Part shown: positions 1-47,432 of the stretch, piece after piece
How positions within the stretch are numbered: the stretch's first letter is position 1
Layout of the letters: each line of letters opens with the position of its first letter
Source of the DNA: an uncultured Acholeplasmataceae bacterium
GTDB taxonomy: Bacteria > Bacillota_I > Bacilli_A > Acholeplasmatales > Acholeplasmataceae
Length of the DNA: 47,432 nt
NCBI GenBank assembly: GCA_927441705.1
Contig: CAKMKH010000034.1
Location: 1-47,432, forward strand
Reading direction: 5' to 3'
Notes under the pieces: model-generated
The model's input: only the letters and a program-made list of their open reading frames with translations
The model's database searches: none
What the model was told of the DNA's origin: nothing
Position numbers and translations under genes: made by a program

Positions 1-334
1 GAATAAATGTTGGAACTCCATCTATTGTTTGAACTAAATTTGGATTAATCGCTTCTTTCAACAATAGAACAAGTGCATCAGCTCCGCCTAATTCCTTAAC
101 AAAAACAGGTTCATCGTCTTCATTATAACCAATTAATCCTAATTTAGTAGCAACAACACTATTACAACCATGAGCAATATTTGCAAATGGACCTGCATGA
201 ATAAATGTTGGAACTCCATCTATTGTTTGAACTAAATTTGGATTAATCGCTTCTTTCAACAATAGAACAAGTGCATCAGCTCCGCCTAATTCCTTAACAA
301 AAACAGGTTCATCGTCTTCATTATAACCAATTAA
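1..334. repeat. 198-bp-period direct repeat inside fhs
   Basis: Bases 1-136 and 199-334 are identical in my reading. The left limit of the first copy is cut by the window edge. The period is 66 codons, so the reading frame is kept. A perfect match next to a sequence end can be a very recent tandem duplication or an assembly-graph artefact. Confidence 0.9.
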
Positions 335-934
335 AATTTCATTAATTCTCTTCTTCAAATCATTTAAATCTATAGCTAAAGCGAGAATTGCCATAATTTC
401 AGATGCTGCAGTAATAACAAACCCATCTTTTCTAAGTGGAGTTTCTATTGATCTTAAACTACGATCATTCATATCCATTGCACGTTTCCAAGTCACAGTT
501 TTAAGTTTTAATTCATTGCCTTGAAACATATGATTATCAATTAATGCACTTAAAAGATTATTAGCTGCAGTAATCGCATGCATATCTCCTGTAAAATGTA
601 AGTTTATTTCATCAATAGGAACAACACTAGATTTACCGCCACCTGTAGCTCCACCTTTAAGTCCAAAAACAGGTCCCAAACTTGGTTCTCTAAGTGCTAA
701 TACTGGATGCATTCCAATCTCTTTTAAGCCTTGAGCTAATCCAATTGAAATCGTTGTTTTCCCTTCACCTGCAGGTGTTGGATTTATCGCTGTTACTAAA
801 ATCAACTTGCCATCTTCTTTTGATTTTAGTCTATTCATAACTTTTAAATCCACTTTAGCTTTATAAAAACCAAAAGGTATACACTCTTCAGCTTGCACAC
901 CCATCTTTGCACATAAATCAGTAATCTTTTGCAT
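1..934 (-). CDS. fhs: Formate-tetrahydrofolate ligase (partial, 3' end off window)
   Basis: Reversibly forms 10-formyl-THF from formate, THF and ATP. In an amino-acid fermenter it can run backwards and make ATP. I translated the minus strand by hand. It starts at ATG 934 behind an AGGAGG site and stays open for 311 codons to the window edge. The P-loop-like stretch TPAGEGKTT and the family segments [20 protein letters not shown] and [11 protein letters not shown] are all visible. The visible part contains an in-frame repeat: 1-136 is identical to 199-334, an offset of 66 codons. After [13 protein letters not shown] the protein returns to [11 protein letters not shown] instead of continuing into the expected ADYVVTEAGF-type segment. 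This gene is therefore either internally duplicated or misassembled at the contig end. It lies downstream of pflBA on the same strand, which links it to formate metabolism. Family assignment is very secure; the integrity of the gene is uncertain. Confidence 0.93.
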
Positions 935-953
935 ATTATGCCTCCTAAATATA

Positions 954-981
954 TAAAAAAAGTATCTTATGATTAGACACT
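954..981 (-). terminator. Intrinsic terminator after pflA
   Basis: On the minus strand AGTGTCT pairs with AGATACT (one G-U pair) around a 7-base loop, followed by a run of seven T. It lies between the pflA stop and the fhs ribosome-binding site, so it would end or attenuate pflBA transcription before fhs. Confidence 0.6.
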
Positions 982-999
982 TTAATTATAACATATATT

Positions 1000-1758
1000 T
1001 TATTTTATAAAATGATAGTCGTTTGTTAAAACATATTCAGCATTTTTAACTTCTAAATCAGTTGGTTCACTAATGTGATAAAGCTCATACTCATACCCCA
1101 TATCTTCCCATTTTTTAATGCCTGTTTTATGATAGGGTAAGACTTCTATTTTAACAATATTAGTTAGTTGTTCTAAAAAACTTCTTAATCTTAATAAATA
1201 ATGATTTTGGTCATTAATTGTAGGTAATAAAACATGTCTAATCACAGTTTTAATACCCAATTTGCTTAATAGTTTTGCAAAGCATAGCACTCGATAATTA
1301 CTGTGCTTAGTTAGTTTTATATGTTCTAAATCATCAATATGTTTTATATCTAGCAAGACCAAATCAGTATATTTTAATAACTCTTCATACTTATCGTCTT
1401 GATTTTCATTATAACAACCAGCTGATGTATCTAAGCATGTATGAATGTTTCTATGCTTTGCTTCTTTAAATAATTCAATTAAAAAATCTAACTGAAGCAA
1501 AGCTTCACCACCACTTACAGTGATCCCACCGTTTTTGTAAAAATGGCTATACTTCTCAAAATCATGTAAGACTTCGTCAACGCGCATTAATTTATTTTCA
1601 TGAGTTTCCCAAGTATCTCTATTATGACAATATTGACATCTAAATGGACACCCCTGTAAAAATAAGACATATCTTATACCTGGACCATCAAATGCTCCGA
1701 AAGTTTCAATAGAATGGATATTACCTAAAATTTGATGATCTTTATGAAATAGATTCAT
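1000..1758 (-). CDS. pflA: Pyruvate formate-lyase-activating enzyme (radical SAM)
   Basis: Radical SAM enzyme that uses S-adenosylmethionine and a 4Fe-4S cluster to install the glycyl radical on PflB. The cluster motif CxxxCxxC appears as [11 protein letters not shown], preceded by the family signature [16 protein letters not shown]. An upstream ATG at 1794 is in frame and would give 264 residues. I prefer the ATG at 1758 (252 residues). It places the first cluster cysteine at about residue 37, closer to the E. coli enzyme, and the extra residues look non-conserved. Neither start has a strong ribosome-binding site. The gene overlaps the 3' end of pflB by 17 bp (53 bp with the longer start), so translation is probably coupled. 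Substrate and partner are clear from the neighbouring pflB. Confidence 0.95.
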
Positions 1759-4000
1759 GGAATGTTCTTGATATAACTTCTCTTTTTTGTTCATTAGTTA
1801 GATTAGAAAAATTAACTGCATATCCTGATACTCTAATTGTTAAATTAGGATATTTATCAGGATGATCGTAAGCATCTTGTAGTTTCTCTCTATTAAAAAT
1901 ATTTACATTTAAATGATATCCATTACTTCTAAAATAGCCATCAAGTATATGCACTAAGTTTTCAACTTTTATATCACCTTCATAAGTAAAACCATCAGCA
2001 GTTTCTAGAGATTTCCCTAATGCTTGTGGAATAATTGAAAATGTATTAGAAATACCATCTTGACAACTCTCACATGGAATCTTAGAAACACTTAATAGTG
2101 ATTTTAGTGCACCTGATTTATCTCTACCATGCATTGGGTTTGCGCCTGGAGCAAACGCTTCACCTTTTCTTCTTCCATCAGGGGTATTGCCTGTTTTTTT
2201 ACCATAAACAACATTAGAAGTTATTGTTAAAATGCTCATTGTTGGTACTGATTCTCTATATGTATATTGTTTTCTTATTTTTGTCATAAAACTATTAACC
2301 ACTTCAACAGCGATTTGGTCTACACGATCATCATTGTTTCCATAGCAAGGGAAATCACCAGTAATTTCAAAATCAGAGATAATGCCTCTGTCATCATATA
2401 TTGGTTTAACTTTTGCATATTTTATGGCAGATAGTGAATCTGCGACCACTGACAACCCTGCGATGCCAGTTGCAAAATTTCTTATAACTTCTGCATCATG
2501 AAGTGCCATTTGTAATCTTTCATATGCATATTTATCATGCATGTAATGTATGGCATTTAATGCACTCACATAAGTTTTTGCTAACCATTCAAGCATAATA
2601 TCAAAATTTTTTAACACATGTTCATAGTTTAATATATCATCTTTAATAGGTTCAAATGCAGTAGATACTTGATCACCAGTGATTTCATCTTTACCGCCAT
2701 TTAGTGCATACAATAATGCTTTAGCCAAGTTTGCACGTGCACCGAAAAATTGCATTTCTTTTCCTAGTGTCATAGGCGATACACAGCAAGCTATACCATA
2801 ATCATCACCATGAGCTGGTCTCATTTGTTCATCATTTTCATATTGAATCGAACTTGTGTCTATACTAATTTTTCCACAAAATTTTTTAAAGTTTTCTGGC
2901 AAATCTTCATGCCATAAAACCGTTAAATTTGGTTCAGCAGAAGTACCTAAATTATATAGTGTTTGTAGATATCTAAATGTATTTTTAGTTACCCATGATC
3001 TACCATCAACATTCATACCTGCTAAGCTTTCTGTTACCCATGTTGGATCTCCTGTGAATAAATCATTATACTCAGGTGTTCTAGCAAATCTAACCATTCT
3101 TAATTTCATAATAAAATGATCAATCAATTCTTGTGCTTCGATTTCTGTTAAAACACCTTCTTTGATATCTCTTTCGATATAAATATCTAAGAAAGTTGCT
3201 GTTCTACCTAAACTCATAGCTGCACCATTTTGTTCTTTTACAGCAGCTAAATAAGCAAAATATGTCCATTGAATAGCTTCTATAGCATTTGCTGCAGGTT
3301 TTGATAAATCAAATCCATATAAAGCACCTAATTCTTTTAGCATACTCAAAGCTTTTATTTGTTCTTGAATCTCTTCTCTTAAACGAATATTTCTTTCGTT
3401 CATCGGATAAGCATAATATGTTTTTTCTTTCTTCTTTTCATCAATTAAGCGATCTATGCCATATAACGCAACACGTCTATAATCACCTATAATTCTTCCT
3501 CTTCCATATCCATCAGGAAGTCCAGTGATAATTCCGGATCTTCTAGCTTTTCTAATATCAGCATTATAAACATCAAACACACCTTGATTATGCGTTTTTC
3601 TATACTCTGAAAATATGTGTTTTGTATCCTCGTCCACATGATATCCAAAAGCTTCAGCAGCTTTAACAGCAACATTAATGCCACCATATGGGTGAAAAGC
3701 TCTTTTAAATGGTTTATCAGTTTGTAATCCAACTATTTTCTCTAAATCCTTATTAATATATCCTGGGCCATGTGATGTAATTGAAGCAACCACTTTCGTG
3801 TCTAATTCAATAACGCCACCCTTTTCTTTTTCTTCTTTTAAAAAATTGAAAAACATTTCGTTTAATTTTAAACTACTTTGTGTAGGTCCAGCTAAAAATG
3901 ATGAATCACCTAAGTATTCTTTATAATTCAAAGACATAAAGTCTCTAACATCAATTTGTTCTGTCCATTTACCTTCGTTAAAATTTCTCCAAGCAGACAT
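1742..4000 (-). CDS. pflB: Formate C-acetyltransferase (pyruvate formate-lyase)
   Basis: Converts pyruvate and CoA to acetyl-CoA and formate in the cytoplasm, by a glycyl-radical mechanism under anoxic conditions. The 752-residue protein has the catalytic cysteine pair at residues 405-406 in GIACCVSPM. The C-terminal glycyl-radical loop RVSGYAVNF has its glycine at residue 726. Length and spacing match E. coli PflB (about 760 residues). The start is ATG 4000, directly after an AGGAGG site. pflA overlaps its end. Upstream lie two CcpA-box-like sequences 21 bp apart. In this window it would handle pyruvate from the glutamate branch as well as from sugars, and produces formate that connects to fhs. 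Confidence 0.98.
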
Positions 4001-4050
4001 AAAAAAACCTCCTATATTTTATTTAGTTTCAATCGAGTTTTTTCACTTAT

Positions 4051-4056
4051 ATTATA
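4051..4056 (-). promoter_or_regulatory. Candidate -10 element of pflB promoter
   Basis: The minus strand reads TATAAT here, about 50 bp upstream of the pflB start. No good -35 hexamer stands 16-18 bp upstream, which would fit a promoter that needs an activator. The two cre-like boxes lie just upstream, at about -36 to -72. Confidence 0.35.
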
Positions 4057-4079
4057 TATTAATAATATGTGATTAAATC

Positions 4080-4116
4080 TTGAAAACGTTTTATAAAAAA
4101 TTGAAAACGTTTTCCA
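4080..4116. promoter_or_regulatory. Two tandem CcpA (cre)-like boxes
   Basis: TTGAAAACGTTTTATA (4080-4095) and TTGAAAACGTTTTCCA (4101-4116) share their first 13 bases and are spaced 21 bp apart, two helical turns. Both resemble the Gram-positive catabolite-response element WTGNAARCGNWWWCAW; the second has one mismatch. They lie between the divergent pflB and hflX promoters. Their distance upstream of the pflB -10 resembles sites where CcpA activates overflow genes. No ccpA gene is in this window. Confidence 0.55.
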
Positions 4117-4135
4117 CATATTGTTTACCCTATCA

Positions 4136-4164
4136 TTGTCTTTCCAATGACAAAAGGTTATAAT
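4136..4164 (+). promoter_or_regulatory. Strong sigma-A type promoter for leader ORF and hflX
   Basis: TTGTCT at 4136-4141, a 17-bp spacer, and a perfect TATAAT at 4159-4164. The predicted start near 4171 leaves a roughly 147-base 5' leader before hflX. That leader holds a short ORF and several stems. Confidence 0.7.
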
Positions 4165-4206
4165 AAACTCGTATGCAAGTAGCATATATATTAAGGAGGT
4201 ATAGCC

Positions 4207-4239
4207 ATGAATATTAATAAACTGAGATTAACTCAATAA
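4207..4239 (+). CDS. 10-codon leader peptide upstream of hflX
   Basis: ATG 4207 follows a near-perfect TAAGGAGGT site at 4192-4200 with 6-base spacing. It encodes MNINKLRLTQ and stops at TAA 4237-4239. Such a strong start for so short a frame, 78 bp ahead of hflX, suggests a regulatory leader peptide rather than a working protein. Its coding bases take part in a long-range stem with 4278-4289, just before hflX. Ribosome stalling or drug binding on the leader could therefore change folding. Attenuator leaders with small ORFs are known for the Listeria hflX-type resistance gene; the parallel here is inferred. I see no clear terminator U-run in the leader, so control may be translational. Confidence 0.6.
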   Translation: MNINKLRLTQ

Positions 4240-4289
4240 CTGTTATAGCTCCATACGCTTATTTAAGAAATAACCGAATTGAGCAGTTT
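4219..4289 (+). promoter_or_regulatory. Putative attenuator stem in hflX leader
   Basis: AAACTG (4219-4224) and CTCAAT (4232-4237) are both complementary to the continuous stretch ATTGAGCAGTTT (4278-4289). This gives a 12-bp stem with a 7-base bulge. Inside it are alternative small stems: ATAACTGTTAT around 4236-4246 and TTATTT-AAG-AAATAA around 4259-4274. The 5' arms lie within the leader ORF, so a ribosome there would block the long stem. Confidence 0.5.
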
Positions 4290-4317
4290 GTCTAAGAATC
4301 ATAAAAGAGGTAATTAT

Positions 4318-5568
4318 ATGGATAAAGCAATACTCGTCGGTTTAAATGTTAATCAAGATGAAGAAAGTGTTAGAAAATCAATTGACGAACTTGAACACTT
4401 AGCACTTGCTCTAGATATAAAAACAAAAGATAAGGTCATACAAAATGCTAAACAAATCACACCTAAATATTACGTAGGTAGTGGTAAAGTACAAGAAATT
4501 AAAAAAATGATTGAAGTCTTGAATATCGATATCGTTATATTTGACGATACCCTTTCTCCAGCACAATTAAAGCACCTAGAAAAAGAATTGGATGTTCAAG
4601 TTATCGATCGAAGTTTTCTTATTATGTCAATATTTGCATTAAGAGCTCAAACTAAAGAAGCAAAACTCGAAGTATCACTCGCTCAAAAAAATTATATGCT
4701 TCCGCGATTAATAGGGCTTGGTAACTCACTATCAAGACAAGGTGGTGGTAGTTATAATGCAAAAGGTCCAGGTGAAACAAAACTTGAGTTAGATCGAAGA
4801 AAACTATTAAGAGAAATCTATCAAATTAGACAAGACTTAGAAAAGATAAAACAAGAAAAGGAAGTCTCAAGAAAACAACGTTCTAAAAACCATATTCCAG
4901 TAGTAGCTCTTGTTGGATATACAAATGCTGGCAAATCATCATTGATGAATAGTCTTAGCGAAGCATTAAACCATCCTTCAGAACAAGTATTGGAAAAAGA
5001 TATGTTGTTTGCAACATTATCAACCAAAGCAAAAAAATTACAAAGAGACAATATGCCTCCTTTCATTCTTATCGATACTGTTGGTTTTATTAATAAACTC
5101 CCACATGAGCTTGCTAGATCTTTCGAGTCAACATTAAGCGATGTTATACACGCAGACTTACTCATACATGTTGTCGATGGTGCATTTTTCGATCGTATGC
5201 AAATAGAGGTTACAAAATCAGTTTTAGCATCAATACATGCAGATAAAATTGAAAGAATTTTAGTTTTAACTAAAAAAGAGATAGCTACTTATCAACCGTC
5301 TATTGATGAAGATTATTTGTTTGTTTCAAATCGAACAAAAGAAAATATTGATCAGCTGATTGATACTATTTATGGACATATTTATCAGGAAAACAGGATT
5401 CACATCTTGCATATTCCATTTGATGAAGGTCATATTTTCTCTAATTTAAAAGAAAACAATACAATTTTAGAAACCAAATATGAAGCTGATGGCACTTATG
5501 TAAAAACAATTTTAACACCTGAGCAAGAAAAACAATTTAAAAAATATTTATTGAATAACAAAAAATAA
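4318..5568 (+). CDS. hflX: GTPase HflX (ribosome-splitting/rescue factor)
   Basis: HflX binds the ribosome and uses GTP to split stalled 70S particles. Some homologues give macrolide/lincosamide resistance. The 416-residue protein has the HflX N-terminal domain (YYVGSGKVQEI, then DRSFLIMSIFALRAQTKEAK), the conserved SRQGGGSYNAKGPGETKLE, and a GTPase domain. P-loop GYTNAGKS is at about residues 200-207 and DTVGF is the switch motif. I chose ATG 4318, 7 bases after AGAGG. A TTG at 4279 would add 13 unconserved residues, and its codons lie in the leader stem. It stands alone between a strong promoter and a bidirectional terminator. Its leader ORF suggests induction by translation stress. Confidence 0.93.
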   Translation: MDKAILVGLNVNQDEESVRKSIDELEHLALALDIKTKDKVIQNAKQITPKYYVGSGKVQEIKKMIEVLNIDIVIFDDTLSPAQLKHLEKELDVQVIDRSFLIMSIFALRAQTKEAKLEVSLAQKNYMLPRLIGLGNSLSRQGGGSYNAKGPGETKLELDRRKLLREIYQIRQDLEKIKQEKEVSRKQRSKNHIPVVALVGYTNAGKSSLMNSLSEALNHPSEQVLEKDMLFATLSTKAKKLQRDNMPPFILIDTVGFINKLPHELARSFESTLSDVIHADLLIHVVDGAFFDRMQIEVTKSVLASIHADKIERILVLTKKEIATYQPSIDEDYLFVSNRTKENIDQLIDTIYGHIYQENRIHILHIPFDEGHIFSNLKENNTILETKYEADGTYVKTILTPEQEKQFKKYLLNNKK

Positions 5569-5573
5569 ACCGA

Positions 5574-5612
5574 AAAAAATCACAAACTTAAATTACAAGC
5601 TTGTGATTTTTT
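5574..5612. terminator. Bidirectional terminator between hflX and dusB
   Basis: AAAAAATCACAA (5574-5585) pairs with TTGTGATTTTTT (5601-5612) around a 15-base loop. U-runs form on both strands. It serves hflX and the convergent dusB, whose stop codon overlaps the right arm. Confidence 0.8.
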
Positions 5613-6597
5613 ATTCGTTTATTAGGTTTTCTTCAAAAAACGTTCTTACTTGTTCTATAAATTCCTCTTTATTATTGATATGAGATAACTGTTTTCTTAA
5701 TGTAGATGCATGAGGTATGCCTTTTAAATACCAAGGACCATGGCTTCTCATTTCTAGACATGCTATATGTTCGCCCTTCAAATCTACTAGTGATTTAAAA
5801 TGATAAATCATCATTTCTTCAATTTCTTTATACGTTGGTTTTTCCAAAATTGTTCCATCACTTAAATATGCTTCTATTTCTCTAAATATCCAAGGATTAC
5901 CTAAAGCAGCTCGACCAATCATCACTGCATCACACCCAGTATAATCAAGCATATATTTAGCAGATGGACCATCGATGACATCACCATTACCAATAACAGG
6001 GATCGAAACTGCCTCTTTGACTGCTTTTATCACATCTAAATCAGCTTTACCCGAGTAACCTTGAGACCTTGTTCTTGCATGAACTGTAATAGCAGCCGCA
6101 CCAGCTGCTTCTATTTTTTTCGCTACATCTACAGCGTTAACATTATTGAAATCCCAACCACTTCTAATTTTGACAGTTACTGGTTTTGAAACTTTTTTTA
6201 CTATTTCACTAACTATTTCATAGATTTTTTCTGGGTTTTTCATAAGTGATGCCCCAGCTTGAGCTTTAATCGCTACTTTTGGAACGGGACAACCCATATT
6301 AATATCGATCACATCGCAATTACTATTTGTATCAATATACATAGCTGCATCAACCATAGTTTCTAGATCTGAACCAAATATTTGCTGAGCCATTGGTTTT
6401 TCATAATCAGTCATATACAATAGATTTAATGTTTTTTCATTCTTGTGAAGCAATCCTTTGTCTGATACCATTTCAGCAAAAACAAGCCCTGCACCATATT
6501 TGCGAGCTAGAGTGCGAAATGCACTATTTGATACACCTGCCATTGGAGCAAGCATTATTTTATTCTTTATTTCTATATCTTTTATTTTAAATGCCAT
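5611..6597 (-). CDS. dusB: tRNA-dihydrouridine synthase (DusB type)
   Basis: FMN enzyme that reduces uridine to dihydrouridine in tRNA D-loops using NAD(P)H. The 328-residue protein has the TIM-barrel start MLAPMAGVSNSAFR, the catalytic cysteine at about residue 103 in INMGCPVPK, and KIRSGWD and GNGDV as FMN-binding stretches. Length and motifs fit the single Dus of Firmicutes (DusB/YacF). The start ATG 6597 follows AGGTGATTTT. It is divergent from hslO; in Bacillus both genes sit in the same neighbourhood as tilS-hpt-ftsH and lysS. The exact tRNA position modified cannot be read from the sequence. Confidence 0.95.
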   Translation of the reverse strand: MAFKIKDIEIKNKIMLAPMAGVSNSAFRTLARKYGAGLVFAEMVSDKGLLHKNEKTLNLLYMTDYEKPMAQQIFGSDLETMVDAAMYIDTNSNCDVIDINMGCPVPKVAIKAQAGASLMKNPEKIYEIVSEIVKKVSKPVTVKIRSGWDFNNVNAVDVAKKIEAAGAAAITVHARTRSQGYSGKADLDVIKAVKEAVSIPVIGNGDVIDGPSAKYMLDYTGCDAVMIGRAALGNPWIFREIEAYLSDGTILEKPTYKEIEEMMIYHFKSLVDLKGEHIACLEMRSHGPWYLKGIPHASTLRKQLSHINNKEEFIEQVRTFFEENLINE

Positions 6598-6612
6598 AAA
6601 ATCACCTGATTT

Positions 6613-6641
6613 ATTGTATCATAAGTATGACTTGCTTGCAA
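6613..6641 (-). promoter_or_regulatory. dusB promoter
   Basis: On the minus strand TTGCAA, a 17-bp spacer and TACAAT with an upstream TG (extended -10). The self-complementary TTGCAA lies inside the region also used by the divergent hslO promoter. Confidence 0.55.
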
Positions 6642-6644
6642 TTA

Positions 6645-6653
6645 TGCTACAAT
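6645..6653 (+). promoter_or_regulatory. Extended -10 element for hslO
   Basis: TGCTACAAT is an extended -10 about 30 bp upstream of ATG 6682. The -35 match is poor. The dusB and hslO promoters overlap back to back. Confidence 0.45.
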
Positions 6654-6681
6654 AACATTGAAAAGAAAAGGATGATACATT

Positions 6682-7572
6682 ATGAAAGATTACGCTTTAA
6701 TTGCATATGCTTATGATAAATCTGTAAGAATATATGTTGCTACTACAACCAATCTTGTTGAAGAAGCAAGACAAATACATAATACTTGGCCAACTGCAAC
6801 CGCAGCCTTCGGAAGATTTTTAACTGCATCAGCTATGATGGGTTTAATGTATAAGAAGGGTGAACGAATCACTTTAAAGATAAAAAGTGATGGGCCTATA
6901 TCTTCTATGTTAGTAGAAGCTAATCCCGAAGGTGAAGTTAGAGGAGAAATCAACAATCCTGAAGTTTATTTGAAATATGAAAATGGACCAAAAAAAGGTA
7001 AATTAAACGTTGGTGATGCGGTTGGTAGTGGGTTTTTATATGTAACAAAAGATTTAAATATGAAAGAATATTTTACATCATCTTCAGCGCTACAAACTGG
7101 TGAAATTGGCGATGATTTCACTTATTATTTTGCTCTAAGTGAACAGTCTCCATCTTCTGTAGGATTGGGTGTCTTAGTAAATGTAGATATGAGTGTTTTG
7201 GCAAGTGGGGGATACATTTTACAATTGATGCCTAATGTTAGTGAAGATATAATATCACATTTGGAATCAGTCATCGCAAAACTTCCACCGATATCAACAT
7301 TGATTAATGATGGGAAAACACCTGAAGAAATCTTAGCTTTACTATCTGATCAAACACATCAAATCCTGGATAAAAAAGATTTGAGCTACACATGCCGATG
7401 TAGTAAAGAAGGCTTTGCAAGATCATTATCTGCACTTGATGAAGAAACAATGCATGATTTAATACACGAAGATGAAGGCGCAGAGATTATTTGTCACTTT
7501 TGTCACAAAAAATATCATTTCACTAAACCCGAGTTAGAAATTATCAATAAAAGTAGAAAAAAAAGAGGTTAG
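6682..7572 (+). CDS. hslO: Redox-regulated chaperone Hsp33
   Basis: Holdase activated when oxidants release zinc from its C-terminal switch and form disulfides. The 296-residue length is typical. The zinc cysteines are present as CxC at residues 238 and 240 and CxxC at 271 and 274. The N-terminal core includes TATAAFGRFLTA and the conserved segment IKSDGPISSMLVEA. The start ATG lies about 10 bases after AAAAGGA. It is monocistronic between the dusB divergent promoter and a strong terminator. It fits an anaerobic or microaerobic cell that meets bursts of oxidant. Confidence 0.96.
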   Translation: MKDYALIAYAYDKSVRIYVATTTNLVEEARQIHNTWPTATAAFGRFLTASAMMGLMYKKGERITLKIKSDGPISSMLVEANPEGEVRGEINNPEVYLKYENGPKKGKLNVGDAVGSGFLYVTKDLNMKEYFTSSSALQTGEIGDDFTYYFALSEQSPSSVGLGVLVNVDMSVLASGGYILQLMPNVSEDIISHLESVIAKLPPISTLINDGKTPEEILALLSDQTHQILDKKDLSYTCRCSKEGFARSLSALDEETMHDLIHEDEGAEIICHFCHKKYHFTKPELEIINKSRKKRG

Positions 7573-7601
7573 TTCAAAATTGAACTAACCTTTTATTTTT
7601 T
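7567..7601. terminator. Bidirectional terminator between hslO and the glycoside operon
   Basis: Perfect 10-bp stem GGTTAGTTCA / TGAACTAACC with an AAAT loop. It is followed by T-rich TTTTATTTTTT on plus and CTTTTTTTT-type sequence on minus. It ends hslO and the convergent sugar operon. Confidence 0.85.
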
Positions 7602-9075
7602 AAAATTCTATAGGTTTTTCTTCAGATAATATTTTTGTCATTAAATCATCTGTTATTTTTTGATACATTTTTGCATCTATTTTATATTTCCATCGATAGA
7701 CAACATAGGACATCACGATTAAAAGTAGAGGGATAACAATCATAGATGTTCTAAGACCCAATAACATTTCATCTGTAACTAATGTTGAGATTAAGGTTCT
7801 TACTTCAGTTGTTTCCATATCGGGATTTGCATTAACTGCGTCCGTAACTGGTTTTATAACTTTTTCATTTAATCCAGAAAAAGCTAAAGTCATCGTGACT
7901 ACAATATTTTGAAATGCTGTAGCAAGTTTTGTTACAAAAGGATTAATCGAAAATACAACACTTTCGTTTCTAGTCCCTAACTTCCATTGTCCATATTCAA
8001 TCGTATCAGCTAGCATAACCAAGACGAGTACTTGAATAAATCCTTGACCACTAAATAAAACAAGTCCAGCAATACCGATAAAAATCATATTCATCGGTAA
8101 TATATATTTTACACTCATAAACAATATATAACCTATTATGACTAATACTACACCTAATGTAAATACATTTTTTCTACCTATTTTATTAACAAGTTTAGGA
8201 AATAATCCAATTGCGGTCAATTGACTAACAGCTAATATCCCAGAAAACATCATGAATTCTATTCCTCCATAGCGATTGAAATCATAATCGAAGAAATATA
8301 TACCTAAAGCTGTAGTAATGAAATAACCCGTATTAAATAATAGTATCGCAATGATAATAACTACTAATTGATCATTTTTAAAGATAATTTTTAATAAATC
8401 TCTAAATTTTGTTTTATCTTGTTGAACATGTGTAATCGCATTTTTAGGTTCTTTAACGCCAAAGAAAACCATGACTTGTGAAGCAATAAAAATCAATCCT
8501 ATAACAATAGCTAAAAGCATAAAGGCTTGTTTAGGCCCTCCACTATAATTTTGATAAAATATTGGAACAAATGCAATAACGATGAACATACCTAAACTAG
8601 CAAATATTCTAGCTAACGATCCTATATGCTCTCTTTCTTTTGGATCTGTTGTGAAACTTGGATACATAGACCAATAACTAATGTCATTCATAGTAAATGT
8701 CATTCCAGATAAAACATATAACACCGTAAACAAGGTAACAAATTGCCATCCAACTAATCCATAATCTTGAAATAAAGCAAAGAACACAACTGCAGATGTA
8801 ATAGCTCCAAGTAAAATCCAAGGCTTAAATTTCCCAAATCTTGACCTTGTATTATCAATAATAATCCCCATAAATGTATCATTGATTGCATCCCAAATTC
8901 TTGCCACAGCTATGACAATTCCTACTGCAATCAATTCCCAATCAGGTAGACCGACAGCATTTGTTAAAAACACAATGAGGTATGTACTATATAGTGCATA
9001 CATCATATCTCTACCGATTGCTGCAGTCGAGTAGACATATTTTGATTTTTTATCAAACTTTTGAACTGTACTCAT
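7600..9075 (-). CDS. GPH-family sugar:cation symporter (MFS)
   Basis: Glycoside-pentoside-hexuronide:cation symporter of the MelB/XylP/YicJ type, which would import the oligosaccharide or glycoside used by the four hydrolases upstream in this operon. The 491-residue protein has about 12 hydrophobic segments. Family motifs include the N-terminal AIGRDMMYALYSTYLIVFLTN (read as overlapping conserved pieces), DAINDTFMGIIIDNTRSRFGKFKPW in the first cytoplasmic loop, and FSGQGF/MLADTIEYGQWKLG in the second half. The start is ATG 9075, a few bases after GGGAGAAA. It is the last gene of the operon, 12 bp after the GH3 gene. The exact sugar and coupling ion cannot be assigned. Confidence 0.88.
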   Translation of the reverse strand: MSTVQKFDKKSKYVYSTAAIGRDMMYALYSTYLIVFLTNAVGLPDWELIAVGIVIAVARIWDAINDTFMGIIIDNTRSRFGKFKPWILLGAITSAVVFFALFQDYGLVGWQFVTLFTVLYVLSGMTFTMNDISYWSMYPSFTTDPKEREHIGSLARIFASLGMFIVIAFVPIFYQNYSGGPKQAFMLLAIVIGLIFIASQVMVFFGVKEPKNAITHVQQDKTKFRDLLKIIFKNDQLVVIIIAILLFNTGYFITTALGIYFFDYDFNRYGGIEFMMFSGILAVSQLTAIGLFPKLVNKIGRKNVFTLGVVLVIIGYILFMSVKYILPMNMIFIGIAGLVLFSGQGFIQVLVLVMLADTIEYGQWKLGTRNESVVFSINPFVTKLATAFQNIVVTMTLAFSGLNEKVIKPVTDAVNANPDMETTEVRTLISTLVTDEMLLGLRTSMIVIPLLLIVMSYVVYRWKYKIDAKMYQKITDDLMTKILSEEKPIEF

Positions 9076-9087
9076 CTTTATTTCTCC

Positions 9088-11409
9088 CTATTTTTTATGT
9101 TTAAGTTTTTTATACCCTTTAATAAATTTTAAATTAAGTATATCAACTATTCCTAATGCTTGATATAGCGATATAGCTTGATTGCTAAATAGTGCTAACA
9201 TCCTAATTGGAGTTTCCATCAATGATTTCTTTATGACTTCTTTCATTGCAGGATCTTCCATTTTTCTAGCTTCTTTAGCAGCGACTCTAGTTAATATTGC
9301 TCTCATGATTTTGCCAATAAGTGTGTGTTCTGTATCTTTCAAAGTCGTTGACAATGTATAAGGTCGCTTCTTCTTGATATTCTTTGGTGGCAATTCATTT
9401 TGATAAAGTTTGAAAAAATCAATTGGATTGTATTCATATTGATTGTAGCTGCTTAGTGTGTGTTTGATTTCTTTACCTTCGATATTCACATCTGCTTGAT
9501 CAATGACTAATCCTGCATGTTTACACAACTCAATTTGATAACTTCCAGTTTCTAAAACAAATCTTTTTTGGTAAATATCATAGAACATAAAGTCCTTTTT
9601 AGGTATGTTAAATTCTACTATTTTTATTTCTTCAGGTTTCAATTCTATTTTATCAAATGCTTTTAACTCTCGTTTAGCTTTGAAAACACTACTTTGATTA
9701 TTACCAATAAATATCATAACTACTTCTTTACCAAGCATTTTCCCTTTATTTTTGACTGATACACTTACTTTATAGCCTTGTTCTTCTTTTTCGATTTTAA
9801 AGTCTTTATAGCTAAAGGTCGTATAACTCAAACCATGTCCAAAGTGATATCTAACTTGTTTTCTAAATGTTTCATAATATCTATAACCAACAAAAATAGA
9901 TTCATCGTAGTAGATTGCGTTATTATTGTTATTAATTTCGACGTTACACTCTTTTTCGTGATCAATCCATGTTTCAGCTAATCTTCCAGAAGGATTAATT
10001 CTCCCATATAAAATATCCAGAATTGAAAGCGCTGAAGCTTGGCCTCCAAGATAAGCGATTAAACAGCCCTTCGCTGTTTCAAAAGGTTTCAAATTCACGA
10101 CTGAACCACTGAGTACTACTAGTATAATATTTTTATTTACTTCAATTAATTTTTTATAAAGTTCTATTTGATTCTGAGGTAAATTAAGTGTCTCTCTGTC
10201 AAAACCCTCTGTTTCTAAAGATTCCGGAACCCCTACAATATAGATTATTTTTTTTGATTGGTTTGCCAGTTCAATTGCTTCTTTTTCTAATTTATTATCT
10301 ATCCTTGCATGTTCGATACTAAATCCTTTAGCACATTTTATATTTTTAGAATAATTTACAACAATATCTTTTATTTGACTAACTTCAGATGCATTAATGT
10401 GTGAGCTACCGCCACCTTGATATCTTATGTGATCATAAAAACCCGAGATTACTGCTATATTTTCTTTTTCATTTAATGGTAGTACATCTTCGTTTTTAAC
10501 TAAAACCATTGATTCTCTTGCAATCATTCTTGCTAGCTCGTGTTGTTTCTTAAAATCAATTACATCTGCATCAGTTTTTTTATATTTTTCAACCATATTT
10601 TGTATTCTAATTGCTGAATTTGTGATCTGATTTCTAAGTTCTTGGTCTTCTTCACTATTTTCTTCTAGTTGTTTCGACCAAAATCCATTACTAGTCGGCA
10701 TTTCTAAATCACAAGTCATTTTCACACTTTTGCTGCGATCATTTATTGCACCCCAATCACTTACAATAACACCTTCATATCCCCATTTATTTCTTACAAT
10801 TTCTTTTAATATAGGATGTTCTGTTAAATAGTCGCCATTAAGTTTATTATAACTTGCCATCAAACTTGCTGGTTTTTCTCTCAAAACTCGTTCAAAGCCT
10901 TTATAATAAATTTCATTTAATGCACGTTCATCTACTATGCTGTCTATTGTAAATCTATTTTTTTCTTGATTGTTGCAAATAAAATGTTTTACAGATGTCC
11001 CTACACCTTTATCTTCCACACCTCTAACAAATGCTGCCCCAAGTTCTCCTGATAGAAAAGGATCTTCAGAAAAATATTCGAAATTTCTCCCGCACAAAGG
11101 TGTTCTTTTAATATTAATGCCTGGACCTAATACCACTTGAACTCCAAAATGAAGAGCTTCTTTTGCTATATTGTGACCTAGTTTTTTTAGAAGATTGCGA
11201 TCAAATGAGCATGCGGTAAGACTTGCAGTTGGATAACATGTTGTCTTCACGCTTCCTTTGGCTCCAATTGTATCTTTCATATCAACTTGTTTTCTTATAC
11301 CATGTGGACCATCGGTCATTAATAAACTTTGCATATCGCCTAATGGTTTAGTTTGCCATACATCTAATCCATCTAGCAACTTAATTTGATCTGTGAATTC
11401 TAATTTCAT
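9088..11409 (-). CDS. Glycoside hydrolase family 3 (beta-glucosidase-like)
   Basis: Retaining exo-beta-glycosidase that probably removes terminal beta-linked glucose or xylose from imported glycosides. Of 773 residues, the N-terminal barrel contains KHFICNNQEKNRF and the nucleophile loop VIVSDWGAI (Asp about 218). A second alpha/beta sandwich domain follows, then a fibronectin-III-like domain from FGHGLSYTTF. About 110 C-terminal residues beyond it look variable and basic. There is no signal peptide, so it acts in the cytoplasm. Its ATG overlaps the TGA of the GH2 gene by 4 bp (ATGA), so translation is coupled. Beta-glucosidase is the likeliest activity; xylosidase or N-acetylglucosaminidase is less likely. 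Confidence 0.92.
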   Translation of the reverse strand: MKLEFTDQIKLLDGLDVWQTKPLGDMQSLLMTDGPHGIRKQVDMKDTIGAKGSVKTTCYPTASLTACSFDRNLLKKLGHNIAKEALHFGVQVVLGPGINIKRTPLCGRNFEYFSEDPFLSGELGAAFVRGVEDKGVGTSVKHFICNNQEKNRFTIDSIVDERALNEIYYKGFERVLREKPASLMASYNKLNGDYLTEHPILKEIVRNKWGYEGVIVSDWGAINDRSKSVKMTCDLEMPTSNGFWSKQLEENSEEDQELRNQITNSAIRIQNMVEKYKKTDADVIDFKKQHELARMIARESMVLVKNEDVLPLNEKENIAVISGFYDHIRYQGGGSSHINASEVSQIKDIVVNYSKNIKCAKGFSIEHARIDNKLEKEAIELANQSKKIIYIVGVPESLETEGFDRETLNLPQNQIELYKKLIEVNKNIILVVLSGSVVNLKPFETAKGCLIAYLGGQASALSILDILYGRINPSGRLAETWIDHEKECNVEINNNNNAIYYDESIFVGYRYYETFRKQVRYHFGHGLSYTTFSYKDFKIEKEEQGYKVSVSVKNKGKMLGKEVVMIFIGNNQSSVFKAKRELKAFDKIELKPEEIKIVEFNIPKKDFMFYDIYQKRFVLETGSYQIELCKHAGLVIDQADVNIEGKEIKHTLSSYNQYEYNPIDFFKLYQNELPPKNIKKKRPYTLSTTLKDTEHTLIGKIMRAILTRVAAKEARKMEDPAMKEVIKKSLMETPIRMLALFSNQAISLYQALGIVDILNLKFIKGYKKLKHKK

Positions 11410-13772
11410 AAAACTGTCACCTCTTTTTTAACAATATGATTTCTGACTTTAATTTTTATGCTTCCTTTTCCTTTATGTATTGACTTAACCCAAAATGCCA
11501 ATTGTCCCGATTGAAGAGTCTGGATTTGTGAACCTATTAGTTCAATAGATCCTGATACCTCTATTAAACAAGGTTCAAATAAATATTCTTTTAGCTGCTT
11601 ATAGCGATCAGTGCAAGTGACTTCATATCGTAATGTATCATAAGTATCTCCATGAATCATAGTTGTTTTTACATGATTGACATTTAATACAAATGTCTCA
11701 TCATAAGTCTTTATGATTTCTTTTACTTTTATATCATCTTTGTATCCTTCAAAACGATAGCTTGAGAGTTGGTCTCCCCATCCGCTTGTATATTTGTAAA
11801 ACAATTTTACGCCATCATTAAAAGTCATATGATATTTTTTTAATAAAAACGCCATTTTAATTTTGTATCTCAATGGAAGATTATTGCCATATTTTGCGAC
11901 ATAATTTATGATATGCTTAACATTTTCGGCATCTTTGTGAGTCATATTTTCTTGTTCCTCAATCATATTGCCTATAAAATCATCAATGATGACTGGTGGG
12001 TGTTTTAGATTAGGATATCTTTTTTTATTTGGATAAAATGTATTGACTAAAAAATCATTTTTAAATAATTTAATGTACTCCAAATTAGTAAACACATAAA
12101 CTTCATCTAATAATCCGCCAGGATATTCACCAATATTCATTGCTGATGAAACTTCCATAATAAATGGCTTATCAGTTTGTGATAAATAGGCATAAGAAGC
12201 CATTTTGGGCATTCTATTTATATCTAGAACTCCGTGGTAACAAATACCATCTACACTACCGAATGATGGATGTGTTTGATAATCGCTCATGACCCATCCA
12301 ATCGCTCCACTGATGTTATTTTTGGCATCAAATGTCTCATCTATGACTCTTAAATGTCTTTTAGCTTGAGATAATCTTATCATTTCTGAATCAAATGGTT
12401 TAACGGGAAACATGTGTCCATTATGCTCAGTTATTAAATAAGGTGGATTATTTTTTACGATTTCTTTCTTGGTTTTAATACCTTTGTTATTTCCTGTATG
12501 TGAAAAATCATTATATGTATAAACATCTTCTAAAAAATCACTATTGTCGAAATTTCTAATCCCACAAGTTTGACGTGTGAAATCTAGATTTCTAGATAAT
12601 TCATTAGTTTTCAAATAGAACTCATGATCATCAGATGATTCATTAATCCTAACACCCCAAAGACAAATTGATGCATGATTTTTATCTCTATGAATCATTT
12701 GTTTTAAAGATTCATAAGTTGTCTCTTTAAATGAATCATTTCCAATATATTGCCAACCAGGTATTTCTTCTAAAACTAATAGTCCGATTTCATCACAACG
12801 ATTTAAAAAGTGTGTTGAACATGGATAATGAGAAGACCTAACGATATCAATACCAAGTTTTCTCTTTAAAATATCTGCATCTTCTCTTTGTGCACTTTTT
12901 GGCATAGCATATCCTTGATATGGATAACTTTGATGTCTATTAAGCCCAATGAGTTTTTTTAATACATTGTTAATATAAAATCCATCTTCTCTAAACTCTA
13001 TTTTTCTAAATCCAAACTTATGAGCATATGTATCATATACTTCACTCTCATTTTTAAATGTCACAATAACATCGTACAAAAATGGATTGTCAAGATTCCA
13101 TATTTTTTTATTTATCAAGTTGACTTCAAGCAATGATTTAAATTCAGATATTTTAAAGTCCTGTTTTATTAAAACTTTCTTTTCAATATCTACTACTTCA
13201 ACATTTAATATTCCTGAGTCATAAGTTGTTTCAACTTCTATACTTAAAACATCGTCTTCTAGTGGGTTTTTTGCGTACATGTGTACATCTTTTATATAAT
13301 TTGAGTTTACTAAATCAAGATATACTTCACGGTAGATACCTACATAACCCAAGTAGTCAACTACACCACCAAATGGTGGTAAATCTTTTCTTTCAATGCC
13401 AGATACAATAACCAATATTTCTTGATGGTTTAATTTTAAATCTATGAACTTTTTTATATCTACTGTAAAAGGTGTATATCCATTTTGATTGTGACTTACA
13501 AATTTTTTGTTTACGTATAGATCGCATTCAACTGCAATCCCATCAAATGTTATAAAAACATGGTCGAATTCATCGAACTCGATTTCTTTTAATGCATAAA
13601 AATAACTGAATTTTTGTTCAATTTGTTTCAAAGAAAAGTAATTGTTGTTAAGTTCAATTGGTTGATGAGGAATATCTATTTTTTGCCACGAGAAAGGATT
13701 AGTATCTTCCAAATCTTTATCTTCGTAAGGCTTTGAATACCAAGAAAAATTTAAAGGTATAGTTTTTCTCAT
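11406..13772 (-). CDS. Glycoside hydrolase family 2 (beta-galactosidase/glucuronidase-like)
   Basis: Cytoplasmic GH2 enzyme of 788 residues: jelly-roll sugar-binding domain (about 40-170), immunoglobulin-like domain, TIM barrel from about 270 (GLNRHQSYPYQG, then RSSHYPCSTHFLNRCDEIG) and a C-terminal region. The acid/base is probably Glu378 in LWGVRINESSDD, and the nucleophile Glu449 in LITEHNGHMF. The context departs from the textbook forms: GNE is replaced by INE, and the nucleophile is followed by His rather than Tyr. This suggests a non-LacZ subfamily whose sugar is uncertain (galactoside, glucuronide or mannoside). It has no signal peptide. It sits between the GH36 and GH3 genes, 4 bp away from one and overlapping the other. 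Confidence 0.9.
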   Translation of the reverse strand: MRKTIPLNFSWYSKPYEDKDLEDTNPFSWQKIDIPHQPIELNNNYFSLKQIEQKFSYFYALKEIEFDEFDHVFITFDGIAVECDLYVNKKFVSHNQNGYTPFTVDIKKFIDLKLNHQEILVIVSGIERKDLPPFGGVVDYLGYVGIYREVYLDLVNSNYIKDVHMYAKNPLEDDVLSIEVETTYDSGILNVEVVDIEKKVLIKQDFKISEFKSLLEVNLINKKIWNLDNPFLYDVIVTFKNESEVYDTYAHKFGFRKIEFREDGFYINNVLKKLIGLNRHQSYPYQGYAMPKSAQREDADILKRKLGIDIVRSSHYPCSTHFLNRCDEIGLLVLEEIPGWQYIGNDSFKETTYESLKQMIHRDKNHASICLWGVRINESSDDHEFYLKTNELSRNLDFTRQTCGIRNFDNSDFLEDVYTYNDFSHTGNNKGIKTKKEIVKNNPPYLITEHNGHMFPVKPFDSEMIRLSQAKRHLRVIDETFDAKNNISGAIGWVMSDYQTHPSFGSVDGICYHGVLDINRMPKMASYAYLSQTDKPFIMEVSSAMNIGEYPGGLLDEVYVFTNLEYIKLFKNDFLVNTFYPNKKRYPNLKHPPVIIDDFIGNMIEEQENMTHKDAENVKHIINYVAKYGNNLPLRYKIKMAFLLKKYHMTFNDGVKLFYKYTSGWGDQLSSYRFEGYKDDIKVKEIIKTYDETFVLNVNHVKTTMIHGDTYDTLRYEVTCTDRYKQLKEYLFEPCLIEVSGSIELIGSQIQTLQSGQLAFWVKSIHKGKGSIKIKVRNHIVKKEVTVL

Positions 13773-13776
13773 ATCA

Positions 13777-16110
13777 TCAACTGCTTTCTTTAATTATATA
13801 AATTTGTGATCCGAAATCGCCCATAATTCTGGTTTGGTCATTATAATAAGTCCCCATGAATTGTTGTTTAAGTTTATATCCATGCATCAGAGCTTCTTCT
13901 AATAATTTCACATTTTCAGTCCCGTTATCAAGTTGCTTGAATTTTGATATAAGTCTAAACAAAAATTTATTTGGATCCAGTTTAATCGGAAGCGCATGTG
14001 AAATCAAGTGTCCAAATTTTTCTAAAGGCATTGACTGGTTAATAGATACCATTTGATAATTCTTGTCTTGATCTAAACTTTTTATTCTTAGCAATTCCAA
14101 ATTAGGATTGGGTAAGGCAAGTATTTGATAATCACCAAAAAGGTGCACATCATCCATACTAACTTGATAATACATATGATAAGGATTGTCTTCATTAAAT
14201 CTAAAAAATCTACCAAACTGCAACTGATGGCGATATGATTTATAAATAGCAATATGTTCTTTAATTGCTTTCAACTCATAATTATTTAAGAATTTAAAGT
14301 CAAGTTCGTATCCCAAAACTCCAAACATCGATACATTAAATCTTGTATGAATCGGTGTTTTCCTTAATGTCTGTTCATGAGGAGATAAAGATACATGATT
14401 ACTTATAGTTGACAAAGGATAAAAGTAACTCATTCCTTTTTGAATAGTTAGTCTTGAAATTGGATCGGTATTATCCGATGTCCATATTTGTGGTCCAAAG
14501 CTTAGCATACCTAAATCAAAACGATTCCCACCACTAGAACAAGTCTCTATGAGAATATTTGGATACTTATTTCTTAATCGAAATAAGACCTCATATAACC
14601 CCAATGTATATGTATGAAAAAACATACCTTGATGCGGTATATGACTTGAATACATATCAGTCATGTATCTATTCATATCCCATTTAATATAATCAAGTTT
14701 TGTTTCATCAATAATTTTACTCATCTCATCAACTATATAATCTCTAACATCTTTATTGCACAAATCTAAAAGGAGTTGATGTCTTCCAAGTGAAGGCTCT
14801 CTTCCTTCAATTTTTACCGCATATTCGGGATGTTTATCATATAATTTAGAAATAGGATTAACCATTTCTGGTTCAAACCAAAGTCCAAATTTTAAACCCA
14901 TTTTACGTATTTTATCAGCTAATCCTTTAAGTCCATTCTTTAGCTTTTTTCGATTAACATCATAATCCCCTAATCCTGATGAATCATCATTTCTTGACGA
15001 GAACCAACCGTCATCTAGAACAAACAATTCTATTCCCAAATCTTTAGCTTTTTTTGCGAGATTTAAAAGTTTTCTTTCGTTGAAATCAAAATAAAAACCT
15101 TCCCAACTATTGATAACAATCGGTCTATCTACATTTTTGAATTGCCTGGGAATGATGTGGTTATTCACAAAGTCATGCATATGATGTGATAAGCCATTAA
15201 GTCCTTTACTAGAAAATGTCAGAATCGAAGTAGGTGTCTCAAATTGTTCTCCTTGGCTTAAATCCCATTCAAAACATGAAGGATTGATCCCTTGCATAAC
15301 TCTTAAAATCCCATGACTAGATTGATCAATAGCCGTATAATGATTTCCGCTATATATTAAATTAAATCCATAACAATTTCCAAAATCTTCATGTGTACCC
15401 TTTTCTAGTAAGATAACACCGGGATTGTGTTTATAACTGCTAATACCTGTTGATGAACTATTAATATAAGTACCATGGCTAACTGGAGTAATATGTTTTT
15501 GTCCTTCTTTGATTGCTCCACCATCTAATGTTAACATTTCATAATTATTCCCATATAAATCGAACATCATGCTCATAATTTTTCTTATGGATAACATATT
15601 AGTTTCTTCGTTTCTTAAAATAACTCGTCTTGCAATAACATCTACATTAAAAAAGGTTGTATAAATTAAATCGAGATATACATCAAACTTAACATCCTTT
15701 AATGTAATAATTATCGTTTTTGTTTGATCTGAATCATCATATGCTGTTGGAAGTTTTTCTGATTTTAAAATACCCTCAATAATTTTATAGTCATGAAAAA
15801 TAAAATCTGAAACAAATGTTTGATCTGGCATTTTAATTTCAATTGGTGTAAGCTTAAAATCACCTTTTCCAAATGATGAATACTCCAAAGGCATTAAATC
15901 AAATGGAATGGATTTATCATTATCTTCTAAATAATCTACAACCCCTCTTGCTTTAGCTGTTAATTTAGTATGCAGTTCGTCTAAATCACTTTGTTTAATC
16001 TTATTTCCAAAATATAAGTGTTCTAAATGGTTAGTCGGTAAAATTTTAAATGCATATGTTAATGTCTTCGTTTCTAAAACAAAATAAGGATGGTTATAAG
16101 TTATCATCAT
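13777..16110 (-). CDS. Alpha-galactosidase, glycoside hydrolase family 36
   Basis: Retaining alpha-galactosidase acting on raffinose-family or galactomannan-derived oligosaccharides. The 777-residue protein has a beta-sandwich N domain and a TIM barrel with the family signatures WEGFYFDFNE, LDDGWF and GLWFEPEMV. The nucleophile is Asp478 in KWDMNR. The acid/base is Asp546 in WTSDNTDP, after the conserved CSSGGNRFD. These positions fall almost exactly where Geobacillus GH36 enzymes have theirs. ATG 16110 (or 16107) follows AAGGAG and overlaps the GH13 stop. It lacks a signal peptide, so it is cytoplasmic. Together with GH13 it would degrade alpha-linked oligosaccharides brought in by the symporter. 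Confidence 0.96.
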   Translation of the reverse strand: MMITYNHPYFVLETKTLTYAFKILPTNHLEHLYFGNKIKQSDLDELHTKLTAKARGVVDYLEDNDKSIPFDLMPLEYSSFGKGDFKLTPIEIKMPDQTFVSDFIFHDYKIIEGILKSEKLPTAYDDSDQTKTIIITLKDVKFDVYLDLIYTTFFNVDVIARRVILRNEETNMLSIRKIMSMMFDLYGNNYEMLTLDGGAIKEGQKHITPVSHGTYINSSSTGISSYKHNPGVILLEKGTHEDFGNCYGFNLIYSGNHYTAIDQSSHGILRVMQGINPSCFEWDLSQGEQFETPTSILTFSSKGLNGLSHHMHDFVNNHIIPRQFKNVDRPIVINSWEGFYFDFNERKLLNLAKKAKDLGIELFVLDDGWFSSRNDDSSGLGDYDVNRKKLKNGLKGLADKIRKMGLKFGLWFEPEMVNPISKLYDKHPEYAVKIEGREPSLGRHQLLLDLCNKDVRDYIVDEMSKIIDETKLDYIKWDMNRYMTDMYSSHIPHQGMFFHTYTLGLYEVLFRLRNKYPNILIETCSSGGNRFDLGMLSFGPQIWTSDNTDPISRLTIQKGMSYFYPLSTISNHVSLSPHEQTLRKTPIHTRFNVSMFGVLGYELDFKFLNNYELKAIKEHIAIYKSYRHQLQFGRFFRFNEDNPYHMYYQVSMDDVHLFGDYQILALPNPNLELLRIKSLDQDKNYQMVSINQSMPLEKFGHLISHALPIKLDPNKFLFRLISKFKQLDNGTENVKLLEEALMHGYKLKQQFMGTYYNDQTRIMGDFGSQIYIIKESS

Positions 16111-17702
16111 TTTTTCTCCTTAATATATATTCTCGCTTCATAAGGCGATAGAACGTTATCGTAAACTTTCTTAGGTAAATTTGAAATTAAAATGTCTCCT
16201 TCAAAAACATGGTTTATTTTTTTTGATTTATTTGAAAAATGACATATGACATATAAGTCGTGAGTATCATTTGATCGCTTAAACATAAAAGTAGTTTTTG
16301 TCTTTAAGATAGCCTCAAAAGATCCATATCTAAAAACATGATATTTTTTTCTTAATTGAATCAATTTACGATAATAGTTCAAAATCGAATCTGGTTTGCT
16401 CTCTTGTTCTAAAACGTTTATGTGAGCACAATTCGGATTTTGTTTCAACCAAGGATTACCACTTGTAAATCCACCATTATGATTCCATTGCATAGGTGTT
16501 CTTGCGTTGTCTCTAGATGTTTTTTGCATCATTTTAAAACGAATTTTCTTTGGTATTCCTAATTTCTTTCCCAGTTTATAAATCTGGTGGGTTTCCGTAT
16601 CTTTAAACTCACTCATATCAACAAAATAACCGTTAGTCATACCTATTTCTTGGCCTTGATAAATATAGGGTGTTCCTTTTAATCCAAATAGCAAAGTAGC
16701 TAAAAGTTTAGCGCTCTCTATATGATATTCAACATCATTACCAAATCTTGAAACCGATCTAGGTTGATCATGATTTTCAAAATAATTAGCATTCCAATAG
16801 ACTTCTTCTTGCCATCTTGAAAGACAGTCAAATAGTTTTTTAGGTTTAAACTTAGTTTTAAACCATTTATTATTGATTTGATCAATTTCCATATGCGCAA
16901 AACTAAATATCATATCTAGTTCATTTCTAAAAGGTAGAATTAAGTCATTTGCTTGGCTAGGTGTGACCATAACTGTTTCACCAACAGTAAATGTATTATA
17001 TTTATCAAGAACTTCTGTTCTTAATCGCTTTAAAATCTCATGCATTCCTTCTTGTTGATGATAGTGCTCTTTTCCTGTTAACACAAATCGTTTTTTACCG
17101 TTTTCTAAACTTGTTTTAAATATGATATTTATAACATCACATCTAAATCCATATATACCCTTATCTAGCCAGAACTTCATTACATCTTGTATATCATTCA
17201 TAACATCAGAATTATGCCAATTTAAATCTGGTTGTTTTTTGCTAAATAAATGAAGATAGTATTTTCCATTCACTTGATCCCAAGCTTTCCCACCAAAAAA
17301 ACTAGTCCAATTGTTGGGCTTGTCTTTCCATATATAATAATCTTTATATTTAGGATCCCCTAAAACACTCTTTTTGAACCATTCATGCTCATCGGATGTA
17401 TGATTAATAACCAAATCCATGATAATTTTAATGCCTCTAAGGCTGGCTTCTGATATAAGTTTATCCATGTCCTTCATTGATCCAAATTCAGGATTTATAG
17501 CTTTATAATCGCTAATATCATATCCATTATCATCATTAGGTGATTTGTAGACTGGAGATAACCATAAAACATCAACACCTAAAGATTTAATGTAATCTAG
17601 TTTTGATATGATACCTAAGATATCTCCAATACCATCAGAATTATTATCTTTAAAACTTCTTGGATAAATTTGATAAACTACTAAATCTCTATTTAGTCCC
17701 AT
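16107..17702 (-). CDS. Alpha-glucosidase / oligo-1,6-glucosidase (GH13)
   Basis: Cytoplasmic GH13 exo-enzyme of the MalL/DexB/TreC group. It has 531 residues, starting IYQIYPRSFKDNNSDGIGD-like (VYQIYPRSF and DGIGD both seen). Catalytic residues are Asp189 (GFRCDVI), Glu242 (VGETV) and Asp312 (ENHDQPR). LVINHTSDEHEWF and ARTPMQW are typical of oligo-1,6-glucosidases. Sucrose- or trehalose-6-phosphate hydrolase is possible, but no PTS gene is nearby, so a non-phosphorylated substrate is more likely. It is the first gene of the operon. ATG 17702 follows GAGGTGATTTC, and the promoter region with an inverted repeat lies just upstream. Confidence 0.93.
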   Translation of the reverse strand: MGLNRDLVVYQIYPRSFKDNNSDGIGDILGIISKLDYIKSLGVDVLWLSPVYKSPNDDNGYDISDYKAINPEFGSMKDMDKLISEASLRGIKIIMDLVINHTSDEHEWFKKSVLGDPKYKDYYIWKDKPNNWTSFFGGKAWDQVNGKYYLHLFSKKQPDLNWHNSDVMNDIQDVMKFWLDKGIYGFRCDVINIIFKTSLENGKKRFVLTGKEHYHQQEGMHEILKRLRTEVLDKYNTFTVGETVMVTPSQANDLILPFRNELDMIFSFAHMEIDQINNKWFKTKFKPKKLFDCLSRWQEEVYWNANYFENHDQPRSVSRFGNDVEYHIESAKLLATLLFGLKGTPYIYQGQEIGMTNGYFVDMSEFKDTETHQIYKLGKKLGIPKKIRFKMMQKTSRDNARTPMQWNHNGGFTSGNPWLKQNPNCAHINVLEQESKPDSILNYYRKLIQLRKKYHVFRYGSFEAILKTKTTFMFKRSNDTHDLYVICHFSNKSKKINHVFEGDILISNLPKKVYDNVLSPYEARIYIKEKK

Positions 17703-17736
17703 GAAATCACCTCATATGGAGAGTTTTGTTACTCCT

Positions 17737-17755
17737 ATTATAAGACTTCTTATAA
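17737..17755 (-). promoter_or_regulatory. Candidate promoter/operator of glycoside operon
   Basis: The minus strand has TATAAT at 17742-17737. It is overlapped by a perfect inverted repeat TTATAAG-acttt-type: TTATAAG at 17738-17744 and CTTATAA at 17749-17755, with a 4-base gap. The -35 match is weak. A repeat lying on the -10 is where a repressor would sit, but no regulator gene is in this operon. Confidence 0.4.
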
Positions 17756-17760
17756 AAAAT

Positions 17761-17791
17761 AAAAAGCCTTTATACAATAATGTATAAAAGC
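17761..17791 (-). terminator. Terminator after maf
   Basis: On the minus strand GCTTTTATACA pairs with TGTATAAAGGC (one G-U pair) around a TTAT loop, followed by TTTTTATTTTTTA. It starts directly behind the maf stop codon and separates maf from the sugar operon. Confidence 0.8.
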
Positions 17792-18349
17792 TTATTCAAT
17801 ATTAAAATTTTTTAGTCTACTCAAAACATCTTTTAAAGGCAGACCCATGATTGTAAAAAAGTCCCCTTCATAATGATCGACTAACTTACCTCCATCACCT
17901 TGAATACCATAAGCTCCTGCTTTATCCATTGGCTCTTTGGTATGAATATAAGCTTTAATCTCTAGCTCACTTAAAGTTTTCATGCAAACTCTAGTTTTAC
18001 TGTAAAAAGTTTCTTCTTTTTCACCTTGTATAATTGTGACTCCTGTATATACGTCATGACATTGGTTTGAAAGCGTTGTTAACATATTAAATGCATCTTG
18101 TTCATCTATAGGTTTACCAAGTATTTTTCGGTCATAAACGACAATAGTATCTGCTCCAATAACTACATCTTTTTTATAATTTTCAGCGATATGTTTTGTC
18201 TTCAAATTAGCCAAATACATTGCTACTTCATGTGGCTCTAAATTTTCATCAAATAACTCTTCTATATCACTAGATACAATCTTAAAATCAAGTCCTGCTT
18301 CTTTTAATAACTTTGCTCTTCGAGGAGAACTGCTTGCTAAAATAATCAT
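17792..18349 (-). CDS. maf: Maf-family nucleoside triphosphate pyrophosphatase
   Basis: House-cleaning enzyme that hydrolyses non-canonical or excess NTPs (the dTTP/UTP class is likely) to NMP plus pyrophosphate. The 185-residue protein shows the N-terminal phosphate-binding motif ASSSPRR (residues 5-11), VIGADTIVV, and KAGAYGIQGDGG near the C-terminus, all diagnostic. ATG 18349 has no ribosome-binding site directly upstream. Instead a strong GGAAGGAG site 45 bases upstream opens a 5-codon frame that ends in TGA, in frame with maf. This odd leader may matter for expression. It is divergent from tilS, on its own terminator. In Bacillus maf sits by mreB/radC, so its place here differs. Confidence 0.94.
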   Translation of the reverse strand: MIILASSSPRRAKLLKEAGLDFKIVSSDIEELFDENLEPHEVAMYLANLKTKHIAENYKKDVVIGADTIVVYDRKILGKPIDEQDAFNMLTTLSNQCHDVYTGVTIIQGEKEETFYSKTRVCMKTLSELEIKAYIHTKEPMDKAGAYGIQGDGGKLVDHYEGDFFTIMGLPLKDVLSRLKNFNIE

Positions 18350-18358
18350 AAATTTTAT

Positions 18359-18391
18359 TGTATGCTTACTTCAAAATAAAGAATGCATACA
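18359..18391 (-). promoter_or_regulatory. maf leader: inverted repeat enclosing a 5-codon upstream ORF
   Basis: TGTATGC (18359-18365) and GCATACA (18385-18391) form a perfect 7-bp inverted repeat. Read on the minus strand, a GGAAGGAG site is followed at 3 bases by ATG (18388) and the frame MHSLF, stopping at TGA (18373-18371). The start codon lies in the stem. The maf ATG itself has no Shine-Dalgarno site. Confidence 0.4.
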
Positions 18392-18467
18392 CTCCTTCCA
18401 ACAAATAATTGTTATATATCTAGAATTTATTATATCATAACTCAAAATACGATTAAACTGATAAATG

Positions 18468-18497
18468 TTTATACACATATCTCATGCATGATATAAT
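18468..18497 (+). promoter_or_regulatory. Promoter of tilS-hpt-ftsH-rqcP operon
   Basis: TTTATA (18468-18473), an 18-bp spacer, and perfect TATAAT (18492-18497). The start would be near 18504, just ahead of the GGAGGTG site that serves the GTG start of tilS, so the 5' leader is very short. Confidence 0.55.
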
Positions 18498-18520
18498 GTA
18501 ATTATATCGGAGGTGATTTT

Positions 18521-19810
18521 GTGGAACACATCATTAAACTATTACAAAATGAAGTTAAAATCCCACAAAAAGCTAAATTAATCGTGTCTGTAAGTGGTGG
18601 TGCCGACTCCATGATGCTTCTGTCTCTTTTAAAGGATAGTTCATATAAACTTGAGGTTGTCCATTTCAATCATATGCTACGCGATCAATCAAAAATTGAA
18701 GCAGATTTAGTAAGAACATATTGTGAACAAAACAATATCTCTTTTCACTATTATTTAATTGAAGTTGGTGAAGGTAATTTCCATCATCAAGCACATAACC
18801 TTAGATTACATTATTTAAAAGATACTGCTAAAATCACTAAAGCTAAATATATTTTAACGGCGCATCATCTTGATGATTTAACTGAGAATATTTTAATTAA
18901 ATTAACAAGAGGCTCTAACCTATTAGGATATGCAGGTATGCAATTAAATCACACAATAAAAGGGTTAACATTTGTTAAGCCACTTTTGTATACTTCTAAA
19001 GAAGACATTTTAAAATATATGAATGATCATAATATCCCATTTTTAAATGATGAATCAAATGATCAAGACTATTATTTGAGAAATAGATATCGCCATACTG
19101 TTGTACCTATCATGAAACAAGAAAATCCAAAATTACTAAATCAAATTTCCCAGTATCACAAACAAATATCACATGCATTTCGCTTTATCAGAAAAACAAC
19201 TATGGAAAAGCTTAATGGTCAAGATTTAATTGATGTGTCTATGTTTAAGTCTTTAGATGATGCAATTCAAGAAGATATGGTGGCCTACCTTATCGAAAAA
19301 AAGGAACTAAACCTATCATTTGACATTATCCAAAAAATAAAAACGCTGATTTTACAAGATAAACCAAATCAAACATATCCCCTATCAAAGGGTTATTACT
19401 TTGTAAAAGCTTATGAGCAAGCTTCAATAAAACGTTTAATAAGTAAAAAAAATGTTAAAATTCAAATCGTTGAAGGCGAAAATAAGTTGTCAAATATAGA
19501 TAATTTCACATTTTTAACTAATTCAAACACTCATACTGAAGAATTAGAAAAATTATGTTATAATAAATTAGCGTTTCCGTTATGGCTAAGACATAGAGAA
19601 AACGGCGATAAACTCGCTTATAATTTTGGTCATAAAAAGCTAAAAGATTTATTAATAGATAAGAAAATTCCGATGGAAAAAAGAAAATCCTTATGGGTTT
19701 TAACAGATAATGATAATAACATTCTATGGGTACAAAATCTTTATTTAAATCAAACGCTCGGGGACAAAAACAGTATATATTTTCAATTAAAGGAGCCAAC
19801 ACATGCATAA
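18521..19810 (+). CDS. tilS: tRNA(Ile)-lysidine synthase
   Basis: ATP-dependent ligase that attaches lysine to C34 of tRNA-Ile(CAU), changing its decoding from AUG to AUA; an essential function. The 429-residue protein has the N-type ATP pyrophosphatase loop SVSGGADSMMLL (SGGADS at 25-30) and the conserved TAHHLDDLTENILI. The C-terminal domain includes RHRENGDKL and KLKDLLIDKKIP. The start is GTG 18521 behind GGAGGTGATTTT. The gene overlaps hpt by 8 bp. The order tilS-hpt-ftsH is the classic Firmicutes arrangement, so the assignment is firm. Confidence 0.97.
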   Translation: MEHIIKLLQNEVKIPQKAKLIVSVSGGADSMMLLSLLKDSSYKLEVVHFNHMLRDQSKIEADLVRTYCEQNNISFHYYLIEVGEGNFHHQAHNLRLHYLKDTAKITKAKYILTAHHLDDLTENILIKLTRGSNLLGYAGMQLNHTIKGLTFVKPLLYTSKEDILKYMNDHNIPFLNDESNDQDYYLRNRYRHTVVPIMKQENPKLLNQISQYHKQISHAFRFIRKTTMEKLNGQDLIDVSMFKSLDDAIQEDMVAYLIEKKELNLSFDIIQKIKTLILQDKPNQTYPLSKGYYFVKAYEQASIKRLISKKNVKIQIVEGENKLSNIDNFTFLTNSNTHTEELEKLCYNKLAFPLWLRHRENGDKLAYNFGHKKLKDLLIDKKIPMEKRKSLWVLTDNDNNILWVQNLYLNQTLGDKNSIYFQLKEPTHA

Positions 19811-20354
19811 AGATATATCAACCATTTTAGTTTCTGAAACAGAAATAAACGACATATGTGAAACATTAGGACATCAGCTTAATCAGGACTACAAAGATAA
19901 AAATCCTATATTGATAGGGTTACTAAAAGGATGCATTCCTTTTATGTCAGATTTAGCTAAAAAAATCGAATTAAAAGTAGATATGGCATATATGTCAGTA
20001 AGCAGTTATCATGGTGGCATTAGTTCATCAGGTGACGTAAAAATCAAAATGGATTTAGACATTTCAGTTAAAGATCGCCATGTATTAATCATTGAAGACA
20101 TTGTAGACACAGGTAACACAATTGTTACTATCGTTGAATTACTGAAACATAGAGGTGCAAAATCAGTCGAAATTGTAACTCTTCTAGATAAACCCGAAGG
20201 TAGAACAAAACCTTATGAACCAAAATATGTAGGAAGAACAATTCCTAAATTGTTTGTTGTAGGCTATGGATTAGACTACAATGAATACTATCGAAATCTT
20301 CCTTACGTTGGTGTACTAAAACCAGAAGTTTACACAAACAAAGAAAGTAATTAA
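19803..20354 (+). CDS. hpt: Hypoxanthine phosphoribosyltransferase
   Basis: Purine salvage: transfers phosphoribose from PRPP to hypoxanthine or guanine, giving IMP or GMP. The 183-residue protein has the PRPP loop VLIIEDIVDTGNT (about 94-106), the LLKGCIPFMSDL phosphate loop and the SSYHGG flexible loop. The start ATG 19803 follows AAAGGAGCC and overlaps the tilS end; ftsH begins 11 bp downstream. Gene order and motifs make this secure. Confidence 0.97.
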   Translation: MHKDISTILVSETEINDICETLGHQLNQDYKDKNPILIGLLKGCIPFMSDLAKKIELKVDMAYMSVSSYHGGISSSGDVKIKMDLDISVKDRHVLIIEDIVDTGNTIVTIVELLKHRGAKSVEIVTLLDKPEGRTKPYEPKYVGRTIPKLFVVGYGLDYNEYYRNLPYVGVLKPEVYTNKESN

Positions 20355-20365
20355 GAGGTGGCTAT

Positions 20366-22285
20366 ATGAACCAAAATCCTAAAAAACCAACACCAAGAAA
20401 GCCAGATATGAGAAAAAAACCTGATTATTTAATCATGATTTTCACTCTCATTATCGTAATTGGTATTTTCTTGTTTCTAAGAGATGCACTTGCTGGTCAA
20501 GTCAATGAACTTACAGCTAGTGAAATCCAAGCAGCTGCAAACTCAGGTCATATTGAATCAGTTGAATATGAGTTAGTTGGCGGCGATAACTATGACTTAG
20601 TAAGAATCTCAGGTATGATATATGAACAACATGCTGCATTATATGACAATATGGTTTTATTCGAACGTGTTATGCGTATCGATGAAGCACAAATCATACT
20701 AGATGTTGTAGAAGGCTATGGAGGTACTACTCAGATTGTTGAAAGATCTGGTGTAACCTTCTGGAGTGTAATTATTAATTTAGTACCACTTATCTTAATC
20801 GTTGTTGTACTATTTATTATATTCAGAAACGCTAACAGTCAAAATAACAAAGCATTCGATTTTGCAAAAAATAGAGCAAAATTAAACCGTGAAAAAACAA
20901 TTACATTTAAGGATGTAGCTGGTGTAGATGAAGAAAAAGAAGAAATGGAAGAATTAATAGACTTCCTTAAAGCTCCTAAAAAATATGTTGATATGGGAGC
21001 AAGAATTCCTAAAGGTGTTCTTCTTGTCGGTCCTCCAGGTACAGGTAAAACATTATTAGCAAAAGCCGTAGCTGGTGAAGCTAATGTCCCATTTTTCTCA
21101 ATTTCAGGCTCTGATTTTGTAGAAATGTTCGTTGGTGTCGGTGCTTCTCGTGTCCGTGATTTATTTAAAGTTGCTAAAGAAAATTCACCTTGTATTCTAT
21201 TTATAGATGAAATCGATGCAGTAGGTCGTCAACGTGGTGCAGGTCTTGGTGGTGGACATGATGAAAGAGAACAAACACTAAACCAATTACTTGTTGAAAT
21301 GGATGGGTTCGCAGGCAATATGGGTATTATTATCATAGCTGCAACCAACCGCCCTGATGTATTAGACCCAGCACTTCTTCGTCCAGGACGTTTTGATAGA
21401 CAAATTACGATTTCACTTCCAGATATTAGAGGACGTGGAGCTATTCTTAAGGTACATGCTAGAAATAAAAAAATAGATTCGAAGATTAATCTTGATGAAT
21501 TTGCAAATAGAATTCCAGGTTTCTCTGGAGCAGATATTGAGAATTTACTTAACGAAGCAGCACTTCTTGCTGCTAGAGATAATAGAACATTAGTCTCAGA
21601 ACAAGATTTAGATGAAGCAATCGATAGAGTCATGATGGGGCCTGCTAAAAAGAGCCGTAAATACTCTGTTAGTGAAAAGAAAACAGTTGCTTATCATGAA
21701 GCTGGACATGCAGTCATCGGGATCATGTTAGAAGATGCAAATGTAGTCCAAAAAGTAACAATTATTCCAAGAGGAACTGCTGGTGGTTATAACTTAATGA
21801 CTCCTGCAGAAGAAAAATTCTTAGAAACTAAAAAATCACTAGTAGCTAAAATAACAAGTTATTTAGGCGGTAGAGTCGCTGAAGAAATCGTATTTGATAC
21901 AGTGACTACCGGAGCTTATAATGATTTCCAAATCGCTACTAAAATTGCACGTGCAATGGTTACCGAATATGGTATGAGTGATTTAGGTCCAGTTCAATAT
22001 GAAACTGGTAGTGGAAATGTCTTTTTAGGTAGAGATTATTTCAAAGAAAAAAACTTCTCAGATCAAGTTGCTCATGAAATAGATTCTGAAGTTAGACATA
22101 TTATTACAACATGTTTTAATAAAGCTAAAACAATTATTCTAGATAACCGTGATTTACTAGATAAAATTGCTCATTTCTTAATTGAAGTTGAAACATTAAC
22201 AAAAGCTGATATTGAAGAAATTGTAAGTACTGGTGAATTATCATGGTGGAAAGAAAAGAACGGAAAAACAGAAGATGCGTCTTGA
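20366..22285 (+). CDS. ftsH: ATP-dependent zinc metalloprotease FtsH
   Basis: Membrane-bound AAA+ protease that unfolds and degrades misassembled membrane proteins and short-lived regulators. The 639-residue protein has two membrane segments, about 22-40 and 138-156, around an extracytoplasmic domain. The AAA module has Walker A GPPGTGKT (222-229), Walker [10 protein letters not shown] and the second region of homology ending RPGRFDR. The peptidase domain has zinc motif HEAGH (444-448). It starts at ATG 20366 after AAGAGGTGG. The TGA stop overlaps the rqcP start by 11 bp. It is a core gene expected in any bacterium of this group. Confidence 0.98.
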
Positions 22286-22520
22286 TAAGTATTTAAAAGT
22301 AGCAAGAATCATCAAACGTAGAACTGTTGCTAAAGAAGCCGCAAGCAAAGATAAAGTTGAGATCAACGATAAAATTGCTAAACCTTCTTCTGCTGTTAAA
22401 GAAAATGACATCTTAACTCTACATTTGGGCTCAAAAATAATCAAAGTTAAAATTACGAGTTTAACGCCTAAAAAAGATGAATTGATGTATGAACTTTTAA
22501 GTGAAGAAAAAAGGCCATAA
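22275..22520 (+). CDS. rqcP: S4-domain ribosome quality-control factor RqcP
   Basis: Small S4 RNA-binding protein (YabO/Hsp15 family) that works with RqcH on split 50S subunits to add C-terminal alanine tails to stalled peptides. From ATG 22275 it has 81 residues and begins [16 protein letters not shown], nearly the same as the Bacillus protein. The S4 fold continues through KVEINDKIAKPSSAVKEND. A GTG at 22233 would add 14 residues that simply lie inside ftsH, so I reject it. The start overlaps ftsH by 11 bp. With hflX also in this window, two stalled-ribosome systems are present. Confidence 0.92.
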   Translation: MRLDKYLKVARIIKRRTVAKEAASKDKVEINDKIAKPSSAVKENDILTLHLGSKIIKVKITSLTPKKDELMYELLSEEKRP

Positions 22521-22539
22521 TATTTTATTATGGCTTTTT
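22514..22539 (+). terminator. Terminator after rqcP
   Basis: Perfect 9-bp stem GCCATAATA / TATTATGGC with a TTT loop, followed by TTTTT. It begins within the last codons of rqcP and ends the tilS operon before lysS. Confidence 0.85.
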
Positions 22540-22545
22540 CTATGA

Positions 22546-22551
22546 TATAAT
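22546..22551 (+). promoter_or_regulatory. Candidate -10 of lysS promoter
   Basis: Perfect TATAAT 24 bp upstream of the lysS ATG, just after the rqcP terminator. The -35 region would fall in the terminator stem and matches poorly. Confidence 0.4.
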
Positions 22552-22575
22552 ATCAAGGATTAGGAGGATTTGAAA

Positions 22576-24063
22576 ATGTATCCAGATGATATCAATGAAC
22601 AACAACTTGTGCGTAGAGAAAAAGCACAAGAATTAAAAAAATTAGGTGTTGAGCCTTTCGGACAAAAATATATTAGAACACATGATGCTAAAAACATTCA
22701 TGATGTTTATGAACAATTTAACCATGATCAACTAGAAGAAAAAAATATTGAGGTCTCAATTGCAGGTCGCATTGTTTTAAAAAGAGGCCAAGGTAAAGCA
22801 GGTTTTATGCATATAAAAGACCGTGATGGTCAAATTCAAGTTTATGTTAGACAAGATAATATTGGAGAAGATAACTACCAATTGTTTAAACAAGCTGATT
22901 TGGGTGACATAGTCGGCATTAAAGGGGTTCTTTTTAGAACTAAAACAGATGAATTAACTGTAAAAGCATCTCATTATACACATTTAACGAAAGCATTAAG
23001 ACCTTTACCTGATAAATTTCATGGTTTGCAAGATAAAGAAGAAGCTAGACGTAGAAGATATGTAGATCTTATTGTAAATGAAGATGCTAGAGTGGTTGCG
23101 ATGACTAGACCAAAAATAATCCGTTCAATTCAAAACTATTTTGACTCAAAAGGATTTATTGAAGTTGAAACTCCTGTATTACACCCAATTTTAGGTGGAG
23201 CATCAGCAAGACCTTTCGTTACACATCACAACACACTAGATATGGATTTCTACTTAAGAATAGCTACTGAACTTCCTTTAAAGAGACTTATTGTTGGTGG
23301 ACTAGAAGCTGTTTATGAAATAGGAAGACTATTTAGAAATGAAGGCATGGACGCAAAGCATAATCCAGAATTCACAACGATTGAAGCATATCTTGCATAT
23401 GCTGATATGGGAGATATGATGGATTTAGTTGAAGGCTGCTTATCAACAGTAACTAAAGATATTTTAGGATCATATGATATCCATTACCAAGATGAAGTCA
23501 TTCATATGGAAGCTCCTTGGAAACGTTGGCACATGGTTGATGCAATCAAAGATGTTTCTGGAGTAGATTTTTGGAAACATATGACATTAGATGAAGCAAA
23601 ACAAATTGCTAAAGAACATAACATACATGTTGAAAAACATTTTAGTTATGGACATATTGTTGAAGCTTTCTTTGAACATTATGTAGAAGACAAAATTTTA
23701 CAACCAACAATTGTTTATGGACATCCAATAGAAATCTCTCCATTAGCGAAAAAGAATGCTGATGACCAAAGATTTACAGATCGTTTTGAATTATTTATCA
23801 TGAAAAGCGAATATGCAAATGCATTTAGTGAATTAAATGATCCAATTGATCAAAAAGAAAGATTTGAAAATCAAGTTAAAGAAAAAGCATTAGGAAATGA
23901 TGAAGCTACAGAAATGGATATTGATTTTATTGAAGCTTTGGAATATGGTATGCCTCCTACTGGTGGTATTGGTATTGGTATAGATAGATTTGTTATGCTA
24001 CTTACAAATACACCAAACATTAGAGATGTCATATTATTTCCTCATTTAAAAAATAGACCTTAA
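22576..24063 (+). CDS. lysS: Lysyl-tRNA synthetase (class II)
   Basis: Charges tRNA-Lys. The protein has 495 residues from ATG 22576, which stands 8 bases after GGAGG; an in-frame TTG at 22570 is too close to that site. It has an N-terminal OB anticodon-binding fold (about 55-150), followed by class II motif 1 ([20 protein letters not shown]). Motif 2 is [19 protein letters not shown] and motif 3 is [14 protein letters not shown]. Length is typical of bacterial LysS. It is followed by a clean terminator. Its closeness to ftsH and dusB-type genes is conserved in Firmicutes. Confidence 0.98.
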
Positions 24064-24094
24064 AAAAGATGGTATTTTTTGCCATCTTTTTTTT
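24063..24094 (+). terminator. Terminator after lysS
   Basis: AAAAAGATGG and CCATCTTTTT form a stem around a 9-base loop, ending in a run of T. Confidence 0.85.
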
Positions 24095-24205
24095 ATATCA
24101 TCTATGATATAAGCTTTTTTTTGCCTTAATTTTATCTATAAAATATTTATAGAAGAATATATTCTAACTTTTATCTTAAAAAATAAAGAAAAGGGCGCTT
24201 TACTG

Positions 24206-24258
24206 TTGTTTTTTAGTATAAAATGTTTTAGAATACAAGTGTATGTAAGCGTTTTTAT
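24206..24258 (+). promoter_or_regulatory. Promoter and CcpA box of the glutamate fermentation operon
   Basis: TTGTTT (24206-24211), a 17-bp spacer and TAGAAT (24229-24234) predict a start near 24241. Directly on it lies ATGTAAGCGTTTTTAT (24243-24258), one mismatch from the cre consensus. A box over +1 normally represses. The hutH upstream region has the same box, 15 of 16 bases alike on the opposite strand. Confidence 0.55.
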
Positions 24259-24296
24259 AATTTCAAAACATTTCTCGTATAATTCCGGAGGATTTC

Positions 24297-24704
24297 ATGA
24301 AAACAATTGTAATAGGTGTCATCGGAGCTGATGTTCATGCTGTTGGTAATAAGATCATTGAGTATACACTTACAAAAGAAGGGTTTAATGTCGTTAATGT
24401 TGGTGTATTATCATCTCAAGAAGATTTTATAAACGCAGCTATAGAGACGTCGGCTTCTTTAATTTTAGTTTCATCTTTGTATGGGCATGGTGAGTTAGAT
24501 TGTCGCGGTATGAGAGAAAAATGTGAGGAATCAGGTCTAGACGATATTCTTCTTTATGTTGGAGGAAATATTGTTGTTGGTAAGCAAGACTTTGATGAAG
24601 TTGAAAATCGATTTAAAGAAATGGGATTCAATAGAGTTTATCCTCCTGGTATAAAAATTGAAGATGTCATTGAAACTATAAGAGAAGATTTAGGGGGCAT
24701 TTAA
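24297..24704 (+). CDS. mutS: Glutamate mutase, small (sigma, B12-binding) subunit
   Basis: Binds adenosylcobalamin for the carbon-skeleton rearrangement of L-glutamate to (2S,3S)-3-methylaspartate. The 135-residue protein shows the base-off B12 motif DVHAVG, with the cobalt-coordinating histidine at residue 14. Further along are [13 protein letters not shown] and [10 protein letters not shown]. It is the same size as the Clostridium subunit, also called glmS. It is not the DNA mismatch repair MutS. It starts at ATG 24297 behind GGAGGA. Its stop shares a base with the start of mutL. B12 supply genes are not in this window. Confidence 0.96.
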
Positions 24705-26086
24705 TGAAAACATATTTGCTGGTTGATTTTGGATCTACTTTTACAAAATTAACAGCTGTTGATCTTGAAAAAGAAGAAATTATCGCAACTGCAAAAGCGA
24801 TTACCACTGTAGAGAAAGACATAACATTAGGTTATAAGAAAGCTTTATCTAGATTAATAGATAAAATTGGATATGAAATTAAGTTTGATAAAATAACTGC
24901 TTGTTCTTCTGCTGCTGGCGGCTTGAAAATGGTTGCTATCGGTTTAGTCGACGAACTTACAACTGAAGCAGCCCGTAGAGTTTGTTTAGGTGCTGGTGCT
25001 AAAGTTGAACTTGTTTTATCACATAATATAAATCATCATGAAGTTGATCAAATAAAAGAAAAAAACATAGATATTATTCTATTAGCCGGTGGTGCTAATG
25101 GGGGCAATAAAGAATGTGTAATTCATAATGCAAAGCAATTAGCTAAATCGGATATTAAAGCTCCGATTATTTTTGCTGGGAATAAGGATGCAACAGATGA
25201 AATTGAAGAGATTTTAACTGCTGCACATAAAGATTTTCATATATGTGAGAATGTCATGCCTCGTTTGAATGTTTTGAATATCACAAGTGCTAAAGATCAA
25301 ATAAAAGATATTTTCGTTAAAAATATTATAGAAGCCAAAGGTATTAAAAAAGTTGAAAAACTAGTTGATGAAGTTGTACTACCTACTCCAAATGCTGTAT
25401 TAATGGCTGCTGAACTTTTATCAAAAGGCTTTGGCGATGAAGATGGCCTTGGAGATTTAATGCTAGCTGATGTCGGTGGAGCAACCACTGATATATATTC
25501 AATAAGTTCTGGTTTACCTACACAAATGAATGCTATTTTATCAGGACTTGAAGAACCTTTTGCAAAACGTACTGTTGAAGGTGATTTAGGAATGAGATAT
25601 TCATCTCTAGGAATCTTACAATCATTTACTGCTTCTGAGATAAGTCACTGGAAAACTCAAAATGTTGATATTGAATATGAAGCAAATAAAAGACATGACG
25701 ATATTGAATTTATATCTTCTACTGATGAAGATTATATTGCAGATGATATTTTTGCTGGCAAATGTATTGATGTCGCAACTTCTAGACATGTAGGTACATT
25801 AAAAGGTGTATATACACACATGGGCGTTATGTATTATCAAATTGGTAAAGATTTAACTCAAACAAATTATTTCATAGGAACTGGTGGCGTTGTAATTAGT
25901 AGCAAAGATCCTGTAGCTATATTAAAAAACGGCACAAAAATGGTTAATAAACCTATGGAACTAAGACCACATAGTCCAGAGTATCTATTAGATAAGACTT
26001 ATATTTTATCTGCAATGGGTTTATTATCAATGGATTATCCTGAAATCGCATTAAGAATAATGAAAAAATATATGGTGAAACTTTAG
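24704..26086 (+). CDS. mutL: Glutamate mutase accessory protein MutL (ASKHA ATPase)
   Basis: Encoded between the two glutamate mutase subunits in most such operons. It is thought to act as an ATP-dependent chaperone or reactivase for the B12 enzyme, but the function is not firmly known. The 460-residue protein opens with the actin-like phosphate loop VDFGSTFTKLTAVD and has LADVGGATTDIYS as the second phosphate motif. It has no relation to mismatch-repair MutL. It overlaps mutS by one base and is followed by mutE after 9 bp. Also named glmL. Confidence 0.94.
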   Translation: MKTYLLVDFGSTFTKLTAVDLEKEEIIATAKAITTVEKDITLGYKKALSRLIDKIGYEIKFDKITACSSAAGGLKMVAIGLVDELTTEAARRVCLGAGAKVELVLSHNINHHEVDQIKEKNIDIILLAGGANGGNKECVIHNAKQLAKSDIKAPIIFAGNKDATDEIEEILTAAHKDFHICENVMPRLNVLNITSAKDQIKDIFVKNIIEAKGIKKVEKLVDEVVLPTPNAVLMAAELLSKGFGDEDGLGDLMLADVGGATTDIYSISSGLPTQMNAILSGLEEPFAKRTVEGDLGMRYSSLGILQSFTASEISHWKTQNVDIEYEANKRHDDIEFISSTDEDYIADDIFAGKCIDVATSRHVGTLKGVYTHMGVMYYQIGKDLTQTNYFIGTGGVVISSKDPVAILKNGTKMVNKPMELRPHSPEYLLDKTYILSAMGLLSMDYPEIALRIMKKYMVKL

Positions 26087-26095
26087 GAGACAATC

Positions 26096-27559
26096 ATGCA
26101 AGTAAGAAACAAAAAATGGTCACTGGAAAAATTTTTAGAAGTAAGAAAAGAAGTTCTATCATCTTGGCCAACAGGATTAGATCCTTCTTTAGATTTAGAT
26201 AAAGCTGTTGAAACATTAAAGGCTGTCCCAGCACATAAAAATTTTGCACTAAAACTACTTCAAGCTGAAAAAGAACAAAGAACTTATGTGCAACCAAGAG
26301 CTGGCGTAGCTACAATCGAACAGCATATGGATTTATTAAAACATTTAGAAAAAGCTGGAGCTGATTTTCTACCTTCTACAATAGATTCTTATACAAGACA
26401 CAATCGATATCAGGAAGCTGAAGAGGGTATTGAAATTAGTAAACGTGAAGGCAGATCATTACTTAATGGCTTTCCAGCAGTCAACCATGGCGTTCCTGGA
26501 TGTAAACAGATTCTTGATGCTGTGAATGTGCCACTTCAAGCAAGACATGGCACACCTGATGCACGCCTATTATCTGAAATAATTCATGCCGCAGGTTGGA
26601 CATCAAATGAAGGTGGAGGTATTTCTTATAATATCCCTTATGCCAAAAATATTTCTTTAGCAGACTCAATCTATTACTGGCAATACTGTGATCGATTAGT
26701 TGGTTATTATGAGGAACAAGGCATCCATATAAATCGTGAGCCCTTTGGGCCATTAACTGGTACGTTAGTTCCACCATCAATTGCCATTACTATTGGAATT
26801 ATTGAATCGATATTAGCAGCTACTCAAGGTGTTAAGCATATCACAGTAGGCTATGGTCAATGTGGAAATGTCACTCAAGATGTTGCAGCTATACAGATGC
26901 TAAAAGAATTAACTGATTATTATCTCTTTACATTCGGTCATAAGCATATGCATGTTACAACAGTTTTCCACCAATGGATGGGAGGATTCCCTCAAGATGA
27001 AAGTAAAGCATTGGCTTTGATCTCTATGGCTTCTACTGTTGCGACATTAGCTAAGGCTACTAAGATGATTACAAAGACACCAGTTGAATCTATTGGTGTT
27101 CCAACTAAAGAAATGAATGCAATTGGTATTAAGGCTTCTAAGTTTGTAGTAAACTTATTAAAAGATCAAACATATCCAGATTCAGAAAAACTTAGACTGG
27201 AAAAAGAAATGATTAGAAAAGAAGTGACTTGTCTAATGGATAAAGTCATTGATTTAGGCATGGGTGATGTAGCCGTTGGTACAATCAAAGCATTTGAATA
27301 TGGTGTTATTGATGTCCCATTCGCACCTAGTAAACAAACATTAGGTGAAATATTACCAGCTAGAGATAATGAAGGTTGTATTCGAATTTTAGAATTCGGA
27401 CATTTAGGTATGTCTGAAGAAGTTAAAAATTTCCATAAAGAAAAATTACTTGAAAGAGCAAAAAAAGAAAATAGGGCTTTAGACTTCCAGATGACTGTAG
27501 ATGATGTATATGCAGTAAGTCAAGGACATCTAATTGGGCGAATAAACAATGAAAATTAA
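26096..27559 (+). CDS. mutE: Glutamate mutase, large (epsilon) subunit
   Basis: Catalytic TIM-barrel subunit that binds glutamate and, with MutS and adenosylcobalamin, forms 3-methylaspartate. The 487-residue protein is close to the 483-residue Clostridium cochlearium GlmE. Recognisable segments include [57 protein letters not shown] and [13 protein letters not shown], which line the substrate pocket in the family. The start ATG 26096 follows TAGGAGAC. The end overlaps the methylaspartate ammonia-lyase start by 11 bp, coupling consecutive pathway steps. Confidence 0.97.
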
Positions 27560-28793
27560 AAATATATTATTTACAAAATCATATACTGGATTTTATTTTG
27601 ATGATCAAAAAGCAATTAAAAAAGATGCAATTCATGATGGCTTCTTATATGTCGGTGATCCCTTAACAGAAGGTTTTGAAAAAATTAGAGTTCCCGGTGA
27701 AGCTATCTCTATACAACTAATTCTAGAAGATGGTAGTATTGCTCAAGGAGATTGTGCAGCAGTGCAATATAGTGGTGCTGGAGGAAGAGATCCTTTATTC
27801 TTGGCTGATAGATATATCCCTTTTATGGAAGAACATATTAAACCTTTATTACTCAATAAAGAAATCACAACATTTAAAGAACTAGCTTCGATTTTTGATG
27901 ATGTAAGAGTAGATGGCAAACGTCTTCATACAGCAATAAGATATGGTGTATCTCAAGCATTGCTTTCAGCTGTAGCTACAAAAGAGAAATTGACGATGGC
28001 TGAAGTCATTAGAAATGAATACAATCCAAAATTAACTGAACTAAAATCAATACCAATATTTGCTCAAACTGGAGATGATCGTTATACAAATGTTGATAAA
28101 ATGATTTTAAAAGAAGTTGATTCTCTACCCCATGCTTTAATAAATAATGTCAAAGAGAAACTGGGCTATCATGGCGAAAAATTAATCGCTTATATTGAAT
28201 GGTTAAAAAATAGAATACTAACTCAAAGAATAAATGATAGTTATAATCCTATTCTTCATGTAGACGTTTATGGAACAATAGGTATAGCTTTTAATGATGA
28301 TATGAATCAGATCGTTTCTTATTGTAGAGATTTAGAAGAAGCAGCTTCTCCTTTTAAACTAAGATTAGAAGGTCCTTTTGATCAAGGAAATAGAGAAGAT
28401 ACTATGCTCATGTTACAAAAACTTAGTGCAGAATTAGATGATCGTGGTATCCATGTAGAAATAGTTGCAGATGAGTGGTGTAATAACCTAGATGATATCA
28501 AATATTTTGCAGATCATAAGGCTGGACATATTTTACAAATAAAAACTCCTGATTTAGGAGGATTACATCATATTGCTGAGGCTATTCTATATTGTCAAGA
28601 AAAAGGTATTGGAGCGTATTGTGGTGGAACTTGTAATGAAACAAATTTATCCGCAGTAGCAACCACTCATGTGGCAATCGGAGCAGGTGCAGATGTTTGT
28701 TTAGCTAAGCCTGGAATGGATGTTGACAGTGGATATATGATTGTTAAAAATGAAATGGAACGAGCAATTGCCGTTTCAAAAATAAAGAGATAG
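27549..28793 (+). CDS. mal: Methylaspartate ammonia-lyase
   Basis: Removes ammonia from 3-methylaspartate to give mesaconate; a member of the enolase superfamily that needs Mg2+ and K+. The 414-residue length matches the 413-residue C. tetanomorphum enzyme. The catalytic lysine region [17 protein letters not shown] and the metal-ligand segments [16 protein letters not shown] and EIVADEW are present. [10 protein letters not shown] near the C-terminus is also typical. It overlaps mutE by 11 bp. citD follows immediately, joining this step to the lyase module. Confidence 0.97.
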
Positions 28794-29066
28794 GTGATTC
28801 GTATTAAATCAATCGCAAGTGCAGGAACATTTGAATCTAATGATTGCATAGTTACAATTAAAAAAGCCGATACTTTATCAATAGATATTGAAAGTGTCGT
28901 TTTTGAACAATTTGGAAATCAAATTAGAGAGGTTGTTGTAAAAACATTATCTGAATTAAACATTAAAAACGTTAGTGTTTTTATTAAAGATAAAGGTGCT
29001 TTAGACTACACAATTATTGCTCGAATCAAAACTGCATGTAGAAGGTTAGGTGTATATCATGATTAG
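28794..29066 (+). CDS. citD: Citrate-lyase-type acyl carrier protein (gamma subunit)
   Basis: Carries the 2'-(5''-phosphoribosyl)-3'-dephospho-CoA arm that holds the acetyl group during lyase turnover. The 90-residue protein has the attachment region SAGTFESNDC, with the modified serine probably at residue 15. The start is GTG 28794, directly after the mal stop codon and behind an AAAGAGA stretch. Because it follows methylaspartate ammonia-lyase, the complex is more likely to act on citramalate than on citrate; this is inferred from context. Confidence 0.93.
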   Translation: MIRIKSIASAGTFESNDCIVTIKKADTLSIDIESVVFEQFGNQIREVVVKTLSELNIKNVSVFIKDKGALDYTIIARIKTACRRLGVYHD

Positions 29067-29886
29067 AAGTCTTTTATTCATTCCTGCTAATCATCCAGGC
29101 ATGATGCAAAATGCTGATATTTTTAATGCAGATGCTGTTATCTTTGATTTAGAAGATGGTGTTATCATTACTGAAAAGGATGCAGCAAAAGATTTATTAG
29201 TTTCTTTTCTAAATCATTTTCATATGCATCACAAGAAGATTATTGTAAGGATAAATGATATTAATGATATAGATCATATAATTAATCCAAATATAAAAAC
29301 AATTTTACTTCCCAAAGCTAATGAAGAATCACTTCTACTTCTTGACAAAAAGTTAACGTCTTTAGAGAAAAAAATAAAACTAGATTATCATATAGATATC
29401 ATTGCCTTAATAGAAACTCCAGAGTCAGTACTAAACGCGCTAAATATTGCAAAAATAGAAAGAGTTTCTGGCCTTCTGCTTGGTGCAGAGGATTTAGCTA
29501 CTCATTTAAGTGTAGAAAGAACTTTAGAGGGTAAAGAAATAGAATTTGCAAGAAATATGGTTATATATGCAGCCAAATCTTATCAAAAAGATGCTATCGA
29601 TACACCTTATACAAATACTAACAATCAAGATGGATTGGCTTTTGATACCAAGCATGCAAAATCTATTGGGATGAACGCAAAAGCTTGTATCCATCCTAAT
29701 CAAATTGACATTGTCAATGAAATTTTTATGCCTACTAAGGAAGAGATAGAGTTTGCACATAAAATTATGATAGCAAAAGAAAAAGCTGATCAAGAAGGAC
29801 TTGGTGCTTTTTCTGTTGATGGTAAGATGATTGATCAACCCATAATAACAAGAGCTAAACATATATTAGAAAAAATAAAGGAATGA
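29059..29886 (+). CDS. citE: Citrate/citramalate lyase beta subunit
   Basis: Cleaves the acyl-ACP thioester of citramalate (or citrate), releasing pyruvate (or oxaloacetate) and leaving acetyl-ACP. It has 275 residues from ATG 29059; a GTG at 29050 adds three residues and has worse spacing. HpcH/HpaI-aldolase fold motifs are RSLLFIPANHPGMMQNA, DAVIFDLEDGV, IIALIETPESVLNA and LLLGAEDLATHL. KACIHPNQID lies near the end. It overlaps citD by 8 bp. Substrate is set by context: upstream genes make mesaconate. Confidence 0.94.
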   Translation: MIRSLLFIPANHPGMMQNADIFNADAVIFDLEDGVIITEKDAAKDLLVSFLNHFHMHHKKIIVRINDINDIDHIINPNIKTILLPKANEESLLLLDKKLTSLEKKIKLDYHIDIIALIETPESVLNALNIAKIERVSGLLLGAEDLATHLSVERTLEGKEIEFARNMVIYAAKSYQKDAIDTPYTNTNNQDGLAFDTKHAKSIGMNAKACIHPNQIDIVNEIFMPTKEEIEFAHKIMIAKEKADQEGLGAFSVDGKMIDQPIITRAKHILEKIKE

Positions 29887-29890
29887 TAAT

Positions 29891-31408
29891 GTGATTCATA
29901 ACAGTCTAAATCGCAGCATACCAAAACCATATAAAGCTTATACCACAGATGATGCTTTTTTAACTGAATCTTATAAACTATTACCAAAAACAAAACATAA
30001 AGGTATAGTTAATATTGTTGATTCTATATCAACCTTATTTGATATATTAAAAATTACAGATGGCATGACTTTATCATTTCATCACCACTATCGTAACGGT
30101 GATTTACTGTTAAACATGGTCTTAGAGGTTATAAAACAAAAAAATATAAAAAACTTAACACTTGCACCAAGTGCTATTTTTCCTGTTCATGAACCTTTAG
30201 TTGAGCTAATTAAAAATCAAAATATTACTAAAATATATACAAATTATGTGAATGGGCCTGTTGCAGATGCAATTAGTAAAGGACAATTAAAAGATTATCT
30301 GATTATGGATACACACGGGGGTAGAGCAAGAGCCATTGAAACTGGCGACATAAGTATTGATGTTGCATTTGTTGCCGCTAGCGCAGCTGATCATTTAGGT
30401 AATGCTAATGGTATTGATGGACAACATCCGTGTGGTCCTCTTGGGTATATTTATCCAGATATCCACTATGCAAAACACACTGTTGTTGTCACTGATACAA
30501 TATTAGATAAATTAACTAATAATGATATTAGTCATCAATTTATTGACTATTTAATAAAGGTAGATCAAATTGGATTATCTAGTGGTATTGAATCTGGTAC
30601 CACTCAAATGACAAAAGATCCAATTCAACTAAAAATAGCTAAAGATACTGTGAGATTGATTGATGAGTTAAGACTAATAAAAAATGGATTATCTTTCCAA
30701 ACTGGAGCGGGCTCAACGAGTATTGCAGTGAGTCACTTTTTAAAAGAGAAAATGGTTGCTAATCATATTAAGGGATCATTTGCAAGCGGAGGCATAACAG
30801 CAAGTCTAGTTGATATGTATGAAACTGGTTTATTTGAAAAACTATATGATGTTCAATCTTTTGATTTGAAAGCAATAAAATCTTATCAGATAAACAAAAA
30901 TCATTTACTGATGGATGCATCTATGTATGCAAACCCCTTTTATAAACATAACATTGCAAGTAAATTAGACATAGTTATTTTAGGTGCAACAGAAATTGAT
31001 CTCAATTTCAATGTAAATGTCACAACTTCTTCTACAAACAAACTTATGGGAGGAAGTGGTGGTCATTCAGATACTGCTTATGAATCAAAACTAACCATTA
31101 TAACAACCAATTTAGTCAAATCACGTATTTCATCTATAAGAAAACATATACAAACAATATCAACACCTGGAAGCAGTGTTGATGTTGTAGTTACCGAGCG
31201 AGGAATCGCTATAAATCCAAAAAGAATAGACTTACTAGATGCATTAAAAAGTTCAAATCTAAACATTATAACTATAGAAGAACTTTATCAAATGAGTATC
31301 GATATTGCTGGTGAACCTGAACTTTATACACCTAAAGATAGAGTTGTTGGTCTTATTAGATATAGAGATGGATCAATCATTGATTCAATATATGAGGTAT
31401 TACATTAA
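29891..31408 (+). CDS. citF: Citrate/citramalate lyase alpha subunit (CoA/ACP transferase)
   Basis: Transfers the ACP thioester from the acetyl group to the incoming substrate acid, freeing acetate. The 505-residue protein belongs to the CitF family. SFHHHYRNGDLLLNMVLEV, GGRARAIETGDISIDVAF, GLSFQTGAGSTSIAVS and GSGGHSDTAYE are diagnostic. The start is GTG 29891, behind AAAGGAATGATAAT. It completes the D-E-F core complex and is followed immediately by citC, whose ATG adjoins the stop codon. Confidence 0.95.
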   Translation: MIHNSLNRSIPKPYKAYTTDDAFLTESYKLLPKTKHKGIVNIVDSISTLFDILKITDGMTLSFHHHYRNGDLLLNMVLEVIKQKNIKNLTLAPSAIFPVHEPLVELIKNQNITKIYTNYVNGPVADAISKGQLKDYLIMDTHGGRARAIETGDISIDVAFVAASAADHLGNANGIDGQHPCGPLGYIYPDIHYAKHTVVVTDTILDKLTNNDISHQFIDYLIKVDQIGLSSGIESGTTQMTKDPIQLKIAKDTVRLIDELRLIKNGLSFQTGAGSTSIAVSHFLKEKMVANHIKGSFASGGITASLVDMYETGLFEKLYDVQSFDLKAIKSYQINKNHLLMDASMYANPFYKHNIASKLDIVILGATEIDLNFNVNVTTSSTNKLMGGSGGHSDTAYESKLTIITTNLVKSRISSIRKHIQTISTPGSSVDVVVTERGIAINPKRIDLLDALKSSNLNIITIEELYQMSIDIAGEPELYTPKDRVVGLIRYRDGSIIDSIYEVLH

Positions 31409-32407
31409 ATGATGCATTATCAATTTAAAGATATAATTTTAGAATCAGAAATTAATGATGTCAAAACACTACTTGAGAAAAATGACTTAAACTATGAATC
31501 AAACGTCACTAAAACTATTGGTTTATATGACAAAAAGAAATTGGTTGCTACAGGTTCTATTGATCATAATGTCATAAAAATGATAGCTGTAGATCAAGCA
31601 TACCAATCTCAAAATTTGAGTTCAAAAGTATTATCCCATTTACTTTTTGATTTAGAAGCACATCAAATCGAGCATTTTTTCTTGTTTACAAAACCAGAAA
31701 ATAAAAAAGTGTTTTCTAGTTTTTCACTAAATCTAATCATAGAAACAAAAGATATTGTTTTATATGAGAATAGAGAACAAAACATAACATCTAATTTGAA
31801 TTTACTAGCTCAAAATCTTCCAAAGAAAAAATCAAGTAGAGGATGTATTGTCATGAATCTTAACCCCATGACATTAGGACATCTATATCTTATAGAGCAT
31901 GCATCAAAATTAAATGATGATGTTATCATTTTTTTAGTAGAGACAGATGCTTCAATAATCGATTATAATACTAGATATACTATATTGAAAAAATCAATCA
32001 AACATTTAAAAAATGTATATATTTGTCCTTCTACAAATTACATAATTTCTAGAGCGACTTTTCCTACTTACTTTTTAAAGGAACAACTTAAAATGGAAGT
32101 ATATACCAATCTGGATATCTCTATATTTGATAAATACTTTATACCTATTTTTGATATTGACATGCGCTATGTTGGTGACGAACCTATTGATCCCCTAACA
32201 AATAAATATAATAAAATGATGGTAAACATTTTGAAAGACCGTTTAACTATTATTAAAAGAAAAGAGATTACAGGTAAAGTAGTAAGTGCATCATATATAC
32301 GGGAATTAGCCTACAAAAAAGATTATCAAACAATAAAGCAATTAGTTCCTAAAGCAACTTATAAATACTTAATATCCAAAAAAGGAAAAAAATTATTTAA
32401 TGACTGA
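31409..32407 (+). CDS. citC: [Citrate (pro-3S)-lyase] ligase
   Basis: Acetylates the thiol of the lyase acyl carrier protein with acetate and ATP, switching the complex on. The 332-residue protein has an N-terminal GNAT-like domain (about 1-120) and a nucleotidyltransferase domain from about 145. The latter has GCIVMNLNPMTLGHLYLIE, where the TxGH-type motif appears as TLGH. ISASYIRE-type ending is seen as VVSASYIRE. It starts at ATG 31409 (ATG 31412 also possible). It overlaps citXG by 8 bp. It would act equally on a citramalate lyase, as in Clostridium. Confidence 0.93.
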   Translation: MMHYQFKDIILESEINDVKTLLEKNDLNYESNVTKTIGLYDKKKLVATGSIDHNVIKMIAVDQAYQSQNLSSKVLSHLLFDLEAHQIEHFFLFTKPENKKVFSSFSLNLIIETKDIVLYENREQNITSNLNLLAQNLPKKKSSRGCIVMNLNPMTLGHLYLIEHASKLNDDVIIFLVETDASIIDYNTRYTILKKSIKHLKNVYICPSTNYIISRATFPTYFLKEQLKMEVYTNLDISIFDKYFIPIFDIDMRYVGDEPIDPLTNKYNKMMVNILKDRLTIIKRKEITGKVVSASYIRELAYKKDYQTIKQLVPKATYKYLISKKGKKLFND

Positions 32408-33671
32408 TAAAATTCTAATGAGTAGGGAAGAACGTTTCAAAAAAATTCAAGCCCTATCAAAAAATAATAAAATAGTTATATGCTTAAAAGCTAACACACC
32501 TGGAATTGATAAAAATAGATATTCCAGCTTTTTTTTAATCCGTCAACTAGACATCACAATAAATGAATCATTTCAAGTCGAAGAAAAACAAAGTTTTGAT
32601 GGCTTTGATGGACCTTATAACTTATATATTGTCGAGCACAAGTCACTTAAAGACATAAAAGCTGAACTTATACATATTGAAGAAAAACATCCCTTAGGAA
32701 GACTTATAGACTTAGATTTATATGCTAACCAAAACATGATATCTAGAGATGATTATAATCTTTCACAAAGAACATGCATGCTATGTGATAAACCGGCTTT
32801 CGAATGCATTAGAAACAATACACATTCACATTCAGAAGTTTTATCTTACATAGATATAAAGATATATATATACATCGAAGAATTTATAAATTCAATCATA
32901 GAGAAAGCAATACTTAAAGAACTTAATCTCGAAAATAAATTTGGTCTAGTGACGCCTTCTTCTAATGGTTCACATGACGATATGAACTATGAGTTAATGC
33001 TAGAGTCAAAAGATATTATAAAGCCTTACTTATTAGACATACTAAGATTAGGGTTCATTAATCATGAAGATGATCATTTATATCAAAAAGCAAGAGCTCT
33101 TGGACTAAAAGCTGAACTCGAAATGTTTGAAAAAACAAATCAAATCAACACATATAAAGGTTTGATATATATATTGGGATTTGTTCTCTTATCTATTGGT
33201 TATATTATAAAAAATAATTTACCTTACTCTGATTTATTTGTAAGAATTAAGACATTGGCAAAAGATGTTTTAGAAGACTTTGATCAAAACGTCCAAACTG
33301 CTGGTGTGAATTCTTATACAAAATATCAAATTACTGGTATTCGAGGGGAAGTTTTTAATGGCTTACCCACAATTCAAAAAGCTCAAAAAGTATTTATGCA
33401 CCTTGATATAAATGAAGACAAACATCAACATCATCTTCTACTATTTTTTATGATTCATAGTGAAGATACTGTGTTATTAAAAAGAGCTGGTTCGCTAAAA
33501 GACTATCAACATTACAAACAAATGGCAGCTCAAGTAAATCCATATATAGATAAAGACATCATCAATTTCACATCTTACTGCATAAAGCATCATATTAGTA
33601 TAGGTGGTTCAGCTGATTTATTTATTGTATTTCATTTTATTAATTATTTTATGCAATTCTATAAAAAATAA
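32400..33671 (+). CDS. citXG: CitXG fusion: apo-lyase phosphoribosyl-dephospho-CoA transferase / triphosphoribosyl-dephospho-CoA synthase
   Basis: Makes and attaches the CoA-derived prosthetic group of CitD. The 423-residue protein is a natural fusion. Residues 1 to about 155 are CitX-like: SREERFKKIQ, GRLIDLDLYAN, then SQRTCMLCDKPAFECIR. The remainder is CitG-like: GLVTPSSNGSHDDMNYELML, LYQKARALGLKAE and TYKGLIYILG. Such CitXG fusions occur in other bacteria, so this is rare but known. It overlaps citC by 8 bp and is the last gene before a bidirectional terminator. Confidence 0.92.
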   Translation: MTDKILMSREERFKKIQALSKNNKIVICLKANTPGIDKNRYSSFFLIRQLDITINESFQVEEKQSFDGFDGPYNLYIVEHKSLKDIKAELIHIEEKHPLGRLIDLDLYANQNMISRDDYNLSQRTCMLCDKPAFECIRNNTHSHSEVLSYIDIKIYIYIEEFINSIIEKAILKELNLENKFGLVTPSSNGSHDDMNYELMLESKDIIKPYLLDILRLGFINHEDDHLYQKARALGLKAELEMFEKTNQINTYKGLIYILGFVLLSIGYIIKNNLPYSDLFVRIKTLAKDVLEDFDQNVQTAGVNSYTKYQITGIRGEVFNGLPTIQKAQKVFMHLDINEDKHQHHLLLFFMIHSEDTVLLKRAGSLKDYQHYKQMAAQVNPYIDKDIINFTSYCIKHHISIGGSADLFIVFHFINYFMQFYKK

Positions 33672-33692
33672 AAAAGCCGGATGGCTTTTTTA
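33671..33692. terminator. Bidirectional terminator, mut-cit operon / fumarase genes
   Basis: Stem AAAAAGCC / GGCTTTTT with a GGAT loop. T-runs on both strands end the mut-cit operon and the convergent hydratase genes. Confidence 0.85.
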
Positions 33693-33693
33693 C

Positions 33694-34248
33694 TTATAAA
33701 CTGATAGTTTTATATTTTTGAACCTCATCTTTTACCATGTTTCCACCATAAATATCATAGGTCACAATCACTGGAAAATCAATGACTTCTAATTTATAAA
33801 TTGCTTCTGGTCCTAACTCTTCATATGCAATAACTTCACTTTTTATGACTTTCTTTGATAACAGTGCTCCAGCTCCACCTACTGCTTGGAGATAAACAGC
33901 TTTTTGATCAATCATATCTTTAATAAAGTCATCACTTCTATCGCCTTTACCAATCATAACCTTTAATCCTTTTTTCATTAAAGGTAATGCAAAGGGATCC
34001 ATACGATAACTAGATGTTGGTCCACAAGATCCAATAGGGCGTCCTTCTTTTTCTGGAGTTGGTCCGACATAGTAAATGACTTGTCCCTCAAAATCAAATG
34101 GTAACTTTTCGTTTTGATAAATCGCATCTACCATTTTTTTATGTGCTTGATCCCTGCCTGTATAAATAACCCCTGAGATATATATGATATCTCCAGCTTT
34201 CATTTTTTTTATATCTTTTTCTGAAATTGGTGTAATTAATTTCATCAT
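33694..34248 (-). CDS. Class I fumarase-type hydratase, beta subunit
   Basis: C-terminal (swivelling) half of the oxygen-sensitive 4Fe-4S fumarase/tartrate dehydratase/mesaconase family. The 184-residue protein has GDIIYISGVIYTGRDQAHKK, then YYVGPTPEKEGRPIGSCGPTSSYRMD and GKGDRS. GAGALLSKKVI and EAIYKLEVIDFPVIVTYD follow. The ATG overlaps the alpha-subunit stop by 4 bp. It is convergent with the mut-cit operon, which makes mesaconate but has no hydratase of its own. The likely role is therefore mesaconate to citramalate, possibly with fumarase activity too. The sequence alone cannot tell these apart. Confidence 0.9.
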   Translation of the reverse strand: MMKLITPISEKDIKKMKAGDIIYISGVIYTGRDQAHKKMVDAIYQNEKLPFDFEGQVIYYVGPTPEKEGRPIGSCGPTSSYRMDPFALPLMKKGLKVMIGKGDRSDDFIKDMIDQKAVYLQAVGGAGALLSKKVIKSEVIAYEELGPEAIYKLEVIDFPVIVTYDIYGGNMVKDEVQKYKTISL

Positions 34249-35084
34249 ATCACCTCCGTCTTATGTCTTGAAGCATGACATTGAAGATTTATAGCCACAG
34301 GAAGAGATGCGATATGACAAGGGTAAACATTTATTTTAACTGCAAGTGCAGTTGTTGAACCACCAAATCCCATAGGTCCGACGCCTAATTGATTGATCTC
34401 GTCCAATATTTCTTTTTCTAATTTTGCTAAAATAGGATCTTGATTTTCATCTTCTATATCTCTTAAAATAGCTTCTTTTGCTATAAGAGCTGATTTTTCT
34501 AAGTTTCCGCCAATACCAATACCTACAATTAATGGTGGACAAGGTTTCCCACCTGCATAAAAAATTGTATGTAGTACAAGTTTTTTAATACCCTCAATGC
34601 CTTCAGCGGGTGTAAGCATTTTAACTAGACTCATATTTTCACTACCTCCACCTTTTGGAGCTAGAGTTATTTTAATTTGATTCCCTGCAACTAAAGTCAC
34701 ATGAACGATAGCTGGTGTATTATCTTGAGTGTTCTTTCGATCAAGTGGATGTCTAACAACAGACTTTCTAAAAAAACCTTCTTCATAAGCTTCTCTAACA
34801 CCTTGATTAATTGCTTCATATAAGTCTCCTTCGATATGAACATCATATCCAAGTTCAACAAAACAAACAACAAGACCGGTATCTTGACACATAGGTGCTT
34901 TTTCTGTTCTAGCTATCTCATCATTTTCGATGATTTGTTCTAAAACATTTTTCCCAATATTTGATTTTTCTTCTTTAATTTTTTTTCTTAAAATATCAAT
35001 GAAAGACTCTCCTAAGTCACAATTTGCATCGAGAGCTAACCTTTTCACTACTTCTGTAATAGTTTTGGAATCTACATTTCTCAT
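34245..35084 (-). CDS. Class I fumarase-type hydratase, alpha subunit
   Basis: Iron-sulfur half of the two-subunit hydratase; hydrates fumarate or mesaconate. It has 279 residues from ATG 35084, preceded by AGGTGATGAT; an upstream ATG 35102 has no ribosome-binding site. Likely cluster cysteines lie in PMCQDTGLVVCF, GGKPCPPLIVGIGIGG and PCHIASLPVAINLQCHASR. SENMSLVKMLTPAEG is also a family segment. The oxygen-labile cluster suits an anaerobe. Together with the beta subunit it fills the one missing step between methylaspartate ammonia-lyase and the citD-E-F lyase. Confidence 0.92.
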   Translation of the reverse strand: MRNVDSKTITEVVKRLALDANCDLGESFIDILRKKIKEEKSNIGKNVLEQIIENDEIARTEKAPMCQDTGLVVCFVELGYDVHIEGDLYEAINQGVREAYEEGFFRKSVVRHPLDRKNTQDNTPAIVHVTLVAGNQIKITLAPKGGGSENMSLVKMLTPAEGIEGIKKLVLHTIFYAGGKPCPPLIVGIGIGGNLEKSALIAKEAILRDIEDENQDPILAKLEKEILDEINQLGVGPMGFGGSTTALAVKINVYPCHIASLPVAINLQCHASRHKTEVI

Positions 35085-35223
35085 ATCATCACCTATCCCC
35101 ATTATACAATAAAAATACTAACTATTTTAGATAAATAAGTCTAATATAAAAATATATAAACAATTAATTAAATTAGAATAATTATGAGGTTATAAAAAAA
35201 TAACACAAAATCACATAATTCTA

Positions 35224-35252
35224 TAGAAATTGTGTGCAACCTATTATATAAT
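35224..35252 (+). promoter_or_regulatory. Promoter of the phosphonate-type ABC operon
   Basis: TAGAAA (35224-35229), a 17-bp spacer and TATAAT (35247-35252). An imperfect palindrome, CACATAATT...AATTGTGTG centred on TTCTATAGAA, covers the -35 and could be an operator. I see no conserved riboswitch core in this leader. Confidence 0.5.
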
Positions 35253-35285
35253 GGGGTTATAAAATGTTTTAAAAGGAGAAGAGAA

Positions 35286-36197
35286 ATGAAGAAATTTTTA
35301 CTTGCAGTTTTAGTTTTATTTGTTTTTATTGGGGTTGTCGGATGTTCTAATGATGATTATGTGAACCCTGAAGTTTTAGAAGTTCAACTTATTCCATCAA
35401 GAGACTCTGCAGTCTTAGACGCACAAAGAGCACCATTAGAAGCATTATTAGAAGCTGAACTAGATATGGAAGTTAATGTTACTGTAGCAACTGATTATAA
35501 TGCATTGATCGAAGCAATGGCATCAGGACAAGTTCATGTTGGTCTCTTAGCTACTGCATCATATGTATTAGCTCATGATGAAGGTGCTGCTGATGTTATC
35601 CTTAAATCATTACGTTATGACGTTGATGACAATGGTAACTTATTAACTGATCAACCACTTGTTGATGGTTATAAATCTCAACTAGTTGTTGCTGCTGATT
35701 CAGGTATTGAAACTTTAGAAGACTTAGTAGGAAAAAGAATCGCAATTTCATCTTTCACATCAACATCAGGTTTCGTATGGCCAGCAAACTTATTAGCTGA
35801 CAATGATATTGATCCAGAATTAGATGTAACTTGGGTTAATGCAGGTGGTCATGATGCTGCAATCTTAGCACTTGTTAATGGTCAAGCTGATGCTGCATTT
35901 ACATTTAAAGATGCAAGAACATTAGTTGTTGGTGATTATCCAAATATTAATGAATTAGTTATTCATCTTCAAGATACAGAAAGTATTCCAAATGACACTA
36001 TCTCTGTTATTCCAAATTTAGATCCAGATTTAGTACAAGCAATCACAGATGCTTTCTTAGCAATCGCTGCTGACGAAGATGGTATTGCTATCATGGATGC
36101 AATCTATAGCCATAAAGGTTATGCAGTTGCAACTGATGATGAATATGATATCGTAAGAACATACCTTGAAAGACAAAAAGCTTGGGAATTTGAATAA
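35286..36197 (+). CDS. Phosphonate/phosphite-type ABC transporter substrate-binding lipoprotein
   Basis: PhnD-family binding protein. From ATG 35286 (7 bases after GGAG) it has 303 residues; the upstream frame to 35232 is unsupported. The lipoprotein signal is MKKFLLAVLVLFVFIGVVGC, with lipidated Cys20. Family pieces are VNVTVATDYNALIEAMASGQ, VGLLATASYVLA, YKSQLVVAADSGIETLEDLV, FTSTSGFVWPANLL and LVNGQADAAFTFKDAR. PhnD-type proteins bind phosphonates or phosphite; the related mycoplasma P37 binds thiamine pyrophosphate. No phosphonate catabolic gene is here, so the ligand is open. A strong hairpin separates it from the ATPase gene. Confidence 0.88.
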   Translation: MKKFLLAVLVLFVFIGVVGCSNDDYVNPEVLEVQLIPSRDSAVLDAQRAPLEALLEAELDMEVNVTVATDYNALIEAMASGQVHVGLLATASYVLAHDEGAADVILKSLRYDVDDNGNLLTDQPLVDGYKSQLVVAADSGIETLEDLVGKRIAISSFTSTSGFVWPANLLADNDIDPELDVTWVNAGGHDAAILALVNGQADAAFTFKDARTLVVGDYPNINELVIHLQDTESIPNDTISVIPNLDPDLVQAITDAFLAIAADEDGIAIMDAIYSHKGYAVATDDEYDIVRTYLERQKAWEFE

Positions 36198-36227
36198 AGA
36201 TATCATTTTTAAGTAAAAAAATTAAGA

Positions 36228-36253
36228 GAATAGCCACCTTTTGGTGGCTATTC
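36228..36253 (+). promoter_or_regulatory. Intercistronic hairpin between binding protein and ATPase genes
   Basis: Perfect 11-bp stem GAATAGCCACC / GGTGGCTATTC with a TTTT loop and no T-run behind it. It more likely protects or processes mRNA, favouring the binding protein, than terminates transcription. Confidence 0.7.
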
Positions 36254-36276
36254 ATCTCATAAAAGGGGTTTAAGCA

Positions 36277-37116
36277 ATGATAAAATTTGTAAATGTATGC
36301 AAAACATATCCCAATGGAACACAAGCATTAAAAAATGTGAATTTGGAAATCAAAGAAGGTGAATTTGTAGCAATCCTTGGATTATCTGGTGCAGGTAAAT
36401 CCACTCTTCTTAGAACTCTAAATCAAATTATCCCAGTAACTAGTGGAGAAATTTTATTCGAATATGTTGATAAAGAAACTCATGAAATATTTGGTAGTCA
36501 ACAAAAGGATGACCTAATCTCAATTGATATTACAAAACTTAAAGGTAAAGAATTGAGAAAAATGCGTGCCCAAATTGGTATGATTTTTCAAAGTTTTAAC
36601 ATTATAAAAAGAATGTCTGTATTGCAAAATGTCTTATCTGGTCGTGTAGCATTCCATCCAACTTGGAGAACTATTATTGGTTTGTTTCCTGAAGAAGATA
36701 AACAAATTGCATATCGTGCTTTAAAAAAGGTTGATATACTTGAAAAAACTTATTCTAGAGCTAGTGAATTATCAGGTGGCCAGATGCAAAGAGTTGCAAT
36801 TGCTAGAAGTTTAGCCCAAGAAGCTAAAATTTTATTAGCTGATGAACCAGTAGCATCACTTGATCCTATTACTACTTTTGAAGTCATGGAATTTATCAAA
36901 AAAGTGAATGTCGAAGAAAATATTACTACTATAGCTAATCTTCACCATGTCGATTTAGCACTTAAATATGCTACACGTATAGTTGGTGTAAGAGATGGCG
37001 AGATTGTTTATGATGTTCCAGTTTCAAGAAAAGCTCAAGCTCAAATCATTGATGATTTAGAAAAAGTTTATGGTAGACCAATCACTCAAGATGATTTTGT
37101 AGGTGATGAAGAATGA
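36277..37116 (+). CDS. phnC: Phosphonate-type ABC transporter ATPase (PhnC family)
   Basis: Cytoplasmic ATPase that drives import. The 279-residue protein has Walker A GLSGAGKST at about residue 35, the Q-loop QIGMIFQSFNII, signature LSGGQMQR, Walker B ILLADEPVASLDP and a switch histidine in IANLHHVDLA. The PhnC-specific stretch LSGRVAFHPTWRTIIGLFPEED is recognisable in parts. The start ATG 36277 follows AAAAGGGG. It ends in a 4-bp overlap with the first permease gene. Substrate is unknown, as for the binding protein. Confidence 0.93.
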   Translation: MIKFVNVCKTYPNGTQALKNVNLEIKEGEFVAILGLSGAGKSTLLRTLNQIIPVTSGEILFEYVDKETHEIFGSQQKDDLISIDITKLKGKELRKMRAQIGMIFQSFNIIKRMSVLQNVLSGRVAFHPTWRTIIGLFPEEDKQIAYRALKKVDILEKTYSRASELSGGQMQRVAIARSLAQEAKILLADEPVASLDPITTFEVMEFIKKVNVEENITTIANLHHVDLALKYATRIVGVRDGEIVYDVPVSRKAQAQIIDDLEKVYGRPITQDDFVGDEE

Positions 37117-37913
37117 CAGAACATCAACAAGATACACTTTATCTTGTTAAACCAAAGCGATATAAATTTTGGTTTAATATCTTTATCTTTGTATTTTTAG
37201 TTGTTGGAAGTTTAATATTTGCTAAATTTAGTTTTATTGAAGTTCTTCAAAACTTTTTCCAAAGCACTAGATTACTAAAAAGAATGTTTTTTCCACCAAG
37301 TTGGGAATATGCAAATAATGTCATAAAACCTTTACTAGAAACTATCCAAATGGCTATTGTAGGTTCTTTTGTTGGAGCGTTTTTTGCATTCCCAGTATCT
37401 TTGTTAGCTGCGAGCACATTTACAAATAATAAATATGTAAATATACCTACACGTTTAATATTAAATATTTTTAGAACGATTCCAGCGCTAGTTTTAGCGT
37501 CTTTATTTGTTGCTATTTTTGGAATCGGGAATTTTGCTGGTGTCCTAGCATTATCAATATTTTCATTTGGTTTAGTCTCTAAAATGTTATATGAAACTAT
37601 TGAATCTATTGACGAAGGTCAAGTTGAAGCTATTAAATCTGTTGGTGGTAACAAAATGGAAATATTGAGATATGCGATTATACCTCAAGTACTTCCACAA
37701 TATTTATCTTATACGCTTTATGCATTTGAAGTAAACGTGAGAGCTGCTGCTGTCCTTGGTTATGTAGGTGCTGGTGGTATTGGTCAAGTTTACGAACGTG
37801 CTTTAGCTTTTAGACTATTTGATCGTGTTGGTATAATCATAATTATCTCATTCGGTGCAGTATTAATCATTGATACAGTATCCACAGCGATTAGAAAGAG
37901 GTTGGTACGATGA
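37113..37913 (+). CDS. phnE: Phosphonate-type ABC transporter permease 1 (PhnE family)
   Basis: Membrane subunit with a hydrophobic N-terminal segment (about 20-45) and a typical ABC permease core of five or six helices. The ATPase-coupling EAA loop is VEAIKSVGGNKMEILRYAIIP. The family signature near the end, RAAAVLGYVGAGGIG, identifies PhnE. It has 266 residues. It overlaps both neighbours by 4 bp, giving tight translational coupling and a predicted one-to-one dimer with permease 2. Confidence 0.92.
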   Translation: MTEHQQDTLYLVKPKRYKFWFNIFIFVFLVVGSLIFAKFSFIEVLQNFFQSTRLLKRMFFPPSWEYANNVIKPLLETIQMAIVGSFVGAFFAFPVSLLAASTFTNNKYVNIPTRLILNIFRTIPALVLASLFVAIFGIGNFAGVLALSIFSFGLVSKMLYETIESIDEGQVEAIKSVGGNKMEILRYAIIPQVLPQYLSYTLYAFEVNVRAAAVLGYVGAGGIGQVYERALAFRLFDRVGIIIIISFGAVLIIDTVSTAIRKRLVR

Positions 37914-38713
37914 ATACTCCTATAATCACTTTGCCTCAAAAGCCAAAGGAAAGTAAGCTTAGAAAAACATTAATATATATTATCGTTATATCCTTAATTC
38001 TATGGAGCTTTGATTCGATTAACTATCAAGGTGTAATGGTCACTGCTGCCGGTACGATTAGAGGTATGTTTGACGGTATTATGAACCCTGACATGGGCTA
38101 CATAACAAATACTACTATTGATGGTCTTCCTTATGCAGTTTTAGAAACTATTGCTATAGCGATTGCAGGTACATTTATATCAGGTATTTTAGCAATTCCA
38201 TTTGCACTTTTTGCTTCAAGAAATATCGTTGGCGATCGTACAGCTAAGATTGGAAAATTTATTATCACTATGATAAGAACTTTCCCAGAATTAATATTAG
38301 CACTTGTCTTAATTAGTGTTGTTGGTCCTGGTGCTCCAGCTGGTATTTTAGCTTTAGGAATACACTCTATCGGTATGCTAGGTAAACTTTATAGCGAAGC
38401 TATTGAAAGTATGGACATTGGTGTTAAAGAAGCCTTAGAATCTTGTGGAGGAAATAAGATGGAAGTCTTATTTAGAGCAGTATTGCCACAAGTTGCACCT
38501 GAGTTTTTTAGTTATACTTTATTTAGATTTGAAATCAATATGAGAGCCGCTTCTACACTTGGTCTTGTAGGTGCAGGTGGTATTGGTGCTCCACTAATTT
38601 TTGCTATCCGTGCAAGAGCATGGGATAGAGCTTTTACAATCGTTATTGTTTTAATTATTACAGTAACAATCATTGATATAATTTCAGGAAAAATAAGAAA
38701 AAAATTAGTTTAA
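37910..38713 (+). CDS. phnE: Phosphonate-type ABC transporter permease 2 (PhnE family)
   Basis: Second permease of 267 residues, probably pairing with permease 1. It has one N-terminal helix (about 20-38), then a loop with GTIRGMFDGIMNPDMGY and the permease core. Its EAA loop is VKEALESCGGNKMEVLFRAVLP, and RAASTLGLVGAGGIGAPL is the PhnE signature. Two tandem phnE genes are common in Gram-positive phosphonate transporters. It is the last gene before a UUCG-loop terminator and the histidine operon. Confidence 0.92.
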   Translation: MNTPIITLPQKPKESKLRKTLIYIIVISLILWSFDSINYQGVMVTAAGTIRGMFDGIMNPDMGYITNTTIDGLPYAVLETIAIAIAGTFISGILAIPFALFASRNIVGDRTAKIGKFIITMIRTFPELILALVLISVVGPGAPAGILALGIHSIGMLGKLYSEAIESMDIGVKEALESCGGNKMEVLFRAVLPQVAPEFFSYTLFRFEINMRAASTLGLVGAGGIGAPLIFAIRARAWDRAFTIVIVLIITVTIIDIISGKIRKKLV

Positions 38714-38740
38714 ATTCTATTAAGTAAATATGCAAAAACT

Positions 38741-38765
38741 AAGGATAACTTCGGTTATCTTTTTG
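38741..38765 (+). terminator. UUCG-tetraloop terminator after the ABC operon
   Basis: GATAAC (38744-38749) and GTTATC (38754-38759) close a C-UUCG-G tetraloop, a very stable fold. The stem extends by G-U and A-U pairs and is followed by TTTTT. Confidence 0.85.
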
Positions 38766-38806
38766 TTTATTTATGTGTTACAATAAGATTATACAAACGC
38801 TTACAT
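38755..38806 (+). promoter_or_regulatory. Promoter and CcpA box of the histidine operon
   Basis: TTATCT (38755-38760, inside the terminator arm), an 18-bp spacer and TACAAT (38779-38784) put the start near 38791. There ATACAAACGCTTACAT (38791-38806) reads ATGTAAGCGTTTGTAT on the minus strand, a cre-like box with two mismatches. It matches the mut operon box at 15 of 16 bases and takes the same place relative to the -10. Confidence 0.5.
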
Positions 38807-38829
38807 TTTCAGAAAGGAATTACATTAAA

Positions 38830-40356
38830 ATGATAACATTGGATGGTCATCAACTGACCTTAAAAGACCTTGTAAAAATCTCTAGAGGCTATGATAAGGT
38901 TGAATTATCAAAAACAAGTCAAATATTAGTCAACAAGGCAAGTTTATTTGTAGAGGAACTGATTAAAAAGGGGAAACCAGTTTATGGTATTAATACAGGT
39001 TTCGGACATTTGTCTAATGTATTAATTAAAAACGAAGAGCTAGAAAAACTACAAGAAAATTTACTGAAAAGTCATGCTTGTGGTATGAAGAATCCTCTTC
39101 CTATTGAAACTGTTCGTGCAATGATGGCTTTAAGAATCAATGCACTTATCCAAGGATATAGTGGCATCAGACTAGAAACACTTAATCTTATGGTAAAACT
39201 ATTAAATGAAAATATAATACCAGTCGTATTTGAACAAGGTAGTTTAGGAGCTAGTGGTGATTTAGCTTTATTATCACACATGAGTCTACCATTAATTGGC
39301 CTCGGTGAAGTTTACTATAAAGAAGTTAGAATGTCGACTATAGATGCTCTACAAAAAGCAAAAATCAAACCTCTTGAAAAATTGCATCCAAAAGAGGGAT
39401 TAAGCTTAATCAATGGTACTCAAGCAATGAGCGCTATTGGTAGTTTAGTATTATATGATGCATTTAGACTTATTAAATATGCCAATTTAGCCTTATCTTT
39501 AACTATGGAGGCATTAGAAAGTATCATTGATGCATTTGATCCAAAAATCCAAAATGTTAGACGCCACCTTGGTCAAATGGAAGTTGCAGATCAAGTGATA
39601 AGAAATCTAAGATCAAGCCAAAACATAACACATCAAAGTGAAAAGAGAGTCCAAGACGCATATTCTATAAGATGTGCACCTCAAGTACATGGTGCATCTC
39701 TAGATGTCTTTCACCATGTCTTAAGTATTATTGATATAGAGATGAATTCTGTAACAGATAATCCGATTTTATTTGAAGAAAGCCAAGAGGCAATTAGTGC
39801 TGGTAATTTTCATGGTCAACCTCTAGCATTAGGATTCGATTATATTGCTATGGCAATTGCAGAACTTGCAAATATAAGTGAAAGACGTATAGAAAGATTA
39901 GTTAATCCAAAGTTAAATGATGGTCTTCCACCATTTTTAACCCCTTGTTCTGGAGTCAACTCTGGATTTATGATCGTTCAATATACAGCAGCTTCTATTG
40001 TTAGTGAAAACAAGGTCTTGGCACATCCAGCATCTGTTGATTCTATTCCTTCTTCTGCTAATCAAGAAGATCATGTATCAATGGGATCAATCTCAGTAAG
40101 AAAAGCCAACGAAATTTTAGAAAACACTAGACGTGTAATTGCACTAGAAATATTTACCGCTTGTCAAGCACTTCATTTTAGAGGCAGCGATAAATTAGGT
40201 GAAAAAACAAAACGAGCTTTTGACTTTTTCTCTAAACATATACCATTTATTGAAAAAGATGAAGTCATGTATCCACATATGCATAAAGTTGAATCTTTAT
40301 TAAAAGATGATGATACATATACTCATCTATTTGAAGGAGATGATATTTTTGAATAA
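38830..40356 (+). CDS. hutH: Histidine ammonia-lyase
   Basis: First step of histidine breakdown: removes ammonia to give trans-urocanate. It has 508 residues from ATG 38830; an upstream frame from 38773 has no ribosome-binding site and overlaps the promoter. The triad that forms the MIO prosthetic group, Ala141-Ser142-Gly143, lies in GSLGASGDLALLSHM. Other signatures are YGINTGFGHLSNV, LSLINGTQAM, QDAYSIRCAPQVHG and SVTDNPI. Length is typical. It opens a five-gene operon and ends in an 8-bp overlap with hutU. Confidence 0.97.
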   Translation: MITLDGHQLTLKDLVKISRGYDKVELSKTSQILVNKASLFVEELIKKGKPVYGINTGFGHLSNVLIKNEELEKLQENLLKSHACGMKNPLPIETVRAMMALRINALIQGYSGIRLETLNLMVKLLNENIIPVVFEQGSLGASGDLALLSHMSLPLIGLGEVYYKEVRMSTIDALQKAKIKPLEKLHPKEGLSLINGTQAMSAIGSLVLYDAFRLIKYANLALSLTMEALESIIDAFDPKIQNVRRHLGQMEVADQVIRNLRSSQNITHQSEKRVQDAYSIRCAPQVHGASLDVFHHVLSIIDIEMNSVTDNPILFEESQEAISAGNFHGQPLALGFDYIAMAIAELANISERRIERLVNPKLNDGLPPFLTPCSGVNSGFMIVQYTAASIVSENKVLAHPASVDSIPSSANQEDHVSMGSISVRKANEILENTRRVIALEIFTACQALHFRGSDKLGEKTKRAFDFFSKHIPFIEKDEVMYPHMHKVESLLKDDDTYTHLFEGDDIFE

Positions 40357-42361
40357 TTCTATGACTTTAGAATCTATCTTTAAGGATCTTCCTGCGTACC
40401 CAACCTTTATTGAAGGTATTAGAAGAGCACCAAAAAGAGATATGACACTAAATAATCAAGATATAAAACAAGCATTGAAAAATGCACTTAGATATATTCC
40501 AAAAAAGTGGCATGATGTCTTAGCTCCAGAATTTTTAGACGAACTTCTTACACGTGGACGCATTTATGGATATCGCTTTAGACCGTCAACTATCATTAAA
40601 GGTCTTCCTATTGATCAATATAAAGCAAATACTTTAGAAGGCAAGGCATTTCAAGTTATGATTGATAATAATTTAGATTTTGATGTTGCACTATATCCAT
40701 ATGAGCTTGTAACATATGGTGAAACAGGTCAAGTTTGTCAAAATTGGATGCAATATCACTTAATCAAGAAATATTTAGAAATTATGAAAGAAGATCAAAC
40801 ATTATCCATTTTATCAGGCCATCCACTTGGATTATTTCAATCTCATAAGCTTGCGCCACGAGTTGTATTAACAAATGGCCTTATGGTAGGTCTTTACGAT
40901 AACATGCATGACTTTAATCGTGCTCAAGCTTTAGGCGTCGCAAATTACGGTCAAATGACCGCTGGTGGGTTTATGTATATCGGTCCACAAGGCATTGTTC
41001 ATGGAACTTATTCTACATTATTAAATGCTGGTAGATTAAAATTAGGCATACAAGATCATGAAAATCTAAAAGGCAAACTATTTGTTTCTTCTGGATTAGG
41101 TGGTATGAGTGGTGCCCAAGGAAAAGCTATTGAGATTGCTGGAGGTGTTGGTATCATCGCTGAAGTTGATTTGTCCAGAATAAACACTAGACACTCTCAA
41201 CATTGGATATCTGTCGTAGCGCATAACGAGAAAGAAGCATTTGAGATTGCTTTAAAATATCAACAAGAAAATAAACCTATAGCGATTGCATATCATGGTA
41301 ATATTGTTGATTTATTAGAATACGCCAACACAAATAATATAACAATTGATTTATTAAGTGATCAAACTAGTTGTCATGCTGTTTATGATGGTGGGTATTG
41401 TCCAATAGGATTGTCTTTTGATGAAAGAACAAAACTATTGAACGAAGATAAAGATTTATTCATTAAAAAGGTAAATGAAACACTTCATAGACACTATTTA
41501 TCAATTAAATCGCTTATACAAAAAGGAACCTATTTTTTTGATTATGGCAATAGCTTTTTGAAAGCATTATATGACTCAGGAATTAAAGAGATTTGTAAAA
41601 ACAAAGAAAATGATCTAGATGGTTTTATTTATCCTTCTTATGTAGAAGATTTAATGGGTCCACTTCTATTTGACTATGGATATGGTCCTTTTAGATGGGT
41701 ATGTTTATCTGGTGATGATAATGACCTTGATTTAACTGATCAAGTTGCTATGTCTTGTATTAATCCAGATCGCAGATTCCAAGATAAAGATAATTATGAC
41801 TGGATAAAAAACGCAAAAGATAATCAACTAGTTGTAGGTACAAAAGCTAGAATCTTATATCAAGATGCTGAAGGCAGACTTAAAATTGCGCTTGCATTTA
41901 ATAAATTGGTAAGAGATAAAAAAACAGGTCCCATCATGCTTGGAAGAGATCATCATGACACGGGTGGCACAGACAGTCCATTTAGAGAAACTGCGAATAT
42001 AAAAGATGGATCTAATATTATGGCTGACATGTCAACACATGTAGCTTTAGGTAATGCTCTACGTGGTATGAGTCTAGTCGCATTACATAACGGTGGTGGT
42101 GTTGGTATAGGAAAAGCGATTAATGGTGGTTATGGTATGGTATTAGATGGTTCTCATAGAGTCGATAATATACTAAAACAAGCTATGATATATGATGTCA
42201 TGGCAGGTGTATCTAGAAGATCATGGGCTAGTAATAAGCATGCTATAGAAACAACATCAGCATTCAATGAAAATCATGAAAATGCGTCTGTTTTGATGCC
42301 ATATGTTGCAGATGATGATTTACTTAATGAAACATTGAAAAATAGGGGGATTAAATTATGA
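40349..42361 (+). CDS. hutU: Urocanate hydratase (long form)
   Basis: Converts urocanate to 4-imidazolone-5-propionate using NAD+ as an electrophile, with no net redox change. Of about 670 residues, it resembles the longer urocanases (animal UROC1 and some anaerobes) more than the roughly 555-residue Bacillus/Pseudomonas form. Signatures: YGQMTAGGFMYIGPQGIVHG, SGLGGMSGAQGKA, DQTSCHAVYDGGYCPIG, GGTDSPFRET and LHNGGGVGIG. I place the start at TTG 40349, 9 bases after GAAGGAG. ATG 40340 directly abuts that site and ATG 40361 is far from it. It overlaps hutH by 8 bp and ftcD by 4 bp. Confidence 0.95.
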   Translation: MNNSMTLESIFKDLPAYPTFIEGIRRAPKRDMTLNNQDIKQALKNALRYIPKKWHDVLAPEFLDELLTRGRIYGYRFRPSTIIKGLPIDQYKANTLEGKAFQVMIDNNLDFDVALYPYELVTYGETGQVCQNWMQYHLIKKYLEIMKEDQTLSILSGHPLGLFQSHKLAPRVVLTNGLMVGLYDNMHDFNRAQALGVANYGQMTAGGFMYIGPQGIVHGTYSTLLNAGRLKLGIQDHENLKGKLFVSSGLGGMSGAQGKAIEIAGGVGIIAEVDLSRINTRHSQHWISVVAHNEKEAFEIALKYQQENKPIAIAYHGNIVDLLEYANTNNITIDLLSDQTSCHAVYDGGYCPIGLSFDERTKLLNEDKDLFIKKVNETLHRHYLSIKSLIQKGTYFFDYGNSFLKALYDSGIKEICKNKENDLDGFIYPSYVEDLMGPLLFDYGYGPFRWVCLSGDDNDLDLTDQVAMSCINPDRRFQDKDNYDWIKNAKDNQLVVGTKARILYQDAEGRLKIALAFNKLVRDKKTGPIMLGRDHHDTGGTDSPFRETANIKDGSNIMADMSTHVALGNALRGMSLVALHNGGGVGIGKAINGGYGMVLDGSHRVDNILKQAMIYDVMAGVSRRSWASNKHAIETTSAFNENHENASVLMPYVADDDLLNETLKNRGIKL

Positions 42362-43335
42362 AACATAAAATTGTTCAATGTGTACCAAATTTTTCTGAAG
42401 GTATAGATAAAGATAAAATTGAAAAAATTATTGAGCCTCTAAAAAATAAAAAAGGATTTAAGCTAATAAGTTACGAGGCAGATCAAAACTATAATCGAAC
42501 GGTTGTAACTTTGATTGGTGATCCTTATATGATGATAGAACCACTCCTAGATTTTTTTAAAGTTGCTAGAGATTTAATCGATATGAATCATCAAAAAGGT
42601 GAGCACCCAAGAATGGGTGCTGTTGATGTTGTTCCATTTATTCCGATTGAAAACATTGATATCGAAGAATGCATTGACTTATCAAAATTGCTTGGTCAAA
42701 AAATATATGAGACTTTAGATATCCCTGTATTCTTATATGCAAAATCAGCACAGTCGGATGATCGCATTGATTTGCCCAATATTAGACGTGGTGAATTTGA
42801 AGGTATGTCAAGTAAAATTAAAGAATCTTTATGGAAACCTGATTTTGGAAAAAACGAAATTCATAAAACATTTGGTGTAGTTGCTGTTGGAGCAAGACTA
42901 CCTTTAATTGCATATAATATTGATTTAGATACAGATGATATTAAAATCACTAAAAATCTTGCTAAAGCAATACGACAATCAAGTGGGGGGTTTCAGTATA
43001 TACAAGCTGGTCCAGCATTTTTAGATGATAAGAATCACACTCAAGTCACTATGAATATACTAGACTATAAAAAAAATCCAATCTATAGAATCTACGAAAC
43101 AATTTGTATGGAAGCAAACCGTTATGGTATAAAAATAAAATCATCAGAGATTGTTGGATTAGTTCCTAGAGATGCGATTTTTCGCTCTTTGCAATACTAC
43201 CTAGATAAAGACAAAATAGAATATAAGAAAGACATGAGCTTACAAGAAATTGTTAACTTTGGCATTAAATATTTAGGCTTGAGAGAGTTTGATAAATATA
43301 AAATCATTGAAGCTCACATTGAGGATGCTTTATGA
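42358..43335 (+). CDS. ftcD: Glutamate formimidoyltransferase
   Basis: Transfers the formimino group of N-formimino-L-glutamate to THF, releasing glutamate and 5-formimino-THF. The 325-residue protein matches the formiminotransferase half of animal FTCD. Signatures include VQCVPNFSEGID at the N-terminus, GEHPRMGAVDVVPFIP and FGVVAVGARLPLIAYNI. The N and C subdomains are both complete. The second activity is encoded separately by fchA, two genes downstream. Its ATG overlaps the hutU stop and its end overlaps hutI, each by 4 bp. Confidence 0.97.
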   Translation: MKHKIVQCVPNFSEGIDKDKIEKIIEPLKNKKGFKLISYEADQNYNRTVVTLIGDPYMMIEPLLDFFKVARDLIDMNHQKGEHPRMGAVDVVPFIPIENIDIEECIDLSKLLGQKIYETLDIPVFLYAKSAQSDDRIDLPNIRRGEFEGMSSKIKESLWKPDFGKNEIHKTFGVVAVGARLPLIAYNIDLDTDDIKITKNLAKAIRQSSGGFQYIQAGPAFLDDKNHTQVTMNILDYKKNPIYRIYETICMEANRYGIKIKSSEIVGLVPRDAIFRSLQYYLDKDKIEYKKDMSLQEIVNFGIKYLGLREFDKYKIIEAHIEDAL

Positions 43336-44606
43336 TAGCAGATTTAATTATCTATAATATTCACAAGCTTTATAATCCAATCGAAAAACCACCTGTTAAA
43401 GGCATCAATATGTCAAATATCGATGTTTTAACTCATGCGTATATTGCTATTAAAGATGGTAAAATTTTAAAGGTATCTCAAGGTGATTTTAAACATTTTA
43501 TTGATGCTAAAACAACTTTATTTGATGCTAAAGGTAGCGTTTGTTTACCTGGATTTATAGATTCCCACTCTCATTTAGTTCATGGGGGTTCTCGTGAAGA
43601 TGAATTTGAAAAATTAAAACAAGGCACACCTTATCTAGATATACTAAAGGCTGGAGGAGGCATCTTAGGAACAGTTGAAAAAACAAGATGGGCTTCTTTT
43701 GAGCAACTTTATCATCAAGCCTATAAGTCTTTAGATACGATGTTATCTTATGGTGTAACTACTTTAGAGGCTAAGAGTGGATATGGACTTTCTTTAAAGC
43801 ATGAACTTAAGCAGCTTGAAGTTTCAAATAAACTAAATCATGACCATCCTGTAGAAGTTGTCTCAACATATATGGGCGCTCATGCAATTCCAAAAGCATA
43901 TGAAAATAATAGAGAAGCTTATATTAAGAACATTAAAGAGGATTTGATTTCAATCAAAGCTTCACATTTAACAAATGCTGTTGATGTTTTTTGTGAGACA
44001 GGTGTATTCGATTTATCTGAAACAAGAGACATTTTAGAAACTGCAAAATCTTTAGGTTTTACTGTCAAATTGCATGCAGATGAGATAGATGCTTTAGGAG
44101 GAGCCGGCTTAGGTGTTGATCTTGGTGCAACTAGCGTTGATCACTTGATGGCAATCAAGGATGAAGATATTGAAAAATTAGCTAAATCAAATACAATAGC
44201 AAATCTTTTGCCTGGTACTTCTTTTTACTTAAATAAAACCTATGCAAATGCAAGAAAAATGATTGATGAAGGTTGCGCACTATCAATATCAGGTGATTAC
44301 AATCCTGGGAGTTGCCCTACAGAAAATTTCCAATTCATTATGCAGTTAGCTGCAAATTACTTAATTATGAAGCCCGAAGAAATATTAAATGCAACAACCA
44401 TAAATGCTGCCTATCATTTGGGGTTACAAAAAACTAAAGGCTCGCTAGAGCCTGGAAAAGACGCAGATATAATATTACTAGATATACCAAATTTGGCATA
44501 CTTGTTTTACCATTTTAGTATAAATCATGTTACTGATGTGTTTATAAAAGGTGAAGTTGTTGTAAAAAATAAAAGAATATTGAGGAATACATATGAAACT
44601 AATTGA
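43332..44606 (+). CDS. hutI: Imidazolonepropionase
   Basis: Zn/Fe amidohydrolase that opens the ring of imidazolonepropionate to N-formimino-glutamate. The 424-residue protein has the metal-binding HxH in CLPGFIDSHSHLVHGG, then EAKSGYGLSLKHELK, VVSTYMGAHAIP, KLHADEIDALGGA and the catalytic aspartate region SISGDYNPGSCP. Composition and length fit HutI. It comes after ftcD although it acts before it, so gene order is not reaction order. It overlaps ftcD by 4 bp and fchA by 14 bp. Confidence 0.97.
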   Translation: MIADLIIYNIHKLYNPIEKPPVKGINMSNIDVLTHAYIAIKDGKILKVSQGDFKHFIDAKTTLFDAKGSVCLPGFIDSHSHLVHGGSREDEFEKLKQGTPYLDILKAGGGILGTVEKTRWASFEQLYHQAYKSLDTMLSYGVTTLEAKSGYGLSLKHELKQLEVSNKLNHDHPVEVVSTYMGAHAIPKAYENNREAYIKNIKEDLISIKASHLTNAVDVFCETGVFDLSETRDILETAKSLGFTVKLHADEIDALGGAGLGVDLGATSVDHLMAIKDEDIEKLAKSNTIANLLPGTSFYLNKTYANARKMIDEGCALSISGDYNPGSCPTENFQFIMQLAANYLIMKPEEILNATTINAAYHLGLQKTKGSLEPGKDADIILLDIPNLAYLFYHFSINHVTDVFIKGEVVVKNKRILRNTYETN

Positions 44607-45222
44607 TCTAAAAATAACTGAATTTATTAACCAAGTAGATTCAAATTCACCAGCACCAGGTGGCGGCAGTGTTTCTGCACTTATTTCTACACTAGGGGTA
44701 TCTCTAGCAAGAATGGTTGGGCATTTATCCGTTACCAAAAAAAAGTTTAAGAACCTTGATAAAGATGTACAAGAACAGTTTAATAAAAATCTAGAACATC
44801 TAGAAACTATTAAAGATGAGCTAATTACCCTTATTGATAAAGATACTGAAGCTTTTAATGAAATCATGAAAGCCTTTCAAATACCTAAAGAAGAAACAGA
44901 AAAAAGAATGACTGCGCTTGAAGATGCAACTTTAGAAGCAATCAAAGTTCCTTATAAAGTTGTTACTATATCATTTAAAGCTTTAGAAATGTTATCATTT
45001 ATGCTTGCTTATAGCAATACACAAACTGTATCAGATTTAGGTGTTTCAGCGCTATCAATTGCAGCAGGTATTGAAGGAGCAGCAATGAATGTCCTTATTA
45101 ACCTACCTGGATTATCTAATGAAGAGCACATCAGCATCTATAAAAATGAAATGAAAAATATTCTTAATGAAACAAATCATTTAAAGCAAAATATTCTTAA
45201 TTTAGTTTATGAGTACTTATAA
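44593..45222 (+). CDS. fchA: Formimidoyltetrahydrofolate cyclodeaminase
   Basis: Converts 5-formimino-THF to 5,10-methenyl-THF plus ammonia. The 209-residue, all-helical protein begins with NQVDSNSPAPGGGSVSALIS, where SPAPGGGS is the family fingerprint, and contains SDLGVSALSIAAGIEGAAMNV. It has the size of the Clostridium FchA and of the cyclodeaminase half of animal FTCD. It closes the operon and overlaps hutI by 14 bp. The product can go through a cyclohydrolase (not in window) to formyl-THF, which Fhs can use for ATP synthesis. Confidence 0.96.
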   Translation: MKLIDLKITEFINQVDSNSPAPGGGSVSALISTLGVSLARMVGHLSVTKKKFKNLDKDVQEQFNKNLEHLETIKDELITLIDKDTEAFNEIMKAFQIPKEETEKRMTALEDATLEAIKVPYKVVTISFKALEMLSFMLAYSNTQTVSDLGVSALSIAAGIEGAAMNVLINLPGLSNEEHISIYKNEMKNILNETNHLKQNILNLVYEYL

Positions 45223-45230
45223 AATATGGA

Positions 45231-45264
45231 AAAGCCAAATCACATCAAATATGATTTGGCTTTT
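45231..45264. terminator. Bidirectional terminator, hut operon / MATE gene
   Basis: AAAGCCAAATCA pairs with TGATTTGGCTTT around a 9-base loop, with T-runs on both strands. Confidence 0.88.
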
Positions 45265-45265
45265 T

Positions 45266-46663
45266 TTATAGTATTGTTTCTACTAAAGAATGATCATAGG
45301 TAAGATTGTTAATCCACCTGCCTGATCTACTTCTTCTATATCCCAATAAGAATTTAGTGATTTCTTCAATATTAACTAATGCAATAATAATGTATAGTGG
45401 TAACTGTGTGAAATATGAAAGTATAAATGCGAGTGGAACACCTATAAGCCATAGTGATACTACTTCAATGACTAAAGCGAATTTTGTATCCCCACCAGAT
45501 CTTAATATACCAACAATCATAATCGCATTTAAGAATTTAATTGGTGCATAGATTGCATAAACTCTTAAAATAATAACTACTGTTTCTTTAACTTCTAAAC
45601 TTAGCTCTCCGAAGAGTGGCACAATAACAGGTGCAAATGTGAATAGGATGATGCCTAAGAAAATACCAAATCCAAATCCAAGCTTTCTAAATCTTTTTTC
45701 CCATTCCCTAGCTACATCTAGTTGATTTTCGCCTAATTTATTTCCAATCATCACTGCTGCAGCATTTGCTATAGATATAGTGGCTACCCAGAATATTGAA
45801 TTGATTTGGTTAGATAAGTAGATACTTCCAACGGCTTTTTCTCCAATAAGACCATATGCAACTAAATACATCGTCATGCCCAATCCCCAAAAACTCTCAT
45901 TGAGTAAAACAGGTATAGCTGTCTTTAATAATTTGTTCATAAATGATTTAGTTATATGTTTAATAGAAGAAAAACGAATTCGTAAAGCTTCACTTTTACT
46001 AACAACTAAAAATCCTATAGATAATATAGCAACCAAACTTGATGATATTAAGGTTGCGATTGCAGCACCTTCAACACCTAATTTTGGAAATCCCATCCTA
46101 CCGCCAATTAAACCATAATTCAAAAAGGTATTAATTATAACACCTAACATTTGAAAGATAGATGGCCACAGTATTTTTTGAACGTTTCTAGCTAACATAC
46201 TAATTGAAAAACTAATTGTCATAGTAATAAATCCAAAACCAATGATGCGTAAATATCTAGTCCCTAACTCAATGACATTTTGATTAGGTTCCTCATTTAA
46301 ATTAAACAATTGAATCAATTGACTAGGTATAATTTGTGTAAGTCCCAAAAAGACAAAAGCAAAAAACAGACCAGATAATAGCATAAATAAAAATACTTTA
46401 GATATGTTCTCATAATTCTTTGATCCATAATATTGTGCAATAAAAATACCAAAACCAGAAAATAATCCGAATTGAATAATACTTAATAAAAATAAAAATT
46501 GACTTCCAATACCAACAGCACTAAGTGCGTCATCTCCAAGTTCAGTAACCATGAAAGTATCAATGATTCCTAAGAGTGAGCCTAAGAGCTGAGATAGAAA
46601 TATAGGAATTGCGATTTTTACGAGCGTGCTATAAAAATGTTTGTTTTTTTCTTGTGTTGTCAT
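45266..46663 (-). CDS. MATE-family multidrug/cation exporter
   Basis: Membrane exporter driven by Na+ or H+. It has 465 residues and about 12 hydrophobic segments in two related halves. Family traits are LVKIAIPIFLSQLLGSLLG, DTFMVTELGDDALSAVGIG and, in the second half, AVMIGNKLGENQLDVAREWEK-type loop (AVMIGNKLGENQ seen). I chose ATG 46663, 6 bases after GGAG, over ATG 46675, which overlaps that site. It is a single gene with its own promoter and shares a terminator with the hut operon. Substrate cannot be predicted. Confidence 0.92.
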   Translation of the reverse strand: MTTQEKNKHFYSTLVKIAIPIFLSQLLGSLLGIIDTFMVTELGDDALSAVGIGSQFLFLLSIIQFGLFSGFGIFIAQYYGSKNYENISKVFLFMLLSGLFFAFVFLGLTQIIPSQLIQLFNLNEEPNQNVIELGTRYLRIIGFGFITMTISFSISMLARNVQKILWPSIFQMLGVIINTFLNYGLIGGRMGFPKLGVEGAAIATLISSSLVAILSIGFLVVSKSEALRIRFSSIKHITKSFMNKLLKTAIPVLLNESFWGLGMTMYLVAYGLIGEKAVGSIYLSNQINSIFWVATISIANAAAVMIGNKLGENQLDVAREWEKRFRKLGFGFGIFLGIILFTFAPVIVPLFGELSLEVKETVVIILRVYAIYAPIKFLNAIMIVGILRSGGDTKFALVIEVVSLWLIGVPLAFILSYFTQLPLYIIIALVNIEEITKFLLGYRRSRSGRWINNLTYDHSLVETIL

Positions 46664-46693
46664 GATAATCTCCATTTAATTAAAATCCAATTC

Positions 46694-46723
46694 ATTATAG
46701 CATTTTTTAACAGTTATTAACAA
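46694..46723 (-). promoter_or_regulatory. Promoter of the MATE gene
   Basis: On the minus strand TTGTTA, an 18-bp spacer and an extended -10 TGCTATAAT. About 30 bp separate the -10 from the chosen start. Confidence 0.6.
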
Positions 46724-46764
46724 CAATACTTCCCAAATATAATACTTTTATTATAAAATGTATA

Positions 46765-46793
46765 TTGATTAATATTTCATGATAAACTATATC
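46765..46793 (+). promoter_or_regulatory. Candidate promoter of the PhzF-like gene
   Basis: TTGATT, a 17-bp spacer and TATATC, about 30 bp upstream of ATG 46823. Confidence 0.4.
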
Positions 46794-46822
46794 TAACAAA
46801 TGATTTTTAGAGGGTGTTAATA

Positions 46823-47432
46823 ATGGATAATTTATATAGAGTAAGTGCTTTTACAAAAGATGGACAAGGTGGTAACAAAGCTGGTGTGTATATAGATGCT
46901 GACCAATTAACTGATGTTGAAATGCAAGACATCGCAAGAAAAGTTGGATACAGTGAAACAGCGTTTGTCTTAAAAAGTGATGTCGCAGATTTTAAGGTTC
47001 GTTTTTTCACTCCGATTGCAGAAGTTGATATATGTGGCCATGCAACAATTGCTACTTTTTTCACACTAAAACAATTAAATATTGTAGAAACAAAAACCTA
47101 TTCACAAGAAACAAAAGCAGGCATATTAAAAATAAAAGTCACTCATGATGAAATACATATGCAACAAAATATTCCGATTTTTTATAATAAAGTAAGCAAA
47201 GATTTAATAAAGTCTTGTTTTACACATGTTGATTTTGACGAAAATCTTGACCCTTATGTTTTATCTACAGGCATAAAGGAAATATTTGTACCTGTTAAAA
47301 ACAAGACAGTATTAAATAACTTGATTCCTAACATTGAACAAATAAAAAAAGTATCACTAGCACATGATACAATTGGTATTCATGTATTTGCAATAGCAGA
47401 TGATGTAGATGCCTATGGTAGGAACTTTGCTC
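46823..47432 (+). CDS. PhzF-family isomerase/epimerase-like protein (partial, runs off window)
   Basis: Member of the PhzF/diaminopimelate-epimerase-fold family. The physiological reaction of most such proteins is unknown. ATG 46823 follows AGAGGGTG. 203 codons are open to the window end, where a full protein would have about 260-300. The N-terminal family signature is YRVSAFTKDGQGGNKAGV. The conserved SETAFVLKS, with the Glu taken as catalytic in PhzF, follows. VRFFTPIAEVDICGHATIAT is the third diagnostic stretch, and IHVFAIADD is also typical. It stands alone, with no biosynthetic neighbours, so it should not be read as phenazine synthesis. Confidence 0.9.
   Translation, partial: MDNLYRVSAFTKDGQGGNKAGVYIDADQLTDVEMQDIARKVGYSETAFVLKSDVADFKVRFFTPIAEVDICGHATIATFFTLKQLNIVETKTYSQETKAGILKIKVTHDEIHMQQNIPIFYNKVSKDLIKSCFTHVDFDENLDPYVLSTGIKEIFVPVKNKTVLNNLIPNIEQIKKVSLAHDTIGIHVFAIADDVDAYGRNFA

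Follow-up and report, generated by a model that had tools for sequence, protein, structure and literature searches.

The window, the whole 47,432-nt stretch of DNA analyzed here, belongs to a genome of 1.76 Mb (105 contigs, 97% complete), apparently that of a free-living, Acholeplasma-like lineage. The genome contains one copy of hflX, as does each of four congeners, and the encoded protein had as its top PDB match 8a57, the GTPase HflX (E = 1e-81). The pflB and pflA genes are divergent from hflX, and dusB is convergent with it. The features of the locus are as follows; S3, S4 and S5 are pairing arms described further below.

4136–4164, + strand: hflX promoter, TTGTCT-17-TATAAT
4171–4187, + strand: P1 hairpin, GTATGC-AAGTA-GCATAT
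4193–4200, + strand: Shine–Dalgarno (SD) sequence of the leader frame, AAGGAGGT
4207–4239, + strand: leader frame, MNINKLRLTQ and stop codon
4219–4227, + strand: Lys-Leu-Arg (KLR; +X+ motif), frame codons 5–7
4248–4257, + strand: S3, first arm of the ON hairpin (GCTC...CG), just past the frame stop
4272–4284, + strand: S4, AACCGAATTGAGC, pairing with S3 (ON) or with hflX codons 6–9 (OFF)
4306–4311, + strand: hflX SD, AGAGGT, enclosed by the OFF stem
4318–5568, + strand: hflX, with its ATG at 4318
4333–4342, + strand: S5, CTCGTCGGTT, hflX codons 6–9, partner of S4
5574–5612, − strand: terminator-like hairpin between hflX and dusB

The hairpin at 5574–5612 is U-rich on both sides and is therefore probably shared, serving both hflX and dusB. 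The interval separating the divergent promoters of pflB and hflX contains, at 4081–4115, two TGAAAACGTTTT-type palindromes resembling LacI/CcpA cre sites, which are also present in G001 and G003; they probably mediate catabolite control of pflB. In the small genomes (0.3–0.9 Mb) of genus g8, hflX was not found, bar one weak match that is likely another GTPase, and the gene seems to have been lost with genome reduction. The whole genome of G011, from the same genus, contains 13 copies of GGAGGAAGAAAATGAATGATCTAAATTTCG or a one-base variant of it, which suggests a repeated gene or mobile element.

A short frame upstream of hflX

To compare leaders, hflX upstream regions were collected from relatives, the closest of which formed a set of five congeneric species (G000–G004), namely the window species and four congeners. 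The earlier note had described a strong promoter driving a leader of about 147 bases, and this held: the promoter is kept in position in the four congeners, where a TATAAT and a TTG-type −35 were read from the sequence at the matching place (n = 4), and the distance from the presumed +1 to the hflX ATG is ≈147–149 nt. A consensus promoter by itself is not above chance (1 found vs 2.7 in shuffles). The P1 hairpin, which lies downstream of +1 and ahead of the frame's SD, was formed in 5/5 congeneric species, with two pairs changed on both sides. The near-ideal ribosome-binding site and 10-codon frame of the same note were likewise found as described: the SD, invariant in the five species, lies 6 nt before the ATG at 4207, and the codons read ATG AAT ATT AAT AAA CTG AGA TTA ACT CAA TAA.

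In the four congeners, the promoter and the invariant SD are followed by frames of 10 or 12 codons (MNISKLRITLSI, MNISKLRKILSI, MNINLILSNL and MNINPLGLNI). All 18 leaders examined from genus g3 have an SD-preceded frame, of 11–16 codons, and two genomes of g11 have a 10-codon frame before hflX. The search of relatives for a conserved short ORF, which had been proposed as a check, thus turned up an SD-preceded frame of 10–16 codons in three genera (g1, g3 and g11). Deeper relatives mostly have a promoter directly before hflX, without such a frame. Possible leader frames without KLR were seen in genera g5 and g12 (MINKTVSNI in L013 of G008 and MNNLDQKIYQI in L020 of G028). Very short possible frames were also seen in f3, another family of the order (MKILALIQ in L077 of G051, MKILY in L082 of G047 and MSI in L086 of G049), which suggests that leader frames at hflX may extend beyond this family.

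The KLR encoded by the window frame was missed in the earlier note. (Arg/Lys)-X-(Arg/Lys) is the main ketolide arrest motif and is frequent for macrolides; in ErmDL the P site of the arrested ribosome holds Leu7 and the A site Arg8, and among substitutions of its Arg6, Lys alone retains the effect (PMC8298421). By analogy, arrest on the window frame would occur with Leu6 and Arg7, respectively, in those two sites, and the motif strengthens the drug-sensing reading of the leader. A near-start KLR is found before hflX in 10 genomes (G000, G001, G003, G006, G019, G030, G071, G078, G081 and G082); half of the leaders lack it, among them those of two congeners and roughly half of those from g3. Scanning with the pattern GGAGG-(5-9)-ATG-(3-9)-AAR-YTN-MGN gave 11 matches in the five congeneric genomes (≈10 Mb; 1–3 per genome), 3 of them at hflX, and ≈100 matches in 88 family genomes, 10 of them just before hflX. 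By these counts, the leader frame is above chance.

On the HflX tree, where the possible frames of g5 and g12 (L013 and L020) were not counted as leaders, the KLR label requires about four changes, so the peptide appears to change while the frame persists; the non-KLR peptides are Ser/Thr-rich or of other composition, e.g., MSTSNTTSDNR. These changes, together with the many relatives whose frames lack KLR, would fit a stall sensor that is not tuned to macrolides, in which any slowing on the frame, by other drugs, heat or amino-acid shortage, opens hflX. However, KLR occurs at hflX far in excess of the genome-wide rate of such frames, and we consider an untuned sensor unlikely.

Competing pairings and the start of hflX

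Two mutually exclusive pairings, S3:S4 and S4:S5, were both present in the folds of 5/5 congeneric leaders, the five close species that make up the structure sample. In the first (ON), GCUC, located 1–8 nt past the frame stop, pairs with GAGC, along with middle pairs, a CG:CG and AU-rich top pairs. In the second (OFF), AACCG...YGAG of the distal ON-hairpin arm is paired instead to CUCG and CGGUU within hflX codons 6–9, enclosing the hflX SD and AUG, with an energy of −11.6 kcal/mol in the window and −10.2 to −15.4 kcal/mol in the other congeners. The ON hairpin was matched by 1–11 of 500 shuffles per species and the OFF duplex by 12–36 of 500; the energies summed over the five species, which are related, were matched by 0/500. 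In all five species the distance from the frame ATG to S3 is 40–42 nt, whether the frame has 10 or 12 codons. The overall folding energy of the leader was not unusual (z = −0.13), and in Rfam the window had no match at gathering thresholds and the leader only chance-level matches.

Because a whole-leader MAFFT alignment misaligned the helices, the strands of each fold were aligned by hand before pairs were counted, a procedure that leans towards structure. Counted in this way, the middle pairs of the ON hairpin were changed on both sides between species. S5 never varies among the five species, so S4:S5 is almost without covariation. A long-range S1:S3 pairing, considered as a general helper of the OFF state, was rejected: the strands are complementary only in G000, G001 and G003, and the pairing is absent in G002 and G004.

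The earlier note had placed the decisive stem between codons of the frame and 4278–4289. In the window this complementarity is exact, joining 4219–4224 with 4284–4289 and 4232–4237 with 4278–4283 (12 bp, −9.4 kcal/mol), but it is not conserved, as the four congeners offer no better pairing of the frame with S4 than −2.1 to −5.9 kcal/mol. The covarying, competing stems anticipated for relatives survive in part and in altered form: P1 and the middle ON pairs have double changes, and S3:S4 versus S4:S5 takes the place of the frame-based stem as the conserved switch. The broader proposal of a stall- or antibiotic-sensing leader withstood the note's refuting condition on conservation and gained from the conserved frame, the competing and partly covarying stems and KLR, but lost that particular stem.

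The invariance of S5 extends along the start of hflX. Codons 2–14 had 0/106 synonymous differences across the five species, compared with 1355/3307 (41%) in the rest of the gene, and the longest identical run covers codons 4–10 (GCA ATA CTC GTC GGT TTA AAT). The corresponding codons vary in g3, a genus with a different OFF arm. This combination of a frozen start in five species and variation in g3 supports a constraint on the hflX start as RNA, beyond that of the protein alone. For comparison, the starts of dusB (27/114, 24%) and hslO (31/107, 29%) in these genomes were more variable.

A simpler explanation would be that there is no regulation, the frame and the slow hflX start reflecting ordinary initiation and the stems being coincidences of AT-rich sequence. 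The ordinary total folding energy agrees with this, as does the fact that slow evolution is common at gene starts, with 5/40 synonymous differences (12.5%) at the start of pflB and 0/35 at that of pflA, which overlaps the pflB end. However, the SD and frame are kept in three genera, both P1 and the ON hairpin show changes on both sides, the spacing between frame and S3 is fixed, and the hflX start evolves far more slowly than those of dusB and hslO. We find such a coincidence hardly credible.

No terminator-like site was found between the promoter and hflX when 3950–4400 was searched, and no U-run follows either stem, ON or OFF, in any of the five species; control thus appears to operate at the translational level. 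This bears on the nearest functional precedent, the leader of Listeria hflXr, a drug sensor of 14 codons with RLR that acts on transcription (PMC6310831). In a transcription attenuator of that type, a stalled ribosome would prevent an intrinsic terminator before hflX from forming. The window leader resembles that of Listeria monocytogenes rli80-hflXr (lmo0762) in its hflX-type gene, short +X+ frame and mutually exclusive RNA structures (PMC6310831), but it has KLR instead of RLR, and 10 codons instead of 14. Furthermore, the Listeria target is a second, resistance copy of hflX, whereas the window target is the only hflX. With no terminator and no second hflX, the window leader is not of the Listeria rli80 type, and we regard transcriptional attenuation by this route as very unlikely.

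A probable stalling switch and its relatives

We consider it most likely, with a probability of roughly 0.7, that the leader is a ribosome-stalling translational attenuator of hflX, for which we infer translation of the frame, drug arrest and switching. According to this model, the promoter would produce a leader with the well-initiated frame MNINKLRLTQ. During normal translation, the ribosome would reach the stop codon and cover S3; alternatively, upstream RNA (the 5' CGUAUG or the SD region of the frame) would mask S3 by pairing with it. With S3 masked, S4 would be free to pair with hflX codons 6–9, enclosing the SD and AUG in the OFF state. A drug in the exit tunnel would instead stall the ribosome at Leu6 and Arg7, with its leading edge near +32, leaving S3 (from +42) free. 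S3:S4 would then form first, releasing S5 and allowing HflX to be made (ON), and the HflX so produced would split stalled ribosomes.

In a partition-function model of the window leader, OFF had a probability of 0.98 for the naked RNA and of 0.99 once a ribosome occupied the stop codon; ON reached 0.69 with a ribosome, of assumed footprint, stalled at codon 6. The hflX SD was mostly unpaired within the modeled OFF loop, which counts against the attenuator model, as do the leaders lacking KLR, the near absence of covariation in S4:S5 and the equally invariant pflA start. Before S5 is transcribed, a stalled ribosome gave ON at 0.96–1.00 in 5/5 species, so timing would favor ON under a stall. The equilibrium model fits the four congeners poorly: a stalled ribosome does not keep G001 and G003 out of OFF, and the naked RNA of G002 and G004 favors ON. 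These misfits imply a requirement for kinetic help or for masking by a ribosome. In the tlrB leader, the switch is timed by RNA polymerase pausing (PMC6851288).

That leader, of B. subtilis tlrB (yxjB), shares with the window a short +X+ frame, a structure sequestering the SD and a dependence on how polymerase and ribosome are timed, but it has RYR at the C terminus of its peptide, a terminator, a NusG-dependent pause, a tylosin response and another target gene (PMC6851288). With the erm-type attenuators (ErmCL, ErmDL and others), the window shares a drug-arrest motif in the frame, three competing arms and masking of the target start; the erm target is a methyltransferase, whereas in the window it is hflX and the masking partner lies inside the target coding sequence. 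A well-initiated frame, an arrest motif and mutually exclusive start-masking structures, as in erm leaders, were all found; thermodynamic switching fits the window species, but not all of its relatives. The computationally defined uORFC-6-1 motif, with 51 representatives mainly in Bacillales, has RLR before hflX (PMC8632094). It is similar in having a short frame before hflX and an RNA structure downstream of the frame start; compared by description, the window has the related KLR where uORFC-6-1 carries its Arg-Leu-Arg-like motif. That motif belongs mainly to another bacterial order, and its authors suggest an effect on transcription (PMC8632094). Stall-sensing hflX leaders are thus already known from Listeria and other Bacillales, and the window leader would be another variant, acting on a sole hflX. 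Since RLR leaders precede hflX in those bacteria, the independence suggested in the earlier note is at most a possibility, beside common descent.

Elsewhere in the family, a hairpin arm with GATCC follows the frame and is complementary to hflX AUGGAUC in 14/18 g3 leaders and 2/2 g11 leaders. As an anti-start arm it was rejected for g3, where single leaders were hardly above shuffles; it was clear only in g11. In the two g11 leaders (L007 and L010), the frames MSNQLFNLNH and MSNQLYNLFD are followed by a CCATGG hairpin, the second arm of which, GATCCATGG, is a perfect complement of the hflX start ATGGATC: the layout is the same, with other sequence. In L048 (G069), GGTACC, complementary to the hflX SD region AGAGGTACC, replaces the GATCC of the sister genome G080 (L047), and codon 2 of hflX has a silent change to GAC; the target of the arm may have moved from the start codon to the SD in this genome.

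We tentatively propose, as a possibility well short of an even chance, that the sensor is modular: the family might keep an RNA switch at hflX and repeatedly exchange the peptide, tuning HflX to different ribosome-targeting drugs, with the anti-start arm rebuilt in each genus (against codons 6–9 in g1 and codons 1–3 in g3 and g11). The ≈25 leaders with differing peptides and one target gene would form a panel for finding which drug is sensed by each nascent peptide. If the stalling model is correct, drug-sensing hflX leaders reach from Listeria and other Bacillales into the Acholeplasma lineage, and it is the cell's only hflX, rather than an extra resistance copy, that is under such control. 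This suggests that inducible ribosome splitting would be an intrinsic defense of free-living Mollicutes.
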